This document shows, piece after piece, positions 1 through 64,000 of a stretch of DNA of 64,000 bases. Source of the stretch: Sulfurovum sp. Its GTDB lineage: Bacteria > Campylobacterota > Campylobacteria > Campylobacterales > Sulfurovaceae. The stretch covers positions 62,001 to 126,000 of the forward strand of contig JAMORY010000011.1 in NCBI GenBank assembly GCA_027063305.1, read 5' to 3'. The number at the start of each line of letters is the position of its first letter. Position 1 is the first letter of the stretch. Made by a program: the position numbers and the translations under genes. The notes under the pieces are model-generated. The model made no database searches and was not told the origin of the DNA. It was given only the letters and a program-made list of their open reading frames with translations.

Positions 1-237
1 CTTACAATCAACGGCTATCCCGATGTTGCTGTTCGTACGGGACAACAAGGGGTCAATGTCGTTTCCTTCTACCTTCATCCCAACGGTGACATCAGTCATC
101 TCAGACTTGTAAAACGTATGGGGTACGAAGCGCTCGACAACAATACGATCGCCGTTATCCAGATTGCGTATAAGGACTATCCAAGACCAAAAACAAAAAC
201 AAAAATCGTTTTTTATGTCAACTACCGTCTCTATTAA
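1..237 (+). CDS. TonB family protein, C-terminal fragment
   Basis: The window opens inside a reading frame that runs from base 1 to a TAA at 235-237 (78 residues). The fragment reads like a TonB C-terminal domain: a RTGQQGVNVVSFYLHPNGD-type strand pattern, then a helix with ALDNNTIAVIQIA, then a final beta strand ending in FYVNYRLY. TonB links proton motive force at the inner membrane to outer-membrane receptors through this periplasmic domain. The N-terminal anchor and proline-rich spacer lie outside the window, so ExbB/ExbD partners cannot be checked. Confidence 0.75.
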   Translation, partial: LTINGYPDVAVRTGQQGVNVVSFYLHPNGDISHLRLVKRMGYEALDNNTIAVIQIAYKDYPRPKTKTKIVFYVNYRLY

Positions 238-306
238 TGTTACTATTATTTTAGAAACAATATAATTGGAAATAATATAAATTAATGTACGAGGAGAAAT
301 AGACAC

Positions 307-741
307 ATGTTTGATTTTTTATTTTCTTCTAAAAATGAAAAGCTTGTCAAGAAGTGGCATAAAGAGCATGAGGAGATTGTGGAACTTGCGCATAAAGTAA
401 TAGGAGAGTACTCTAAAAACAATCATGACGCCGCAAAAAAGTATCTTAAAAAGTTAAATGACCTTGCCGTCGACCATGTGATGGACGAAGATATTCAACT
501 CTTCAAGCTGACGCACGACGAAAAGAGTATCGACCCGAAAACGGAGGTGCTGGTAGAGGACTTCATTAAGAGTTTCAAGAAAACGAAACTGGCGCTTATG
601 GATTTTCTTAGCAAATACTCCAGACCCGAAACGCCTCTTGACGATACTTTCTTTCAGCAGTTTAATGATCTTGTCGAAGTACTCGGCGAACGCATTAACT
701 TCGAAGAACGCAATGTCTATTCAAGACTGAAAGAGAAGTAA
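307..741 (+). CDS. Hemerythrin HHE-domain protein
   Basis: A 144-residue soluble helical protein with no signal peptide. The spacing of His/Glu residues fits a hemerythrin-like four-helix bundle: HKEHEEIVELAH near residues 18-29, DHVMDED at 56-62 and a late FEERN motif. Such domains bind a di-iron centre and are used for oxygen or NO sensing, storage or iron repair; the exact role here is unknown. A GAGGAG ribosome-binding site lies about 10 bases before the ATG. The 3' end overlaps the convergent L,D-transpeptidase gene by 25 bp. Confidence 0.7.
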   Translation: MFDFLFSSKNEKLVKKWHKEHEEIVELAHKVIGEYSKNNHDAAKKYLKKLNDLAVDHVMDEDIQLFKLTHDEKSIDPKTEVLVEDFIKSFKKTKLALMDFLSKYSRPETPLDDTFFQQFNDLVEVLGERINFEERNVYSRLKEK

Positions 742-1430
742 TCTCGTAGCAACCTTTTCACATCCCGTTTCGTTCCTTGAATAAGAAGCGGGTTTTTCTC
801 CTTCGACAGCCACTTAATCACCTCTTTCATCTCTTCCTCATCCATTACCGTACACCCTGCGGTAGGTACATCTTTGATATGTATGAAGATACACGATCCC
901 GCCCCCGGAACCGCACCCACTTCATCGATGTGGTTGTGATTGACCACAACACCGTACTTGTAGTAGTTCTTGGGGAACTTCATATGCTCTTTGCTCTTGT
1001 AGTCCACTTTGACCTTGGTACTGTCGACGATCTTGTTGTAGAGTTTTGAGTGAACATCATCTACGCAGTGGTTGGTCTCTTTGTAGACTTTGTAGGGATA
1101 CTTCACATCAAAAGGCGCGTAGCCAAACGCCTGTTTAAGCTCGAAGATCCCTGCCGGTGCTCTGCCGTCTCCCTCTTTTTTGATATATCTGGCATCTTTG
1201 GGGATGGTGTGCAGCCCTCTTCCCCAGCCTAGTCCGTTGCGACCAAGCTTGATGTCGATGGCTTTGCCTACCTTGTGCCACTTCCCACGGCTCTTCTCAT
1301 ACCGTTGCAGTGTTCCAGTGTTATCGTTCCAACCTTGGGTCGTTACGACAATGAGTTGTTTGGTATCATGGAACTCCTTCCCATAGATAAAAGTAAAAAA
1401 TAAAATTCCTATCAGTAAAATTTTTTGCAT
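717..1430 (-). CDS. L,D-transpeptidase (YkuD-type) catalytic domain protein
   Basis: A 237-residue exported protein with an N-terminal signal peptide (residues 1-17, hydrophobic, ending near IYG-K). The C-terminal half holds the YkuD signature: His184 in FIHIKDVP and the presumed nucleophile Cys193 in TAGCTVM. The family forms or trims 3-3 peptidoglycan cross-links in the periplasm. An upstream APAGIFELKQAFGYA segment is typical of this family (COG3786-like). It stands alone: convergent with the hemerythrin gene and divergent from the NhaC gene. Substrate use cannot be settled from sequence. Confidence 0.8.
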   Translation of the reverse strand: MQKILLIGILFFTFIYGKEFHDTKQLIVVTTQGWNDNTGTLQRYEKSRGKWHKVGKAIDIKLGRNGLGWGRGLHTIPKDARYIKKEGDGRAPAGIFELKQAFGYAPFDVKYPYKVYKETNHCVDDVHSKLYNKIVDSTKVKVDYKSKEHMKFPKNYYKYGVVVNHNHIDEVGAVPGAGSCIFIHIKDVPTAGCTVMDEEEMKEVIKWLSKEKNPLLIQGTKRDVKRLLRDYFSFSLE

Positions 1431-1471
1431 TGTGTTATAATCTCTCTTAAATAAATTAAAGGTACTGTTGA

Positions 1472-2851
1472 ATGGAATACGGCATTCTCTCCATCGCTAT
1501 CCCGCTGCTTACAATCTTTCTTGCCATTATAACAAAAGATGTCATTGTCTCTCTGATGGGCGGTATTTTTGCAGGTCTGTTGGTGCTTAATGGCTACAAC
1601 CCTGCTACGGCGTTTACCGCTCTTTTTAACGGCATTATCGAGCAGTTTGGCGAAGGGTGGATCACCAAGACCCTGCTCTTTACTCTATTGGTGGGAGCGG
1701 TCATCAAACTTCTTTCTACAAGTGGTTCTGTGGAAAGTTTTGTTGCCTACCTCGATGAGAAATCCGAAAAGATAGACTCTCCCAAAGGGGCGATGCTGCT
1801 TGCCTATATTATCGGGGTAGTGATCTTCATCGAGTCTTCCATTACTTCACTCGTAGCTGGTACCGTTGCCAAGCCGCTGTGCGACCGTAACGGTGTCAGC
1901 CGTGAGAAGCTCGCCTACATCTGCGACTCCACCTCCGCCCCCATCTGCTCGCTCATTCCGCTTAATGCATGGGGTGCGCTGCTTTTGGGGCTCATCGTGA
2001 CTGCCATAGAGAGCAAGGTCATCAGCGGAGACGGCATTAGCCTGCTTATCGCCTCACTGCCGTACAACTTCTATGCCATTTTTACGCTCATCTTGGTGCT
2101 CATTGTCATCTTTACCGACTGGAGTATCGGCCCTATGAAAGGTGCCAAACCCCACCCTTACCATACCGAGCATCTCAGTGCCGATGTCAAACCTGCCCTC
2201 TTTCCTATGCTATTGCCGCTGATCGTCATGGTGCTTGCCGTTCCGGTGGGTTTGTACATAACAGGAGAGGGTGATATCTTCAAAGGTTCAGGCTCAACTT
2301 CGGTCTACTACGCCACCATCGTCACGCTCATCAGCATGTACGGCTACTATGTCACGACCAAAAGGCTCAAGCACCGTGCCTTTTTTGACGGATTCTTCAA
2401 AGGAATGGGAGAGATGATCCCCATCGCGATGATCCTCCTCTTTGCCATCTTCATCGGCAAGGTCATCGGCGATCTCGGTACGGCAAAGTACATCGCCCAC
2501 ATGCTTCACGGCAACATCTCACCCGTACTTATGCCGATGCTCATCTTCCTTGTAGCCAGCATCACGGCATTTAGCACGGGTACGAGCTGGGGAACCTTCT
2601 CCATCATGATGCCCATCGGCTTAGCTCTGGGAGCGACCATGGGGCTGGACATCCCCCTTGTCATCGCAGCCGTCATCGCCGGAGGGATCTTCGGCGACCA
2701 CGCCTCCCCCATCAGTGATACCACCATCATCTCCTCCATGGCGGCAGGCTGTGACCATGTGGAGCATGTGAGGACGCAGCTGCCGTATGCACTCATTGGC
2801 GGGGCTTTGGCTGCGGTGGCGTTTTTGGTGGCTGGGTATTTAACGTTTTAG
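1472..2851 (+). CDS. Na+/H+ antiporter, NhaC family
   Basis: A 459-residue polytopic membrane protein with about 11-12 hydrophobic segments. The C-terminal part has the pattern TAFSTGTSWGTFSIM followed by FGDHASPISDTT, which is characteristic of the NhaC/COG1757 transporters. Members exchange Na+ for H+ or act as organic ion antiporters such as malate/lactate exchange, so the ion is a family-level inference. It is monocistronic as far as can be seen, and the next gene starts 9 bp downstream but differs sharply in base composition. Confidence 0.8.
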   Translation: MEYGILSIAIPLLTIFLAIITKDVIVSLMGGIFAGLLVLNGYNPATAFTALFNGIIEQFGEGWITKTLLFTLLVGAVIKLLSTSGSVESFVAYLDEKSEKIDSPKGAMLLAYIIGVVIFIESSITSLVAGTVAKPLCDRNGVSREKLAYICDSTSAPICSLIPLNAWGALLLGLIVTAIESKVISGDGISLLIASLPYNFYAIFTLILVLIVIFTDWSIGPMKGAKPHPYHTEHLSADVKPALFPMLLPLIVMVLAVPVGLYITGEGDIFKGSGSTSVYYATIVTLISMYGYYVTTKRLKHRAFFDGFFKGMGEMIPIAMILLFAIFIGKVIGDLGTAKYIAHMLHGNISPVLMPMLIFLVASITAFSTGTSWGTFSIMMPIGLALGATMGLDIPLVIAAVIAGGIFGDHASPISDTTIISSMAAGCDHVEHVRTQLPYALIGGALAAVAFLVAGYLTF

Positions 2852-2859
2852 GTGAAAAA

Positions 2860-3474
2860 ATGCATTTAAAAGAAGAACTTGAAAAGAAATTTGGTACAAA
2901 TTGCTTTGAATACGGATTATTTTATCATTATGAGAATGCGTTACGATTTGAATTATCACCACCTCAAAGTTCATCTCGAATAAAAAGTTTCTTAACTGCA
3001 TACAACAAAGCTGAAGAAATTTTGAATGATATTTTTCACACAAATAAATCGTTTACAATATGTCTTAGTTTTACAGGTGAAGAAAATCTAATTTCAAATC
3101 TAACTTTTTTTAAAAATCTCAAAGATAATGACATAGCCATTCCTAAACAAGTATGTTATTGGACAAAGATCCATAAAGAAGAAAATCCTGAACTTGAATT
3201 TAGACGTTGTTTTTTATTATTTAAATCAGATGATGAAGATATTTTATACAAGTTATTATGGGGTTCATTGGCAAAAGATATGTATATATTTCCAAGACTT
3301 TATTTTGATGTTTTTATTTATGATTTAAAAAAAGGAATTATTGTACAACCTTATGATGATAGAGGTATGGATATTATCGGTACAGACCATACATATATGC
3401 AAAACCTCTATCATAAATTTTCAAAATATCTTTTTGATTATGATATGAAAAAAATGGTAAACACATTTGAATAG
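2860..3474 (+). CDS. DUF3885-like protein, AT-rich
   Basis: A 204-residue soluble protein without signal peptide or membrane segments. The C-terminal third, with FPRLYFDVFIYDL, then YDDRGMDIIG, then FDYDMKKM, matches my recollection of the DUF3885 family, whose function is unknown. The gene is far more AT-rich than its neighbours and follows the NhaC stop by 9 bp, so it was probably acquired recently or is under weak selection. It is followed by two REP-like palindromes and then an IS1380 insertion. Confidence 0.6.
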   Translation: MHLKEELEKKFGTNCFEYGLFYHYENALRFELSPPQSSSRIKSFLTAYNKAEEILNDIFHTNKSFTICLSFTGEENLISNLTFFKNLKDNDIAIPKQVCYWTKIHKEENPELEFRRCFLLFKSDDEDILYKLLWGSLAKDMYIFPRLYFDVFIYDLKKGIIVQPYDDRGMDIIGTDHTYMQNLYHKFSKYLFDYDMKKMVNTFE

Positions 3475-3482
3475 ATATAAAC

Positions 3483-3500
3483 GGTAGGCAATTGCCTACC
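3483..3500. repeat. 18-bp palindrome GGTAGGCAATTGCCTACC
   Basis: A perfect 18-bp palindrome just after the DUF3885 gene. It is a variant of the palindromes at 3531-3548 and 31650-31667 and is followed by CCTACAG, so read on the minus strand it carries the GTAG head seen in the other REP-like units. It may also act as a transcription terminator. Confidence 0.6.
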
Positions 3501-3526
3501 CTACAGGAACTCATGAAACTTTTATC

Positions 3527-3548
3527 GTAGGGTGGGCTTTAGCCCACC
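3527..3548. repeat. REP-like palindrome with GTAG head
   Basis: CGTAG is followed by GGTGGGCTTTAGCCCACC, an inverted repeat with 8-bp arms. With the palindrome at 3483-3500 it makes a head-to-head pair, since one unit ends in CTAC and the other starts with GTAG. The same unit with an AATT core occurs at 31646-31667. Confidence 0.6.
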
Positions 3549-3567
3549 TTCTTAGCTTCTTTTTCTA

Positions 3568-3587
3568 CCCAAGAATCGAAATAGAAA
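3568..3587 (+). repeat. IS1380 left terminal inverted repeat
   Basis: The 20 bp starting CCCAAGAATCGAAATAG pair with the right end at 5208-5227, with about four mismatches. The 5 bp before it, TTCTA, are repeated after the right end. Confidence 0.75.
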
Positions 3588-3693
3588 AATAATGAAATAA
3601 GCGGAGATGCCGTAAAATACGAGAAGAGAAGCCAACAGAAGCCCACCTGTCACTTTCACCCAACGGGTGAGGCTCCTGCCAAGGAGTAAAAGT

Positions 3694-5014
3694 ATGACAC
3701 AAAGACTTTTAAACTTTACTGTAGAAAGCACTGATGAGAGATTGACATCCAGAGCAGGAGAGGCAGTTTTGGGAGAGTTTCTTAAAGCCATACGTTTAGA
3801 TCGACTGTGTAACAGATATCTTCCCGCTTCCCGAAGCAATCACAGTTACGATCCCTATACATTTATCCATCCTTTGCTGTTAATGCTCCATAGCGGTGGC
3901 AGATATCTCGAAGATATACGCATGATTGCTTCAGACAAAGCATTGTGCGAACTGCTTGGAATAAAGAAAGTACCTGTAGCAGACAGTATCGGCAAATGGT
4001 TAAAGCGATCAACACAGAAAAAAGTTGAGGGGATGGAGAAGATCAACCGTATCCTGCTTGGACGCTATCTCTCAAAGATTGAAGAGCCCCTGGTACTGGA
4101 TATTGATGCGACTGTGATAGAGAGCTATAAATCCATAGCAAGAACAACATATAAAATGTTTCCGGGATTCACTCCCATCATAGGACATCTCAATGGCGGC
4201 TATGTGATCCATCAGGAGTTCAGAGCAGGCAATGTAGCCCCGGCAGATGACAATTTGTCATTTGTACAACAATGTGAAGCACAATTACCCAAAAATCGGA
4301 AGATACATTACCTTAGAGCCGATGCGGCATCGTATCAGGCAGCATTGTTCAACTACTGCAATAAGAATCATATCACCTATGTCATAGGAGGACATCTTGA
4401 CAGCAGTGTTCTCTCAACCATTGAAGAGATCAGGGAATGGGAGCCTCTTGATACCAAAGAAGGCCAAAGCCCATCATTTCAAAGAAGAGGTAGCAGAGTT
4501 TCTGCATACTATGGGTGATACCAACCATGCTTTCCGTATCATCGTTGTGAAAAAAACAGTAACCCCCGTACTTCACGGAATGGAGCAGTTTCTCTCCCCG
4601 GAAGAACTACTCTCCTATGGTTCTGAGCGTTACAGTGTGATCGCTACCAATGACCAAGAGATGGAAGCAGGAGAGATTGTACACTTCTACAGACAACGAG
4701 GAGATACCAGTGAAAACCGTATCAAGGAGTTCAAGAACGGTTTTAATCTGAAGTATCTGCCCACCTCTCACTTCAAAGCCAATGCCCTCTATTTTCATAT
4801 CGGTACACTGGCTTATAATCTCTTTATCCTTTTTAAACAGATACTGCACAGCAACTGGCAGAAACATACCATACAGACCATTCGCTACAAGCTCTATCAT
4901 ATTGCAGGAAAGGTGATCACCCATGCAAGACAAACCATCCTCAAAGTCAATGGGCAGTTTGTAGAGATACTCAATGCCATACGGCAAAAAAACTATGAGA
5001 TCAGTTTGGAGTGA
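3694..5014 (+). pseudogene. IS1380-family DDE transposase, frameshifted
   Basis: Translation should start at the ATG at 3694, 8 bases after AAGGAG. The first frame runs to 4518 and carries LDIDATVIES (first Asp) and RADAASYQ (second Asp). The rest continues in the +1 frame to 5014 and carries QRGDTSENRIKEFKNGF (catalytic Glu region). The frames must join near 4450-4465, where the first frame reads EPLDTK and the second KAKAHHFKEEVAEF. No slippery heptamer is visible there and the family is not known to use programmed shifting, so a one-base indel that inactivates the enzyme is the simplest reading. A sequencing error is possible. Confidence 0.8.
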
Positions 5015-5021
5015 CAGCAAC

Positions 5022-5049
5022 TTCGGGTATCACCGAAATCTTTTTACAA
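5022..5049 (+). terminator. Possible terminator after the transposase
   Basis: A short hairpin (TTCGG, six-base loop, CCGAA) follows the transposase stop and is followed by ATCTTTTT. The stem is only 5 bp, so termination would be weak. Confidence 0.35.
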
Positions 5050-5207
5050 ATTATCCTCTGTCATAGGATAGCTCTGTCTGAAAAAAGGCAAAAAACCTAT
5101 AAGCTACTTCACATATTTCTGACAGAAATCAGCCCTCTTTTTCACCCTCTTACCTTAGCTATGATGTAAACGGTAGTTATTTCCTACCTGTTTTTGCGGG
5201 AGGGGAA

Positions 5208-5227
5208 TTTCTATTTCGGGATTTGGG
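5208..5227 (-). repeat. IS1380 right terminal inverted repeat
   Basis: Reads TTTCTATTTCGGGATTTGGG on the plus strand. It is the imperfect reverse complement of the left end and is followed by the target duplication TTCTA at 5228-5232. Confidence 0.75.
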
Positions 5228-5240
5228 TTCTAAGCAAATC

Positions 5241-5270
5241 TTGACAAACATAGTATAATTAAAGTATACT
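5241..5270 (+). promoter_or_regulatory. BrnTA promoter with overlapping palindrome
   Basis: TTGACA at 5241-5246 and TATACT at 5265-5270 are separated by 18 bp. The -10 box sits in the palindrome AGTATACT (5263-5270), a likely operator for the BrnA antitoxin, which autoregulates in characterised systems. The IS1380 insertion ends 13 bp upstream of the -35 box. Confidence 0.6.
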
Positions 5271-5298
5271 TTTTATACCTATATTAAAAAGGATTGAT

Positions 5299-5571
5299 GT
5301 GAAGTTCGAGTATGACGAACAAAAAAGTCTCATCAACAAAGAGAAACACAAGATAGACTTTGTCGAGGCTCAAAAGCTTTGGCAGGATGAAAATGCACTT
5401 ATCGTTCCTGCCAATATTGTTGACGGAGAAGTGCGCTATGCACTCATCTCGACCATACTCAAAAAGTGCTTTGTCGCCATCTTTACCATAAGAGATGATG
5501 CCTACAGAATCATCAGTGTTCGCAGATGCAGAAAGAATGAGGAGAAACATTATGAAGAAAATAACAGCTAA
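5299..5571 (+). CDS. brnT: BrnT-family toxin
   Basis: A 90-residue protein opening with KFEYDEQKSLINKEKHKIDFVEA, the typical BrnT start (F.WD..K...N..KH....EA), and ending with a basic RRCRKNEE stretch. BrnT toxins are RelE-fold ribonucleases that inhibit translation. The start is GTG at 5299, 6 bases after AAAGGA; the ATG at 5297 is out of frame. It overlaps the antitoxin gene by 20 bp, giving toxin-first order as in other brnTA operons. Confidence 0.85.
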   Translation: MKFEYDEQKSLINKEKHKIDFVEAQKLWQDENALIVPANIVDGEVRYALISTILKKCFVAIFTIRDDAYRIISVRRCRKNEEKHYEENNS

Positions 5572-5818
5572 AGAATTTGATAAGAAATTCGATAACGGTG
5601 AAGATATCAGTGAATACCTTGATTTCTCAAAGGCAGTCAAACTCAAAGATGCCAAACTGAAAACAGCTACCAAAAAGGTCAATGTCGATTTCCCCGAATG
5701 GGTCATTGAGTCTTTGGACAGAGAAGCTAAAAAGATCGGTGTAACAAGACAGTCCGTCATTAAAGTATGGATCGCTGAACGGCTTAAGGAAGAAGCTGGG
5801 CATTTAGAAGTGGGATGA
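5552..5818 (+). CDS. brnA: BrnA-family antitoxin
   Basis: An 88-residue protein starting MKKITAKEFDKKFDNGED, with the C-terminal ribbon-helix-helix motif KVNVDFPEWVIESLDREAKK followed by GVTRQSVIKVWIAERL. Such proteins neutralise BrnT and bind the operon promoter as dimers. The ATG at 5552 is preceded by GAGGAG and lies inside the end of brnT, so translation is coupled. A longer upstream frame exists but lacks a ribosome-binding site. Confidence 0.85.
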   Translation: MKKITAKEFDKKFDNGEDISEYLDFSKAVKLKDAKLKTATKKVNVDFPEWVIESLDREAKKIGVTRQSVIKVWIAERLKEEAGHLEVG

Positions 5819-5857
5819 TATAACTTTTTCCCTCCTCATTGCATGTCTTCTAATATC

Positions 5858-5927
5858 GTAGAGGTAACCCTTGTGGTTACCCTCCGGTACGTGTTATTTA
5901 AGGGCAACCACAAGGGATCGCCCCTAT
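5858..5927. repeat. REP pair (BIME-like unit A)
   Basis: GTAG is followed by a hairpin GGTAACC-CTTGT-GGTTACC, a 20-base spacer, then a second hairpin GGGCAACC...GGATCGCCC, ending in CCCCTAT. The outer ends are inverted copies of each other. It has the same architecture as the units at 50386-50464, 50509-50587 and 51176-51255, which surround the RAYT transposase gene. Confidence 0.8.
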
Positions 5928-5948
5928 GTTATTATCAAGGAAAACAGT

Positions 5949-6416
5949 ATGCTCAAAGAACCAATATTTAAATCCCTACCAACAGAAGAGGACTTCTATT
6001 ATGATGGTGACTGTGATGAGCGTTACACGATCAAAGAGTATCTAGGTAAAGATATTGACTATGTAATAAATCGTTACCATCATTTATGCGGTATCTCGGT
6101 ACTTCATGACTTTTATTTTGTAGGTACCAAGGCGGCAAGATACTATCTTTTCGGTGCATTCCGCTATTTACAGGAAGATGAAAAAGATGAATTGGAAGCG
6201 CTAGGGGTCTACACTGCATTACCTAAAGTACTTTTCAAACACTTAGAGGAGAATAGTAAAGATATGGCATATATTGCCGATTATCTGATGCGATTTTGTC
6301 AGTGGGCGATCGACAATTATGAAACATTCGATGTTGATGAAGAGATCTATGGTGATACAAGGCGGGAGTATATGGAGCTTTTAGATAAGATCAAAGCGAT
6401 CTATGGTCGGGACTGA
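5949..6416 (+). CDS. Hypothetical protein, 155 aa
   Basis: I do not recognise the family. The ATG at 5949 (MLKEPIFKSLPTEED) is chosen because the frame upstream runs back through the REP unit, which is not coding. The product is acidic and soluble, with a central RYYLFGAFRYL segment and no signal peptide or membrane segment. It stands between a REP unit and a hairpin at its own 3' end, and could belong to the accessory segment that includes brnTA. Confidence 0.55.
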   Translation: MLKEPIFKSLPTEEDFYYDGDCDERYTIKEYLGKDIDYVINRYHHLCGISVLHDFYFVGTKAARYYLFGAFRYLQEDEKDELEALGVYTALPKVLFKHLEENSKDMAYIADYLMRFCQWAIDNYETFDVDEEIYGDTRREYMELLDKIKAIYGRD

Positions 6417-6424
6417 AGTCCCGA
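6407..6424. terminator. Hairpin at the 3' end of the 155-aa gene
   Basis: TCGGGACT and AGTCCCGA form an 8-bp perfect inverted repeat overlapping the stop codon. No T run follows, so it may be a 3' end stabilising hairpin rather than a strong terminator. Confidence 0.4.
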
Positions 6425-6489
6425 TTCCAAATATCTGAAAACAAGTTAAAAACGTTATAATACCCCAATACCGAATCAAAGGAACTTTT

Positions 6490-7290
6490 ATGCGCAAATT
6501 TCTCCTCATATTCTTTCCTCTTCTCTCTTTGGCATCCGATACGGGTATGCACTACTTTGTCAATCGTGTCGACTATCCTATGGATATTGAAAATGCAGAT
6601 ACTTCTACACTTAAAAACTATGACTTTATCCGTTTGCATATTTCAAAAAAGGGAATAGTAAGCGGTTATGATGAGTTCTACCCTTATGTGGCACCTTATA
6701 CCAGGTATTCGCTTACCGGAAGTTATGACTCCTCCAGCCATTTGGTAAAGGTTGTGGCAAACGGGTGGCTTCACAAGGAGTATTACTATAGAGACGGCAA
6801 ACTCTATGTTGAAGAGAATGATACCAAAGAGACCATTAATGAAGTGAGTGAAAAGGAGTTTAGCCAAAGGTATGAGATGGCACGCAAACGTCTTGACTCG
6901 GACAAAGCCACTTTAAAAATGAGAAGACTCAAGGTCGGTTTTCTTGTAGAAATGGATCCAATGTGGGGTGAAATGGCATTTTTTCCTGTGGGATTCAAAA
7001 AGGTCAGCAGTATCGAACCTTCGGCAGGAGCGTTATGGTTCCTTCCTAGACTACTTAGTGCCGGAGGCTGGAAACGGGGTGAAGCGACACCACAAAAGGT
7101 CATGGTACGTTTTCACAAGTTTGCCTCCTCCGATTTTAACAACACGGGTCGTCTCGATCACATCATAGACGGTCTTATCTTACTGGACAACTATCTAACC
7201 CGTGTGGAACTTAGTCCCTTTAACGGTGAGCATATGGAGGCGATAGAGAAGGAACTTTTGGAAACGGAAGTGAAAACGATAGAAGAGTAG
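6490..7290 (+). CDS. Exported protein of unknown function, 266 aa
   Basis: A signal peptide covers residues 1-16 (MRKFLLIFFPLLSLAS), so the product is periplasmic or secreted. The body has no motif I can name; it includes a WGEMAFFPVGFKKV segment and an acidic C-terminus. AAAGGAA precedes the ATG. The next gene downstream also encodes an exported unknown, but a gap of about 95 bp separates them. Function unknown. Confidence 0.65.
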   Translation: MRKFLLIFFPLLSLASDTGMHYFVNRVDYPMDIENADTSTLKNYDFIRLHISKKGIVSGYDEFYPYVAPYTRYSLTGSYDSSSHLVKVVANGWLHKEYYYRDGKLYVEENDTKETINEVSEKEFSQRYEMARKRLDSDKATLKMRRLKVGFLVEMDPMWGEMAFFPVGFKKVSSIEPSAGALWFLPRLLSAGGWKRGEATPQKVMVRFHKFASSDFNNTGRLDHIIDGLILLDNYLTRVELSPFNGEHMEAIEKELLETEVKTIEE

Positions 7291-7384
7291 AATGTAAGAG
7301 GCTAAGTGTAAAAAATATCTCTATCCAAATCCTAAAGATATTTAAGTATGCTTTTATTAACCATTAATGAAGAAGAGGATAAAG

Positions 7385-8293
7385 ATGATATTTCGTTACG
7401 CTAAAGGGGTGGTGCTTGGGGCGCTGCTGGGAAGTTCGTTGCTTTTTGCAGAAGTTCCTGAGACAAAGATGGAAGCGCTCAATGCACTCCCCTCACAGTA
7501 TGATATGATCGTTGCTTTTTACGGAAGACCCGGAAGTAAGAACCTTGGGATATTGGGAACCTATCCTGTCGATTTACTTTTTAAAAAGGTCAAGGAGAAA
7601 GCAAAGCTTTATGAAGAGGCACTAGAACATACCCATCATGTGACTCCGGGTGTGGAGATCATCTATGAGATGGCGACCACCCATCCGGGAAAAGACGGCT
7701 CTTATGTCCTTACGCTACCGGAAAAGACGCTGATGCGTTATATCCGTAAGGCACAAGATGAGAATGCGGTGGTGGTGCTTGATGTGCAACTGGGGAAGAA
7801 GCGTCCTGCCGAGGCGATAAGACCGCTTTTGAAATATCTCTCCTACCCTAACGTACATTTGGCGATCGACCCTGAATTCTCGGTCGATGACCTTGATGTG
7901 CGTCCGGGGAAGAAGATAGGCTCTATTACCGGAGAGCAGATCAATGAAGCGCAGGTGCTGATGCAGCACTACCTCAATGAGCATCACATCCCTGAAGATA
8001 AGATACTGCTTGTGCATATGTTCACCGAAAAAATGGTGACACATAAGAGTGCGGTCCGATACCATGAGCGTATCCATCTTATTATGAACCTTGACGGGCA
8101 CGGCTCTCCTGCCTTGAAGATCAAGATATACAACGGGCTCTATACCGAAGCAAGAGTGGCGAAGGTCGTAGGTGGGTTCAAGGTGTTCACCAAGCATGAC
8201 AAGCCGGTGATGACCCCGAAGCAGGTGTTGGGGCTTGAACCCGTAGGGAATGCCCGTGTACGGGAGATGCCGAGGTTCATCAACTATCAGTAG
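7385..8293 (+). CDS. Exported protein of unknown function, 302 aa
   Basis: The start is placed at the second ATG (7385, MIFRYAKGVV), which has AGAGGA upstream, rather than at 7367, which has none. Residues 1-22 form a signal peptide ending LLFA. The protein shows an alternating strand/helix pattern with ENAVVVLDVQLG, HLAIDPEFSVDD and KILLVHMFTEKM, suggestive of a TIM-barrel-like fold such as a glycoside hydrolase. That fold is only an inference from pattern. A strong terminator follows. Confidence 0.6.
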   Translation: MIFRYAKGVVLGALLGSSLLFAEVPETKMEALNALPSQYDMIVAFYGRPGSKNLGILGTYPVDLLFKKVKEKAKLYEEALEHTHHVTPGVEIIYEMATTHPGKDGSYVLTLPEKTLMRYIRKAQDENAVVVLDVQLGKKRPAEAIRPLLKYLSYPNVHLAIDPEFSVDDLDVRPGKKIGSITGEQINEAQVLMQHYLNEHHIPEDKILLVHMFTEKMVTHKSAVRYHERIHLIMNLDGHGSPALKIKIYNGLYTEARVAKVVGGFKVFTKHDKPVMTPKQVLGLEPVGNARVREMPRFINYQ

Positions 8294-8301
8294 GGTTTTT
8301 G

Positions 8302-8336
8302 CAAGGGCGATAGACCCATATCGCCCTTGGATTTTC
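8302..8336 (+). terminator. Rho-independent terminator
   Basis: CAAGGGCGATA (8302-8312), loop GACCCA, and TATCGCCCTTG (8319-8329) form an 11-bp perfect stem followed by GATTTTCT. It ends the transcript of the upstream exported protein before ctpA. Confidence 0.75.
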
Positions 8337-8459
8337 TCTAAATACGCCCGAAAAAACGATTTAACTCCGATTTATCCTCCCCGAGTATACTCCATAAAAC
8401 AGCAACCTCTTAGTGAGATTTCTATAAAATAATAAACCAATTTACGGAGTATACTATCC

Positions 8460-9821
8460 ATGATAAGAAAAAGTAAGAAAATCATTGCAGCAGGACTCAT
8501 TTCGACTATAGGTGCGGCATATCTTTTTGGGGCATCCCCCCTACAGAACAGCCAGAACCAAAGCAGCATGAGCGCCAAAGAGAAACTTGAAGCCTATATC
8601 AAGTTCACGCAGATACTCAATATTATCGAAAAAGAGTATGTCGATGATGTCAATACCAGTACCTTGATCGACAAGGCATTGAAAGGGTTGATGAGCAACC
8701 TCGATGCGCACTCAAGCTATATGGATAAGAAATCATTCAAAGACCTGACCGTTCAGACCAAAGGTGAGTTCGGCGGGCTTGGTATCTCCGTAGGTATGAA
8801 AGACGGTGCATTGACCGTTATCGCACCGCTTGAAGGAACACCGGCAATGAAAGCAGGTGTCAAGGCGGGTGATATCATTCTTAAGATAGACGATAAAGCG
8901 ACCATCGGAATGAACATCGATGAAGCGGTGAAATTGATGCGCGGTAAGCCGGGTACGGATATCGTGCTGACTATCGTACGCAAGAAAGAACCTAAGCCGC
9001 TTAAGATCAAGATTACCAGAGCTATCATTAAAATTGACTCGGTCTACCCTAAGAGTATAGAGAAAGAGGACGGTATTCTCTATCTGCACGTAGCATCGTT
9101 CGATCAGAAAGTGGTCGAGAGCGTCAAAAAGGCGATCGCAGAGCATAACAATACCAAAGGGATCATCCTCGATCTTCGTAACAATCCGGGCGGATTGCTC
9201 GACCAAGCGACCGGGCTTGTCGATATGTTCGTTGAAAAAGGTGTCATCGTTAGCCAAAAAGGGCGTACGAAGTTCGAGAACGTTGAGTATGAAGCGCATA
9301 AGAAAGGGACCGATACCAAGACCCCTATCGTGACATTGGTCAACGGCGGTTCGGCATCCGCAAGTGAGATCGTCTCGGGAGCGCTTCAGGACTTTAACCG
9401 TTCTGTCGTGGTCGGAGAGAAGACCTTTGGAAAAGGTTCGGTTCAGATCGTTATTCCTGTAGGTCAGGACGAGGCACTGAAGTTGACCGTAGCACGTTAC
9501 TACCTGCCTAGCGGTCGTACTATTCAGAACGAGGGTGTAACGCCGGATATCATTGTTCATACCGGAAAGATCGACTATAGTGAAGATCCTGTTCTTCTCA
9601 AAGAGAGAGATCTGAAAAAACACCTTGAAGTAGAACTCTCCAAACTTGAAGGCGACAAAAAAGGCTCTGATGTCAAAACAAAAACGGCAAAAGCCGAAGA
9701 TAGCAATACGACACAGACGGATGATAAGCGTATTACCGAAGAGATGATCTATAACGATGCACAGCTTAAAAGCGCGCTCGATATTCTCAAAGCATTAATT
9801 ATTACACAGAAAGGAAAATAG
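8460..9821 (+). CDS. ctpA: Carboxy-terminal processing protease, S41 family
   Basis: A 453-residue exported serine protease. Domains in order: signal/anchor 1-25, a helical N-terminal region, a PDZ domain at about 100-185 (GGLGISVGMKDG...GVKAGDIILKID), and the S41 catalytic core. The core carries the Ser in GGSASASEIVSGA (near residue 300) and the Lys in GEKTFGKGSVQ (near 325), the catalytic dyad. CtpA-type proteases trim periplasmic and cell-wall proteins. It is the first gene of a tight block: purC starts 3 bp after its stop. Confidence 0.9.
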   Translation: MIRKSKKIIAAGLISTIGAAYLFGASPLQNSQNQSSMSAKEKLEAYIKFTQILNIIEKEYVDDVNTSTLIDKALKGLMSNLDAHSSYMDKKSFKDLTVQTKGEFGGLGISVGMKDGALTVIAPLEGTPAMKAGVKAGDIILKIDDKATIGMNIDEAVKLMRGKPGTDIVLTIVRKKEPKPLKIKITRAIIKIDSVYPKSIEKEDGILYLHVASFDQKVVESVKKAIAEHNNTKGIILDLRNNPGGLLDQATGLVDMFVEKGVIVSQKGRTKFENVEYEAHKKGTDTKTPIVTLVNGGSASASEIVSGALQDFNRSVVVGEKTFGKGSVQIVIPVGQDEALKLTVARYYLPSGRTIQNEGVTPDIIVHTGKIDYSEDPVLLKERDLKKHLEVELSKLEGDKKGSDVKTKTAKAEDSNTTQTDDKRITEEMIYNDAQLKSALDILKALIITQKGK

Positions 9822-9824
9822 TAC

Positions 9825-10544
9825 ATGGAAAAAAAGTCACTTGTCTATGAGGGCAAAGCCAAAAAGATCTGGTCTACGGATGATGAGAAGCTCTATATCT
9901 CCGAGTTCAAAGATGACCTTACCGCATTCAATGGAGAGAAGAAATCTTCCGAGGCGGGGAAAGGTGCGCTGAATAACAAGATCTCTACGGAGCTTTTCAA
10001 GTATCTTAGCGCCAAAGGGGTACCGACCCACTTTGTAGAGATGCTCGATGACAACCATATGCTTCACAAAAAGGCTGATGTGATCCTCATTGAAGTGATC
10101 GTACGTAACATCGCAACAGGAAGTTTGAGCCGAAACCTCGGTATCGAGGATGGGAAAGTACTTCCGTTCACGCTGGTTGAGTTCGACTACAAAAACGACG
10201 AGCTTGGTGATCCGAAGCTTAACGACCAGCACTGTCTTATCTTGGAGCTTGTCAATGATGCTTCCGAGCTTGAGTATATCCGATACTGGGCAAGACGTAT
10301 CAACGACCTGCTTAAAGCCTTCTATGCTGAGCGCGGTTTGATACTTGTTGATTTCAAGCTTGAGTTCGGACGTGACAGCGACGGTAATATCATCCTTATC
10401 GATGAGCTTAGCCCTGACAACTTCAGACTTTGGGACTCAGAGAGTGGTGAGAGTATGGACAAAGACCGTTTCAGAAAAGGTCTTGGCGGTTTGAAAGTGG
10501 CATACGAAGAGGTACTCAACCGTATCTTGGGTACGAAACAGTAA
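9825..10544 (+). CDS. purC: SAICAR synthetase (phosphoribosylaminoimidazole-succinocarboxamide synthase)
   Basis: A 239-residue cytosolic enzyme of de novo purine synthesis, ligating aspartate to CAIR with ATP. It opens with [11 protein letters not shown] and contains the SAICAR signatures [15 protein letters not shown] and [11 protein letters not shown] followed by [13 protein letters not shown]. The length is normal for the bacterial family. It lies between ctpA and purS and probably shares their transcript. Confidence 0.95.
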
Positions 10545-10577
10545 TTTTATATTAAATCATATTAACAGGGAGAAACC

Positions 10578-10817
10578 ATGACAGCGATCGTAAACGTATT
10601 TTTGAAAGAGGGTGTACTTGACCCTCAAGGTAAAGCGGCACACCATGCACTGGATTCACTTGGGTTCGAAGGTGTCAAGGATGTACGTATCGGTAAGCAG
10701 ATCGTACTTCAGCTCGATACTGATGACAGAGCCAAAGCGGAAACGGAAGTCAAAGAGATGTGTGAGACACTTCTTGCCAATACCGTGATCGAAGACTACA
10801 CTATCGAGATCAAGTAA
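10578..10817 (+). CDS. purS: FGAM synthase subunit PurS
   Basis: A 79-residue protein with the PurS features VNVFLKEGVLDPQGKAAHHAL and VRIGKQIVLQLD. PurS dimers bridge PurQ and PurL in the multi-subunit formylglycinamidine ribonucleotide synthase. AGGGAGAAACC precedes the ATG, and the stop overlaps the purQ start by one base (TAATG), so the two are coupled. PurL is not in this window. Confidence 0.95.
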   Translation: MTAIVNVFLKEGVLDPQGKAAHHALDSLGFEGVKDVRIGKQIVLQLDTDDRAKAETEVKEMCETLLANTVIEDYTIEIK

Positions 10818-11488
10818 TGAAAGTAGCAGTATTACGATTTCCGGGGACAAACTGTGAGTTCGATACGCAGTATGCGTTCGAAAAACTGGGACATACGACT
10901 GAGCTTGTGTGGCATGAGGAGGAGTCACTCCCTTCCGATATCGACCTTGTGGTCGTACCCGGCGGGTTCTCATACGGTGACTATTTGCGTTCGGGTTCGA
11001 TCGCGCGTTTCTCTCCTGTCATGAAAGCGGTATCGAAGTATGCGGAGGACGGCGGTAAAGTGCTTGGGATCTGTAACGGGTTCCAGATTTTGACTGAAGC
11101 GGGTCTGCTTCCGGGTGCTTTGAAGCGTAACAACAACCTTCACTTCATCTCCAAGCATCAGTACCTGCGTGTAGAGAATACCGATAACGATTTCCTTAAC
11201 AAGTGTGAAGCGGGAGAGGTATTGAACATCCCTATCGCCCATGCGGACGGGAACTACTATATCGATGACGAGGGGCTTGAGAAACTGGAAGCCAACGGTC
11301 AAGTACTGCTTCGTTACAGTGATTCCGAAGGTAATCGTGTGGTAGTGAACGGTTCTGTTACCTCCATTGCAGGTATCTGTAACGAGAAAAAGAATGTCTT
11401 TGGGCTTATGCCTCACCCTGAACGTGCGCTTGAAGCGATCCTTGGAAGCGAGGACGGTGTGAAGATGCTTAAAGGCTTCGAGTCCTAA
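10817..11488 (+). CDS. purQ: FGAM synthase glutaminase subunit PurQ
   Basis: A 223-residue class I glutamine amidotransferase that feeds ammonia to PurL. Visible motifs: FPGTNCEFDT at the N-terminus, the nucleophile Cys in LGICNGFQIL, and His/Glu in MPHPERALE near the C-terminus. It is translationally coupled to purS upstream and overlaps the following gene by one base. Confidence 0.95.
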   Translation: MKVAVLRFPGTNCEFDTQYAFEKLGHTTELVWHEEESLPSDIDLVVVPGGFSYGDYLRSGSIARFSPVMKAVSKYAEDGGKVLGICNGFQILTEAGLLPGALKRNNNLHFISKHQYLRVENTDNDFLNKCEAGEVLNIPIAHADGNYYIDDEGLEKLEANGQVLLRYSDSEGNRVVVNGSVTSIAGICNEKKNVFGLMPHPERALEAILGSEDGVKMLKGFES

Positions 11489-12531
11489 TGCATGCCTTTC
11501 GCACCTTGCTATCTTGGTGGAGCATCCTGCTCTTGGCTTCGGCTCTGCTCCACGCCGAAGGTGCGTTCAAATACAGCTACCTTCCCAAAAAAGTCTATGA
11601 AAATCAAGTCTTTCCCGTAACGATCATCGATACGCGTACGAACAAAGAGAAGATCAGCTACCGTTTTGATTTTCGAACGGGTATCCGAACGCTCTCTACG
11701 AAACCATTGGTCATTCGTAACGGAAATGACAACTTCTACACCTTTTACTACAAAGCCAAAGATGGAATGACCGTCACGATCCCCCGTATTACCATTCGAA
11801 CCTCCCAAGAGAAGTTTATTTTACCCTCTCAATCCATAGCGGTGGAGAAGCTCTCTGCACCACGTTCATTCTGTGGTGTACTTGCAGCGGACCTGAAGAT
11901 GAAGAACCATCAAGTCTCCCACTATGACGAGTCGAACTACCTTGTGACACTGGCACTTGAGGCGTATGAGGCGAACCTTGAAGATATGTATTTGCCAGGT
12001 GCGACCGAGTATGGAGTGGAGTCGCTTAAAAGACACGGTGCCAAGGTCAAGGGCGAGTTCTATGTGGTTGTTCCGACATCGACGAAATCGTTGGATTTTA
12101 GCTACTACAACACTATCAAGGGGCAGTATATCATGCTTCATGTCCCTGTGTCGCTCATGGACAGCAGTGTGGTGACACAGAGTGACCTGAACCCGAAAGA
12201 GGACAGCTTTGAGAAGCTGAAGAAGTACTCTCTCATGGCATTGGCAGGCTTTTTTGTACTGATGTTCCTTCTCTACCGTGATATTTTCTATCTGGTACTG
12301 GGGACGGTCTCGATCATAACGCTTCTGACCTTCTATACGCCAAAGAAGAAGGTGTGCATTAAACAAGGTGCCCCACTCTACATTCTGCCGACAGAGAACA
12401 GTACGGTCAGCACCAAGGTAGAGAAGAAGATGGAGACGATACTTTTGGGCGAACGTCTGAACTATAAGAAAATAGAGTATAAGAACGGAATGATAGGATG
12501 GGTAAAAGATGAAGACCTTTGCAAAAATTAG
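11488..12531 (+). CDS. Membrane-anchored periplasmic protein with C-terminal SH3-like domain
   Basis: 347 residues: signal peptide 1-23, a beta-rich periplasmic region, two adjacent hydrophobic segments near residues 248-275, then a cytosolic-length tail whose last 55 residues look like a bacterial SH3 domain (GAPLYILPTENSTV...NGMIGWVKDEDL). The overall plan resembles BatD-like proteins, but I cannot assign it. It begins one base inside purQ and overlaps plsC by 23 bp, so it is part of the pur-plsC transcript. Function unknown; a cell-envelope role is inferred from topology. Confidence 0.65.
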   Translation: MHAFRTLLSWWSILLLASALLHAEGAFKYSYLPKKVYENQVFPVTIIDTRTNKEKISYRFDFRTGIRTLSTKPLVIRNGNDNFYTFYYKAKDGMTVTIPRITIRTSQEKFILPSQSIAVEKLSAPRSFCGVLAADLKMKNHQVSHYDESNYLVTLALEAYEANLEDMYLPGATEYGVESLKRHGAKVKGEFYVVVPTSTKSLDFSYYNTIKGQYIMLHVPVSLMDSSVVTQSDLNPKEDSFEKLKKYSLMALAGFFVLMFLLYRDIFYLVLGTVSIITLLTFYTPKKKVCIKQGAPLYILPTENSTVSTKVEKKMETILLGERLNYKKIEYKNGMIGWVKDEDLCKN

Positions 12532-13219
12532 ATTCTACTGGGGTGCTGCGGTCATCTCTCTTAATACGGCGGTTCTCATGATCCCTGCCATTTTGATGAT
12601 GAATAAATATAAACATCTCTTTTTGCATTACATCAATCGCATGACCATGTTCATGATGGGTGCGAAGTATCGGATGGAGGGTGAGCTTGACCCTGAGGCA
12701 GATATGATCGTGATGAACCATCAGGGGATCATGGATATCGTTGCTATGGAAGCGATGCAGAAGAACCATCTTCGATGGGTAGCGAAAAAAGAGCTGTTTG
12801 AGACACCGTGGTTCGGACTTTTGCTTCAAAAGTCCGATATGATCCGACTCGATAGAGGCTCAAAGGCAGGGCTGGTCGGTCTTTTCAAAGATGTTAAAGA
12901 GTCTTTGGAGGTCAAGCACCGACAAGTTGCTATCTTTCCTGAAGGAACACGTGCAAAGGGGCAGAAGCTCCTGCCATTTAAGAATGGGACGAAGATGATC
13001 GCCGAGAAGTTGAAGCTTAAAGTTCAGCCGGTGGTCATTACAGGAAGCAAGTGGGTACTGAACGAACATAACCGTACAGGACACAGCGGTACGGTACACT
13101 ATAAATGTCTGCCTACCATCGATGTGGCGAATGCCCCTGAAGATTGGTTCGAAGCACTCCATGAAACAATGCAAAAAGAGATAGACACGATCTACGAGAA
13201 AGAAGGAAGAGAGCGTTAA
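12509..13219 (+). CDS. plsC: 1-acyl-sn-glycerol-3-phosphate acyltransferase
   Basis: A 236-residue membrane-associated enzyme that makes phosphatidic acid. The acyltransferase motif NHQGIMD gives the catalytic His71 and Asp76, and FPEGTRAKGQ near residue 145 is the substrate-binding motif. A hydrophobic stretch at 12-31 anchors it. The start overlaps the preceding gene by 23 bp, implying co-translation. Confidence 0.9.
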   Translation: MKTFAKIRFYWGAAVISLNTAVLMIPAILMMNKYKHLFLHYINRMTMFMMGAKYRMEGELDPEADMIVMNHQGIMDIVAMEAMQKNHLRWVAKKELFETPWFGLLLQKSDMIRLDRGSKAGLVGLFKDVKESLEVKHRQVAIFPEGTRAKGQKLLPFKNGTKMIAEKLKLKVQPVVITGSKWVLNEHNRTGHSGTVHYKCLPTIDVANAPEDWFEALHETMQKEIDTIYEKEGRER

Positions 13220-13255
13220 CTCTCTTACTAAATATATAAATAAGGATATTGAAGC

Positions 13256-13516
13256 ATGGCTACACTACAAGAAGAAGTGACCAAACATATTAAGAAGCTG
13301 GTACGTCCGCTCAAAGATGAATCGGAGCTACGTGACGTATTGAAGGTCAAACTAACGAAAAAAGAGTTCAAACTCCTCAATGCGTGGGCAGAAGAGAGAT
13401 CCCTTGAAGCGCTCAAAGAGAAACTCAACCTCGATGAGGAGCGTTATGGCAAACTCTCGATAAAACTTATCAAGAAACTCAATCAAGAGAGGATCAAACA
13501 GGCGATGTGCCTGTAG
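13256..13516 (+). CDS. Small helical hypothetical protein, 86 aa
   Basis: A charged, Lys/Glu/Leu-rich helical protein without signal peptide, beginning MATLQEEVTKHIKKLVRPL. I do not recognise a family. AAGGATATTGAAGC precedes the ATG. It follows plsC by 36 bp and overlaps the convergent pfkA gene by 23 bp. Predicted all-alpha; function unknown. Confidence 0.6.
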   Translation: MATLQEEVTKHIKKLVRPLKDESELRDVLKVKLTKKEFKLLNAWAEERSLEALKEKLNLDEERYGKLSIKLIKKLNQERIKQAMCL

Positions 13517-14486
13517 TTCCCTCTTTAATACCATACTCCTTTCCTAATAATAACAACTCCTCAGGGATCATATAGTCTACAAATGCCACATCTTCAATAC
13601 TTCTATAACCAAACCCACCATCGTTATAGCATATAACGGCATCTTTACGCCCCTCTAAAAGTCCATCTATGGCATGAGTGACAAAACGATATGCCATCAA
13701 TCGGTCATAAACGGTAGGGTTCCCGCCACGTTGGACATGTCCTAGTACGGTTGCCCTGCTCTCTATGCCTATCTCTTTTTCAAACCATGTAACCAGTGTT
13801 TGCGTTTGATCTAACGCTTCGGAGACAATAGCTACAAAGTAGTCACGTCCTGCAGATTTCTCTCTTAGGAAACGCTCCTTATAGGTATGAAGGTCATAAG
13901 GTATTTCAGGAATAAGGCACAACTCCGCACCGCTTGTTAGGGCTGAGACCAGTGCAAGGTAGCCGCATTCGCGCCCCATGGTCTCAATGACGAAGGCACG
14001 GTCAAATGAAGAAGCGGTATCGCGAATGGCATCGATGGCATTCTTGATGATATTAAGTGCGGTATCGACACCAAGGCAGTATTCGGTACCTGCAATATCG
14101 TTGTCGATAGTTGCAGGAATACCGCTAAAGGAGATATCACTCTCTTGACTGAGCTTCTGCATTCCCTTGAACGAGCCGTCACCTCCCAGTACGACCACCC
14201 CTTCAATACCGTGAGCCTTGAGGTTCTTTAAGGCTTGAGTACGGTAGTGTTTTTCCAAAAAGCGTTTGGAGCGTGCCGATTTGATAATGGTACCCCCTTT
14301 GGTGATGATGCCAGCAACCTCTTTATACCCTACGGGGTAGATATGGTCATCTATCATTCCCTCATACCCATGTTCGATGAAATACGGTTGCATCTTTTTT
14401 AGCAGGGCATACTCGACAAAGCGTTTAAGTGCAGCATTCATACCTGAGACATCTCCACCGGAACAGAGAATGGCGATTTTTTTCAT
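13494..14486 (-). CDS. pfkA: 6-phosphofructokinase
   Basis: 330 residues from the ATG at 14486, chosen because AGAGGC precedes it and it gives the classical start KKIAILCSGGDVSGMNAA. Motifs: GGDGS (ATP/PPi site), PATIDNDI with the catalytic Asp, ETMGRECGYLA and a C-terminal GHVQRGGNPT. It phosphorylates fructose 6-phosphate in glycolysis. The GGDGS motif is usual in ATP-dependent bacterial PfkA, but donor choice cannot be fixed by reading. It sits next to the lipoylation/PDH block on the same strand. Confidence 0.9.
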   Translation of the reverse strand: MKKIAILCSGGDVSGMNAALKRFVEYALLKKMQPYFIEHGYEGMIDDHIYPVGYKEVAGIITKGGTIIKSARSKRFLEKHYRTQALKNLKAHGIEGVVVLGGDGSFKGMQKLSQESDISFSGIPATIDNDIAGTEYCLGVDTALNIIKNAIDAIRDTASSFDRAFVIETMGRECGYLALVSALTSGAELCLIPEIPYDLHTYKERFLREKSAGRDYFVAIVSEALDQTQTLVTWFEKEIGIESRATVLGHVQRGGNPTVYDRLMAYRFVTHAIDGLLEGRKDAVICYNDGGFGYRSIEDVAFVDYMIPEELLLLGKEYGIKEGTTGTSPV

Positions 14487-14568
14487 CAGAGCCTCTTTTT
14501 TATTTAGATTATAACACTTTTTAAAGAGCAATACTTTTAAGTGCCCTATATTTTTCTAAAGCGTTTTT

Positions 14569-15426
14569 CTAAAGCGCATCGGCATGGTAGGAACTTCTTA
14601 CCAATGCTCCTGATGCCACCGCTTCAAACCCCATCTCATAGGCTTTCTCTTTCATATGTTCAAACCATTCGGGTGCATAGTACTGCATGACGGGATGATG
14701 GTGTGGGGTTGGTTGCAGATACTGTCCGATGGTCAGTTCGTTCACTCCTGCGTTTAAAAGATCTGCCATTGTCTCCAGCAGTTCGGCTTCACTCTCTCCC
14801 AAACCGACCATTAATGAAGATTTGACCGCACCCTTAAAGTGTGTGGCGTAGTAACGCAGTGTTGCCAAAGAGCGGTCGTAGTTGCTTTGGGGACGGATGA
14901 ATGGGGAGAGTCTGCGTGCGGTCTCTTCATTGTGGGCCAGTTTGTCCGCGCCGCAGGAGACCATGCGTGCAAGCAGTTCCTCTTTGGCTTTGAAGTCTGG
15001 GGTGAGCAGTTCGACTTTGATGCTGCTGTCCATCCTTTTAATGGCTTCGACCGTTCGTATGAACTGCCCTGCACTCAAATCGGGCAGGTCATCACGGTCA
15101 ACGGAGGTGATGACCACATATCGCAGCCCCAGATATTTGACCGCTTGGGCAATGCGCTCAGGTTCGGTAGGGTCAGGCGGTGCGCCTTTGCCTGTTTTGA
15201 CATTACAGAATCGGCAGGCACGGGTACAGGTGTCGCCGAGTATCATAAAGGTGGCGGTCTGACTGGCATAGCACTCGGTACGGTTGGGACAGGCAGCGGC
15301 TTCGCAGACGGTGGTGAGGTTGTGCGCACGGAGGATGTTACTTGTTTGACCGATAAGTTCAGGGTCTGGGGCTTTAACATGTGGCTTCGTTGAAGCTGAG
15401 TGAGGAGTTGGGTAGGCTTTAGGCAT
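14569..15426 (-). CDS. lipA: Lipoyl synthase
   Basis: A 285-residue radical SAM enzyme that inserts sulfur at C6 and C8 of octanoyl groups. It has both iron-sulfur cluster sites: the auxiliary site in CEAAACPNRTEC and the radical SAM site CTRACRFC, plus the C-terminal RSSYHA serine ligand motif. The start overlaps the end of lipB by 8 bp. Together with lipB and the PDH genes upstream it forms a complete lipoate supply and use cluster. Confidence 0.95.
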   Translation of the reverse strand: MPKAYPTPHSASTKPHVKAPDPELIGQTSNILRAHNLTTVCEAAACPNRTECYASQTATFMILGDTCTRACRFCNVKTGKGAPPDPTEPERIAQAVKYLGLRYVVITSVDRDDLPDLSAGQFIRTVEAIKRMDSSIKVELLTPDFKAKEELLARMVSCGADKLAHNEETARRLSPFIRPQSNYDRSLATLRYYATHFKGAVKSSLMVGLGESEAELLETMADLLNAGVNELTIGQYLQPTPHHHPVMQYYAPEWFEHMKEKAYEMGFEAVASGALVRSSYHADAL

Positions 15427-15994
15427 TGAAAACCTCTTCTATGTTTTTTACTACTTCTGTAAAGACTTCCTCTTCATTCATGTTAACACCCTCTGCTGCC
15501 AGTGATGTCGGTACAACACTTTCCAGTCCGCATGGTGGAACCTGTGCATGGAAGTTCAGGTCAACATCGACATTGAGTGCGACACCGTAGAGGCTGACCC
15601 CTTGGCTGTAGCGAAATCCCAAAGAGGCGATCTTTCGGTTTTCGATGTAGAAACCGGGATTATGTTTGTCGTAGGTGACTTTGGGGAGGTGTCGGAAGAA
15701 AAAGGCTTCAAACGCTTTGCGGACATTGGCGTAAAATCGTGCGGGGTTTGGGGTTTGAAAGACAAAGTAGAAGATGCACTGCCCCAGGGTGTGTGCGGTA
15801 ATGGAACCGCCTCTGCCACACCGTACGGTCTTGACGCTCCACGCATTTTTGTCATCGCTTCCTACCGTGAAGAGCGGCGGATGGGAGCAGAGAATAAGGT
15901 GGTTCTCTTTGTGTTGTACCGCCTGGGCATGAAGCATTTGCATCCGCACTTCCGCCTCTTCAAACGGAACGACACCCCACTGATGAACGGTCAT
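15419..15994 (-). CDS. lipB: Lipoyl(octanoyl) transferase
   Basis: A 191-residue enzyme that moves octanoate from acyl carrier protein to lipoyl domains. It has the RGGSITAH.LGQ motif and the catalytic pair Lys121 (NRKIASLG) and Cys155 (PPCGLES). It overlaps lpdA upstream by 4 bp and lipA downstream by 8 bp, so all are likely translated from one message. Confidence 0.9.
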   Translation of the reverse strand: MTVHQWGVVPFEEAEVRMQMLHAQAVQHKENHLILCSHPPLFTVGSDDKNAWSVKTVRCGRGGSITAHTLGQCIFYFVFQTPNPARFYANVRKAFEAFFFRHLPKVTYDKHNPGFYIENRKIASLGFRYSQGVSLYGVALNVDVDLNFHAQVPPCGLESVVPTSLAAEGVNMNEEEVFTEVVKNIEEVFNA

Positions 15995-17322
15995 AACCGT
16001 AAGAATGCCTTCTCAAGACTCTCTGAGAAGCTAGGATGTGCCAAGATGGTCTCTTTTGCCGTAGCGGCATCCATCTCACCTGCGATCGCCATAGCAACCG
16101 TGGCAATGAGCTCTTCGGCATAGGGAGAGAATATCTCCCCGCCGATGATGAACTCCTCTCCATCGGCATAGAGTGCCATCACACCCAGATCACCGTCATG
16201 GCTGTGTACAAAAGGAAGACCTTTGAGTGGTACGACACTCTCTTTGAATGTCACACCCTCTTTTTCAAGCACTGTTTTGCTCTTGCCTACCGTTGCATAG
16301 CTGCACGGCAGTGTGTGGATAAACTTGATAATGCGACCCATGTCAATGATCTCGGCAGGTTTGCCAAGAATACGGCGTACCACATTGAGCACCTCGGCAC
16401 GCGCAGCGTGGGCAAGCTGTATCTTGCCGTTGCAGTCCCCTACCGCGTAGTGTTTGGGGAGTGTGGTCTCGAACTTCTCATTGGTCTCAATGCCTTTAGC
16501 GCCTACTTTTATCTCTGCTGTCTGTACCACTTCGGTGTTGGCTTTTCTGCCTGTGGCGACCAGCAGTGTCGGTACATAGTGTTCACTACCGTCTTCAAAG
16601 ACGATGTGCACCCCGCGTTTGTCGGTTGCTTTGGCACTTTGAATACTGCTTTGCGGTCTCAGCGTAATGCCAAGAGATTCAAGCTGCATTTTCATATTTG
16701 CAGATATCATCCCATGTGCCTGACGCAGCAGGGTATCATGCCGCCAGATGAGTTCGGTCTCTACACCTGAAGCGGCAAAGAAAGAAGCCATCTCCAGCCC
16801 GATGGCACCGTCACCATAAACAGCGATCTTCTGTGGAAGCTGCTTCATGTTCAGCACATCGTTACTGGTAATGACCTCCTTACCGTCATAGGCAATGCCT
16901 TCGGGTACGAACGGACGCGCACCCGTACCGATGACAATGTACTCTGCTGTGATCTTCTTGCCATTCGCTTCGACCGTATGCGGGGCAACCACCTGCCCCT
17001 CTGCATCGATGAGCGTCACATCTTTACACTGCGCGGTAATGCCCTGCGTAGCACGGTTGAGCAGTGCCTCTTTTTTGGCTTCGAGCTTTGCCATATCGAG
17101 TGTGAGTGCGCCGTCAAAATGGTCGTGCTTCGAGCGCCGCAGTGTCTCTGCCACTTCAAGGTACATCTTGGAGGGAATGCACCCGTTGTGCAGACAGGTA
17201 CCGCCAAGATGCCCCATGTTTTTCTCTGCCAGTGCCGTTTTGAGTCCGCCTCTGGCTGCAATGATCGCTCCTGCATAGTTAAGCCCGCCACCGACAAAGA
17301 GGATATCGTAGTCGTAGTTCAT
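15991..17322 (-). CDS. lpdA: Dihydrolipoyl dehydrogenase (E3)
   Basis: A 443-residue flavoprotein with an N-terminal FAD-binding Rossmann fold, the redox-active disulfide GGTCLHNGCIPSK (Cys43/Cys48), a central NAD-binding fold (YGDGAIGLEMA) and a C-terminal dimerisation domain. It reoxidises dihydrolipoamide of the E2 component. Overlaps of 4 bp with the E2 gene and with lipB support one operon. The FAD motif reads GGGLNYAGAI instead of the usual GxGxxG pattern. Confidence 0.88.
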   Translation of the reverse strand: MNYDYDILFVGGGLNYAGAIIAARGGLKTALAEKNMGHLGGTCLHNGCIPSKMYLEVAETLRRSKHDHFDGALTLDMAKLEAKKEALLNRATQGITAQCKDVTLIDAEGQVVAPHTVEANGKKITAEYIVIGTGARPFVPEGIAYDGKEVITSNDVLNMKQLPQKIAVYGDGAIGLEMASFFAASGVETELIWRHDTLLRQAHGMISANMKMQLESLGITLRPQSSIQSAKATDKRGVHIVFEDGSEHYVPTLLVATGRKANTEVVQTAEIKVGAKGIETNEKFETTLPKHYAVGDCNGKIQLAHAARAEVLNVVRRILGKPAEIIDMGRIIKFIHTLPCSYATVGKSKTVLEKEGVTFKESVVPLKGLPFVHSHDGDLGVMALYADGEEFIIGGEIFSPYAEELIATVAMAIAGEMDAATAKETILAHPSFSESLEKAFLRL

Positions 17323-18557
17323 ATTGCTCCTTTAAAAAATGTCTCATCTTCTGCCAGCGCTTTGAGTGTCTGCATGAACTCTGCCGCCTGAAAGCCGTTA
17401 ACCATACGGTGATCTAAGGTTAATGTAACAGCTATTGTACCATCTTTGGGGCTGCCGATGGCTGCAATGCCGCAGTCACTGCCGTTAACCATCGCATCAA
17501 AACGTTCAATACCGGTCATGCCGAGATTGGAGAGCCCAAAGGTCGAACCCTGCATCTCTTCAGCACTTAGTTTTTTCTCTTTAACTTTTGTTTTCAGCAC
17601 TTGCAAGGCTTGGGCTGTCTCTTCCAAACTCAACGTGTCGATGGCTTTGAGTACCGGCATAAAGAGCGCCTCGCCATCTGCCATAGCAAGGGAGATGGAG
17701 GCATGCGGCCACACCTGCATGGTGTCGTCTTTGAGCGTTGTTCTAAAGGCTTCATGTCGCATCATTGCCTCGGAAAAAAGCTTGAGAAGCCACACCGTCA
17801 CAGTGTAAGTTTTACTCTCATACTGATATAAAAGTGTCACATCGATGCTGTCATAGAGATGGTACACAGGCTTTGCAGCCGCTTGGGTAACGGTAGCAAT
17901 AACCGCTTTTCGGTTGGCAGAGAGAGGCTTGGGAAGCGGAATGTTATATTTTTTAATATACTCCCATATATCCGCCTCTCTTTGTTTTTTATCAAGCCTG
18001 AAAAGATCGGCAGAGAGATGGTAGGTTTGCAGCAACCTCCACGCCTTAGGCGTAAAATAACGCTTCTTGATCACTGCTTCCACATCATCCTCATGCGCAG
18101 GGGTCGGCAGTTTTCCGGAAGCTTGCAGTTTCTCAATATCAAGCCCGTAACGGGAGGCGACGGCTTTGGCTTTGGGAGAAGCAGCGCCTTTGGCGGATTG
18201 AGGATTGAAGATGGAGGATTGAGAATGAGTAGTTTTATATTCATTTTGATGTGGTTTTTCAGCCTCGTTTTCAATAACAGTTCCAACTTTTTCGTTGCTC
18301 ACTGCTACCTGCTCACTATTTTCCGTATCAATTCTGGCAATCACCGTCCCCACAGGTACTTCACTGCCCTCTTCCACCAAAAGTTCAGAGACCACACCGC
18401 TCTTGAAACTCTGTACCTCCATAATGGCCTTGTCACTCTCTACTTCGGCGATGACATCGCCCGTTTTTACTTCTTCTCCGGCTTTGACCTTCCAGCCAAT
18501 AAGCTTTCCCTCCTCCATCGAGTCGGAGAGTTGGGGCATGCGTATCTCATGCGCCAT
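17319..18557 (-). CDS. pdhC: Dihydrolipoamide acyltransferase, E2 of pyruvate dehydrogenase
   Basis: 412 residues from the ATG at 18557 (MAHEIRMPQLSDSM); a longer frame upstream has no support. One lipoyl domain (residues 1-80, lipoyl Lys43 in ESDKAIMEV), a flexible linker, a peripheral subunit-binding domain at about 118-160 (VASRYGLDIEKLQASGKLPTP) and the catalytic domain. The active-site motif near the C-terminus is DHRMVNG, with Asn387 where Asp is usual (HxxxDG). His383 is kept, so activity is likely. It overlaps E1-beta by 11 bp. Confidence 0.88.
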   Translation of the reverse strand: MAHEIRMPQLSDSMEEGKLIGWKVKAGEEVKTGDVIAEVESDKAIMEVQSFKSGVVSELLVEEGSEVPVGTVIARIDTENSEQVAVSNEKVGTVIENEAEKPHQNEYKTTHSQSSIFNPQSAKGAASPKAKAVASRYGLDIEKLQASGKLPTPAHEDDVEAVIKKRYFTPKAWRLLQTYHLSADLFRLDKKQREADIWEYIKKYNIPLPKPLSANRKAVIATVTQAAAKPVYHLYDSIDVTLLYQYESKTYTVTVWLLKLFSEAMMRHEAFRTTLKDDTMQVWPHASISLAMADGEALFMPVLKAIDTLSLEETAQALQVLKTKVKEKKLSAEEMQGSTFGLSNLGMTGIERFDAMVNGSDCGIAAIGSPKDGTIAVTLTLDHRMVNGFQAAEFMQTLKALAEDETFFKGAI

Positions 18558-19524
18558 GTTTCTCTCCCCACGCAACGATCTGCGCTGTAATGGAATCAGG
18601 GGTCGGGATGGAGGCGAGTTCAAGTTGTCGGTTATACGGAACGGGGATGTCTTCACCGGCAATGCGAAGCGGCGGCGCATCGAGGCTATAGAACATCTCC
18701 TCTGCCGCCCAGCTGACGATCTGCGCACCATAGCCGCCTGTTTTGTGATCCTCTTCGACCATGACGATACGTCCGGTCTTTTTCAGGGAGGCTTCAAGGG
18801 TAGCGTAGTCTACAGGGTTGAGCGAACAGAGGTCTATCACCTCACAGCTGATCCCCAGCTTCTCTTCGATGGCAGGGATGGCTTTCATCACATCATCGAC
18901 CATCTTGAGGTAGCTGACGATGGTAACATCCTTGCCCTCTTTGACGATGCGGGCTTTGAGCGGGTCGATGTCGGCATTGAGATCGACTTCGCCTTTTTTG
19001 TTGTAGAGGAGTTCATGCTCGATGAAGATAACCGGATCATCACGCAAGATGGCATATTTGAGGGCATGGTAGGCGTAGTTGACATCGCTTGCCGCCAGCA
19101 CAACAAGCCCCGGTACGGCAGCGAGCATCTGCTCGTAGCTCTCGGAGTGCTGCGCGGCAAGCTGTTTGCTCACTCCTTGCGGAAAACGTACCACCATGGG
19201 CAGTGTGATCTTCCCTGCGCTCATATAGTGCAGCTTCGCCATGTGGTTGATGATCTGATCGAACGCCAAAAGTGCGAAGTTTGCCGTCATGATCTCGGCT
19301 ACAGGGCACAGTCCGCCTATTGCCATCCCCACCGCATTGCCGACAATGGATAGTTCGGCGATGGGTGTGTCGATGAGGCGAGCTTCACCATACTTGGCAA
19401 CCAGCCCTTCCGTAACACGGTAGCTTCCGCCGTACAAGCCGACATCCTCACCCAAAACGACTACATTGCCGTCCATTGCCATGGTCTCATCAAGTGCTTT
19501 GTTGAGTGCTTCTCTATAGAGCAT
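18547..19524 (-). CDS. pdhB: Pyruvate dehydrogenase E1 component, beta subunit
   Basis: 325 residues from the ATG at 19524, preceded by GAGGCGATC. It opens LYREALNKALDETMAMD and contains GEDVGLYGGSYRVTEGL, PIAELSIVGNAVGMA and a C-terminal transketolase-type domain. It forms an alpha2beta2 thiamine-diphosphate decarboxylase with the alpha subunit encoded just upstream. Overlaps of 11 bp on both sides show tight coupling. A branched-chain or acetoin substrate cannot be excluded by reading, but lipA/lipB/E3 context favours PDH. Confidence 0.88.
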   Translation of the reverse strand: MLYREALNKALDETMAMDGNVVVLGEDVGLYGGSYRVTEGLVAKYGEARLIDTPIAELSIVGNAVGMAIGGLCPVAEIMTANFALLAFDQIINHMAKLHYMSAGKITLPMVVRFPQGVSKQLAAQHSESYEQMLAAVPGLVVLAASDVNYAYHALKYAILRDDPVIFIEHELLYNKKGEVDLNADIDPLKARIVKEGKDVTIVSYLKMVDDVMKAIPAIEEKLGISCEVIDLCSLNPVDYATLEASLKKTGRIVMVEEDHKTGGYGAQIVSWAAEEMFYSLDAPPLRIAGEDIPVPYNRQLELASIPTPDSITAQIVAWGEKHGA

Positions 19525-20488
19525 GATCGCCTCCTTCTTCAAACAGATGGTCAAATCGGGCTTCAAGCGGCGGCTCGGGGCTCTGGGAAGCAAAGGCAAC
19601 CGCTTCATCTACTGCTGAGCGTGCTTTGGCTTCGAGTGCCTCGATGTGTGCCTGTGTTGTGCCAAACTCGCTCAGTAGCTGTGCTTTAAGCTTTGCTATG
19701 GGGTCTTTCTGTTTGCAAAGTGTCATTTCCTGCTCGCTTCGGTAGGTATTGGCATCACTGATCGAGTGTCCTTCGTAACGGCATGTCATCGCCTCAACGA
19801 AGACGGGACCATGCCCCTCTTCTATATAGTGCTGCGCTTCCCTGACAGCTTCATAGACTGCCAGTGCATCCATACCGTCCACATCTACCGTTCGCATATA
19901 GGGGTCTGCCTTTTTTGACTGTGTTTCAAAAGGAGCCACACGGGTGATCTTGGTGCCGATGGCATACTGGTTGTTCTCACACAAAAAGAGCAGCGGAAGT
20001 TTCTGTGCAGACGCGATGTTGAGCGACTCGAAGAACGCGCCACCGTTTGTCGCGCCATCACCAAAGACCACCATCACACCGCTCAGGTCACCCTGAAACT
20101 TGCGTGCATAGGCACACCCGACCGCATTGGGGATGTGGCCGCCTACGATGGCATCACCGCCGTAGAAGAAGTGAGAGGGGTCAAAGAGGTGCATCGACCC
20201 GCCCTTGCCTTCACTCACCCCTGTGGCTTTGCCAAAGAGCTCCGCCATGACCGCTTTGGGCTCGATGCCCCGTGCCATTGCCATGACGTGTTCACGGTAG
20301 GTGGAGAAGACATCACCCTTCTCAAAGGCTTTCATGGCAGCGACACTCAGTGCCTCCTGTCCGATGTCAAGGTGCAAGAATCCGGAGATCTCCCCTTGCA
20401 TATAGTGCTCTTTTGCCGCATACTCGAACTGCCGTCCGAGCACCATGAGGTAGTAGATCTCCTCAGCAGTTAGTTTGTCAGGTTTCAT
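19514..20488 (-). CDS. pdhA: Pyruvate dehydrogenase E1 component, alpha subunit
   Basis: 324 residues from the ATG at 20488 (MKPDKLTAEEIYYLMVLGRQFE). The thiamine-diphosphate motif runs from VFGDGATNGGAF to CENNQYAIGT, and the loop RYEGHSISD follows. EGKGGSMHLFDPSHFFYGGDAIVGGH is the family signature, quoted here in part by its key GGSMH. It is the promoter-proximal gene of the minus-strand pdhA-pdhB-pdhC-lpdA-lipB-lipA operon. Confidence 0.9.
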   Translation of the reverse strand: MKPDKLTAEEIYYLMVLGRQFEYAAKEHYMQGEISGFLHLDIGQEALSVAAMKAFEKGDVFSTYREHVMAMARGIEPKAVMAELFGKATGVSEGKGGSMHLFDPSHFFYGGDAIVGGHIPNAVGCAYARKFQGDLSGVMVVFGDGATNGGAFFESLNIASAQKLPLLFLCENNQYAIGTKITRVAPFETQSKKADPYMRTVDVDGMDALAVYEAVREAQHYIEEGHGPVFVEAMTCRYEGHSISDANTYRSEQEMTLCKQKDPIAKLKAQLLSEFGTTQAHIEALEAKARSAVDEAVAFASQSPEPPLEARFDHLFEEGGDHAL

Positions 20489-20504
20489 GATCTCTCCTTT
20501 ATCT

Positions 20505-21755
20505 TCATGATATCGGTACCCAAAGTGCCCACGCAATGGTGGCACATCCTAAAAGCGTGATCCAGAGTGCTGCATGTTTGCCACCCTGCCATCCGCCGAA
20601 CCAAAGGGCGTAGAGTGCTTTGAGTAGATCGTTACTCCCCGCGGCGATCATGATCGCAGAGACCAGTTGGGTGGTCGTAACGCTGTATTTTCCCGTAAGA
20701 AGCGAGAGAATGAACGGATCGATGTCGGTAAACCCTACCGCGAACGAGAGCAGATGCAATCCGCTGTTACCGTAGTGCTCGGTGACATACTGCGTAAGAA
20801 GCATCATCACGACAAAAAGCCCTGCAAAGAGGAATGCTGTTCCCAGCTCCAACGGGTTTTTGTCGACATACTCCCCTTTCACCTGTGAAGCCGATTCGTG
20901 TTTAAGGTAGAAGAGTGAGATAAGCATGCCAAGCAGTGCCATGCTCCCAAAAGGAAGCAAGAGCCGGTGAGCTACTGCCATGTTGAATACCGCTGCGATA
21001 ACAAGCAGACGCAGGTACATCATGGCAGTTGCCGCAATGATCGCCGCATCGATGACACGGTCGGCGCCGACACTTCTGGCTTTGCGTGCCAGTACGACGG
21101 TCGTGGCGGTGGAGGAGTATGTTCCGCCGAATATCCCCGTAAGAAAGTAACCCTTTTGCGGAAAGAGATACTTCTGCACCAGATATCCGCCGTAGCTGAT
21201 ACCAGAAATGACCACCACCGCCAACCAGAGTTTAAAAGGGGATATGGGCAGATAGTCAGAGATGTTGCTATCGGGAAGCAATGGAAGGATGACAGCCGAG
21301 AGCAGTACCATCTTCCCCAGTGTCTCGAACTCGTGCATGCTCGCTCCTTCGCTGAAGCGTTGCAGCGACTCCTTGGCATTGAGCACAAAGACGATCATAA
21401 CAAAGAGCAGTGCGGGCATCCAGACCGGATAGAGCTGTGTGACCGGCCCGAAAGTATAGACCAGCAGCAGAATGACAAATGCCAAGATGCTCTGCCCACC
21501 CTCTTTAAGACGCTGAAAATAGAGCATCGCATAAAGCAGTGTGAACGCCCCCAGTATCGTAATGTAAACGCTTAGGTCGATACGATAGCCGACATAGCCC
21601 AATATCCCTGCAAAGGTGTAGGTGCGTGCCGTACCGAAGAAGAAGCGTTCATTGGCACCGTGGAACTGGATACGGTAGGTCTTCAGCTCCATCCCGATAA
21701 GGAAACTGAAGACGGTGGTGATGATAAGATGGGTCAGATCAGGATCAAGATGCAT
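20505..21755 (-). CDS. MgtC/SapB-DUF4010 family membrane protein
   Basis: 416 residues with about 11-12 transmembrane segments. The N-terminal part has an MgtC/SapB-like FLIGMELKTYR motif, and the C-terminal part matches DUF4010 (GTYSSTATTVVLARKA...). The ATG at 21755 is preferred over 21761 because AAAAGGA is then 6 bases away. Its stop lies close to pdhA and its start 18 bp after the H+-ATPase stop, so it probably shares a transcript with the latter. Transport substrate unknown. Confidence 0.7.
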   Translation of the reverse strand: MHLDPDLTHLIITTVFSFLIGMELKTYRIQFHGANERFFFGTARTYTFAGILGYVGYRIDLSVYITILGAFTLLYAMLYFQRLKEGGQSILAFVILLLVYTFGPVTQLYPVWMPALLFVMIVFVLNAKESLQRFSEGASMHEFETLGKMVLLSAVILPLLPDSNISDYLPISPFKLWLAVVVISGISYGGYLVQKYLFPQKGYFLTGIFGGTYSSTATTVVLARKARSVGADRVIDAAIIAATAMMYLRLLVIAAVFNMAVAHRLLLPFGSMALLGMLISLFYLKHESASQVKGEYVDKNPLELGTAFLFAGLFVVMMLLTQYVTEHYGNSGLHLLSFAVGFTDIDPFILSLLTGKYSVTTTQLVSAIMIAAGSNDLLKALYALWFGGWQGGKHAALWITLLGCATIAWALWVPIS

Positions 21756-21772
21756 CGCCATTCCTTTTAATA

Positions 21773-24352
21773 TTACATAATATCTTCACCATATCTCCTT
21801 CGGTAGTAGCCCAGTACCGCCATCTTCACCGCATCGTTAAAGACAAACCACAAGAGTGCATAGACCCATACCGCAGCCGCCCAGCCCCACCCGATAGGAC
21901 GCATCAGCTCAAAGCCGTACACAGAGATGAGCGTTCCGATAATGGCACTTGCCCAAGTAGCGGTAAAGAGTGCGGCAGATGGACGCGGACGCTTCCAGAA
22001 CCAGTCGTCGATACGGGTATTGTAGAGCGTTGCGTGTCCGGCTACGATGAGTTTGGTAAAGAAGAGCGACTGCACGAAGTCATCGGGCAGCTGAATGACG
22101 GACATACTGATGTAAAAGAGCAAGAATGAGGAGAGTACCCCTGCGATCCCCAGCCATGTCGAGAGGATGAACACCTCTTTCATATCCCACCGTACGGGGG
22201 CTTCTCTGACCTTTGTATGGTCGTAGGCGATGGTCATGATGGGGATGTCGTTGAGCAGTGCAAGGATGATGATCATGATCGCTGTAAGCGGATAGAAGTC
22301 ATAGACCACGATCGCCAGCGTCATGAAAATGACAATACGCACCGTCTCGGCGATACGGTAGATGGTGTAGCTCTTCATACGCTCAAAGATCTTGCGCGAC
22401 TCTTTGATGGCATCGACAATGACCATCAGCCCCGGGCTCATCAGTACGATATCCGCCGCCGCACGCGCCGCATCGGTTGCACCGCTTACGGCAATACCGC
22501 AGTCGGCTTTCTTAAGGGCGGGGGCATCATTGACCCCGTCGCCTGTCATCCCGACGATGTTATCGGCTTTTTGCAGCTCATCGACGATGAAGTACTTGTC
22601 CTCAGGGAAGACCTGCGCGAACCCGTTGGTCTTTTCGATCAGTGCGATCACCTCGGACTCATGCTTTTTGACAGAACCTTTGGGCAGCGGCATATTGTAG
22701 AGCTCTTTTTGGACATTTTGGACGATATCTTCGACAATACGCCCTATCTCTTCACTGCTCGCTTCGGGTTTGAGCGTACGGGTGATGGCTTTGGAGAGGA
22801 CTTTGGAGAGGTAGAGATACTCTTCGAACGACTCCCCTTTGAGTGCACGTATATCTTCAATATCATCACCGATACCCAAAAGCGATGCGATATATTTGGC
22901 AACGGCGACATTGTCCCCTGTGACCATCTTGACAGTCACCCCTTTTGCCATCGCCTCCTTGATCGCCTCTTTGGAGTCCTCACGCGGTGGATCAAAAAGC
23001 GGGACAAGCCCGACGAAGTGGTATCGGTCCTCTTCGCACCGGCGGTAGGCGACCCCCAGCGTACGGAAGCCCTTTACGGCAAAAGCCTCCACCTGCTCGT
23101 AGGCTTTTGCTTTGTCGAACGCTTTGGTATCGCTCTGCTCGATGATCACCTGCGGCGCACCTTTGGTCACGACAAGCTCACACCCGTCCACTTCGTAGAC
23201 CGCTTCGGTACGTTTTCGTACAGGATCGAAGGGAATGAACTTCTTGAGCGTATAGCCTTTGAGGCTTTCTTGAATGTTCCGCTCTTTGACATACTCGAAG
23301 ATAGGCGCTTCGATGGGGTCGTTGTTCTCCTCTTTACTTGCGAGCGCCGCGTAGCGCATCAGGTCATTGGCAGAGTAGTTCCCCACAAGGTAGGGAATGG
23401 AGAGTGACATGCGGTTCTGTGTGAGCGTCCCTGTCTTGTCAGAGCAGAGAATGTTCATCCCCGCCATCTCCTCAATGGCTGCCAAGCGGCTGACAATGGC
23501 TTCTTTTTTGGCAAGCACCTGCGCGCCGATCGCCATGGTCACGGTCAGGACCGCCGGCATGGCAACAGGAATGGCGGAGATGGTCAGAACAAGCGAGAAG
23601 ATGAGAAGCTCGGTCGCATCCTCCCCGCTTTTAAGCCCGTGGTAGATGATGACCACGATCATCACCAGTGTCATGGCAATGAGGAAGTTCCCTACGCGGA
23701 TGACCATCTTCTGAAAATGGCTTCGGGACTCTTTTTGTGCCTTGGCGACCAGTCCTACGGTCTTTCCGAAGTAGGTCTCTTTCCCTGTGGCAGTGACCTC
23801 GGCGATCATCTCTCCTTGTTTGACCACGGCATTGGCATAGAGGCTCTCATTAGGCTTTTTATGTACAGGAAGCGACTCTCCCGTCAAAGCAGCCTGATCT
23901 ACAAGCAGGAACTCCCCTCCCCCAAGCAGTTTTGCATCGGCAGGCACAATGTCACCGATCTTTACTTTAATGATGTCATCGGGAACGATCTCCTTCGCAT
24001 CAACCTCCTGCCACTTCCCATCACGCAGCACCAGCGCTTTGCGTGCAAGTTTCTGTTTGAGTACGGCAATGGCGTTGAGCGCTTTGGACTCCTGATAGAA
24101 GTCGACAAAGGCGTTGACCAGAAGCATCAGCATGATGACACTGAAGTCCTCCCATCGCTGTACGCTTGCAGAGAGGATGGCAGCCACTTCGATCATCCAC
24201 GGGATCGGACCCCAAAAGCGCCTAAAGAGCCTGTGTAGCCACGACTCCTCTTTTTCGTCGATGGTGTTTGAACCATACTTTTGAAGTCTCTCTTGCGCCT
24301 CTTGGCTACTGAGTCCCTCCAGATGCGTTTTAGGGTCTGTTCTCATGCTCAA
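21773..24352 (-). CDS. Plasma-membrane-type H+-exporting P-type ATPase
   Basis: An 859-residue P-type ATPase. It has the A-domain motif LTGESLPV, the phosphorylation site CSDKTGTLTQNR near residue 303, the nucleotide domain KGAPQVI and the hinge TGDGVNDAPALKKADCG. The N-terminus (GLSSQEAQERLQKYGSN) and overall length match the type IIIA proton-pump group found in fungi, plants and some prokaryotes. It would extrude H+ at the cost of ATP. It lies between the DUF4010 gene and ppsA on the same strand, with gaps under 20 bp. Confidence 0.88.
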   Translation of the reverse strand: MSMRTDPKTHLEGLSSQEAQERLQKYGSNTIDEKEESWLHRLFRRFWGPIPWMIEVAAILSASVQRWEDFSVIMLMLLVNAFVDFYQESKALNAIAVLKQKLARKALVLRDGKWQEVDAKEIVPDDIIKVKIGDIVPADAKLLGGGEFLLVDQAALTGESLPVHKKPNESLYANAVVKQGEMIAEVTATGKETYFGKTVGLVAKAQKESRSHFQKMVIRVGNFLIAMTLVMIVVIIYHGLKSGEDATELLIFSLVLTISAIPVAMPAVLTVTMAIGAQVLAKKEAIVSRLAAIEEMAGMNILCSDKTGTLTQNRMSLSIPYLVGNYSANDLMRYAALASKEENNDPIEAPIFEYVKERNIQESLKGYTLKKFIPFDPVRKRTEAVYEVDGCELVVTKGAPQVIIEQSDTKAFDKAKAYEQVEAFAVKGFRTLGVAYRRCEEDRYHFVGLVPLFDPPREDSKEAIKEAMAKGVTVKMVTGDNVAVAKYIASLLGIGDDIEDIRALKGESFEEYLYLSKVLSKAITRTLKPEASSEEIGRIVEDIVQNVQKELYNMPLPKGSVKKHESEVIALIEKTNGFAQVFPEDKYFIVDELQKADNIVGMTGDGVNDAPALKKADCGIAVSGATDAARAAADIVLMSPGLMVIVDAIKESRKIFERMKSYTIYRIAETVRIVIFMTLAIVVYDFYPLTAIMIIILALLNDIPIMTIAYDHTKVREAPVRWDMKEVFILSTWLGIAGVLSSFLLFYISMSVIQLPDDFVQSLFFTKLIVAGHATLYNTRIDDWFWKRPRPSAALFTATWASAIIGTLISVYGFELMRPIGWGWAAAVWVYALLWFVFNDAVKMAVLGYYRRRYGEDIM

Positions 24353-24369
24353 CTCCTTTTTGCTGTGGC

Positions 24370-26784
24370 TTACCGTCCGAGTGTTTGCTCCAGTTTTCCG
24401 ATATTCTGTATAGTTCGCAGTACACTGTCAGGGTTAAGGCTCATCGAGTCGATACCAAGTTTGACAAGGTACTCCGCCATTTCAGGGTAGTCCGAAGGAG
24501 CCTGACCGCAGATGCCGCTGTGACGATTGTTGCGTTTTGCACCCTCTACTGCCATTTGTATCATCATCTTAACACCCTCATCGCGCTCATCATAATCAAA
24601 AGCAACTATCTCACTGTCACGGTCAACACCGAGTGTCAGTTGCGTGAGGTCATTACTTCCGATACTGAAACCATCAAAAAGCTTACTGAACGCATCGATC
24701 TGGATGACATTGTTAGGGATCTCACACATCACGTAAATCTCCAAACCGTTCTCACCCTGTTTCAGTCCGTGCTTCGCCATGGTCTCAATGACACGTTTCC
24801 CTTCATCAACACGTCGGCAGAACGGGATCATCAAGGTTACATTGGTAAAGCCCATCTCATCACGTACTCGCTTCATCGCTTTACACTCCAGTGCAAAGCC
24901 CTCTTCATAACGCGGATGCGCATAACGCGATGCACCACGGAAGCCGATCATTGGGTTGTCTTCGGGAAGCTCAAAGGTCGATCCGCCAAGCAGCGTAGCA
25001 TACTCATTTGATTTAAAGTCACTCATACGCACAACACAGGGTTTGGGGTAGACACACGATGCAATCGTCGCAACACCTTCAGAGAGTGTTTTAACAAAGA
25101 AGTCTTCCATACTTTCATATGCCTGCGTGAGCACTTCAAGCTCTTTTCTTGTTGCATCATCAACTTTCTCAGGGTGTTTGAGTGCCATTGGATGGGCTTT
25201 GATGTATTCGTTGATAATGAACTCCATACGCGCCAGCCCGATGCCATCCACAGGCAAAGAGGCCAGAGAGAAGGCAAGATCGGGGTTGCCGAGGTTCATC
25301 ATGATCTTGGTCTTGGTCTTTGGCAGGTTGCTAAGATCGGTCTGTTCGACCTCAAAAGCAAGCAGCCCCTCATAGACCACGCCCGTCTCCCCTTCGGCAC
25401 AGCTGACGGTCACCTCCTGCGCATGGCTAAGCACTTCCGTGGCATTGTTGCACCCAACCACCGCAGGAATGCCCAGCTCACGGCTGAGGATCGCCGCGTG
25501 GCAGGTACGCCCGCCCGTATCGGTAATAATGGCTGAAGCGATCTTCATTACCGGTTCCCAATCGGGGTTGGTGGTCTTGGCAACGAGCACTTCACCCGCC
25601 TCAAATGTGTCAAGCTGGCTGACATCTGCGATGTAGCGTACCCTGCCCTGTCCGATCTTCGTTCCGATCGCCTCACCTTTGACCAATACCTTGCCTCGCT
25701 CTTTGAGATGGTAGGTCTCTAGCACGGTTCCTTTTTTCTGTGACTGTACCGTTTCGGGGCGTGCCTGCACCATGTAGAGCTTTCCGTCGATGCCGTCTTT
25801 TGCCCACTCCATATCCATCGGTTTGTGGTAGCCCGCCTTTTGTGAGTAGTGTTTTTCGACCTTAATGGCATACTCCGCCAGTACCATCACCTCTTCATCA
25901 CTGATGCAGAAGTGTGAACGCTCCTCCTGCGTGGTGGGGATGTTCTTGGTATACTCTACGGCGATATTGTCAAGGTTGATCGTATCGGTAAAGACCATCT
26001 TCTTCTCTTTGGAGCCAAGAGTCCGTTTGAGTACCGCCCTGTGACCCTTTTCAAAGGTAGGTTTATGTACATAGAAGGCATCGGGGTTGATCGTACCTTG
26101 TACCACATTCTCTCCCAGTCCCCACGTACCGTTGATGAAGACCACATCCTTGAAACCCGTCTCCGTGTCGAGACTGAACATCACTCCACTTGAAGCAAGA
26201 TCGCTGCGTACCATCTTCATCACCACCACGCTCAGATAGACTTTGAGGTAGTCGAACCCGTGGTCGTATTTGTAGTGGATGGAGCGGTCGGTGAAGTTGG
26301 AGGCAAGGCAGCGTTTGTAGGCATCGAGCAGCTCATCAAGCGAGGTGATGTTCAAGTAGGTGTCGTTCTGTCCGGCAAAAGAGGCTTCGGGAGAGTCCTC
26401 CGCCGTTGCAGAAGAGCGCACCGCCAGTGAGAGCCCTTCGCCATATTCTGTTTTGAGCTTCTCATACGCAGCGGCGATGGCATCTTCAAGATCTTGGGGG
26501 ATACGACAGGCATGTATGATGTCACGGCACGCCTTGCCATGCTTTTGCAAAGAGGCGACATCTTCGACATCCATCGCCTCAAGCTTTTGTGCCAACTTTT
26601 CCCACGCACCATTGGCATCGAGTACGTGACGGTAGGCACTGGAGGTCACGGCAAATCCGTTGGGCACCAGCACCCCCTCTTTGGTCAGATTTTGGTACAT
26701 CTCTCCCAAAGAAGCGTTCTTGCCACCTACTTCGGCGACATCCTCTATGCCGATCTCTTCAAACCATTTGATCATTTCTGACAT
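24370..26784 (-). CDS. ppsA: Phosphoenolpyruvate synthase
   Basis: 804 residues: an N-terminal ATP-grasp pyruvate-binding domain (GGKNASLGEMYQNL, RSSATAEDSPEASFAGQ), the central phosphohistidine domain with the catalytic His in GGRTCHAAILSREL (near residue 427), and the C-terminal PEP-binding TIM barrel (SIGSNDLTQLTLGVDRDS, GICGQAPSDYPE). It converts pyruvate to PEP using ATP, giving AMP, which is the entry to gluconeogenesis for an autotroph. It is followed by the H+-ATPase gene 17 bp away. Confidence 0.93.
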   Translation of the reverse strand: MSEMIKWFEEIGIEDVAEVGGKNASLGEMYQNLTKEGVLVPNGFAVTSSAYRHVLDANGAWEKLAQKLEAMDVEDVASLQKHGKACRDIIHACRIPQDLEDAIAAAYEKLKTEYGEGLSLAVRSSATAEDSPEASFAGQNDTYLNITSLDELLDAYKRCLASNFTDRSIHYKYDHGFDYLKVYLSVVVMKMVRSDLASSGVMFSLDTETGFKDVVFINGTWGLGENVVQGTINPDAFYVHKPTFEKGHRAVLKRTLGSKEKKMVFTDTINLDNIAVEYTKNIPTTQEERSHFCISDEEVMVLAEYAIKVEKHYSQKAGYHKPMDMEWAKDGIDGKLYMVQARPETVQSQKKGTVLETYHLKERGKVLVKGEAIGTKIGQGRVRYIADVSQLDTFEAGEVLVAKTTNPDWEPVMKIASAIITDTGGRTCHAAILSRELGIPAVVGCNNATEVLSHAQEVTVSCAEGETGVVYEGLLAFEVEQTDLSNLPKTKTKIMMNLGNPDLAFSLASLPVDGIGLARMEFIINEYIKAHPMALKHPEKVDDATRKELEVLTQAYESMEDFFVKTLSEGVATIASCVYPKPCVVRMSDFKSNEYATLLGGSTFELPEDNPMIGFRGASRYAHPRYEEGFALECKAMKRVRDEMGFTNVTLMIPFCRRVDEGKRVIETMAKHGLKQGENGLEIYVMCEIPNNVIQIDAFSKLFDGFSIGSNDLTQLTLGVDRDSEIVAFDYDERDEGVKMMIQMAVEGAKRNNRHSGICGQAPSDYPEMAEYLVKLGIDSMSLNPDSVLRTIQNIGKLEQTLGR

Positions 26785-26799
26785 GACTGACTCCTTTTC

Positions 26800-28200
26800 T
26801 TATGAGAGATAGATAACCTCTTCAGGCTCCACAATATGCGCTTTTTGATGCAGTGCGTTCTTCAAGACACTACGCAGTATCACCTGTTTGTCCTCCTCAC
26901 CGTGAATGAGATAGACCGTTTTAAGATCCTCCATCTGAGAGACCCAATGGACAATGGCACTCTGGTCTGCATGGGCGGAGAAACCGTTAATGGTATGGAC
27001 AGAGGCTTTGATAAGAATATCCTCATGGTATATCTTCACCCATCTGGCTCCGTCAACGATCTGTCTTCCCAGTGTCCCCACGGCCTGATAACCGACGAAA
27101 ATAAGCGCGTTCTTGCGGTTCCACAGACGGTTCTTGAAGTGGTGGAGTATGCGTCCGCCGGTACACATACCGCTTCCGGCGATAATAATGGCGCGTCTGT
27201 CGACATCGTTGATCTTTTTAGAGGCTTCTACATCCAGCGTATAGACTAGGTCCTCAAAGTCGAAGATGGTTCCGTCCTTGGCTTTGATGTTCTGACACTT
27301 TTTGCTGAGCAGTTCGGCATGTTTACGATAGATGTCGGTCGCTTCGGTCGCCATAGGCGAATCTAAGAATATCTTACACTCAGGCAACTCTTTACGGTCA
27401 TGCATCTCTTTTAGGATACACAGCAGCTCTTGGGTACGCTCAACGGCAAAGGATGGGATGATGACATTCCCCCAGTTGTGCATCGTATCGATAATGATAC
27501 GCTTGAACTCCGAAAGACTCTCATCCGCACCTTGGTGGTCGCGGTCTCCATAGGTCGATTCGACAAAGAGGTAGTCGGCATGGGCACAGGCTTTGAGCTT
27601 GGGCAGTACCATGTCGTTGTCGTTGCCGATATCCCCCGAAAAGACCACCGTACGCTTCTGTCCGCGCTCCTCATAACGTATCTCGATAAACGCTGAGCCC
27701 AGAATGTGTCCCGCATCATGGTAGATGATCTCCACCCCTTCGCTCAACTGCATAGGGGTGTTGTACTCGGGATAGTGCCACTCCCTGTCAAAGGCGGCAT
27801 CAACATCCTCTTCTTCGTAAAGCGGTGCGCGCTCCAGCGCCTCTTTCCCTTTACGCTGTGCTTTTTTATAGCGTGTACGGTAATCCTCTTTCATGATCTT
27901 GGCACTGTCATAGAGGATCACCTTTGCCAGATCGGCTGTTGCACGTGTCGCATAGATAGGACCTTCAAAGCCCTCTTTTACAAGCTTGGGAATGCGCCCG
28001 ACATGGTCGAGGTGTGCATGGGTGATAAGCAGTATATCCACCTCTTTGGGATCGAATGCGAAGGGCTCGTAGTTACGCTCTTCGTTCTTTCCTTGGAACA
28101 TCCCGCAATCTATCATGATATTCGGACCGCCGTCAATGCTTAACAGGTGACAAGAACCCGTCACCACCTTTGCCGCACCGTATGAGACTACTGTTGCCAT
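26800..28200 (-). CDS. Beta-CASP metallo-beta-lactamase-fold RNA nuclease
   Basis: A 466-residue protein with the metallo-beta-lactamase metal motif THAHLDHVGR (His61, His63, Asp65, His66), a later FSGDIGN, the beta-CASP insert (VESTYGDRDH, PSFAVERTQE, DSPMA) and the C-terminal GFSAHADQ. These are the marks of the CPSF/YSH1-like RNA exonuclease group. It probably processes or degrades RNA in the cytosol. It heads the minus-strand block with ppsA 15 bp downstream. Confidence 0.85.
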   Translation of the reverse strand: MATVVSYGAAKVVTGSCHLLSIDGGPNIMIDCGMFQGKNEERNYEPFAFDPKEVDILLITHAHLDHVGRIPKLVKEGFEGPIYATRATADLAKVILYDSAKIMKEDYRTRYKKAQRKGKEALERAPLYEEEDVDAAFDREWHYPEYNTPMQLSEGVEIIYHDAGHILGSAFIEIRYEERGQKRTVVFSGDIGNDNDMVLPKLKACAHADYLFVESTYGDRDHQGADESLSEFKRIIIDTMHNWGNVIIPSFAVERTQELLCILKEMHDRKELPECKIFLDSPMATEATDIYRKHAELLSKKCQNIKAKDGTIFDFEDLVYTLDVEASKKINDVDRRAIIIAGSGMCTGGRILHHFKNRLWNRKNALIFVGYQAVGTLGRQIVDGARWVKIYHEDILIKASVHTINGFSAHADQSAIVHWVSQMEDLKTVYLIHGEEDKQVILRSVLKNALHQKAHIVEPEEVIYLS

Positions 28201-28347
28201 GATCGCTCCTTTATCGTGCTTTATAACACTGTCTGTTCGCAGGCTAACACCTTTATAATATAGCGATGCTCTAAATAAAAAGTTAATCTATATCAATAAA
28301 ATAGCCGTTTTTTGATTTTCTTATAGCCTTCCGGAGCTATTTTTCTG

Positions 28348-28355
28348 TATAATCA
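28348..28355 (+). promoter_or_regulatory. Sigma70 -10 box of the LOG-family gene
   Basis: CTGTATAATCACC contains TATAAT a few bases upstream of the ATG at 28360, so the transcript may have a very short leader. Just upstream is a small hairpin (ATAGC...GCTAT followed by TTTTT). No clear -35 box is seen, which is common in this phylum. Confidence 0.45.
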
Positions 28356-28359
28356 CCTT

Positions 28360-29196
28360 ATGAACAGATCAGATAAAAGAGAAAGCAAATACGAACTTAC
28401 ACAAGATGCGGTAGATTTTTTCTACTCGGATGCGGCGCGGGGTATCAGGCTTCAAGTCGATTATGAGAAGGCGGAGGTACGCATTAAAGAAGCAGGTATC
28501 GAGTACACCATCGTGGTTTTTGGAAGTGCGCGTATCAAACCCTCGGATGTAGCGCTTGAAGAGATCAAACGTATCGAGAGCGCTCTTGAGTCCAATGCAC
28601 TGGATACATCATTGCTGCAAGAGCTTGAGCAGGCGAAGAAGGCGCTTCATCAGAGCCTCTACTATGAAGAAGCCCGAAAATTCGGACAGTTGGTGGGCAA
28701 AAGCGGGCATGGGCCTGACGATTGTCATGTGACACTGGTTACAGGTGGCGGTCCGGGTATCATGGAAGCGGCGAACCGCGGGGCGCACGATGTCGGTGCC
28801 AAATCCATCGGACTGAACATCAAACTCCCCCATGAACAGCGACCAAACCCCTATATCACTCCGGAGCTTTCGTTCAATTTTCACTATTTTGGTATCAGAA
28901 AGCTGCACTTTATGCAACGGGCTAAAGCATTGGTGGTATTTCCGGGTGGTTTTGGTACGCTCGATGAGCTTTTTGATATTCTTACACTGGTTCAAACAGG
29001 AAAGAACCCGCATATTCCTATCGTACTTGTTTCACGTTACTATTGGGATAATGTCTTGAACTTTGCATTTTTGGCTGAAGAGGGGGTCATATCGAAAGAG
29101 GATCTTTCGCTTTTCATGTATGCCGAGAATGCACAAGAGGCGTGGGATACCATTATGAACTGGCATACACAGAGGGGAACCCCCCTCTTTACATAG
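28360..29196 (+). CDS. LOG-family (TIGR00730) nucleotide phosphoribohydrolase-like protein
   Basis: 278 residues. The Rossmann core has GGGPGIMEAANRGA and PGGFGTLDELFD, the signature of the lysine-decarboxylase-like/LOG family. Characterised members cleave ribose 5-phosphate from cytokinin or other nucleoside monophosphates. The N-terminal 60 residues before YTIVVFGSARI are longer than in minimal family members. Its stop abuts the stop of the convergent Hsp20 gene with no gap. Confidence 0.82.
   Translation: MNRSDKRESKYELTQDAVDFFYSDAARGIRLQVDYEKAEVRIKEAGIEYTIVVFGSARIKPSDVALEEIKRIESALESNALDTSLLQELEQAKKALHQSLYYEEARKFGQLVGKSGHGPDDCHVTLVTGGGPGIMEAANRGAHDVGAKSIGLNIKLPHEQRPNPYITPELSFNFHYFGIRKLHFMQRAKALVVFPGGFGTLDELFDILTLVQTGKNPHIPIVLVSRYYWDNVLNFAFLAEEGVISKEDLSLFMYAENAQEAWDTIMNWHTQRGTPLFT
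29171..29192. terminator. Bidirectional terminator at convergent stops
   Basis: AGAGGGG and CCCCTCT form a 7-bp GC-rich stem with a short loop at the end of the LOG-family gene, followed by TTTACATAG. The stem sits exactly at the junction of two convergent genes, so it may serve both. Confidence 0.5.
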
Positions 29197-29853
29197 TTAC
29201 TTGGCAGCGGCTGCCGCAGGCTGTTTCTGCTGTAATGAGGTATCGATCTTCGGCAGTGTGGTCGGAGAGTTCGGTACGTTGATCTTCTCTACTTTGGGTT
29301 TAGGTTGTGCCGGTGCCGTATGCGTGACTGCTTTTACAGCCCCTTTCTTTTTAGGGATGGTAATGAGCAGTTTTCCCTCTTTATACGCTGTTTGGATACC
29401 GCTCTCGTCAGCATCGGACGGCAGACTTACACTTTGTTGATACATCTGTACCGAACGTGAAGTGCTGACCATACCGTTTTGTTTTACCTCTTTCTCATGT
29501 ACGATCTTTGCCGTAATGGAGAGCATGCCGTTTTGTGTTGAGATATTGATATGGTTCTCTTTGCTCTTGGGAATATTCGTTAGCAGTTCGTAGTGGTCAC
29601 CTTTATCGACGAATTGGTTTTGTGCTGTAAGCTTATAGGTTCCCAGCGGGCTGATGAGTCTGGTCGAGCGTTGATGCATACGCTGTTGCATCTGCTTGAA
29701 CATCTCATCCATCTGACGTTGCATCTGCATCATCTCTTTAAAGATATCATCTCCGAACGGATCGTTGAAGAACGGATCGTTAAACGGATTTTGTGCATGT
29801 AGAGATACCGCTGCAACAAGCGGCAAGGCAAGAATAGAAAGTTTTTTTATCAT
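29197..29853 (-). CDS. Exported Hsp20/alpha-crystallin family chaperone
   Basis: 218 residues. A clear signal peptide (1-20, ending SLHA-Q) precedes a Met/Gln-rich helix (MMQMQRQMDEMFKQMQQRM), then an alpha-crystallin domain at about 70-165 (ELLTNIP, INISTQNGMLSITAK, YQQSVSLPSDAD, YKEGKLLITIPKK), then a Pro/Lys-rich tail ending in poly-Ala. Small heat-shock proteins hold unfolded clients without ATP. An exported one would act in the periplasm, which is unusual. A striking inverted repeat lies upstream. Confidence 0.8.
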   Translation of the reverse strand: MIKKLSILALPLVAAVSLHAQNPFNDPFFNDPFGDDIFKEMMQMQRQMDEMFKQMQQRMHQRSTRLISPLGTYKLTAQNQFVDKGDHYELLTNIPKSKENHINISTQNGMLSITAKIVHEKEVKQNGMVSTSRSVQMYQQSVSLPSDADESGIQTAYKEGKLLITIPKKKGAVKAVTHTAPAQPKPKVEKINVPNSPTTLPKIDTSLQQKQPAAAAAK

Positions 29854-29900
29854 TTGTGACTCCTTACAATGAAGTATTTCTACCCGTATTGTAAGGGGTG

Positions 29901-29943
29901 AAGTTTAACTAAAGTTTAACATTTACACTCATTAAACTTTAGT
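29901..29943 (-). promoter_or_regulatory. Operator-like repeats upstream of the exported Hsp20 gene
   Basis: A perfect 12-bp inverted repeat, ACTAAAGTTTAA (29908-29919) and TTAAACTTTAGT (29932-29943), is separated by 12 bases. The left arm also belongs to a direct repeat of AAGTTTAAC spaced about 11 bp, the spacing used by OmpR/PhoB-type response regulators. It lies 48-90 bp upstream of the Hsp20 start and touches the stop of the next gene. The A/T stem makes it a poor terminator, so a regulator site is the better guess. Confidence 0.5.
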
Positions 29944-30163
29944 CATTTGTGTTAAGTTTGAAGCGGCACTCACCAAGGGTGATGCTCTTACCCTTCTTCA
30001 CTTCGGAGAGAATATAGGCAAGCGTGCCCTCCGCATCGGTCTGGGGCATCTCCTCTTCGATGAGCCTGAGCGCATCGCTTCGCGTGGTGGGTACCCAGCG
30101 CTTTTCATGCAGGAACTGGGTCAGGACGACAGGTTTCTCTTTAGACAAGACCCATTTCCGCAA
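29939..30163 (-). CDS. Small hypothetical protein, 74 aa
   Basis: I do not recognise this protein. It starts at a TTG (30163) inside the end of the preceding small gene, with which it overlaps by 23 bp, and reads RKWVLSKEKPVVLTQFL. No signal peptide. The overlap and shared strand suggest a coupled two-gene unit. The TTG start has no convincing ribosome-binding site, so the N-terminus is uncertain. Confidence 0.5.
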   Translation of the reverse strand: MRKWVLSKEKPVVLTQFLHEKRWVPTTRSDALRLIEEEMPQTDAEGTLAYILSEVKKGKSITLGECRFKLNTND

Positions 30164-30335
30164 AAATAGGCTCGATCTCCAACCACCAGTTCTCCAACTT
30201 CAGTGCGATCTCGCTAATAGCCTCATCTTCTTCTCTCCACTCTCTGATACGCTCTAAAATAGCCGATTTCTTCTCCGGTTCAATATGGTCGGCATTCTCT
30301 ATTTTCTCAATGACTTTTTCGATCTTCTCTTTCAT
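30141..30335 (-). CDS. Small helical hypothetical protein, 64 aa
   Basis: A 64-residue, strongly charged helical protein (MKEKIEKVIEKIENADHIEPEKK...). The EPEKKSAILERIREW segment loosely recalls DUF4404-type proteins, but I cannot assign it. AAAGGATACACCTG precedes the ATG. It is divergent from nhaA and coupled to the 74-aa gene downstream. Confidence 0.55.
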   Translation of the reverse strand: MKEKIEKVIEKIENADHIEPEKKSAILERIREWREEDEAISEIALKLENWWLEIEPIFAEMGLV

Positions 30336-30451
30336 CAGGTGTATCCTTTTTTCTTTATATTCTATTTCAATCTTACAAAATTGTCAACGGTTAGAGAAGT
30401 GTTTAACCCTTTTTGTTAGAATAGAGTCATATTTTACTATAAAGGATACTC

Positions 30452-31627
30452 TTGACTGCACATCACATTCAAGATTTCATCAAAAAGGACTCATTCCCCG
30501 GAATGGTACTCATTTTTGTGACGCTCTTGGCACTTGTTTTTCAAAACAGCGCCCTCTCTCCCTACTATACGGGATTTCTCCATACACCTGTCGAGATACG
30601 CATCGGGGCACTGCATATTGCCAAACCGTTGCTGCTGTGGGTCAACGACGGACTGATGGCTATCTTCTTCCTTGTCGTCGGTCTGGAGATCAAGCGTGAA
30701 GTGATGGAAGGACACCTTTCCTCTCTTTCTCAGATCGCTCTGCCCGGTATTGCCGCTATCGGAGGGATGCTCGTTCCCGCTTTGCTCTTTATCGCATTTA
30801 ACCAAGGCGATGATTTTGCCATGAAAGGGTGGGCGATCCCCACTGCGACCGATATCGCATTTGCACTGGGCATCCTCTCTTTGCTCGGTAAACGCGTACC
30901 GGTATCGCTGAAGATATTTCTGATGGCACTGGCGATCATCGATGACCTCGGTGCGATCGTCATTATCGCTCTTTTCTATACGCAAGAGCTCTCTACACTC
31001 TCCATCACGGTTTCCGCGGTCTCCTTGGCGGTACTCTTTATCATGAACCGTATGGGTGTGACACGTAAAGCCGCCTATATGATGGTCGGGGTCATCTTGT
31101 GGGTGAGCGTACTCAAATCGGGTGTGCACGCCACACTTGCAGGGGTAGCGTTGGCATTCTTCATTCCGCTTCGCTCGACGAACAAACAAGGAGAGAACTT
31201 TTCCATCGCCCACCAGCTCGAACACGACCTCCACTACTGGGTGGCGTTCCTCATCCTGCCGCTTTTTGCTTTTGTCAACGCAGGTGTCGATCTGCGCGGT
31301 ATCTCTCCGGGCGGTATGACCGAGACCGTACCTCTAGGGATCATGGCAGGGCTTTTCATCGGAAAACAGCTTGGGGTTTTCGGCTTCTCATGGGCTGCGA
31401 TCAAACTGGGATTGGTACAACTGCCCAAAGATAGCACATGGCTACAGCTCTACGGTGTGGCACTACTGACAGGTATTGGATTTACCATGAGCCTCTTTGT
31501 AGATACCCTCGCCTATAACGACACCCAGCTCTTCCACTATGCTGACAAACTGGCTATTTTGCTAGGCTCGCTCTTCTCCGGTGTGGCGGGCTATATGGTG
31601 TTGAGGATCGCAACGAGAAAAGCATAA
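30452..31627 (+). CDS. nhaA: Na+/H+ antiporter NhaA
   Basis: 391 residues with about 12 membrane segments. It contains ATDIAFALGILSLLGKRVP and AIIDDLGAIVIIALFY, which hold the conserved transport aspartates of the NhaA family. It exchanges two H+ for one Na+ at the inner membrane. The start is TTG at 30452 with AAAGGATACTC correctly spaced upstream; no ATG gives a complete first helix. A palindrome that may terminate transcription follows. Confidence 0.92.
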   Translation: MTAHHIQDFIKKDSFPGMVLIFVTLLALVFQNSALSPYYTGFLHTPVEIRIGALHIAKPLLLWVNDGLMAIFFLVVGLEIKREVMEGHLSSLSQIALPGIAAIGGMLVPALLFIAFNQGDDFAMKGWAIPTATDIAFALGILSLLGKRVPVSLKIFLMALAIIDDLGAIVIIALFYTQELSTLSITVSAVSLAVLFIMNRMGVTRKAAYMMVGVILWVSVLKSGVHATLAGVALAFFIPLRSTNKQGENFSIAHQLEHDLHYWVAFLILPLFAFVNAGVDLRGISPGGMTETVPLGIMAGLFIGKQLGVFGFSWAAIKLGLVQLPKDSTWLQLYGVALLTGIGFTMSLFVDTLAYNDTQLFHYADKLAILLGSLFSGVAGYMVLRIATRKA

Positions 31628-31645
31628 TCCCTCTTTCGTATCTTC

Positions 31646-31667
31646 GTAGGGTGGGCAATTGCCCACC
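31646..31667. repeat. REP-like palindrome with GTAG head
   Basis: GTAG leads into the perfect palindrome GGTGGGCAATTGCCCACC (31650-31667), followed by GTTTT. It is the same unit as at 3527-3548. In this position it can also terminate the nhaA transcript. Confidence 0.65.
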
Positions 31668-31806
31668 GTTTTAAAATAATTTCCTAGCTTATATATCAAT
31701 TCATAACTATAAAAAACTTCCTATATATAGATTTCGTAAGATTAAAATACTCTCGGAAGAGACTGTGGAACCATAGGGTCTTTGGAGATACGGAACGAGA
31801 AAAATT

Positions 31807-31842
31807 TTGACAAATCGATTAAAATTAGCTAACATTAGCTAA
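31807..31842 (+). promoter_or_regulatory. Promoter-operator of the Phd/PIN toxin-antitoxin operon
   Basis: TTGACA (31807-31812) and TAACAT (31830-31835) are spaced 17 bp. Two copies of the palindrome TTAGCTAA (31825-31832 and 31835-31842), one helical turn apart, cover the -10 region, as expected for an autoregulated toxin-antitoxin operator. It is now 293 bp from the antitoxin start because a MITE-like element lies between. Confidence 0.55.
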
Positions 31843-31847
31843 TATAA

Positions 31848-32113
31848 GGGCACATCTAATAACCCTGCATACCCATAACATTACAAGCTTTCGTTCAGGC
31901 AAGGCACTCACTTGCAGGACTAGCCGTAGCTAATTCAAAAGTGAGTAACGCCGTATGGGCGGAAGCTTGTATTGCCCGCGGGGTGGGCTTTGCAAACGCG
32001 ATCTTGCACAAGATGCTTCCTTCATCGTAGCTACGGCTATGACTCAAAAGCCTCTTGCACAACCTCACATTTGCAAAACCCATTATGGGCATGTAGGGTT
32101 TTTAGAGGTGCCC
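31848..32113. mobile_element. MITE-like element, 266 bp
   Basis: The element begins with GGGCACATCTAATAACCC and ends with its imperfect inverse. About 35 bp of terminal inverted repeat are recognisable (31848-31882 versus 32083-32113, four mismatches in the last 30). It is flanked by a 4-bp duplication ATAA (31844-31847 and 32114-32117). No transposase is encoded; the inside has further inverted repeats such as AGCCGTAGCTA/TAGCTACGGCT. The ends recall IS5-type elements, but the parent is not in this window. Confidence 0.72.
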
Positions 32114-32134
32114 ATAAATCAAAAGGAGTTTGTG

Positions 32135-32365
32135 ATGACGGTCAATATCCATGAAGCCAAAACAAACCTCTCTAAACTGATCATGCTTTTAGAAAAAGGG
32201 GAAGATATCATTATTGCCAAAGCAGGTAATCCTATTGCAAAACTTATTGCCTATAAGCAAGTACCGCAAAGAGTACCCAACAAGCTCAAAGGAAAAATAA
32301 GGCTCAAAGAGGACTTTGACAGTGCTGACGATGAGATAACAAAACTTTTTGAGGATACACTTTAA
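32135..32365 (+). CDS. Phd/YefM-family antitoxin
   Basis: 76 residues, starting TVNIHEAKTNLSKLIMLLEKGEDIIIAKAG, the classical Phd/YefM DNA-binding fold, followed by a flexible toxin-binding tail. AAGGAG lies 7 bases before the ATG at 32135, only 22 bp after the MITE-like element. The stop overlaps the toxin start (TAATG). Longer upstream frames run through the MITE and are not real. Confidence 0.88.
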   Translation: MTVNIHEAKTNLSKLIMLLEKGEDIIIAKAGNPIAKLIAYKQVPQRVPNKLKGKIRLKEDFDSADDEITKLFEDTL

Positions 32366-32763
32366 TGGGTAAATATCTACTCGATATTCATATATTTTTA
32401 TGGTGGATGAGTGATTCAGAGCAACTCAGCCAAGAGGTTTTCAATATTATTTCAGACGGCTCGAACCAAATATATATCTCCTCAGCTACGATTTGGGAGA
32501 TCGCAATAAAAGAGGCTTTAGGTAAGTTGGAAGTAGATGCGGATCTGAACTTTGCGATAGAAGAGAATGGATTTTTAGAGCTGAAGGTCTCTGCCGTCTG
32601 TGCCAACGCTACTAAAAAATTAGAACCAATTCATCGTAATCCGTTTGACAGAATGCTTATAGCACAAGCTATTGAGATGGATATGACGCTTATTACGGTC
32701 GATGCGTATATTCCTCAGTATAGTAATGTCAAGGTTTTAAGCTTCAAAAAACATAAAAAATAA
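32365..32763 (+). CDS. PIN-domain toxin (VapC-like)
   Basis: 132 residues with the PIN-fold acidic residues: Asp7 in YLLDIHIFLWW, a Glu in SATIWEIAIKE, an Asp in NPFDRMLIAQA and an Asp in LITVDAYI. PIN toxins cut tRNA or other RNA. The usual DTH motif reads DIH here (Thr to Ile next to the first Asp); this might lower activity. It is translated in coupling with the Phd-type antitoxin. Confidence 0.87.
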   Translation: MGKYLLDIHIFLWWMSDSEQLSQEVFNIISDGSNQIYISSATIWEIAIKEALGKLEVDADLNFAIEENGFLELKVSAVCANATKKLEPIHRNPFDRMLIAQAIEMDMTLITVDAYIPQYSNVKVLSFKKHKK

Positions 32764-32840
32764 GACTACTTTCTCTCCTGCTAACACGATATTGTGTACG
32801 CTAAATAGACAATCTTTCCGCTCTTTTACAACATTTTGGG

Positions 32841-32846
32841 TATAAT
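32841..32846 (+). promoter_or_regulatory. valS -10 box
   Basis: TATAAT preceded by TTTTGGG, 80 bp upstream of the valS ATG. No -35 consensus is evident. The leader contains no T-box-like structure. Confidence 0.5.
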
Positions 32847-32925
32847 CGCGGCAAATTAATGAGTAATGAGCAACCGAAGCTTTATAAGTGTGTATTTTTG
32901 CACGCTTTAGTATGAAGGATAATGA

Positions 32926-35559
32926 ATGAGCGAAACAAAAAAGAACGTCTATAACCCAAAAGAGATCGAAGAGAGCTACTACAAACTCTGGGAAGAGCGT
33001 GGGTATTTTGAGGTCGAGGGGAACAAAGAGATCCAAGAAGAAGGCAAGAACTTTGCCATTATGATGCCACCACCCAATGTTACGGGACATCTACACATCG
33101 GACACGGACTCACCTTTACCCTTCAGGATATTATTGTCCGTTACAAAAGAATGGACGGCTACAAGACACTCTGGCAACCCGGGACCGACCATGCGGGTAT
33201 CGCCACGCAAAATGTCGTTGAGAAACAGCTTTTGGCAGAAGGTACGACCAAAGAGGAGATCGGGCGAGAGAAGTTCTTGGAGCGTGCATGGCAGCAAAAA
33301 GACAACTCAGGAAACGCCATTACCAAACAGTTGAGAAAACTCGGGGTCTCCCCTGCTTGGAGCCGTGAGCGCTTCACTATGGACGAAGGGCTTGCCAATG
33401 CGGTAAAGAAAGCCTTTAAACAGATGTACGATAATGGCTATATCGTTCGTGATAACTATATGATCAACTGGTGTACGCACGACGGTGCGCTTTCAGACAT
33501 CGAAGTCGAACACGAAGATACGATGGGCAAACTCTACCATATCCGCTATCCGCTTACAGACGGTTCGGGTGTCGTTGTGGTCGCTACGACGCGTCCTGAG
33601 ACCTACTTTGGGGATACTGCCGTTATGGTTCATCCTGATGACGAACGCCATAAGCATCTCATTGGAAAGACTGTTACCCTGCCGCTTGTCAACCGTGAAG
33701 TGACCATCATTGCCGACGAACATGTCGATATGGAATTCGGTACGGGGTTTGTAAAAGTCACACCGGCACACGATCCGAACGACTACGAAGTGGGAAAACG
33801 CCACAACCTTGAGTTTATTACTATCTTCGATGAGAAGGGAATACTCAACGAGCATTGTGGTGAGTTCCAAGGGATGGAACGGCTTGAAGCGCGTCCTGTC
33901 ATTATGGAAAAACTTGAAAAAGAGGGCTTTGTCGAAAAAGTCGAAGAGCATGCGCACCAAGTGGGGCACTGCTACCGCTGTAAGAATGTGGTTGAGCCTT
34001 ACATCTCCAAGCAGTGGTTCGTTAAAAAAGAGTTCGCCAAGTCGAGCATCGAGAAGGTCAATGCGGGACAAGCGCAATTCTTCCCTGCACACTGGATCAA
34101 CTCCTACAACGCATGGATGAACGATCTTAGAGACTGGTGTATCAGTAGACAGCTCTGGTGGGGACATCAGATCCCTGTGATGTACTGTGATGATTGTGGT
34201 GCCGAGTTCGCCTTCGAGGGTGAGACGCCGACCAAGTGTGAGAAGTGTGATTCAAGCCATATCCGTCAGGATGAGGATGTACTCGATACATGGTTCTCTT
34301 CGGGGCTTTGGCCGTTTAGTACCCTGGGATGGGGGAACGGTGATGCCTTTAAAGGTGAGAAGTGGTTCGAAGGTGACATGGATGCTTTTTACCCTAACCA
34401 ACTGCTCATTACCGGATTTGACATCCTCTTCTTCTGGGTTGCCAGAATGCTGATGATGGGCGAGAACATCACCGGAGAACTGCCGTTTAAAGATATCTAC
34501 CTCCATGCGCTCGTCAAAGACGAAAAAGGCGAGAAGATGAGTAAGTCCAAAGGAAATGTTATCGATCCACTTGTGATGATCGAGAAGTACTCTGCCGATG
34601 CACTTCGCTTCACGCTTGCAGTGTTGGCAGTTCAAGGGCGTGATATTAAACTTAGTGAAGAGAAGCTTGAGCAGAGCCGTAACTTTACCAACAAGCTCTT
34701 TAATGCGGCTAATTACCTGCAACTCAATCACGACACATTTGCTGACCTCGACCAAAATGCCATCTCCACACCGCTTGGACGCTATATGCTCTCCCGTTTC
34801 AACCTTGCGGTCAAAGAGACACGCGACTACATAGACCAGTACCGCTTCAACGATGCGGCGACCACCCTCTACCGCTTCTTGTGGGGTGAGTTCTGTGATT
34901 GGGGTATCGAGCTGAGCAAAGCGAGCAAAGAGAGTGTAGCAGAGCTTGGAAGTATCTTTAAAGAGTCGCTCAAGCTCTTGCATCCGTTCATGCCGTTCAT
35001 TACGGAGAACCTCTACCAGAGACTCTCTGGAAGAGAACTTGAAGAGAATACTTCCATCATGGTCATGCCTTATCCGAAAGTAACGGCCATCGATGAGGAG
35101 ATCGCAGAGCAGTTCAATCTCGCCATCGAAGCGATCGTTTCGCTTAGACGCTGTAAGACCCTCATCGAAAAAGGGAACCAGCGTATTGAAAAAGCGGCAG
35201 TGAAGTTCAGTAAGGATGCGGACACGACCCTGCTCAAGCCGTTCATTGAAAAATTGGCGAAAGTCGATGAAGTGGAGTTCGTATCTGAAAAACTGCCAAA
35301 TTGTGTTACCGATGTCTCCGATTCTTTAGAGAGTATGATCTCGACCGATGACATCGATATGAGCGCGATCATCGGTAAACTAAGTAAGCAAAAAGAGAAG
35401 CTTGAAAAAGAGATCGCCAAACTAAGCGGTATGCTTAACAATGAAAAGTTCGTTGCCAATGCGCCTGAGCAGGTCATTGTACAGAACCGCCGACAGCTTG
35501 AAGAGGCACAGGCTAAGTTAGAGAAAGTTGAAGCGGAACTTCAAGGGTTTGGAGCTTAA
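32926..35559 (+). CDS. valS: Valyl-tRNA synthetase
   Basis: An 877-residue class I synthetase. The HIGH motif appears in NVTGHLHIGHGL, the KMSKS motif in GEKMSKSKGNVIDP, the editing domain in TTRPETYFGDTAV, and a C-terminal coiled coil (KLSKQKEKLEKEIAKLSG) binds tRNA. It charges tRNA-Val in the cytosol. The start follows AAGGATA. The next gene begins 2 bp after its stop. Confidence 0.96.
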   Translation: MSETKKNVYNPKEIEESYYKLWEERGYFEVEGNKEIQEEGKNFAIMMPPPNVTGHLHIGHGLTFTLQDIIVRYKRMDGYKTLWQPGTDHAGIATQNVVEKQLLAEGTTKEEIGREKFLERAWQQKDNSGNAITKQLRKLGVSPAWSRERFTMDEGLANAVKKAFKQMYDNGYIVRDNYMINWCTHDGALSDIEVEHEDTMGKLYHIRYPLTDGSGVVVVATTRPETYFGDTAVMVHPDDERHKHLIGKTVTLPLVNREVTIIADEHVDMEFGTGFVKVTPAHDPNDYEVGKRHNLEFITIFDEKGILNEHCGEFQGMERLEARPVIMEKLEKEGFVEKVEEHAHQVGHCYRCKNVVEPYISKQWFVKKEFAKSSIEKVNAGQAQFFPAHWINSYNAWMNDLRDWCISRQLWWGHQIPVMYCDDCGAEFAFEGETPTKCEKCDSSHIRQDEDVLDTWFSSGLWPFSTLGWGNGDAFKGEKWFEGDMDAFYPNQLLITGFDILFFWVARMLMMGENITGELPFKDIYLHALVKDEKGEKMSKSKGNVIDPLVMIEKYSADALRFTLAVLAVQGRDIKLSEEKLEQSRNFTNKLFNAANYLQLNHDTFADLDQNAISTPLGRYMLSRFNLAVKETRDYIDQYRFNDAATTLYRFLWGEFCDWGIELSKASKESVAELGSIFKESLKLLHPFMPFITENLYQRLSGRELEENTSIMVMPYPKVTAIDEEIAEQFNLAIEAIVSLRRCKTLIEKGNQRIEKAAVKFSKDADTTLLKPFIEKLAKVDEVEFVSEKLPNCVTDVSDSLESMISTDDIDMSAIIGKLSKQKEKLEKEIAKLSGMLNNEKFVANAPEQVIVQNRRQLEEAQAKLEKVEAELQGFGA

Positions 35560-35561
35560 TC

Positions 35562-36146
35562 ATGCAACAACAACTACAAGAAGCCTACAACACTCTTCTT
35601 GCCAAAGAGTACGACAAAGCCTTTGCGCTTTACTCTGCTTTGGCCGAGCAGAAAGAGCCGACCTCTTTTTACTATCTTGGCTTTCTTTACTTTAGAGGAT
35701 TGGGAGTTGAAAAAGATCTTAAAAAGGCGTTCGAAAACTATCTTGAAGCCGCTACGCGTGAGGTTCCGGTTGCCCAATTTGAAGTAGCATTGATGTTGGA
35801 GAACGGTGACGGCTGCGAACAGAACTACTCCGAAGCGGCATTTTGGTATGAAGAGGCGGCAAAGCGGGGGAACATTGAAGCTTTTAACAACCTTGGTGCA
35901 CTCTATCGAGAAGGAATGGGTGTGGAGCAGGATTATAAAAAAGCCTTTATTCTCTTTAGCAAAGCCGCACAAGCGGGGAATGCACAAGCACAGTTCAATC
36001 TCGGTGCACTCTACGATATGGGTCTAGGGTGTGAGGAAGATAAGGAAAAAGCCATCGAGTGGTGCCGAAAAGCCGCCTACCAAGGCCACGAAAAAGCAAA
36101 AGGGATCATCCAAAGAATGCAACAGGACGGACAGATCGTTTTTTAA
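35562..36146 (+). CDS. Sel1-repeat protein
   Basis: 194 residues made of about four Sel1-like helical repeats (for example NLGALYREGMGVEQDYKKA and NLGALYDMGLGCEEDKEKA). Such repeats form a solenoid for protein contacts. There is no signal peptide, so it would act in the cytosol. It starts 2 bp after valS and is surely co-transcribed with it. Partner unknown. Confidence 0.82.
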   Translation: MQQQLQEAYNTLLAKEYDKAFALYSALAEQKEPTSFYYLGFLYFRGLGVEKDLKKAFENYLEAATREVPVAQFEVALMLENGDGCEQNYSEAAFWYEEAAKRGNIEAFNNLGALYREGMGVEQDYKKAFILFSKAAQAGNAQAQFNLGALYDMGLGCEEDKEKAIEWCRKAAYQGHEKAKGIIQRMQQDGQIVF

Positions 36147-36166
36147 CGAACTGTCTGGCATATTTT

Positions 36167-37438
36167 TCATAACTCACTCCCCGTTTTAATAATATCCAAC
36201 CCAAATCGCTCTCGTAAGCGTTGCATGGTACGGGTCAAGTGCCGTTTGGTACGGTCCTCGTCCAAAGAGAGAAGTGAGAGCGTACGGGGTGTATCTTTGG
36301 TAAAATCCGAAACCGTTACTGTCAGTTTGATCGCACCGCAGTAGGGTTTCTCTTCGTTCTCGAACATCTCCTCCAAACTTTTTTTAAAAAGCGGTTCGCT
36401 AAAGATACGGGTTACTTTACGCCTTACTTTGATTCGTGTACCGTTCTCATACCCTATTCTCAAATAGTAGGTGGTGGGATTGGCACTGATCGCCATTGCC
36501 ATGTAGCTGATGTGACGCGCCATGACCATGATACGCCGTTTGATCTCCGATATATCGTAGATAGGGTCGAACGTACGGCTGATACCGATCGATTTTCGTG
36601 CACTTTTACCCGATATTCCCTCTCCATCCGTTCCCGTTACCCGTTTATAGAGTTGAATACCCGGTTTTTTCCAACGATAGAAAAGTGCTTTTTGGGCTTT
36701 AATGTCCCCTAAGGTATGGATGTAATGCGCTTTTAATTTTCGGGCGAACCCCTTACCGATACCGGGAAAATCCTCAATGGGAACGGTGCGGGTATAAGAT
36801 TCTATATCTTCTACCATAAAAACACCGTAGGGTTTAGCGGACTTTGTAGCGAGTTTTGCGATCCATTTGGCATCGCTGATCCCTATGGAGACAGGAAGCA
36901 TGAACTTTTGCATGATCTCCTCTTTCAGCTTGGAAGCGAACGCATATACCTCTTTCTTTGAGACCCATCCGCTCACATCGGCAAAGAACTCATCGATACT
37001 GTACTGCTCTACTTGCGGTATCTTGCTACAGATAAACCGGTGAAGTGCTTTCGATAGTGTATGATAATGCGGATAGCAGGAGGGAACGACCACCATTTGC
37101 GGACAGCACTGAAGGGCTTGCGCTACAGGCATGGTGGTTTTGACACCGCATGCTCTGGCTTCATAGCTTGCCGAGGTGATGATGCCGCGTATGCGACGCT
37201 CTCCTTTGCCATCATCATCGATGAAGTAACTCTCGAACGTTCGTGTCGCATCACTATAGAAGACTGGTGCGACAAATGCACCGCTGTTATCATTCATCAG
37301 TCTGATACGGCTTCGTTTACTCTCAAATATCTCAAGGTTGCTCCGGCTTCCGACCGCCATAGGGATACCACGCAAGGAGGGATCGAAAACACGTTCGGCC
37401 GAAGCGAAAAAAGAGTCGACATCGATATGCAGGAACAT
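36167..37438 (-). CDS. Y-family DNA polymerase (DinB-like) with fingers insert
   Basis: 423 residues. It starts MFLHIDVDSFFASAERV (metal-binding Asp, steric gate Phe) and has the catalytic pair Asp149-Glu150 in QYSIDEFFADVSGW, a helix-hairpin-helix in DFPGIGKGFARKL and a little-finger domain. It copies damaged templates with low fidelity. Between AVG30 and RGIITSASYEAR about 45-50 extra residues are present compared with standard DinB. I recall the same insert in other Campylobacterota, so it looks lineage-specific. No C-terminal clamp-binding motif was confirmed. Confidence 0.82.
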   Translation of the reverse strand: MFLHIDVDSFFASAERVFDPSLRGIPMAVGSRSNLEIFESKRSRIRLMNDNSGAFVAPVFYSDATRTFESYFIDDDGKGERRIRGIITSASYEARACGVKTTMPVAQALQCCPQMVVVPSCYPHYHTLSKALHRFICSKIPQVEQYSIDEFFADVSGWVSKKEVYAFASKLKEEIMQKFMLPVSIGISDAKWIAKLATKSAKPYGVFMVEDIESYTRTVPIEDFPGIGKGFARKLKAHYIHTLGDIKAQKALFYRWKKPGIQLYKRVTGTDGEGISGKSARKSIGISRTFDPIYDISEIKRRIMVMARHISYMAMAISANPTTYYLRIGYENGTRIKVRRKVTRIFSEPLFKKSLEEMFENEEKPYCGAIKLTVTVSDFTKDTPRTLSLLSLDEDRTKRHLTRTMQRLRERFGLDIIKTGSEL

Positions 37439-37509
37439 ACGCCATCCTTTTTGAAAAAGTATAGCGTAATGTAGTATCGGCAGGAAAAAAAATGCTAAAT
37501 TGTCATATT

Positions 37510-38283
37510 TTAGAGAGGAAGGTCAAGTACCAGTTTTACCGGACAGTGGTCACTCCCCATGATCTCATCGAGTATCTCCGCTTCGACAATGTGATCTTTG
37601 AGGTCATCGGAGACAAAAAAGTAGTCGATACGCCATCCGACATTCCTGCTGCGAGCCCCTGCCCTGTAACTCCACCAGCTGTAGCGATCGGATTCATCGG
37701 GGTGCAGATGACGGAAGGTATCGATATAGCCGTTAGCGACCAGTGTATCCATCCACTCCCGCTCTATAGGCAGGAAGCCCGAAGTCTTTTCATTGGCTTT
37801 GGGGCGAGCGATATCGATAGGCTTGTGTGCTGTGTTGACATCTCCGCAAAAGATAATGGACTTTCCTGCATCCCTAAGGGCATTGATGTGCGCAAGGAAG
37901 CGGTCATAGAACGCAAGTTTATAGGCAAGTCTCTCCTCACCGCTCTGTCCGTTGGGAAAGTAGATGTTCAAAAGTACATAACGACCGAAGTGGTATTCGT
38001 TGATACGCCCTTCATGCAGTATATCCACCTCTTCACAGCCATAAGCCTCTCCCTTAATGTCGGTAAAGAGTGCTACACCTGATTGTCCTTTCTTTGAAGA
38101 GGAGTTGATACTTTGAAATTTGAATTTACGTTTGAAGATCGTGTCGGGGATCTGTTCTGCTTCGGCTTTGATCTCCTGTAGGCAGAGAAAGTCGACATCT
38201 GTCTCATCGATCCAGTGTAGTGCTTGTTTCTTGTCAACGGCACGAATACCGTTGACATTCCATGAGATGAACGTAAGTTGCAT
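37510..38283 (-). CDS. xthA: Exodeoxyribonuclease III (AP endonuclease family)
   Basis: 257 residues from the ATG at 38283 (MQLTFISWNVNGIRAV). Signature residues: Asn in SWNVNGIR, Glu in CLQEIKAE, the GDVNTAHKPIDIARP motif and a final GSDHCPV with the catalytic His. It incises abasic sites and trims 3' ends in base excision repair. It stands alone between the Y-family polymerase and a small unknown gene. Confidence 0.92.
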   Translation of the reverse strand: MQLTFISWNVNGIRAVDKKQALHWIDETDVDFLCLQEIKAEAEQIPDTIFKRKFKFQSINSSSKKGQSGVALFTDIKGEAYGCEEVDILHEGRINEYHFGRYVLLNIYFPNGQSGEERLAYKLAFYDRFLAHINALRDAGKSIIFCGDVNTAHKPIDIARPKANEKTSGFLPIEREWMDTLVANGYIDTFRHLHPDESDRYSWWSYRAGARSRNVGWRIDYFFVSDDLKDHIVEAEILDEIMGSDHCPVKLVLDLPL

Positions 38284-38325
38284 GATAGCGGCTCCGAATT
38301 TTTGCGCCACTATAGCGAAAAAAGC

Positions 38326-38820
38326 TTAGGAGACTTTTTCTAAAGGTGAGGGACGTGGTGTTCGGCGGCGCTCTTTGCCGTTGTAGTTCTGCTGTTTCTC
38401 ATTGTATTCACTCAAGTCCCTAAAGTCGTTCTTCAAAGAGATACCCGCCATCTTCTCGAACTGTTCGAACTCCGATCTTGGTATGATGAACGAAACTTCC
38501 GTCACATGCACCATGTTCCACTTCTCATCAAAAACCTCTTTTTGAAAGGCAACGTGTGCAGCGGTGATCTCAGGCTCACTTCCCTCTTTGAGCAGATTCT
38601 TTTTGAATGCATACCGTAGGAACATCGGTTTGAGTTCCAAGTTACGAATGATCTCGATCTTCTTCTTTTTGGCAGCTTCATGTTTTTGACCCGTATCATC
38701 AGGGTTCTGAAGTCCGAAATAGTCTCCTGTCAGTACGCGTTTGAACGTTCTTCCCGGAGGATCCTTGGGGTCGTTGGTCTTTGGTGTGTGGCTAAATAGT
38801 TGTTTGAACCATGTCATCAT
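38326..38820 (-). CDS. Hypothetical protein, 164 aa
   Basis: A soluble, basic, charged protein with no motif I can name; the middle reads PMFLRYAFKKNLLKEGSEP and the C-terminus is Lys/Arg-rich. The ATG overlaps the stop of the methyltransferase gene (ATGA), so the two are co-translated. A functional link to that enzyme is possible but unproven. Confidence 0.6.
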   Translation of the reverse strand: MMTWFKQLFSHTPKTNDPKDPPGRTFKRVLTGDYFGLQNPDDTGQKHEAAKKKKIEIIRNLELKPMFLRYAFKKNLLKEGSEPEITAAHVAFQKEVFDEKWNMVHVTEVSFIIPRSEFEQFEKMAGISLKNDFRDLSEYNEKQQNYNGKERRRTPRPSPLEKVS

Positions 38821-39473
38821 GATAGGAGTTCTCCTTTCTTCTTGAAGATGACCATATTCTTACCGTTCTGCGCGACCATTTCACATCCGTGCATCTGTGC
38901 AAGAACCTGAAATGTCTTTGCGGTAAAAAAGACAATATGGGTTGGATCCTTATGATAATACCATGAAAGGAATTGCTCAGGATCATTCGGATGGAACTGT
39001 GTCTGAATCGCCAAACTTCCCCCTGGTGTCAAACGTGACACCAGCTCGGCGAATATCAGCTTGGGCTGATGAAGGTGCTCGAATACCTCGGTAGAGACGA
39101 TAAGGTCGTACCGTTTTTTGGTATAGTCGTCAGAAGGGTGATAGATCGGATCATAGGCATCACAGGCAATACCCCGGTCTTGAAGCATTGTGGCAAGTAG
39201 TGTGCTTCGACCGCATCCAAAATCCAGAGCATGCGAGACATCCGTTCCCACATGAGGGAGAACGAAGTCTAAAAATCGCTGAAAGTATGCTCTGTACCCT
39301 TCATCATGAGGATCGTTCTCATGAAGATCATAGCGGCTCTTTTGATCTTCTATCGGCTGGTAACAGGAGGGTGACTTGAAAATATATGCACAGGAACGAC
39401 ACCAGTGGTAGGTGATAGTCTCTGGTTTATTCTTGAATGTCAGTGTCGAACCGTTGCATATATGGCACTTCAT
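38817..39473 (-). CDS. Class I SAM-dependent methyltransferase with N-terminal zinc ribbon
   Basis: 218 residues from the ATG at 39473, which has AGGGAGCTG upstream. A short zinc ribbon (CHIC near residue 3, CRSC near 25) precedes the Rossmann methyltransferase core with LDFGCGRSTLLATML (SAM-binding loop) and YDLIVSTEVFEHL. Similar proteins modify sugars, quinones or other small molecules; the substrate here is unknown. It overlaps the 164-aa gene downstream by 4 bp. Confidence 0.78.
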   Translation of the reverse strand: MKCHICNGSTLTFKNKPETITYHWCRSCAYIFKSPSCYQPIEDQKSRYDLHENDPHDEGYRAYFQRFLDFVLPHVGTDVSHALDFGCGRSTLLATMLQDRGIACDAYDPIYHPSDDYTKKRYDLIVSTEVFEHLHQPKLIFAELVSRLTPGGSLAIQTQFHPNDPEQFLSWYYHKDPTHIVFFTAKTFQVLAQMHGCEMVAQNGKNMVIFKKKGELLS

Positions 39474-39555
39474 CAGCTCCCTTTCTTTGCATTCCATCCA
39501 TTGAAATAGTAACCTCTTTACATTACTGAAGTATTAACTCTTCATAGATATCTGT

Positions 39556-39561
39556 TATAAT
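39556..39561 (+). promoter_or_regulatory. -10 box upstream of the DctP-like gene
   Basis: TATAAT within CTGTTATAATAC, 50 bp upstream of the ATG at 39612. No clear -35. Confidence 0.5.
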
Positions 39562-39611
39562 ACAAAAGATACTAGACAGATAGCGTTTTTGATAAAGGGT
39601 ATGATAACAAA

Positions 39612-40709
39612 ATGGAACGAAGAGATTTTTTAAGTGCCACTGCTTTAGGTGCCGGATTACTTACTTTGGGAGGGTGTCACCGCCCTAAAGAGCAACAGAG
39701 TACAGATACGGCCGAACACTACAGAGGAAAAAAGGTCACGCTCAAACTGGCGACATCATGGCCGGCACACTTTCCTATTATGGGAACAGGTGTGGACAGA
39801 TTTGCCAAACGCTGTTATGAACTTAGCGGCGGTACACTTGAGATCAAGGTCTTTGCCAAGAACATCCTTGTACCCGCAATGCAAGTGTTCGATGCCTGTT
39901 CGGCTGCACAGATTGATGCCTTTCATTCGGGTGTTTACTACTGGAAAGGGAAGAATCTTGCCTTCTCTATCTTCGGAGGAATGCCACTTGGGTTGACCAG
40001 TGAAGAGATGATCACATGGTTGAAGTTCGGCGGCGGGTATGAGCTGTGGCGTGAGCTTTACGGAAAGTTCAACCTCTACCCTCTCATTGGAGGAACGACA
40101 GGACCTCAGATGGGAGGATGGTTCAAAAAACCCATTAACTCACTAGCAGACCTAAAAGGGTTGAAGATGCGTATTCCCGGACTGGGTGGAGAAGTAATGA
40201 AGCGTCTGGGTATCAATCCCGTACTGCTCCCTGCCGGTGAGATATATACGGCACTTGAGCGTGGTACTATCGATGCGACCGAATGGGTCGGACCGGCACT
40301 TGACAGAATGATGGGCTTTGACAAAGCGGCACACTATTATTATACCGGATGGCATGAACCGGGTTCTATTCTTGAACTGACATTCAATAAAGCAAGATGG
40401 GAAAAACTCTCACCTGAACATCAAGCGATCATTACCGCAGCGGCCGAAGAGATGACGGGTACGATGTTGCAAGAGTTCCGTTATGAAAATGCCAAAGCAT
40501 TTGCATCACTCCCTTCATACGTTAAAGTGATGTCATTTCCGACAGAGGTGATGAATGCAGCCAAAAAAGCATTAAAGGAAGTATTGGCCAAACAGAGTCA
40601 AGAGAGTACGGATTTTAAAAGGGTACTTCAAAGTTATGAAGCCTTTGCAAAGCTGAATAAACCATGGGACGATATCAGTACGAAGAACTTCCTAGAGATC
40701 AGAGGATAG
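39612..40709 (+). CDS. TRAP-type solute-binding protein (DctP/TakP-like), predicted Tat lipoprotein
   Basis: 365 residues. The N-terminus has a twin-arginine motif (ERRDFLSA) and a lipobox (LTLGGC), so it is probably exported folded and lipidated. The body matches TRAP dicarboxylate/2-oxoacid binding proteins (LKLATSWPAHFP, LKGLKMRIPGLGGEVMKRLG, ALERGTIDATEWVGP). The DctQ/DctM membrane subunits are not adjacent, so it either serves a transporter elsewhere or has a sensing role. Confidence 0.85.
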   Translation: MERRDFLSATALGAGLLTLGGCHRPKEQQSTDTAEHYRGKKVTLKLATSWPAHFPIMGTGVDRFAKRCYELSGGTLEIKVFAKNILVPAMQVFDACSAAQIDAFHSGVYYWKGKNLAFSIFGGMPLGLTSEEMITWLKFGGGYELWRELYGKFNLYPLIGGTTGPQMGGWFKKPINSLADLKGLKMRIPGLGGEVMKRLGINPVLLPAGEIYTALERGTIDATEWVGPALDRMMGFDKAAHYYYTGWHEPGSILELTFNKARWEKLSPEHQAIITAAAEEMTGTMLQEFRYENAKAFASLPSYVKVMSFPTEVMNAAKKALKEVLAKQSQESTDFKRVLQSYEAFAKLNKPWDDISTKNFLEIRG

Positions 40710-40760
40710 TTCTTCTACCGTCCCTTGCGGTTTCTAACTTATAACGTATTCAATTCTAAC

Positions 40761-40848
40761 AATCCCGTCACAGGCATGCGGGATTAATGAAGTAAGGAGA
40801 TTAGGATTTTTGTTCGGTCACCGTTTCATTGGCTCTTGATAACCGAAC
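40761..40848. other. Intergenic hairpins after the DctP-like gene
   Basis: Two inverted repeats: AATCCCG/CGGGATT (40761-40767 and 40779-40785) and GTTCGGT/ACCGAAC (40812-40818 and 40842-40848). Neither is followed by a T run. They may be 3' end processing or weak terminator structures between convergent genes. Confidence 0.35.
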
Positions 40849-40891
40849 AAGAGAATTATAGCTACTAAGCATTACCGCAGTATTACTTCCG

Positions 40892-41245
40892 TTACTCCCA
40901 GAACGGTAAAATAACTGCAAGTTGCTCTTCGCTGAGAATATGTGTCGTATCATAGATACATTTAAGATGGATACGGGTCGCCTCCAGCTTCAACTCTGCG
41001 ATCTTCTTAAGCTGTGCTTCCACACTCTTAGGTGCTTCTTTGTCTATCATCGCCTCTGCCACTTCCATTTCCAAGGGACGGAGTGCCTGTTTGATCTTCC
41101 CGATACCCGCAAGGGTCTCTTTGCGTACTTTCAGTAGTTTGCTCTTCTGCTCATCGCTCAACCCCAGTTTTGCTTTATCCCAATTCTGCATCAAGAGCTT
41201 GGTCATATGTGGGAGTACCTCGGAATTTATCAGGAACGGTGAAGA
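40892..41245 (-). pseudogene. Spy/CpxP-like periplasmic protein lacking its signal peptide
   Basis: An in-frame stretch follows directly after the TGA that ends the cytochrome frame: it reads SSPFLINSEVLPHM, then TKLLMQNWDKAKLGLSDEQ, and a helical region typical of Spy/CpxP-like periplasmic proteins. The first ATG (41206) falls inside the conserved part and no signal peptide is encoded upstream. Either the 5' end was lost or this was the tail of a fusion with the cytochrome, cut off by a stop. The 104-residue frame from 41206 might still be translated. Confidence 0.5.
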
Positions 41246-41667
41246 TCATAGTGCACGCATCGCATTGTTTCGAAGGATTTCTTTGATCATACGTACGAAT
41301 GCAGGATGCGGATAGATCTCAATAAGGCAGTCTGCAATATGTCCCAGCTCTTGAGGTGTGACCTTTCCTTTGAGTGGAGGCATCACACCGAACTTTGCAA
41401 CTTTGTTCGACTCACACACCGACTTGGAGGCACTAGGATGTTGAACATAGTCGATAATAAATGCTTTTTGTGCCGCTTTATCGCGAATAGCATCTTTGAG
41501 GTGGAACAGCACTGCATCGAATGCAGGCGCTTTAAGTGTAGGGATCTGCTCAGGCTCAGGTTTCTCCAACATGTGACACGAAGCACAATGTTGCTTTATA
41601 AGCGATTTCCCCTCCCCTGCGAACATCAGTACTGATGCAGCTATATAAAAAATAATGATCTTTTCAT
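41246..41667 (-). pseudogene. c-type cytochrome, frameshifted in its signal peptide
   Basis: The mature part (from about 41632 down) has one haem site, QHCASCHM, and a later MPPLKG that can give the Met ligand, as in small monohaem cytochromes. A good ribosome-binding site (AAGGA) sits before an ATG at 41667, but that frame reads MKRSLFFI and stops. One extra T in the T6 run (41647-41652) would give MKRSLFFYIAASVLMFAGEG, a perfect signal peptide joined to the cytochrome. It is therefore off as sequenced, by mutation, phase variation or read error. Confidence 0.65.
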
Positions 41668-41706
41668 TTATAATCCTTGATATTTTTAGTTTAGGAATTA
41701 TAATGA

Positions 41707-41747
41707 TTAAATGTTATGGGTATGCAGGGTTATTAGATGTGCCCTTA
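41707..41747 (-). repeat. Solo copy of the MITE terminal repeat
   Basis: Bases 41710-41747 are a perfect 38-bp reverse complement of 31845-31882, the outer left end of the MITE-like element. No second end or MITE interior is seen next to it. It lies between the cytochrome remnant and the DUF4832 gene. Confidence 0.7.
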
Positions 41748-41767
41748 ATTTAAAGTGAACTCTCTAT

Positions 41768-43526
41768 TTAATGAACATCGATATCACACTCCAAGAGGTT
41801 TGCTTCTTCACTTTCGACCCATGTATGGCTGTTTGCCAAAGCAATACTCCCTCCATCCGTCTCAATTTTGAAGTAGAGGCAGTATGTGCCTTTTTTGATC
41901 GGATCAAGATCAACATGATACGTTACTTCATGCGCTTCTTGCCCGTACCATTTACGAATATTCTCCGTAAGAGGAAGAATATAGCGGTCGGTATCATTCA
42001 TCAGTAAAAAAGAGACGGAAGCATTTCTATAAGGGGCAGCATATCCCTTGTTTTCAAAAGAGAAGCGAATATCAAGGTCGGCATCATCGTAAGAGAGTTC
42101 AAGTTGTGTCGCTTCAAGTCTATAGCCTAGGTTTTGGGCTATTTTTTCATAACACCCCTGATCTTTCCACTTCTCTATTACATCGGGGTGGTAGGCATCA
42201 TTGAGAAAAGAGAAGTGAAGGGTTTTAAGTTGTGCTAGGGTATTGGGGCAGTTGCTTAGTTGTGCGTCATCTCCATCACCGATACCACAAGTCTCACCAC
42301 CCATTGGTGTGTACTGCGTATCGTTCGCTACGTAAGCACGCCAAAAATCGATATTGTCGCTCATATAGGTTCCCGCATCTGTTTGGTTGACCAAAAAGCA
42401 GTCGTTGTGGTGTCCCACATGGCTTGAAAGTTGTGTACTATAGGCTGTTTGAGGAGTGATCATACCTGTATCTCCCACTTCACCGTAGCTCTCACTCTCA
42501 CCAAAGAGTAACTCTTTATGCATAGGGGTACGTATTTGTAGATAGGTTTGTGGGAATATTGCTGCAAGTTTTTCCACAAGCTCCCGTCTATTCTCGATGT
42601 AGCCGTCTGTTCCCTCTTCGAAGTCACCGCTGAAGCTGTGCCACTCTCCCCATGCACCGATCAATCCTGCCTGTAGTACGGAGATAGTATGGGTATATTG
42701 TTGCAATAGGGGTGTCAGTTGATCCAAGTGTGAGAGGATAAGCGCTTTCTCCGGATCGGGTGAATCGATACTGTCTCGATACTTAATACGCAAGATCAAT
42801 CCTATATGTGCTGTTTGCGCATCTTGTAGATTTTTCTCGATCGTAGAGAGAAGTGAGTCAGGAAGTGTTTGTGTCTCATTGTAGTCGGAGAGATCGATGG
42901 GTGCATAGACCAGTCTATAACCTTCGTTATAGGCTGCTTCATACGCATTATAGTCACGCTCTTTCTCCAAACCGTAACTGGCATCATAGAAACCTCTGTC
43001 CGGGTTTATGAGATTTAAAGAAGCGTTCGATTCATACTGTTGTGATTGTGTGATAGGGGTAACTATGACATACCGATATACAGGATCCGCTTCATTTCCG
43101 GAAGTGTCACTGACACGGTACGTAAGTTGATAGGTTCCACTATGTAAAGTATCGACTTCTCCGCTACGGATTATTTGATCTGTCAAATTTCCATCTTGTT
43201 CATCATATGCTTCTGCACCGGGATCGACAAAGGGTGTTTTTGCTCTGATCGTAATGGTTTTGGTACCTTTAAGCTCAATGATCGGACTAACGGAGTCCAC
43301 AGGAGAGAGCACCCAGCCCACTGGAACATCGCAGGGGGTGGGAAAATCTTTCTCTTCACCTGTTTCAGGGTTATAAGCATGCGTAACGACTGACTTCACT
43401 ACCGTTTTCATCATTATCGCTCTGATTAAGATCAACACTAGTTTGATCGCTGACGGAACCTCCACTACAGCCATTAAGCATCCAAAGGCTTACCATCCCT
43501 AAAATAATTGTTTGATATCGATATAT
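41768..43526 (-). pseudogene. DUF4832/DUF4874-type lipoprotein, broken 5' end
   Basis: The long frame (41768-43474) has an N-terminal immunoglobulin-like HYR/cadherin-type repeat (DPGAEAYDEQDGNLTDQI, YRVSDTSGNEA) and then a DUF4874-DUF4832 glycosidase-like body (NPDRGFYDAS, AGLIGAWGEWHSFSGDF). Its lipoprotein signal, LGMVSLWMLNGCSGG, is encoded in another frame just upstream; the frames part near 43392-43400. After the AAGGAG at 43533-43538 the expected ATG reads ATA (43524-43526). Both lesions suggest inactivation. The product would have been an outer-surface or periplasmic carbohydrate-active protein. Confidence 0.65.
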
Positions 43527-43547
43527 ATTAAACTCCTTGTGCCTACC

Positions 43548-43605
43548 ATTATAGCAAAACCTCATGCGTGAAATATTAAGAAGATTCGGCAAACTATGCT
43601 ATAAT
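43548..43605. promoter_or_regulatory. Divergent -10 boxes
   Basis: TATAAT occurs on the minus strand at 43548-43553 (for the DUF4832 gene) and on the plus strand at 43600-43605 (for the solute-binding protein gene). They sit about 50 bp apart between the two divergent broken genes. Confidence 0.5.
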
Positions 43606-43637
43606 GAATACTATTTCACTTTTGAAAAGGAGTATGA

Positions 43638-44501
43638 TTGTATAGGTTTTTTATACTACTTTTGGTGATCTGGGGCTTAGTGGGTGTGAGAGCCGTACGC
43701 AAAAACCTCTGAAGATCGCAGCAAACCAGTGGGTGGGGTATACACCGCTTTTCTATGCCAATGAGATGGGATGGTTGGAAGAGGACGGCTTTACGCTGAA
43801 GTTCGTCAGCGCACTTTCCGAGAGCTTGAACCTTTTTCATACCCGTTCTGTCGATATTATGACATCGACGCAGTATGAGTATATGCAAGCGAGAAGAGAG
43901 AACGACCATGTTGTACCGATGATCCTCTTCGACCGTTCCAACAGTGGTGATATGATACTTTCGAACACAACACTTGATGTCATAAAGCATGCATCCAAGA
44001 TGTCTATCTCGAACAAGAGAGTATCAATACCGTACTGCTCAATGACTTTATTCGAAAATATCATATCCCGTATGAGCGGTTGCAGGTGCATGAGATGAAT
44101 CCTTTTGATCTCAAATCCTTCATGCCGACAAATGATCCCGTACTCATTATCACCTATGCCCCCTATGATGTCAAACTGCTTGCACACGGTTTTCATGTTA
44201 TAGACTCGACACGAACCATGCAGACCCTGCTTGTAGTGGATTTTCTCTGTGCTGACAGAGCACTTATTGTACAGGAACAGAAACGCTTTAAAAAGCTCAA
44301 AGCCCATATTGACCGTGCGATCGAAGTGAGTCAAACCGACCCCAAGCACTATTTTGATGTGGTCGTTCCCTATTTGCAAGAGAAGGACTTTCGCCATTTC
44401 AAAGAGGAACTCTCTGCTATAGAATGGATCAACCACCCTACTTCCATATTTTTAAAGAAGCTTCAAAACACCATATCGAGACAGGAAGTATTATCCCATG
44501 A
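43638..44501 (+). pseudogene. NMT1/ABC-type solute-binding lipoprotein, multiply frameshifted
   Basis: Conceptual repair gives a lipoprotein: TTG start at 43638 after AAGGAG, YRFFILLLVIWGL, then a one-base slip to SGCES near 43680. The body KIAANQWVGYTPLFYANEMGW is typical of NMT1/THI5-like binding proteins. A second slip near 43999 joins HASK to DVYLEQESINTVLLNDF, and a third near 44438 restores a tail ending HIETGSIIP whose TGA overlaps the next ATG. Each slip fits loss of one base. No permease or ATPase gene is nearby, so it was probably a sensor partner of the GGDEF-EAL protein. Confidence 0.7.
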
Positions 44502-46457
44502 AACGGATCAAAACAGGACACTTTTTCGGTATATTGCTTCTTCTTTTCACCATCTTCTACCTCGTTCGGACATGGTACTACTATGAAGTGACCCGTAGCG
44601 ATGTGCAGAAGACCATCTACCAAAACCTGCGAAATACCCTGCTTGAGGCCAAGGAGGAGTTGGGAAGGGATAATCCGCACTACTCCGTTATGCGTAATCT
44701 CATTACCCGTCTGGAGAACAACAACGATACCATCGACTGTCTCTCGTTCGTACAGGATAATACGGTTGTATTCTCATCCGATCCACGAACGATCGGTACC
44801 CGCTTCGACCCAACCAAGAGTCTGTCCGTTCTTGATGTCAATAGCGATATGATCTTCGATATTCCCATACTTCATTTTTGGAATACATACTATAGAGATA
44901 AGAACCGATACACCTTCTATGTAGTTGCCCATCTTTACGAAGCCTTCAGTCAGCATCTTTTTCATGAGAAGATGAAACACTTCCTGATCTTTTCAGGGAT
45001 CGTTCCGACACTCTTGATCCTCTTTATCTGGTGGGTATTGCGCCGTATGATCATTCTCCCGCTAGAAGAGTTAGAACGCATGATCAAAAAACGTGAGATC
45101 ACGACCCAACCCCATTCTCTCCTTAAAGAGATAAACGATCTGGGTGCGATCTTGAAAGAGACCTTCGAACAGCTAAAAAGCAGATCAGCACACTGGATTA
45201 TATGGCACGTTACGATATGTTGACCGGACTTCCCAACCGCCACCATATGCAAGAGCATATCGACAGGCTCATTCAAAACAAAGAGGTTCGGTACTTTTCT
45301 CTGCTCTATCTCGATCTTGACCAGTTCAAGCAGATCAACGACACCGAAGGGCATGATATAGGGGATGTCATTTTAAGTACGGTTAGCGAACGATTAAATG
45401 CACTTTTGGAAAAAGGGGATACTGTCGGGCGTATCGGTGGGGATGAGTTTCTCTACTGTACCCTTCAAACAGATGAGCAAAGCCTTGATGCACTTATCTT
45501 ATAAAGAAGATCAGTGCCGCCTTGAGCGAACCGTTCATCCATCATGCAAAGGAGTACCATTTGGGTGTTAGCATCGGTATCGCACGTTTTCCTGAAGATG
45601 GTCAGAACCGTATCACACTCATTAAACATGCCGATATTGCACTCTATGAAGCCAAGCATCAAGGTCGTAACCGTGCAATATTCTTCGATGATGCCCTTGC
45701 TCAGGCATTGATGAAAGAGGCAAAGCTGACCAGAGAGATGGAGCGTTCGCTCAAGTCGGGTGACTTTATGCTCTACTACCAGCCTCAAGTCTCCATTGAA
45801 AGCGAAAAGATCATCGGTCTTGAAGCACTACTTCGATGGAGACACCCTGAGTACGGTATGGTCTCACCCGATACCTTTATCCCTATTGCAGAGAAGAACG
45901 GTTTTATTTTAGAACTGGGACACTATATACTCGAAAAAGCGTGTCAAAGCCTTCAAGCCTTTAATAAACAAGGCATAGAGATAACCATTTCGGTCAATCT
46001 CTCGACCATATAGATACGAAAGGAGCTCTTAGATGAGATCGGTACGCTTATCGAAAAATACGGTATCGACAAGGCCAACCTGCATTTGGAGATCACCGAA
46101 ATGGTACTGATGGAAAACCTCGATGAGAATATCAAGACCCTGCATGCCCTTCATGATGCAGGCTATCAAATATCCCTTGATGATTTTGGTACAGGGTACT
46201 CCTCTCTTGCCTATTTGCGTATGATGCCGGTACATATTCTCAAGATCGACAAAAGCTTTGTCATGCAGCTTGGCTCACAAAAAGATGCGCATGCGCTAGT
46301 AGAGGGGATCATCGCACTCGAACATGCACTTGATCTCTATGTCATTGCCGAAGGGGTAGAGAGTGAAGAGAATCTGCTCTTTCTCCAAGAGTGCCGCTGT
46401 GACAGTTATCTGGGGTACTACTTCAGTCCGCCGGAGATCGTATCACGCTACTTCTAA
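44498..46457 (+). pseudogene. Membrane GGDEF-EAL protein, two frameshifts and one stop
   Basis: N-terminal segment with a first membrane helix (residues 9-29), a periplasmic region of about 130 residues and a second helix near 165-185, then LTGLPNR and GRIGGDEFLY (cyclase), then EALLRWRHPEYG, DDFGTGYSSLAYLR and KIDKSF (phosphodiesterase). Frame changes at about 45178 (an A-run one base short) and 45500, and an in-frame TAG at 46011-46013 between VNLSTI and IRKELLDEI, split it. If repaired it would turn c-di-GMP over in response to a periplasmic cue. The ATG overlaps the binding-protein stop (ATGA). Confidence 0.8.
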
Positions 46458-46462
46458 GACGC

Positions 46463-47908
46463 TTACTTCATCGCCGTAAGCGTCTGGTACTCATGCAGGG
46501 CGTAATCATCGGTCATTCCACTGATATAATCGACAATAAGCCGAACACGATAGTACCACTCCAACAATCTAAATGATGCTTCATCTTGCTTCTTGATAGC
46601 CTCGACACTGTTCTTGTATGCCACGATCTGCTTAGGTGATATCCTCCGTATCAGACGCATGGAGATAAAGCAGTCTATCTTCTTCTCTGCTAAAAGTGCC
46701 TCAATATCCGATACATCCAGCTCAAGCAGCGGTTTGTAGATATTGAATAGCCCATTGATAATGGTATATCCTTGCATCTCCAGTGTCTGCACCTCTTTAT
46801 GTCGGTAGATATGTCTACGCGATACCTCTTGCAGGATCTTGATCGCTTTGTAATAGGTACTCTCTTTATCATACTCTAGCAGCGGCGCATCAAAAGAGCC
46901 TTCAAAGATCGCTTCATGATTGGCAAGATATATCTCCACCACATACTTTACCAGTGCAGTCACAAGATTGGCGCGTGTCAAGGTAAAGAACATATTGAAC
47001 TGATAGGGCTCTTGATCTTTTTTTGCCTTTTCATACTGCTTCCTCACCACTTCTAAAAGATACGTCTCCCCTTGCTTTTGGCACGCTTGGGTAATGAGCG
47101 TATAGACTTCATCGAGCGTGAGTATCCCCTTTTCTACCGAATCTTCCAGATCGGCGGTCAGGTAGGAGATGTCATCTGCCGCTTCCATAATGTAGGTAAT
47201 AGGAAAACGGTGTCCAGGTATAACCCCCAAGATCTGCCACATCGTCTCAATTTGCTCTTTTTCGCTATAGAAGTAACCCGGTTTTTTACGGATATAGCTT
47301 AAGGGCTCTCCCTCTGCCGGCGGGCTCTCGAATGCACCGCGGGTATATTTGAGTACAGAGAGTATCTGCATATAGGAGAGGTTAAGACGCTGAAGTTTGG
47401 TAATAAGCCGAATGGCCTGTGCATTGCCGTCATAGTTGCAGAGGTCTTGCCAGAGTATATGCTTAAGCTCTAATGACGCTTCATCGGTGGCAGGGAAAGC
47501 ATGCCATATCTTATACAAGTGTTCCTCTATCCATTTATTGATCGTCTGCTCGGCAAAGTGCCCAAATGGGGGATTTCCAATGTCATGTAATAGACTGGTC
47601 ATCTCGGAAGTGGAGACAAAAGCGTTCTCAAGTCCATCGAGACGGTACGTTTCCAAGCCCTCTTCTTTGAGCTTTGCCAAAATGCTTTTGCCAATAAAAC
47701 GTGCTGTTTGCGCCACCTCCAACGAGTGTGTTAAACGGGTACGGATGGAAGCGTTTAGCTCCAAAGCAAAGACTTGCGTACGCTTTTGCAGACGTCGCAT
47801 CCCGGAAGAGGAGAGAATACGCCCTCTATCGCTCTCTACGGAGTAGTCAAGCTCTTTAATAGGATAGAACTCACGGTGTGTTGTCAATCGTTTTTGGTAG
47901 TCTATCAT
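46463..47908 (-). CDS. dgt: dNTP triphosphohydrolase (dGTPase)
   Basis: 481 residues. The HD motif is visible as TSLLHDIGNPPFGHFAEQ, preceded by RTRLTHSLEVAQTARFIG and followed by ADDISYLTADLEDSV, all typical of the Dgt family. It cleaves dGTP to deoxyguanosine and tripolyphosphate, controlling the dNTP pool and limiting some phages. Convergent with the broken GGDEF-EAL gene, 5 bp apart. Confidence 0.9.
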   Translation of the reverse strand: MIDYQKRLTTHREFYPIKELDYSVESDRGRILSSSGMRRLQKRTQVFALELNASIRTRLTHSLEVAQTARFIGKSILAKLKEEGLETYRLDGLENAFVSTSEMTSLLHDIGNPPFGHFAEQTINKWIEEHLYKIWHAFPATDEASLELKHILWQDLCNYDGNAQAIRLITKLQRLNLSYMQILSVLKYTRGAFESPPAEGEPLSYIRKKPGYFYSEKEQIETMWQILGVIPGHRFPITYIMEAADDISYLTADLEDSVEKGILTLDEVYTLITQACQKQGETYLLEVVRKQYEKAKKDQEPYQFNMFFTLTRANLVTALVKYVVEIYLANHEAIFEGSFDAPLLEYDKESTYYKAIKILQEVSRRHIYRHKEVQTLEMQGYTIINGLFNIYKPLLELDVSDIEALLAEKKIDCFISMRLIRRISPKQIVAYKNSVEAIKKQDEASFRLLEWYYRVRLIVDYISGMTDDYALHEYQTLTAMK

Positions 47909-47959
47909 AGAAAACCCTTTTGTGTATGATCGTATAGTGTAGCAAAAAGGATCAAAACT

Positions 47960-48382
47960 TTAGATATCTTTTACCCGTCCACGTAACTTCTTTTTGTTCG
48001 AGTGCTTCTTTTTAGAAAGCAGACGCCGCTTTACAGAGCCTTTTGTAGGCTTGGTCGGTACCCTCTTCTTCTGCGTGACATTCACACTTTTGATGAGCTC
48101 TACCAGACGCTCCAGAGCCTCTTCTCTGTTCTGCTCCTGAGAGCGGTGCTGCTGGGACTTGATGACAATGATGCCATCCTTGGTGATGCGTTTGTCTTTG
48201 AGTGAGAGCAGCTTCTCTTTGTAGGATTCAGGCAGAGAAGAGGCAGCAATGTCAAAACGCAGGTGTATCGCAGCAGAGACCTTGTTGACCTTCTGCCCGC
48301 CTGACCCCTGCGCACGTATGGCACTTATCTCTATGTCATTTTCATCGAGAGTAATGGTGTTGGAGATTTTCAGGTTTGCCAT
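47960..48382 (-). CDS. arfB: Peptidyl-tRNA hydrolase ArfB (ribosome rescue)
   Basis: 140 residues from the ATG at 48382 (MANLKISNTITLDENDIEIS); a longer upstream frame is not supported. The catalytic GGQ lies in RAQGSGGQKVNKVS, and the C-terminal tail is very basic (KGSVKRRLLSKKKHSNKKKLRGRVK), as needed to enter the empty mRNA channel of stalled ribosomes. It releases nascent chains without a stop codon. Confidence 0.9.
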   Translation of the reverse strand: MANLKISNTITLDENDIEISAIRAQGSGGQKVNKVSAAIHLRFDIAASSLPESYKEKLLSLKDKRITKDGIIVIKSQQHRSQEQNREEALERLVELIKSVNVTQKKRVPTKPTKGSVKRRLLSKKKHSNKKKLRGRVKDI

Positions 48383-48429
48383 AATGAAGATCCTTTGAAA
48401 GTGGCTATATGCGCTATTATATCTATTTT

Positions 48430-49152
48430 TTAATGTAGGGGTAACCAAGCCCCAAGCAACACACTCACCACCGTTTCCGTTCGCAGTATCCTCTCTCCCA
48501 AGCTCACAGCCGTGCAGCCGTGTTTGCAAAGCAGATCCACCTCGTAGTCTATCCACCCACCCTCTGCTCCGATGCACAGCACCTTTGGCATCTTCTGTTG
48601 TCTCTTTAATACATTAAGGCAGCCTTTCCAAGACTGCTCCGCATAGGGGTGTGCCACCACTGCATCATCTCCTTCTGCCAATAAAGCGGGAAACTCATCT
48701 TCCACAAAGGGCTTAAAGCGTTTTTTAAATTCAATGAGAGGTGGCACGGTATCGATGGCTTGCTGCAACCCCTCAAAGACAAACTCATCAATGCGTTCAA
48801 GCAACGGGCTTTGCCAGTAACTCTTTTGCGTACGGTAACTGTTTACAATGATGATGCGGTTGACCCCAAGCGAGGTCATATCCATAATGAGCCTACGCAG
48901 CACCTTTGGACGCGGTAAGGCAAGCACCACGGTAAGGTCAAGTTTGGCTGGCGGCTTTTTGTTTAGTACCATATCTGTCAAAATAACTTCATCCCTACCC
49001 ATCTTGGCAATGGTAGCCTTCCCTATGTTGCCGCCTATCTCCCCAACGGTCAGTGTGTCACCTACCTTGGCTTTGAGCACTTCATGGATGTGCTTTACTT
49101 GCAGTTCATCACGAATGGCAGTGCTGTTTTTGGGTAATAAAATACAGTTCAT
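48430..49152 (-). CDS. rsmE: 16S rRNA (uracil-1498-N3)-methyltransferase
   Basis: 240 residues: an N-terminal PUA-like domain (LQVKHIHEVLKAKVGDTLTV) and a C-terminal SPOUT methyltransferase domain with the knot motif VLCIGAEGGWIDYE and SLGERILRTETVVSVLLG. It methylates U1498 of 16S rRNA. The start overlaps the stop of the upstream unknown gene by one base. Confidence 0.92.
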   Translation of the reverse strand: MNCILLPKNSTAIRDELQVKHIHEVLKAKVGDTLTVGEIGGNIGKATIAKMGRDEVILTDMVLNKKPPAKLDLTVVLALPRPKVLRRLIMDMTSLGVNRIIIVNSYRTQKSYWQSPLLERIDEFVFEGLQQAIDTVPPLIEFKKRFKPFVEDEFPALLAEGDDAVVAHPYAEQSWKGCLNVLKRQQKMPKVLCIGAEGGWIDYEVDLLCKHGCTAVSLGERILRTETVVSVLLGAWLPLH

Positions 49153-49550
49153 TATCGTAAGTCAAATGTTAAATTGGCAAACGCCCCTTCAGCAGCAAGG
49201 GCACTCTTGTATCGGGTCTTGAGCACTTTAACATTCTTTGTCTGCAAGTCACAAATAGCAATGCGAAAACTCTCCCCCATTTGCGGTTCGACCACACAGA
49301 TGATCTTGCCGTCATACTCCCGTGTCGCATGTATAATGCCCTTTAATTTGTGAAAAAAGTACTTAGGGTAACTCAGAGGCGTGATCTCAACGATCTTGAT
49401 GCGCTCCTTTTTATCAAGCGTATCAAGTACCAGCTGTGCATCTTCCATACTCTCAAACTGCACACACCAGTCATCAAACTCCTTATTGAAGTGTTTGAGG
49501 TCTTCATCTAAAAACCCACCGGCAAGGGATTGTAAGGCGTAAATTTTCAT
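49152..49550 (-). CDS. Hypothetical protein, 132 aa
   Basis: A soluble protein beginning MKIYALQSLAGGFLDEDLKHFNKEF; I do not recognise a domain. It contains a strand/helix mix and a conserved-looking YPKYFFHKLKGIIHA. It is translated in coupling with rsmE. Its promoter region is one copy of a 31-bp direct repeat that flanks the RelBE module. Confidence 0.6.
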   Translation of the reverse strand: MKIYALQSLAGGFLDEDLKHFNKEFDDWCVQFESMEDAQLVLDTLDKKERIKIVEITPLSYPKYFFHKLKGIIHATREYDGKIICVVEPQMGESFRIAICDLQTKNVKVLKTRYKSALAAEGAFANLTFDLR

Positions 49551-49568
49551 CTGTGTTATCCTCTGTTT

Positions 49569-49599
49569 TAAAAGCGCAATGGTAGCATAATTTTTTCTA
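49569..49599. repeat. 31-bp direct repeat, copy 1
   Basis: Matches 50338-50368 at 28 of 31 positions, including TAAAAGCG and GTAGCATAATT. The two copies flank the RelBE module and are about 770 bp apart. Confidence 0.6.
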
Positions 49600-49605
49600 A
49601 GAGGA

Positions 49606-49896
49606 TTAACCCATTCTCTTTTCTAGTTCATCATAAACATCATTGTTTTCTCGTTTTCCAACGGACAACACCATAACCACAACCTTCTCATCTATCACTT
49701 CATAGGCTAGCCTAAAGCCTGAACTGCGTAGTTTTATCTTATAGACATTTGGGAAACCACTTAATTTATCGTGAGGGACACGAGGCGCTTTTAGCCTCTT
49801 TTTCAGTTTTTTATGAAATTGCAGTTTAATACTATGGTCAAGCTTTTTCCACTCTTTGAGTGCTTTTGGTTTAAACTCAAGAGAGTAGCTCATCAA
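49606..49896 (-). CDS. RelE/ParE-family toxin
   Basis: 96 residues, basic, starting SYSLEFKPKALKEWKKLDHSIKLQF and containing NVYKIKLRSSGFRLAYEV and VMVLSVGKREN, the RelE pattern. RelE-type toxins cut mRNA on the ribosome. It overlaps the antitoxin gene by 20 bp. A second ATG three bases on (49893) could also be used. Confidence 0.88.
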   Translation of the reverse strand: MMSYSLEFKPKALKEWKKLDHSIKLQFHKKLKKRLKAPRVPHDKLSGFPNVYKIKLRSSGFRLAYEVIDEKVVVMVLSVGKRENNDVYDELEKRMG

Positions 49897-50134
49897 GTTC
49901 TACCTTCACACTCTCTTCTCCATCATTCATTCTCTCTCTGACTTCCTGTGCTAAGTAATAATCATCGATGATATCCATCATCTTTTCATACAAGGCACTG
50001 GGAACAAGATAAGCACTGGGCTTGTTGTGGTTGAGTATTGCCACAGCCTCTCCTCCTGCTTCTTCTATGAGAGATGAAGGGCTTTTTTTGAGTTCGGAGA
50101 TACTTGCGGTATAGTTCGATAGGATCTGTGTCAT
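49877..50134 (-). CDS. Phd/YefM-RelB-type antitoxin
   Basis: 85 residues: a Phd/YefM-like DNA-binding N-terminus (ILSNYTASISELKKSPSSLI, GEAVAILNHNKPSAYLVP) and an acidic toxin-binding C-terminus. It is the first gene of the operon and has a textbook promoter and an operator palindrome directly upstream. Confidence 0.87.
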   Translation of the reverse strand: MTQILSNYTASISELKKSPSSLIEEAGGEAVAILNHNKPSAYLVPSALYEKMMDIIDDYYLAQEVRERMNDGEESVKVELDELLS

Positions 50135-50149
50135 AATAGGTATCCTTTT

Positions 50150-50197
50150 TAGTACTTTTGTTGGTACTATATTAGCTATTTTTTAGGGGTTTGTCAA
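50150..50197 (-). promoter_or_regulatory. RelBE promoter and operator
   Basis: On the minus strand TTGACA (50197-50192) and TAATAT (50174-50169) are spaced exactly 17 bp. TAGTAC (50150-50155) and GTACTA (50164-50169) form an inverted repeat just downstream of the -10 box, a good site for antitoxin autorepression. Confidence 0.7.
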
Positions 50198-50337
50198 TAA
50201 ATTTGTAGAATACCCCTTCTACATAATCATTCAGTATCCTCTCGTACAACCAACATTTTCAATTTGAACCTACCCTATTAAGAATTTTGTATATACAATG
50301 GTGTTATCGTTATCACCTGACCCCTTTGATTCTTGAT

Positions 50338-50368
50338 TAAAAGCGGAATAGTAGCATAATTCTTTCTA
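50338..50368. repeat. 31-bp direct repeat, copy 2
   Basis: Second copy of the repeat at 49569-49599, in the same orientation. Copy 1 is part of the upstream region of the 132-aa gene, so copy 2 may be the displaced remnant of that region. Confidence 0.55.
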
Positions 50369-50385
50369 TATTATTCAAATTATCT

Positions 50386-50464
50386 GTAGGAGTACCCCTT
50401 GTGGTTACCCTTAATACCAAAATGTTTCTTCTGTTCAAGGGCAACCATAAAGGATTGCCCCTAC
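50386..50464. repeat. REP pair (BIME-like unit B)
   Basis: Starts GTAG, ends CTAC, with two hairpins inside (left TACC/GGTTACC type, right GGGCAACC...GGATTGCCC). It is joined to unit C by a spacer of about 44 bp that is repeated between units D and E. Confidence 0.8.
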
Positions 50465-50508
50465 ATTTTACCTAAGAATATATCCATTGTTTCATTTACA
50501 TTCCACCC

Positions 50509-50587
50509 GTAGGGGTAACCCTCGTGGTTACCATTTATACCGAAACACTCTCTCCGTTCATGGGCGACCATAAAGGATCGCCCCTAC
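50509..50587. repeat. REP pair (BIME-like unit C)
   Basis: GTAG head, hairpin GGTAACC-CTCGT-GGTTACC, spacer, hairpin GGGCGACC-ATAAA-GGATCGCCC, CTAC end. It lies 69 bp before the RAYT start. Confidence 0.82.
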
Positions 50588-50656
50588 ATTGATAACAAAT
50601 ATGACAATTTGACATATTATTACATATCGATACAATCAATTTATTATACTTTTATC

Positions 50657-51145
50657 ATGAACTATATCACACATCCACGAAAAAATATTCGTCTGCCCTA
50701 TTATGATTATACCTCAGAAGGGATGTACTTCATTACGATTTGCACAAGACACAGAGAGGCTTTCTTTGGCACCATTACTGACAGAAAACTCATACTCAAT
50801 GATGCAGGAGCGATGGTCAAACATACATGGCAGACCATTCCTGACAGATTCCCCTCTGTTTATTTGCATGAATATATCATCATGCCAAACCATTTTCATG
50901 CGATCTTGGAGATCGATCATACAACATCCACCCAACTGGGTGATATCATCGGTGCGTTCAAATCCATTTCAACCAACCGTTACATTCATGGTGTACGCAA
51001 CCAAAACTGGGAACCATTTGAGAAGAGACTGTGGCAGCGTAATTATTATGAACATGTCATACGCAATGAGAAATCCTACCTGACTCTTACAGAATATATT
51101 CAGAACAATCCATTATCGTGGAAAGAAGATATATTTTATATGTAA
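50657..51145 (+). CDS. REP-associated tyrosine transposase (RAYT, Y1 HUH family)
   Basis: 162 residues from the ATG at 50657 (MNYITHPRKNIRLPYYDYTSEGMYFITI). The HUH metal motif reads PNHFHAI, and the catalytic Tyr lies in QRNYYEHVIRNEKSY. IS200/IS605-like enzymes of this subgroup are single domesticated genes that cut REP hairpins next to a GTAG tetranucleotide. Here the gene stands between REP pairs with exactly that GTAG head. It has no terminal repeats of its own. Confidence 0.88.
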   Translation: MNYITHPRKNIRLPYYDYTSEGMYFITICTRHREAFFGTITDRKLILNDAGAMVKHTWQTIPDRFPSVYLHEYIIMPNHFHAILEIDHTTSTQLGDIIGAFKSISTNRYIHGVRNQNWEPFEKRLWQRNYYEHVIRNEKSYLTLTEYIQNNPLSWKEDIFYM

Positions 51146-51175
51146 AATTTATAATGATGATTGTTCATGCAACCC

Positions 51176-51255
51176 GTAGGGGTAACCCTCGTGGTTACCC
51201 TTGAATACCATAACGCTCTCTCCGTTCAAGGGCGACCATAAAGGATCGCCCCTAC
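51176..51255. repeat. REP pair (BIME-like unit D)
   Basis: Nearly identical to unit C (GTAG...CTAC, same two hairpins), 30 bp after the RAYT stop. Confidence 0.82.
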
Positions 51256-51299
51256 ATTGCATCTAATAATATATCCATTTTTTAATTTACATTCCACCC

Positions 51300-51328
51300 G
51301 TAGGGGGGAGTAACCTTCATGGTTACCC
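51300..51328. repeat. Half REP unit E
   Basis: GTAG plus a single degenerate hairpin (GTAACCTTCATGGTTAC), ending just before the stop of the DUF2779 gene. The spacer that separates it from unit D repeats the B-C spacer, including ACATTCCACCC before GTAG. Confidence 0.7.
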
Positions 51329-51333
51329 AAAAC

Positions 51334-52812
51334 CTAAACCCGTTTCAATACCTCCAACACCTTCACCATCGCCAGCGTATCCAGCTTACAATACGCCAGC
51401 AAAGCCTCTCGCATCTTCTCCAGCTCCCTGCCCTCCAGTTGTGACATCCGAGCAAATGCACGCATCGCTTCACCACCGTTCTGTACACCGTCAAGTTCTT
51501 GGTAGGCTGCTGCCATTTCAGGTACGAGTGCGGGGAGGACGTATTTGATGGAGTAGCTTCCTTGCATCTGTGGGGTGGTGTACCAGCCTTTTTGGAAAGG
51601 GAGCATGAGGTCTTTGATGTTGTCATGGATCGCCATGAGGTGCTCAGCATGGTGTGGGAACTGCTCTGCAAGGTTTCTTAGCACCCTTTTTTCAAAGCTC
51701 ATGTTGTAAGCCAGGACAGTAACATCACGGGGGATGTCTGCTATGAGTCTACGTACCAGTGCCTCACGAGGGTCTTGCCCCGCTTCTGCCAGAAACTCAC
51801 GGTGTTCGAGTCTGCTATCAGCATATTCAATGTGCAGTGAGTACTGAAATGGTATCTGCATAAAGGGTTTGATGCCTCTCCATTCGGGGATAGCCTGCTG
51901 AAAAGTCTCGAAGTCAAGGTGATAGAGCGGATAGTCCAGTTCTGAGAGAAAGGCTTGTATCTTTTCTGTGTCTATGTGTATCATGCCGTTTTTGTACTGC
52001 GCTACTTTGGCTTTTTGCTTGGCGGTCATCTCGAAATCTTCGGGGATGTCGTCTAAGTCAACGATGCCCTGTGCATAGAGGGCTACTTGTTTTTTGCTGC
52101 CAAGGTTGAAGATGTTGAAGATGGAGTAGTCGGGTATGTTTCGCTGGACTTTCCAGCAGTAGGCTTTGGCGTCACATTCGTAGGGTTTGTTGCAGTGGTA
52201 GCCTATGTCGATGTCAGGTTCATTCTGTGTGTCGGAGAGATACTCCTCCCACTCTGCAAGCCTTTGGGGTATCTGCTCTTGCAGCTTCTGCACTTCAGCA
52301 GTGACATCCACCACACAAAAAAGCCTCTCAAGCTCCAGCTCCTCCCCTCTGACATAGCTACTGTCTATATGGATAACATTTGCACTTTTTACCCGCATCC
52401 CCAGACCACGCAGTACATAGTACTGCACCGAAACATCATGCAGATAGATCTCCTTGACAGAGGTAGAGCTCTTGACCTCGTAGAGCGACACAGAGCCATC
52501 CTCCGCCACATACAACACATCGACCATCACCAAGACACCCTCATAGATAAAGGTCGCTTCATAGATGTTCCGAACACCCTCCTCTAGCAACCTTGCGGTA
52601 CTCTCTGCCATCTGAGCATACTCTCTGCTAAACTCCACCTCTACCCCACCGGGAAACAGCTCACACGCCAACTCCCCTACTGCATGACCTGTGTCAAAAA
52701 CTGCCTGAGCGGAAGCATCGGGAGGGGTGAGTACTTCAGGTTTATATTTTTTGAGCCAAAGGGATTTGGGGCATTGGATGGCTCGGGTGTAGAGGGATTT
52801 TGAGAGGGTCAT
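51334..52812 (-). CDS. DUF2779 protein: Cas4-like nuclease plus DnaQ-like exonuclease
   Basis: 492 residues. The N-terminal half is Cas4/RecB-like: Cys14 in QCPKSLW, Asp98 in VMVDVLY, Glu112/Lys114 in YEVKSS, a QxxxY-like DVSVQYYVL, and Cys207, Cys213, Cys219, which with Cys14 can hold a 4Fe-4S cluster. The C-terminal half carries a DEDD-type start YHLDFETFQ near residue 293 and YCKLDTLAM near the end. The ATG overlaps the stop of the NACHT gene (TAATG), so they are co-translated. Its base composition is host-like, unlike the NACHT gene. Confidence 0.78.
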   Translation of the reverse strand: MTLSKSLYTRAIQCPKSLWLKKYKPEVLTPPDASAQAVFDTGHAVGELACELFPGGVEVEFSREYAQMAESTARLLEEGVRNIYEATFIYEGVLVMVDVLYVAEDGSVSLYEVKSSTSVKEIYLHDVSVQYYVLRGLGMRVKSANVIHIDSSYVRGEELELERLFCVVDVTAEVQKLQEQIPQRLAEWEEYLSDTQNEPDIDIGYHCNKPYECDAKAYCWKVQRNIPDYSIFNIFNLGSKKQVALYAQGIVDLDDIPEDFEMTAKQKAKVAQYKNGMIHIDTEKIQAFLSELDYPLYHLDFETFQQAIPEWRGIKPFMQIPFQYSLHIEYADSRLEHREFLAEAGQDPREALVRRLIADIPRDVTVLAYNMSFEKRVLRNLAEQFPHHAEHLMAIHDNIKDLMLPFQKGWYTTPQMQGSYSIKYVLPALVPEMAAAYQELDGVQNGGEAMRAFARMSQLEGRELEKMREALLAYCKLDTLAMVKVLEVLKRV

Positions 52813-54257
52813 TATTTCAAATGCTCAATACTTTTATTGTCTTTCAATCCATCTATTAATTTTTCAAATTCTTTTTTAACCTTATCATTCCCATAATCAA
52901 ACCAAGACTTAATCTCTTCGATATCAAATAAGTTATTTTCTAAACCAAAAATAAATAACCCTTTTAGTGTATTAAAAATATGCATATCCCTCTCACTAAA
53001 ACTTTTGTGATGTACTTCAAGCAAAACAACTTTATCTGCACCTTCATTAACCAATCCTGTTCTTGAATTATTAGTCATACTTCTCAACATATTTGCTAAC
53101 TTATAAGGTATAAATACATATTGTGCTATTCTAGACATACCTAAATCTAATGCATTTCTATCAATTAAATTCAAATTATCAAATATCGAGTACCTAAGAT
53201 CACAATTTGTTAAATCTACACTATAAAAACTACAACCTGCAAAATTTGTACCATTACAATGGGCACCATAAGCACTAATATTGGCTAAAAATGAATAAGA
53301 AAAATTTAAAGATGATAAATTTGAAAAATTTATATTAATAGTTCTGTTTTTGTTTTTATCTAACCGTATACCAACAAAATAATTTTTTACCCATATTGGT
53401 GCAGAGGCATTATTGGAATAATTCCAATTTTTAATCATTTCAAATAAATTTTCAGGATTTTCCAATCTTCCATTAAAAAAAACTCTTTCTTCTATATTGT
53501 CAGTATGTAATAAATTACCGACCAACAAAGCTAACCATTTATCAATGTCCGTTGGATTATTACTCATTTGCATATTTGTAAATAATGTTAATTCTTTATC
53601 AAATAGAGCATTTTTTGGTTCTGTCTTAGCTAATACTAATGTGCTTTTGGAATCTATTATATTTTTTGCTAATTCTATTATTTTTTCCAATTCATCATTA
53701 TTGATTGCCCAACTGGTTAAAAGTTCTTCTGGTATAGTAGTCGAATCTTTATTGAATTCAACTCTATCAAACCATTTAAATTGAATTGCCTGACTATGCA
53801 AAGTATTGTTTCTTCCCATTGAAAGTGCAGCAAAAAGAGGATAAAGTAATTTTCTTTTTTCGATAATACTATCATCAGGTTCGTCACTAACTGTCTCTTT
53901 AAGTAGATTCAGTAATTCTTTAAAAAACTGTATAGTCTGTTCAGTAGGTTCACCTAATACTAGTTTACTTCTTGCCATATCCATATCTATATTTGTTTCC
54001 AATGCAAATTTTATGAATACTTTCAAATAATACTCTGCTAAAAGTATCTCTGCAAAAGATTGATGTTGAAAATGTAAATTATTGTTTTCTTCCCCAAAAT
54101 AAGAATGTGAAAGAAATTGTATTTCGGTTACTCCTTGGTTTTTAAATCTTTCAAGAATTGCTTTATCATCTTCAATAGGAGAAGACTTTTCTTCTAGTAC
54201 TCTACATATATCCGCTTTATTTAAAATTCCTTGCTTTCCTTGTTGACGTTCGTACAT
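52812..54257 (-). CDS. NACHT protein, C-terminal part with pentapeptide-like repeats
   Basis: 481 residues from the first ATG, but the frame is open back to about 54350 (AAKHVDDKTHS, EEEIRYRNILHAISALW), so this is the downstream part of the NACHT gene. A helical region (FLSHSYFGEENNNLHFQHQS; HQSFAEILLAEYYL is typical after NACHT domains) is followed by a stretch of pentapeptide-like repeats (NFSNLSSLNFSYSFL, NGTNFAGCSFYSVDL, TNCDLRYSIF) and a helical end. Very AT-rich. It is coupled to the DUF2779 gene. Confidence 0.7.
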   Translation of the reverse strand: MYERQQGKQGILNKADICRVLEEKSSPIEDDKAILERFKNQGVTEIQFLSHSYFGEENNNLHFQHQSFAEILLAEYYLKVFIKFALETNIDMDMARSKLVLGEPTEQTIQFFKELLNLLKETVSDEPDDSIIEKRKLLYPLFAALSMGRNNTLHSQAIQFKWFDRVEFNKDSTTIPEELLTSWAINNDELEKIIELAKNIIDSKSTLVLAKTEPKNALFDKELTLFTNMQMSNNPTDIDKWLALLVGNLLHTDNIEERVFFNGRLENPENLFEMIKNWNYSNNASAPIWVKNYFVGIRLDKNKNRTININFSNLSSLNFSYSFLANISAYGAHCNGTNFAGCSFYSVDLTNCDLRYSIFDNLNLIDRNALDLGMSRIAQYVFIPYKLANMLRSMTNNSRTGLVNEGADKVVLLEVHHKSFSERDMHIFNTLKGLFIFGLENNLFDIEEIKSWFDYGNDKVKKEFEKLIDGLKDNKSIEHLK

Positions 54258-54334
54258 CCAAAGTGCAGATATTGCATGTAATATATTTCTATATCTAATC
54301 TCCTCTTCTTGATCTATAGAGTGAGTTTTATCAT

Positions 54335-55927
54335 CTACATGTTTAGCAGCAGATTAATAAATGAAAGATACACACCTATTTTACCAATAGTTATAAAATC
54401 TACATTATTAATTATTAGTTGATAAATCATATAAGAAAAAATCGGTCTTCTTAATTCTGTTCTTGACAATGTTTTTGTTTTATATAATTTTTCATAAATA
54501 TCTATTTTTTTACCAGTTTTTATACTTTTCACAATTTCTTTTGCAAAGCCTTTTAAATTGTCCTCATTAGGTAATACGTTATTTTTTAATGTATCATAAA
54601 GCCAACTATTAAATTGCTCTTGTTTGAAACCATAAAGAGAGATAAAATATGCTACTTCTTTCTCTGTTTCTTTTTCCTTAATAATATAAGGCTTATGTGA
54701 GGTTAAATGTTCTTCTAATCCATCTGAAAAAGGTCTTGAAGTTATAATTATTCTATTATCTCTACATTTTTCTTTATCAATATTTTGAATTTTCTTTACA
54801 GAATTTATTACTTTATTTATTTTTTCTTTCGTTAATTCCCCACTTTCATCTAGTGAGTCAATTAAAAAAATATATTTATTTTTTTTAAATTCATCATCAT
54901 TTATTCTTATTGCATATTCGTCAAGTAAATATGAACCTATTACCCCTAATTCACCATCATCAGAATATAAAGAAAAATTTCTCAAATTGAAATATATAGG
55001 GATATAACCTTCTTTTGTTTCACTATATTTTTTAGCTAATTTTGAAGCATATTGTCTTAAAAAAACAGATTTACCTTTACCAAAATCAGCTATTGCAAAA
55101 AGTATATTTTGTATACACCCGTCGTTAGCTGTACAGTCAGAAAAATACTCTTCAATTAGTAGTTCGATAGATTTTAAATTTTTTTCATGTATTCGATATT
55201 CTTCATCATCTTCCTCTTGCTCCTTATCCAATACACTTGAAACTGGTTTCCAACTAGCATATGTTTTTTCATATTTTAGTGATTCCCCTTCTTTAAATCC
55301 TATTTTTCTCAAAGAATACATATCATAGAGTAATTTAGACTCTCTTTCATCTCTCCAAAAAACTTCTATCTCTTTTCTATGTTTTTCATAGTCATCACTT
55401 CCAAAAACTTGAATGATAGTAGCTTCTATATGTTCATTAAAATTACTTTTGAAGTTCTTAATACTTTCAGAAGGCACATTTAATTGATCTAATATCTTTT
55501 CCATTTTTTCTTTTGTGAAAACAACTATAGGGTGATAACGAGGTGTAAAAATCGTTACTAAATGTTCTTTTGTAAATTTCTTTTTATCTATTTCAAGGGT
55601 ATCTGTTAATAGGGATACTATAGACGATACATCAAAAGTATTTTTTTCATCTAATTCTAAAGTCTCCATAGACTTACCTACTTGTACTAATGAAGCTTTC
55701 ATATACATAGCAGAACCATAATTTTCTAATTTATTTTTAGTTAATTTATCAAAGTAACTATCTACTTTATCTTGAGCAAAAATTTTAATAAGTACACCAA
55801 CAGTGCCGTTTGCATTTGATAGTGCCTCTTGTCCTGCATCATCAAAATTATCTTTAACATAGCCTACAGCATTTTTTAATACATTAGGCAAAGCCGATGT
55901 AATACTTGTAATAAGTTTTTTACTCAT
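54335..55927 (-). CDS. NACHT NTPase, N-terminal part (frameshifted)
   Basis: 530 residues. An N-terminal helical region of about 260 residues of unknown type precedes a NACHT-class STAND ATPase: Walker A ADFGKGKS (280-287), Walker B IFLIDSLDES (353-362) and the sensor RIIITSRPF (393-400). It ends at a TAG (54335-54337) one base out of frame with the downstream part; full length would be about 1035 residues. AAGGGAG precedes the ATG. Bacterial NACHT proteins are known antiphage NLR-like proteins. The AT-rich composition marks it as foreign. Confidence 0.78.
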   Translation of the reverse strand: MSKKLITSITSALPNVLKNAVGYVKDNFDDAGQEALSNANGTVGVLIKIFAQDKVDSYFDKLTKNKLENYGSAMYMKASLVQVGKSMETLELDEKNTFDVSSIVSLLTDTLEIDKKKFTKEHLVTIFTPRYHPIVVFTKEKMEKILDQLNVPSESIKNFKSNFNEHIEATIIQVFGSDDYEKHRKEIEVFWRDERESKLLYDMYSLRKIGFKEGESLKYEKTYASWKPVSSVLDKEQEEDDEEYRIHEKNLKSIELLIEEYFSDCTANDGCIQNILFAIADFGKGKSVFLRQYASKLAKKYSETKEGYIPIYFNLRNFSLYSDDGELGVIGSYLLDEYAIRINDDEFKKNKYIFLIDSLDESGELTKEKINKVINSVKKIQNIDKEKCRDNRIIITSRPFSDGLEEHLTSHKPYIIKEKETEKEVAYFISLYGFKQEQFNSWLYDTLKNNVLPNEDNLKGFAKEIVKSIKTGKKIDIYEKLYKTKTLSRTELRRPIFSYMIYQLIINNVDFITIGKIGVYLSFINLLLNM

Positions 55928-56007
55928 AGTTACTCCCTTTAATTAAATTATCTTATCTGAATATTATATGATTTCCACTATCATTAATTAGTTAATAAAT
56001 TCTATTC

Positions 56008-58374
56008 TCACAACTCTACCACCCTCTCAAACATCTCCTTGATCTCACTCTCATGAGAGATAAGAAATATCTGCCGATACTGCTCTTTGATGGTGTGAAA
56101 CGCCTCCATGATCTCATAGCGGCGTTCTTCGTCCTGGGAGCCGAACACCTCATCGAACGCTAAGAAACCAACTCCGCCGCTGCCGCTAAGCTCACTCAGT
56201 GTCTTGGAGATGGCGATGCGAAGTACGAGGTTGGCTAGGTCTATCTCTCCGCCTGAGAAGCGTTCTATGGGGTAGTGTATGCCGTCGTCGTAGATGAAGA
56301 AGTCGAACTCGTTGCTTACCTCGATGTGCTGGTACTTTCCTCGGGTGATGGCTGCGTACATCTGGCTTGCCAGTTGGGTGATGCGTGGGGCTATCTGGGA
56401 GTTGATGCGGTTTTTGAACTCTCCCATGAAAGCTTTGAGCTTCTCGTAGTCGTTCTTGTCATCCAGCTTGGTCTGTAACTGCTTTTTCTGCTCTTCATTT
56501 CGGGCAAGTTTGCTTTGGAGGGTTGTTATCTCCCCTTCTGCCCCTTTGAGCTTCACCCTCTCATCTGAGAGCTGTTTTGCCAGCTCCTCTTTGGATTGAC
56601 GTTCTTTGAGGTACAACGCTTCCTGAGCCTCATGTGCTTTGGCATCGTAACTGTGCTCGGCGATGGCCTTCTCCTGCTTTTTGATCTGTTCTTGACTCTG
56701 GACGATGCTCTCTTCTATGGTTTTGAGCTCACTCTCCAGTGCAGGGATCTGGGCGATGAGCTTCTGTACTCCCAGAAGCTCTTCATATTTCGGCTTTAAC
56801 TTATCTCTCTTGCCTGTCTGCTCCTGATGCATCTTCTCATCATACTTCACATCTTTGAGCGTCTCCAACTCCTGCTTGTTCTTTAAGCCTTTATCTCTGA
56901 CTTTTATGAACTCTTCTTCTTTGAGCAGGAGTGCCTTCTCATCTGCTTCCAACAGTCGTAGATCGCCATTGAGCTTTTGCAAAACCTCTTCTGCTTTTTT
57001 ATGCGCTTCTTCCTCTTTTTGCTTCTCTTCCAAGACCTTTTTGAGCGTTGCTTCCCGTTTGACTATCTCATCGGTATGAAACTTGGTAATGGTCTCGTTG
57101 AGAGAGGCGATCACATTGTCATATTCGTCAAGAAGCGGACGGGTACAGGTAGGACAGTTGGAACCCTTGCCTATGGCTTCTATCTGTTTGACTTTCTTTT
57201 GGGTATCGTTTATGAGTCCCTGAAAACCTGCTATCTCTTTGTTCAGATCGCTCTCTTGTTTGACTGTCTCACTAAGCTTTGCTTTGATGCTTTCTCGCAA
57301 ACTGCTTTTTACCTCTATCTCTTTTAAGAGCTGCGGTTTAACTTCCACCTTTTTTCTCAGTGCATCCCTTTGCGCTTTGACCGTTTCGTATTGAACACGG
57401 AGATCATCCTGTTCTTTTTCAAGGGCTTTTTTTCGTTCAAACCTCACCTGCTCTTTTTGCAGTGCATGGATGCTCTCTTCCAGTGCTTTATAGTCTGCAA
57501 GAAGAGGTTTATCCTTCTCATACTGGGTGGCTTTGCGTTTCAGCGCTTCTATTTTTTCTTTTTTCTCTTTTTGATTTTTAGTGAGGTTCTCACGTTTTGT
57601 CTGCATGACTGCAAGTTCAGACCCCAGCTTGACATACGCTTCTTTCAGCTCCTGCATAGCTTTGAGCGCTTTCTCTAGCTTATCCACCTCTTTGCGCTTG
57701 GCTTCCAGACTTTTTTCCAGCTTCTCTACCTCTTTTTTCAGCTCCTCTGCCTCTTTGGTTTTGACCTCTTTTGCTTCTTCCAGCGCTTTGACCTCTGCCT
57801 CTGAGAGCAGTATCTCCGAAAAACTCCGTATGTCACGGTTCAGGTCAGTCAGTCTGCTGCGTATCTCCTGCTCTATCTTGTCTATCTTCTCCAGTCCGAG
57901 CAGCTTTCGGATGATCTTCTTTCGCTCTTCGTTCTTGAGTCCGCTTAGAGCCGTCAGCTCCTTTTGGGAGGCAAAGACCGTGTGCATGAACGCCTCTTTG
58001 TTCATGCCAATGAGCCGGATGATCTCGGAGGTGACCCCTCGGGCTGTATCGGCTATGAGCGTATCATCTGCATCGTAGAGGTAGGCTTTGGCAGTCAGAC
58101 TCTTGCCTCGTAGTTCCCGTACCACTTTGTAGCTCCTGGCATCTATCTCAAATACCAGTGTCACGATTACCGCCTCTTTTTCTCCTGCTTTGGCGTAACG
58201 GATGGTCTCTTTCTCTCCACGTGTATCGCCATAGAGTGCGAAGCTGATGGCATCGAAGATGGTGGACTTCCCCGAACCGTTGCGACCGATGATCCCCGTA
58301 AGCCCCTCGGCAAACTCCAGCGTATGGTCACGGTACTTTTTGTAGTTTTGCATGTGGAGGCTATTGAGTATCAT
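56008..58374 (-). CDS. sbcC: SbcC/Rad50-type ATPase
   Basis: 788 residues from the ATG at 58374 (or 58377), with GGAGG 6 bases upstream. ABC-type halves: Walker A IIGRNGSGKST at the N-terminus, and signature FSGGEIDLANL with Walker B FLAFDEVFGSQDEE at the C-terminus. They are separated by long coiled coils with the zinc hook NCPTCTRP. With SbcD it resects DNA ends and cuts hairpins and palindromes. It overlaps sbcD by 14 bp. Shorter than the E. coli protein. Confidence 0.92.
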   Translation of the reverse strand: MILNSLHMQNYKKYRDHTLEFAEGLTGIIGRNGSGKSTIFDAISFALYGDTRGEKETIRYAKAGEKEAVIVTLVFEIDARSYKVVRELRGKSLTAKAYLYDADDTLIADTARGVTSEIIRLIGMNKEAFMHTVFASQKELTALSGLKNEERKKIIRKLLGLEKIDKIEQEIRSRLTDLNRDIRSFSEILLSEAEVKALEEAKEVKTKEAEELKKEVEKLEKSLEAKRKEVDKLEKALKAMQELKEAYVKLGSELAVMQTKRENLTKNQKEKKEKIEALKRKATQYEKDKPLLADYKALEESIHALQKEQVRFERKKALEKEQDDLRVQYETVKAQRDALRKKVEVKPQLLKEIEVKSSLRESIKAKLSETVKQESDLNKEIAGFQGLINDTQKKVKQIEAIGKGSNCPTCTRPLLDEYDNVIASLNETITKFHTDEIVKREATLKKVLEEKQKEEEAHKKAEEVLQKLNGDLRLLEADEKALLLKEEEFIKVRDKGLKNKQELETLKDVKYDEKMHQEQTGKRDKLKPKYEELLGVQKLIAQIPALESELKTIEESIVQSQEQIKKQEKAIAEHSYDAKAHEAQEALYLKERQSKEELAKQLSDERVKLKGAEGEITTLQSKLARNEEQKKQLQTKLDDKNDYEKLKAFMGEFKNRINSQIAPRITQLASQMYAAITRGKYQHIEVSNEFDFFIYDDGIHYPIERFSGGEIDLANLVLRIAISKTLSELSGSGGVGFLAFDEVFGSQDEERRYEIMEAFHTIKEQYRQIFLISHESEIKEMFERVVEL

Positions 58375-59482
58375 CATCGACCTCCTCATAGAGTGCAAAG
58401 AGCTCTTTGGCTTTGAGAGCGAGCCTCTCCTGCTCCGCCTCATCTGTCACGGACTCTTTGATGTGCGAGATGAAATAAGCTTCCAGAGAGATGGACTCTA
58501 TATTCCCCTCTATCTGCTCACCCTCCACCACTTTAAACTCACGCTTAACCTTGACATGCAGTGCATCGGCAAAGATCGCCTCTAACGCCTGGTTGGTAAT
58601 GTCTATGGAGCTTGATGCCGTAAGGTTGTAGAGCTTCACCTCCACCAGGGCATCTTTAACCGCAGAGAGATCAAGCGATGCCACCGCTTCTTCAAACTGC
58701 TCCGCATCGATGCTGAAGCTGAGTGACTTCCGAAGAGGGATAGTGTGATGGCTGATCTTTAGATCATTTTCCAGTTCCACCAACACATAACCTTTCTCCT
58801 CTCGTTTATCAGCGCTGCTTGTGCGTTCGGTCGAGCCTGCGTAGTAGACATTGGGGTGTTTGCCCACAGCGCCAAATCCATGCCAGTGCCCCAACGCCAC
58901 ATAGTCCATCTTCTCAAAAATATCTTCCCGTTCTCTGGGGTAGACCCACTCTCCGAACTCATGCATGAGGTACTGCGCCCCTACCGAGCAGTGCATCATC
59001 ATGATGTTTCGCTTTGTGGGGTCTATGTTTGCTTCGATCTTGTCCAACTCCCCCTCAATGATGCGTTCATCGTTGATATGCGGCAGACCGTGAAACACAA
59101 CATCGTCAAACACCACCTTCTCATACTGCTGCCCAAAAACAGCATGCACATTGTCCAAAGAGCGAAACGCTTCAAGAATGGGAGAAGAGCTGGAGGTACG
59201 CGGTGTGGAGTGGTTTCCGGCAATGATAATAAGTGGAATGTCTGCTTCTTCCAGCCGTTTGAACTGTGTCAAAGCTGCCGTAATGGCACGGTTGGATGGA
59301 GAAGCACGGTGGAAGAGATCGCCCGTGTGGATGGCATAGTCGGGCTTTGTCTTTATGATGGCATCGATGACATCTGAGAATGCCTTGTAAAAGTCCGCTT
59401 CACGCTGGTTGATACCTGCATCGTTGGTAATATCCAGATCGGAGAAACCCAGATGGGTATCGGAAAAATGTATGATCTTCAC
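58361..59482 (-). CDS. sbcD: SbcD/Mre11-type nuclease
   Basis: 373 residues of the calcineurin-like phosphoesterase fold: HFSDTHLGF, IHTGDLFHR, IIAGNHSTPR, MMHCSVGA and ALGHWHGFG carry the metal ligands. It is the nuclease subunit of the SbcCD complex. Its stop overlaps the sbcC start. It is divergent from thpR. Confidence 0.92.
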   Translation of the reverse strand: MKIIHFSDTHLGFSDLDITNDAGINQREADFYKAFSDVIDAIIKTKPDYAIHTGDLFHRASPSNRAITAALTQFKRLEEADIPLIIIAGNHSTPRTSSSSPILEAFRSLDNVHAVFGQQYEKVVFDDVVFHGLPHINDERIIEGELDKIEANIDPTKRNIMMMHCSVGAQYLMHEFGEWVYPREREDIFEKMDYVALGHWHGFGAVGKHPNVYYAGSTERTSSADKREEKGYVLVELENDLKISHHTIPLRKSLSFSIDAEQFEEAVASLDLSAVKDALVEVKLYNLTASSSIDITNQALEAIFADALHVKVKREFKVVEGEQIEGNIESISLEAYFISHIKESVTDEAEQERLALKAKELFALYEEVDDDTQ

Positions 59483-59568
59483 TGCTTTTGTCCACTTGTT
59501 TTTAATATTCTACCGAAAAAATATCAAAAAAAGTGAAAAAAGTTTATAATAATTAAAAAGGAGTCTTC

Positions 59569-60054
59569 ATGCGCCTCTTCATCGCCTCCCCTGTCATCCT
59601 CAACGACTATGCAAGCATTAAAGCCGATTTTGACGGCATCATCGAAGGCAAATGGGTGGAGGAGGAGAATCTGCACCTGACATGGGTCTTTCTCGGAGAG
59701 GTGGATGACCCCGGACCCATTATGGAAAAACTGCGTACCATAGCCCCTTTGGAAACAACGGTAACGATGGCAGAACTGGGCTACTTCGGACGGCCGCCGA
59801 GGGTCTTTTTTGCCAAGGCAGAATCAAAACTGCTTTACGACAAAGCACGGGAATTCAAAGAGGCGGGGTTTGACCTCTACCGTTTTAAACCGCACATTAC
59901 CCTGTGCAGGATCAAACACATTCATAACTACAGAGCTTACAAAGAGGTACTCAAAAGCTACAGAGAGAAAAAGCTGGGTATCCTGCTACCACAGATCCAC
60001 CTTTACAAAAGCGAACTGACACCTTCGGGTGCTATTCATAGCAGCTTGACATAA
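59569..60054 (+). CDS. thpR: RNA 2',3'-cyclic phosphodiesterase (2H family)
   Basis: 161 residues with the two HxT motifs: HLT at residues 36-38 (ENLHLTWVFLGE) and PHITLCRI near 124. The family opens 2',3'-cyclic phosphates and can ligate RNA in vitro. Short, cytosolic, with AAAAAGGAG before the ATG. It ends 2 bp before the convergent rlmB stop. Confidence 0.88.
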   Translation: MRLFIASPVILNDYASIKADFDGIIEGKWVEEENLHLTWVFLGEVDDPGPIMEKLRTIAPLETTVTMAELGYFGRPPRVFFAKAESKLLYDKAREFKEAGFDLYRFKPHITLCRIKHIHNYRAYKEVLKSYREKKLGILLPQIHLYKSELTPSGAIHSSLT

Positions 60055-60056
60055 AA

Positions 60057-60857
60057 TTACAAAAATGCAAGCAGCGAAGCGGTCACTGCAACATTAAGCG
60101 ACTCTACTCCACGGTTCATAGGAATGGAGATACTTTCATCACAAACAGACTCTACGGCTGCGGAGACCCCTTCACTCTCATTACCAAGGACAAAGACCGT
60201 TCTTTTACCGTATGTTTGCTCTTTGTAGCTCTTTTTTGCATAAGAAGAGAGCGTATAGAGCGAAGCTCCCTCCTCTTTGAGCGCTTGGAGTGTCTCTTTG
60301 AGGTTGCCCGTCTTAATGATAGGCATCTTGAAAAGTGTGCCGGCACTCGCCTTAATGACAAGTGGGCTGATCTGTGCCGCACCTTTGGTCGGGAGTAAGA
60401 TCGCATCGACGTTACCCGCCGCACATGAGCGGATGATCATACCAAGGTTTTGCGGATTGGTCACCCCGTCAAGCGCAATGATGCGGTAGCTTTCATGCTC
60501 GGTTTTAAAATCATCCAAAGAACCAAAGTGTTCGAGTACGATATCAAGCGCCACACCCTGATCCTGCTTGGCGTTCTTTGAGATACGAGAGAGCGCCTTC
60601 TTCTCATGATAGGCGATCTCGATATCTCTTCGTTTTGACAATCTTACGATCTCATCTAAAACCTTGGCGGGTTTGTTCGAGTCTGAAAGATGGAGTTTAT
60701 AGATGGAAATATTCTCATCTTGCAACGCTTCAAGTACGGCATTACGTCCGTAAATGGTGAGGACTTTATCAAAGAACTTTTTTTTCTTTAGATACTCAGC
60801 ACTATCGTGTTTCGAGTGTTTAGCGTTTAGCGCTGAGCGCTGAGAATTGTCAGGCAT
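60057..60857 (-). CDS. rlmB: 23S rRNA (guanosine-2'-O)-methyltransferase, TrmH family
   Basis: 266 residues. An N-terminal substrate-binding domain (TIYGRNAVLEALQ) is followed by a SPOUT domain (GVTNPQNLGMIIRSCAAG, FVLGNESEGVS, IPMNRGVESLNVAVTASLLAF). The only start in frame is the ATG at 60857, which overlaps the upstream four-helix-bundle gene by 8 bp. About residues 6-14 (QRSALNAKH) are encoded by the inverted repeat at 60818-60839, so the N-terminal extension seems to have been added by that insertion. Confidence 0.88.
   Translation of the reverse strand: MPDNSQRSALNAKHSKHDSAEYLKKKKFFDKVLTIYGRNAVLEALQDENISIYKLHLSDSNKPAKVLDEIVRLSKRRDIEIAYHEKKALSRISKNAKQDQGVALDIVLEHFGSLDDFKTEHESYRIIALDGVTNPQNLGMIIRSCAAGNVDAILLPTKGAAQISPLVIKASAGTLFKMPIIKTGNLKETLQALKEEGASLYTLSSYAKKSYKEQTYGKRTVFVLGNESEGVSAAVESVCDESISIPMNRGVESLNVAVTASLLAFL
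60818..60839. repeat. Inverted repeat, left arm (22 bp)
   Basis: A 22-bp sequence made of overlapping GTTTAGC and GCTGAGC units, the perfect reverse complement of 61205-61226. It lies inside the first codons of rlmB and bounds the four-helix-bundle gene. Confidence 0.75.
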
Positions 60858-61143
60858 AATTTTTCTTCAATCCTATTAACATTCTAGAGATTTCATTGAG
60901 CTCTTTAATCCAGCTCAAGCCTATCTCTTTTTCTATATATTCAATTTCTATACCAATATAGATTTGCGTGATTAGTTCGGCATTTGAACCTCTGGCTATT
61001 TCAATAAAACGAACCTTTTCTTTGTTAGATTCTTTTTCCAATCCTTCGGCTATATTACTGGCAAGAGAAAGTGAACTCCGTGTTATCTGATCTTTGAATC
61101 CGAAATCTTTACACTCTTTAAAGTACTTAATATACTTCAACAC
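60850..61143 (-). CDS. Four-helix-bundle protein (23S rRNA intervening-sequence type), short form
   Basis: 97 residues, matching the TIGR02436 family: DQITRSSLSLASNIAEGLEK, then EKVRFIEIARGSNAELITQ. These proteins were first seen encoded inside 23S rRNA intervening sequences and also occur elsewhere; their role is unknown. The usual first helix (about 20 residues) is missing because a TAA stands directly before the GTG start. The gene lies between 22-bp perfect inverted repeats and its stop overlaps the rlmB start. Confidence 0.75.
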   Translation of the reverse strand: MLKYIKYFKECKDFGFKDQITRSSLSLASNIAEGLEKESNKEKVRFIEIARGSNAELITQIYIGIEIEYIEKEIGLSWIKELNEISRMLIGLKKNYA

Positions 61144-61204
61144 TTAATCTACAACTGCGTTTCCATACATCCAGTCTTTCACATCTCATCAGAATACCTC
61201 TGAA

Positions 61205-61226
61205 CGCTCAGCGCTAAACGCTAAAC
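61205..61226. repeat. Inverted repeat, right arm (22 bp)
   Basis: Perfect inverted copy of 60818-60839, 22 bp before the fabI stop. With the left arm it encloses 365 bp containing only the four-helix-bundle gene and the rlmB start. Confidence 0.75.
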
Positions 61227-61247
61227 GCTTCCAAATAGTCCGATAGA

Positions 61248-62075
61248 CTATTTGGACTCCCCATTCCATGCAATATGCGGTTTGCCATTCTCATCGAACT
61301 CGACTGCCGGCATTCCCATGATGTTGTAGCCGTTATCGACATAGTGGATCTCTCCCGTGACGGCACTGGAGAGGTCGGAGAGGAGGTACATTCCCGAATT
61401 CCCTACCTCTTCGATGGTAACGTTCTTCTTCATCGGTGCGTGTGCCGCATTCCATTTGAGCATGAAACTAAAATCACCGATACCCGCTGCTGCAAGGGTC
61501 TTGATAGGCCCCGCACTGATCGCATTGACACGGATACCGTCGCGTCCAAGGTCTTCTGCCAAATATTTCACGGTCATCTCAAGTGCCGCTTTGGCAACCC
61601 CCATAAGATTGTAGTTAGGAATGTACTTCACCCCGCCGTAGTAACTGAGTGTCAGAACGGATGCTTTATTGGACAAAATAGGCTTAAGCTCTCTGACCAC
61701 CTCGATGAGAGAGTAGACCGAAATATCCATCGCTACATCGAACGCCTCTTTGGAAATATCCATAAAACGACCGCTGAGTCCCTCTTTGGGTGCAAAGGCA
61801 ATAGAGTGAACAATAAAATCGATCTGACCAAAATCTTTTTCCAAAGACTCCTTCAGTGCCTTGATCTCTTCAGGTCTGCTCACATCACACGGATAGAGTC
61901 TCGCACCACATCCCAGGTCTTCTGCGATCGGTGCGAGTTTCTGTTCGAAACGTTCGTTAAGGAATGTGATTGCCATCTCGGCTCCCTGCGCCTGACACGC
62001 TTTAGCGATACCGTATGCAATGGACTTTTTGTTAGCGATGCCGAGAATGACACCCTTTTTACCTTTCATGATCAT
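61248..62075 (-). CDS. fabI: Enoyl-[acyl-carrier-protein] reductase (NADH)
   Basis: 275 residues, a divergent short-chain dehydrogenase: cofactor site ILGIANKKSIAYGIAKA, LYPCDVSR, HSIAFAPKE, and catalytic Tyr/Lys in YIPNYNLMGVAKAALE. It completes each cycle of fatty-acid elongation. AGGAGCAGAAG gives the ATG at 62075 good spacing; 62069 is an alternative. Expressed alone or with rlmB downstream. Confidence 0.93.
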   Translation of the reverse strand: MIMKGKKGVILGIANKKSIAYGIAKACQAQGAEMAITFLNERFEQKLAPIAEDLGCGARLYPCDVSRPEEIKALKESLEKDFGQIDFIVHSIAFAPKEGLSGRFMDISKEAFDVAMDISVYSLIEVVRELKPILSNKASVLTLSYYGGVKYIPNYNLMGVAKAALEMTVKYLAEDLGRDGIRVNAISAGPIKTLAAAGIGDFSFMLKWNAAHAPMKKNVTIEEVGNSGMYLLSDLSSAVTGEIHYVDNGYNIMGMPAVEFDENGKPHIAWNGESK

Positions 62076-62178
62076 CTTCTGCTCCTAAAATAAATTCCTG
62101 TATTTTATCCTAACTGAGGTAAAATGCTTCATTAAATCAATGAATAAACGATAAAAATGTTCAAACGGAAGATTCTCT

Positions 62179-62676
62179 ATGGAAAATAAAATACTGATCG
62201 TCAATACAGGCGGGACATTCAATAAATATTACGATCCTCTCAAAGGTGAACTGGTCGTCGATCAGGAGGAAAAGGCACTCAAGGCACTGGCAGATGCTTG
62301 GATGTGTGAGTTTGAGATCATCAACATCATCGGCAAGGACTCGTTGCAGATGAACAATCACGACAGATTGGAGCTGCTAGCGATACTAAGCCAGAGCGAT
62401 GCAACAAGGATCATTGTCGTACACGGTACCGACACTATGCATCTTAGTGCGGCATATGTCGATGATGCAGAAATGGAAAAAAAGGTTGTATTCACCGGCG
62501 CAATGGTACCTTATGCGATCGATCCTGTAGAGGCGACTGCGAACTTCGCCTTGGCATACGGTGCGCTCTTGAACATCTCCGAAGACGGCATCTATATTGC
62601 AATGCACGGCCTATGCGAACACTTTAGCCGCATACGTAAAGATACGCAACAAGGAAAGTTCGTTCGTGTAGATTAA
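62179..62676 (+). CDS. Asparaginase N-terminal-domain protein, half length
   Basis: 165 residues matching only the N-terminal domain of asparaginase/glutaminase: NTGGTFNKYYDP with the nucleophile Thr, and VVHGTDTMHLSA with the second Thr-Asp motif, then VFTGAMVPYAID. Full enzymes are about 330 residues and use a C-terminal domain for their dimer. I recall such short proteins in related bacteria, so it is probably a family rather than a truncation. Substrate unknown. Confidence 0.75.
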   Translation: MENKILIVNTGGTFNKYYDPLKGELVVDQEEKALKALADAWMCEFEIINIIGKDSLQMNNHDRLELLAILSQSDATRIIVVHGTDTMHLSAAYVDDAEMEKKVVFTGAMVPYAIDPVEATANFALAYGALLNISEDGIYIAMHGLCEHFSRIRKDTQQGKFVRVD

Positions 62677-62744
62677 CCCTTCTGCAATATAATATTCGTA
62701 CGATAAAAGCGTGTTAAAGTAACGCATTTAATCAAGGAGTTACA

Positions 62745-63149
62745 GTGAAAAGGATCAACAATACGGTACTGCTTCTAGTAACGGTATGGTTGGGAGGATG
62801 TAGTGCGACGACACAGAGCGTCACTCCGCAGAACACACCACAATCGCGGATCGTACAGCACGATACGAAAAAAACGCAAAGTACACCTTCGTATGAAGTA
62901 CCGACTTCCCTGAAAGAGAAGCGTTTTCATAGTGTGATGATAGAGATCGCACAAAGTACCCATCTCGACCCGAACTATCATCGGTTAGGTTTAAAAAGCG
63001 ATGAGGAAAAGCGCTGGTTCAAAAACCTCATGTACCGCTTGTGGGACAGACAGATCACACGGCAACAGTTCATTAGCGAAGGAACGGCACGCTTCCCGAA
63101 CCATCGCTATGAGTTCACCTATATCGCAAACGCCTTTCAGAGCTATTGA
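62745..63149 (+). CDS. Small lipoprotein of unknown function
   Basis: 134 residues with a lipoprotein signal (VTVWLGGC, Cys at 19). A Ser/Thr/Gln-rich linker follows, then a helical C-terminal domain (EEKRWFKNLMYRLWDRQITRQQF). The start is GTG at 62745 with AAGGAG 6 bases upstream. It would be anchored in the outer or inner membrane facing the periplasm. Function unknown. It overlaps queC by 7 bp at the 3' end. Confidence 0.7.
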   Translation: MKRINNTVLLLVTVWLGGCSATTQSVTPQNTPQSRIVQHDTKKTQSTPSYEVPTSLKEKRFHSVMIEIAQSTHLDPNYHRLGLKSDEEKRWFKNLMYRLWDRQITRQQFISEGTARFPNHRYEFTYIANAFQSY

Positions 63150-63811
63150 TCGGCATAGGCGATCGGGTCTTTGACCCCCGCCTCCTCAAAGCCTCTTAGA
63201 CGCAAACGACAGCTGTCACATACACCGCAAGCCTGCTCTTCATCTTTATAACAGCTCCATGTCTCTTGAAGCGGTACACCCATCTCCAACGCTTTGGCGA
63301 CGATCTGGCTCTTTTTGAGTGCGACAAGCGGCATTTTGATGTGAATGTGCGTCTCATCCTTCGTACCGAGGTTGATCGCCTTCTCCATCTGCTCGATATA
63401 GCTTTGGCGACAATCGGGATAGCCTGAACTATCCTCCTCCACCACTCCGATAAAAAGTGCTTGGGCACCATGCTTCTCGGCAACCGATGCGGCAATGGAG
63501 AGGAAGATACCGTTCCTGAAAGGAACATATGTCACAGGTACCCCCTCTTCCAATCCTCCCGTAGGAACATCGATACTATGATCGGTCAATGCCGAAGCAC
63601 CGATCTGCTCAAAGAAAGGGAGGTCTATCTCATACTGCTCTACCGCACCGACACTTTGGGCGATCTTACGAAAACAGGCGAGCTCTTTTTTCTCCGTACG
63701 CTGTCCGTAGTTGAAATGCAAGGCGATGATCTCATATCCTTCCTCTTGTGCCATCTTGGCACTGAGTGCGCTGTCCATCCCCCCGGAAATAATACATACG
63801 GCCTTTTTCAT
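63143..63811 (-). CDS. queC: 7-cyano-7-deazaguanine synthase
   Basis: 222 residues from the ATG at 63811. The PP-loop motif is ISGGMDSALSA, followed by ALHFNYGQRTEKKE and VPFRNGIFLSIAAS, and a zinc site near the C-terminus (SCYKDE...CGVCDSCRLR). It converts carboxydeazaguanine to preQ0 for queuosine synthesis. The GTG/ATG further upstream would add residues unlike the family. Confidence 0.93.
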   Translation of the reverse strand: MKKAVCIISGGMDSALSAKMAQEEGYEIIALHFNYGQRTEKKELACFRKIAQSVGAVEQYEIDLPFFEQIGASALTDHSIDVPTGGLEEGVPVTYVPFRNGIFLSIAASVAEKHGAQALFIGVVEEDSSGYPDCRQSYIEQMEKAINLGTKDETHIHIKMPLVALKKSQIVAKALEMGVPLQETWSCYKDEEQACGVCDSCRLRLRGFEEAGVKDPIAYADQ

Positions 63812-63870
63812 CCATATATCCTTTGGCTTGATTTTGGTGCATTTTACCAAGTTTTGGGTAAAATGGCACT

Positions 63871-64000
63871 ATGCTTATAGACTTGATTAATGAAACCGAC
63901 CTACTTGTAGATACCGATCTTCTTAAAAAAATCGCAGAAGATCTAACCCAACGACAGATCGAACTTGTTGTCACAGACAAAGAGGGGATCAAAGCGCTCA
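63871..64000 (+). CDS. ybeY: YbeY-like endoribonuclease, N-terminal fragment
   Basis: The frame opens at the ATG at 63871 (MLIDLINETDLLVD) and runs off the window after 43 residues. The segment RQIELVVTDKEGIKAL matches the early conserved part of YbeY, a metal-dependent RNase for 16S rRNA maturation. The HGxLHLxGYDH motif lies outside, so the call rests on the N-terminus only. Divergent from queC. Confidence 0.6.
   Translation, partial: MLIDLINETDLLVDTDLLKKIAEDLTQRQIELVVTDKEGIKAL

Follow-up and report, generated by a model that had tools for sequence, protein, structure and literature searches.

In the 64,000-nucleotide stretch of a Sulfurovum sp. genome analyzed here (the window), a gene with a NACHT ATPase domain runs directly into the gene for a DUF2779 nuclease. 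Comparison with related loci indicates that this arrangement is very probably one filling of an exchangeable defense slot in a frame of genes with the order sbcD-sbcC-(slot 1)-DUF2779-(slot 2)-dgt. In the Campylobacterota, the frame genes are conserved, and what lies between the stop codon of sbcC and the start codon of DUF2779 is replaced from locus to locus by unrelated genes, mostly relatives of known anti-phage systems. On the best reading of the data, the NACHT gene is foreign, decayed cargo in this slot, and DUF2779 belongs to the SbcCD/Dgt frame.

Results

The frame in the window begins with sbcD (58361..59482, minus strand as for all frame and slot genes; 373 amino acids; Pfam Metallophos, 1.1e-14), whose orthologs in the Sulfurovum genomes G024 and G452 are 80% identical (G and L numbers denote genomes and loci). 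The end of sbcD is overlapped by sbcC (56008..58443, 811 amino acids; Pfam AAA_23, SMC_N, and SbcC_Walker_B), the left border of slot 1. The slot itself, as delimited by DNA similarity breakpoints against relatives, extends over 52815..56007 and holds the broken NACHT gene; its right border is the DUF2779 gene (51334..52812, 492 amino acids; Pfam 1.3e-47). The gene for a dgt-like dGTPase (46463..47908, 481 amino acids; Pfam HD/HD_assoc) is located 3.4 kb downstream of DUF2779 with other genes between them, whereas in relatives dgt lies directly behind DUF2779. It is 64–69% identical to the dgt genes adjoining DUF2779 elsewhere.

An initial annotation of this DNA had described the NACHT and DUF2779 genes as a minus-strand pair at 51334–55927 joined by a TAATG overlap. 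Coordinates, strand, and joint are all borne out, the NACHT stop codon and the DUF2779 ATG sharing one base at 52812; no evident Shine-Dalgarno sequence was found at the DUF2779 start in the window. The base compositions that it had pointed to are likewise confirmed: the NACHT gene is very AT-rich (GC 0.269), compared with 0.481 for sbcC and 0.501 for DUF2779, whose composition is host-like, and sbcD, sbcC, DUF2779, and dgt together range from 0.46 to 0.50. Among the proposed neighbors, sbcD, sbcC, and dgt are present, and the supposed RelBE is a toxin-antitoxin pair of the ParE/Phd type. On the plus strand, the DNA of an ORF region at 50609–51145 encodes IIMPNHFHAIL, a motif typical of REP-associated tyrosine transposases, in agreement with the RAYT proposed there; the 126-amino acid ORF at 50703–51083 gave no Pfam match.

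We examined the NACHT gene as the content of the slot. It consists of two ORFs in different frames, a 5′ ORF of 530 amino acids (54335..55927) with the N-terminal region and the NACHT ATPase and a 3′ ORF of 481 amino acids (52812..54257, in a frame open from 54344) with the C-terminal region. The NACHT ATPase gene of the first description therefore stands by its domain and not as a single open frame. The domain, with its P-loop as in bNACHT proteins, covers residues 283–411 of the N-terminal ORF and scores 26.5 bits against a Pfam cutoff of 26.7 and, in the genome search, 28.8 bits, which is above the cutoff. The pentapeptide-like repeats reported earlier correspond to a weak match in the 3′ ORF, below the cutoff (19.4 versus 20.2 bits), and the gene has no PADLOC match at E ≤ 0.1.

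DNA alignment with four intact homologs showed that 10 nt are absent from the window gene at 54347..54348, within a stretch that is open in all four. The conserved sequence affected is YLSF(I/L)N(L/I)LTK(E/D)AKH, which is shorter yet in frame in one homolog, and a short CTGCT/GCT repeat leaves the exact deletion joint ambiguous by a few bases. The homologs, a 1004-amino acid protein from a genome of the same order and three more from 397 genomes of the phylum, all read through the split site, and the 5′ and 3′ ORFs are 43–63% and 38–59% identical to them, respectively. As it stands, the window encodes no single intact protein joining the ATPase to the C-terminal region. Beyond the window's own genome, a search of 60 relatives turned up the family in one, and the 397 phylum genomes yielded three others. 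The intact homolog of G059 (L024:8131-12234, minus strand) is flanked by a complete gene for an Rpn-like nuclease and a partial similar gene.

The frameshift could be an assembly or sequencing error in a functional gene, as the window comes from a draft assembly (34 contigs) and a single copy was seen. We consider this improbable, because ten bases missing at a short repeat in a conserved stretch are unlike a single-base read error. The NACHT gene is thus probably broken, and its protein is most likely non-functional.

The DUF2779 gene is intact and matches PF11074 with 161.6 bits (cutoff 23.3). Its earlier description as a two-nuclease protein, with four cysteines in a PD-(D/E)XK part and a DEDD-type half, is upheld by conserved residues, a confident model, and fold matches. 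Among 53 relatives, C207, C213, and C219 are invariant and C14 nearly so, and the catalytic motifs D98/E112-V-K114 and D300-F-E302...D478 are conserved. The AlphaFold2 model has a pLDDT of 94.6, and Foldseek returned matches to Cas4 and human EXO5 and, more weakly, to RNase T. The PD-(D/E)XK core, the four cysteines, and the fold matches (PDB entries 8d3l and 7lw7) are those of a Cas4-like Fe-S nuclease fold, and the modeled protein is a predicted Cas4/EXO5-like nuclease with an added DEDD exonuclease. Its PADLOC Cas4 score is weak (2e-4), and a sequence-based search found no solved relatives. The fold matches fit the published placement of DUF2779 (PF11074), which assigns it to the RNase H-like proteins as family F.17, joined to a DUF83 (PD-(D/E)XK) domain, and predicts a 3′–5′ exonuclease (PMC3985635); the window protein belongs to this family and has the same two-nuclease make-up. 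A second DUF2779 gene in the window's genome (G000:C7:35580-37034, L034:9580-11064) is 44% identical and lies directly behind a 64-amino acid ORF that recurs in G001. On plasmids of Rhodoferax and Diaphorobacter (L062 and L063), DUF2779 has a gene for an ATP-binding protein on one side and one for a WYL-domain protein on the other.

The adjacency of the two genes had been read as a dedicated system, with the NACHT ATPase as the phage sensor and the coupled nuclease as its effector, under the caveat that the pairing might be recent and accidental. It is the caveat that holds. In Sulfurovum G024 and G452, DUF2779 orthologs 72–78% identical to the window's occupy the same sbcC locus without a NACHT gene and are preceded by Lamassu or HamB-like cargo. 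DUF2779 occurs in 18 of 60 relatives, and the gene upstream of it varies (LmuB of Lamassu, RhuM, HsdS, a PD-(D/E)XK protein, GmrSD, a Schlafen-type protein, and others). The loci of the NACHT homologs gave a matching result, as none of the three with readable downstream genes has DUF2779 there; the fourth homolog is cut off by the end of its contig. A conserved NACHT-DUF2779 pair was rejected on these grounds.

The window is not the only place where a NACHT gene adjoins DUF2779, because on the Aliarcobacter plasmid pM830MA a different NACHT protein is encoded directly before it, which, with the TAATG coupling, is what speaks for a dedicated system. This 954-amino acid protein, however, has 34% identity to the window's over 94 amino acids, is unrelated to it beyond the ATPase, and sits in the same swappable slot. 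Taken with the frameshift in the window gene, these observations make a dedicated system highly improbable: a foreign, broken passenger at a position where relatives carry other systems is not one half of a dedicated team.

Public genomes contributed another 80 loci. The unit sbcD-sbcC-(cargo)-DUF2779-dgt, in some cases with further cargo before dgt, is conserved on Sulfurovum chromosomes and Arcobacteraceae plasmids. Annotated plasmids of the latter show a constant order of sbcD, sbcC, variable genes, DUF2779, variable genes, and dgt, and the Sulfurovum genomes G024, G452, and, without DUF2779, G451 carry the frame at the chromosomal site that it occupies in the window. Locus L099 (Helicobacteraceae) is a complete compact operon, sbcD-sbcC-OLD-DUF2779-dgt, packed end to end. 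An upstream sbcC was not seen at every locus, partly owing to contig ends. Of the 21 loci whose DUF2779 shares 57% or more identity with the window protein, 20 have an upstream gene in the same direction that ends no more than 21 nt from the DUF2779 start; for the remaining DUF2779 loci, the count is about 12 of 52 (Fisher p about 9e-9). Three further genomes (G437, G035, and G034; L064, L065, and L066) have a distant dgt-like gene, 27–28% identical, upstream of sbcD, accompanied by proteins of 1025 and 1181 amino acids. In some Clostridia, DUF2779 lies beside SbcD/SbcC-like genes (L108, L115, L121, and L136), an adjacency that hints at a possibly old, functional link.

The borders of slot 1 are sharp. 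Between Arcobacteraceae plasmids, the frame has about 90–95% DNA identity, and the DNA from the sbcC stop to the DUF2779 start is unrelated; the matches end a few bases from the sbcC stop (10–22 nt before it in the pAFAEC pairs) and restart at the DUF2779 ATG or within about 10 nt. The same holds for the chromosomes of the window, G024, and G452, among which identity falls from 93% over the final 60 nt of sbcC to 32–40% over the next 60 nt and rises from 23–25% over the 60 nt ahead of DUF2779 to 87–95% over its initial 60 nt.

Partial copies of the border genes lie beside the cargo. In L026, L080, L143, and L156, a second cargo is preceded by a DUF2779 5′ end, which forms a direct repeat of 84–161 bp with 87–91% identity to the intact start. 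DUF2779 3′ ends precede dgt in L156 and L157. Pieces of the sbcC 3′ end occur in L072, L073, L074, L085, and L090, and in L082 the tail of a second sbcC lies just behind the first. In Sulfurovum G009, G027, and G019, remnants of 28–73 codons are all that is left of sbcC (L072:8611-8829, L073:10786-10893, and L074:9268-9351, respectively), and G027 additionally retains two DUF2779 3′ ends (L073). These partial gene ends record earlier swaps. No terminal inverted or direct repeats of the kind that delimit transposons or integrative elements are common to the cargo ends of 18 loci, and an 11-bp inverted repeat at the slot ends of the window (TTTGAGAGGGT) was discarded as a candidate, being absent from the other loci.

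The genes of the frame may be mere anchors with unrelated, housekeeping-like roles, between which cargo lands where recombination is tolerated. They do resemble repair enzymes, the Sulfurovum spot is flanked by the same neighbors (SpoU and LigT on one side and a 132-amino acid ORF on the other), and the retention of scraps only in G009, G019, and G027 implies that the frame is dispensable. We regard this as a serious alternative of somewhat less than even probability, since the frame also forms a unit on plasmids of another family. Moreover, dgt of this kind occurs in only four of 61 Sulfurovum genomes, and in three it adjoins DUF2779 or lies close to it, which better suits a traveling module.

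Slot 1 was surveyed through PADLOC and Pfam matches, so that the function of the cargo is assigned by homology. Its contents in the Campylobacterota are Lamassu, Hachiman, Gabija, OLD, Ppl, Qat, HerA/SIR2, RhuM, FRG, PrrC-like, restriction-modification, or NACHT genes. Individual assignments comprise HamB-like or Hachiman helicases (L076 and L088), HerA (L079 and L087), LmuB (L081, L082, L083, and G024), GajB (L091), OLD (L099), Ppl (L100), FRG (L092), PDC-S06 (p133_LEO_107 and L085), RhuM (G013), a PD-(D/E)XK protein (G027), HsdS (G005), Qat (pACRY43158), and the unrelated NACHT proteins of the window and pM830MA. At E ≤ 1e-10, PADLOC matched 17 of 25 slot-1 proteins, a chosen set of mostly large ones and hence not an unbiased rate, compared with at most nine of 60 proteins from the immediate flanks of the operon (p about 3e-6). 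Defense genes are thus enriched over the neighborhood, as in a hot spot, with the selection of large proteins as a caveat. Slot-1 genes with no defense match include those of L027 (601 amino acids), L084 (295 amino acids), and L090 (581 amino acids).

The cargo is diverse. Across 27 loci, 82 proteins of at least 100 amino acids form 61 families, of which 52 have a single member, and cargo of any kind is common to only 23 of the 351 locus pairs. Recurrent cargo includes SIR2-HerA-like pairs, present at six loci, and a Lamassu-like set of three genes, present at three. The same borders therefore enclose different contents across strains, and the “island-like spot” of the initial annotation is a defense locus with different defense cargo in relatives. 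Outside the Campylobacterota, two of 10 genes upstream of DUF2779 matched PADLOC and no tight coupling was seen, and the idea of DUF2779 as a defense-linked gene in all phyla was rejected. Slot 2, which separates DUF2779 from dgt, is variable as well and holds helicase, AAA, and hypothetical genes in L156–L160; on pCNAC48 (L160), it contains predicted macrolide resistance genes, and dgt is reduced to a 3′ piece.

Discussion

DUF2779 is probably co-translated with whatever gene precedes it. Each cargo would run into the DUF2779 start, and ribosomes finishing the cargo would go on to translate the nuclease; we infer this coupling because the cargo reaches the start codon and, in the window, no ribosome-binding site is evident. 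Exchange of the cargo may proceed by recombination in which sbcC, DUF2779, or dgt serves as a homologous arm and the other end is joined illegitimately. One homologous and one illegitimate end would explain both the 5′ scraps of DUF2779 that precede newer cargo and the 3′ scraps of sbcC and dgt at other loci, and such a pattern of scraps would be expected from homology-facilitated illegitimate recombination.

SbcCD (a DNA-end nuclease), DUF2779 (a Cas4/EXO5-like and DEDD exonuclease), and Dgt (a dGTPase) would together degrade DNA and dNTPs as a frame operating in parallel with the cargo, acting on DNA ends, single strands, and dGTP. In its strongest form, this leads to a mobile immune chassis in which sbcD-sbcC-DUF2779-dgt is a DNA- and dNTP-degrading core, phage sensors or whole systems are interchangeable, the slot is cut exactly between stop and start codon, and DUF2779 is translated only with the preceding cargo. 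We put this forward as a tentative and rather unlikely proposal. Whether the frame enzymes act as a shared effector or amplifier, with DUF2779 as the generic effector nuclease for many sensors, is similarly doubtful. In its favor, DUF2779 is very tightly coupled to each cargo, enzymes for DNA ends, single strands, and dGTP stay together, and SbcD/SbcC adjoin DUF2779 in some Clostridia too; however, tight coupling would arise from swapping at gene ends as well, and the cargo systems manage alone in other settings, as Lamassu, Gabija, Hachiman, and Qat are self-sufficient systems elsewhere. The frame enzymes might alternatively constitute a defense system in their own right.

The exchangeable slot itself has practical value as a finder for new anti-phage systems, because the Campylobacterota genes between sbcC and DUF2779 are candidates and several have no known match. 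The partial gene ends offer a natural record of defense cargo swapping, and three DNA/dNTP-degrading enzymes are tied to defense by position. In the literature searched, which left preprints and many subscription papers outside, we found neither a defense role for DUF2779 nor an SbcCD-dGTPase defense operon, and the papers naming DUF2779 have, by title and abstract, subjects other than anti-phage defense, with no cargo slot mentioned in their accessible parts. The slot thus appears to be undescribed so far. SbcCD, DUF2779, and dGTPase are listed in the gene table of the Aliarcobacter plasmid pM830MA (PMC6690266), where, as far as the accessible part of that paper goes, they are presented as separate plasmid genes, with no exchange slot or defense cargo.

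Compared with Cas4 (8d3l) and human EXO5 (7lw7), the N-terminal half of the DUF2779 model matches and the four conserved cysteines are present, as for an iron-sulfur cluster, but DUF2779 has an extra DEDD half. The NACHT gene resembles the anti-phage bNACHT proteins (e.g. PMC12169576) in its layout, with the NACHT ATPase in the center and a further region C-terminal to it, and it differs from them in that the window copy is frameshifted and unmatched by PADLOC. The slot is most like the core defense hot spots cDHS1 and cDHS2 of Pseudomonas aeruginosa (Johnson et al. 2023, PMC10250203), with which it shares a fixed place between conserved genes and many different anti-phage systems across strains. 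Unlike cDHS1 and cDHS2, it lies inside one co-directional operon and is cut at the stop and start codons, its borders are accessory nuclease genes found on both chromosomes and plasmids, and partial border genes mark the earlier swaps.
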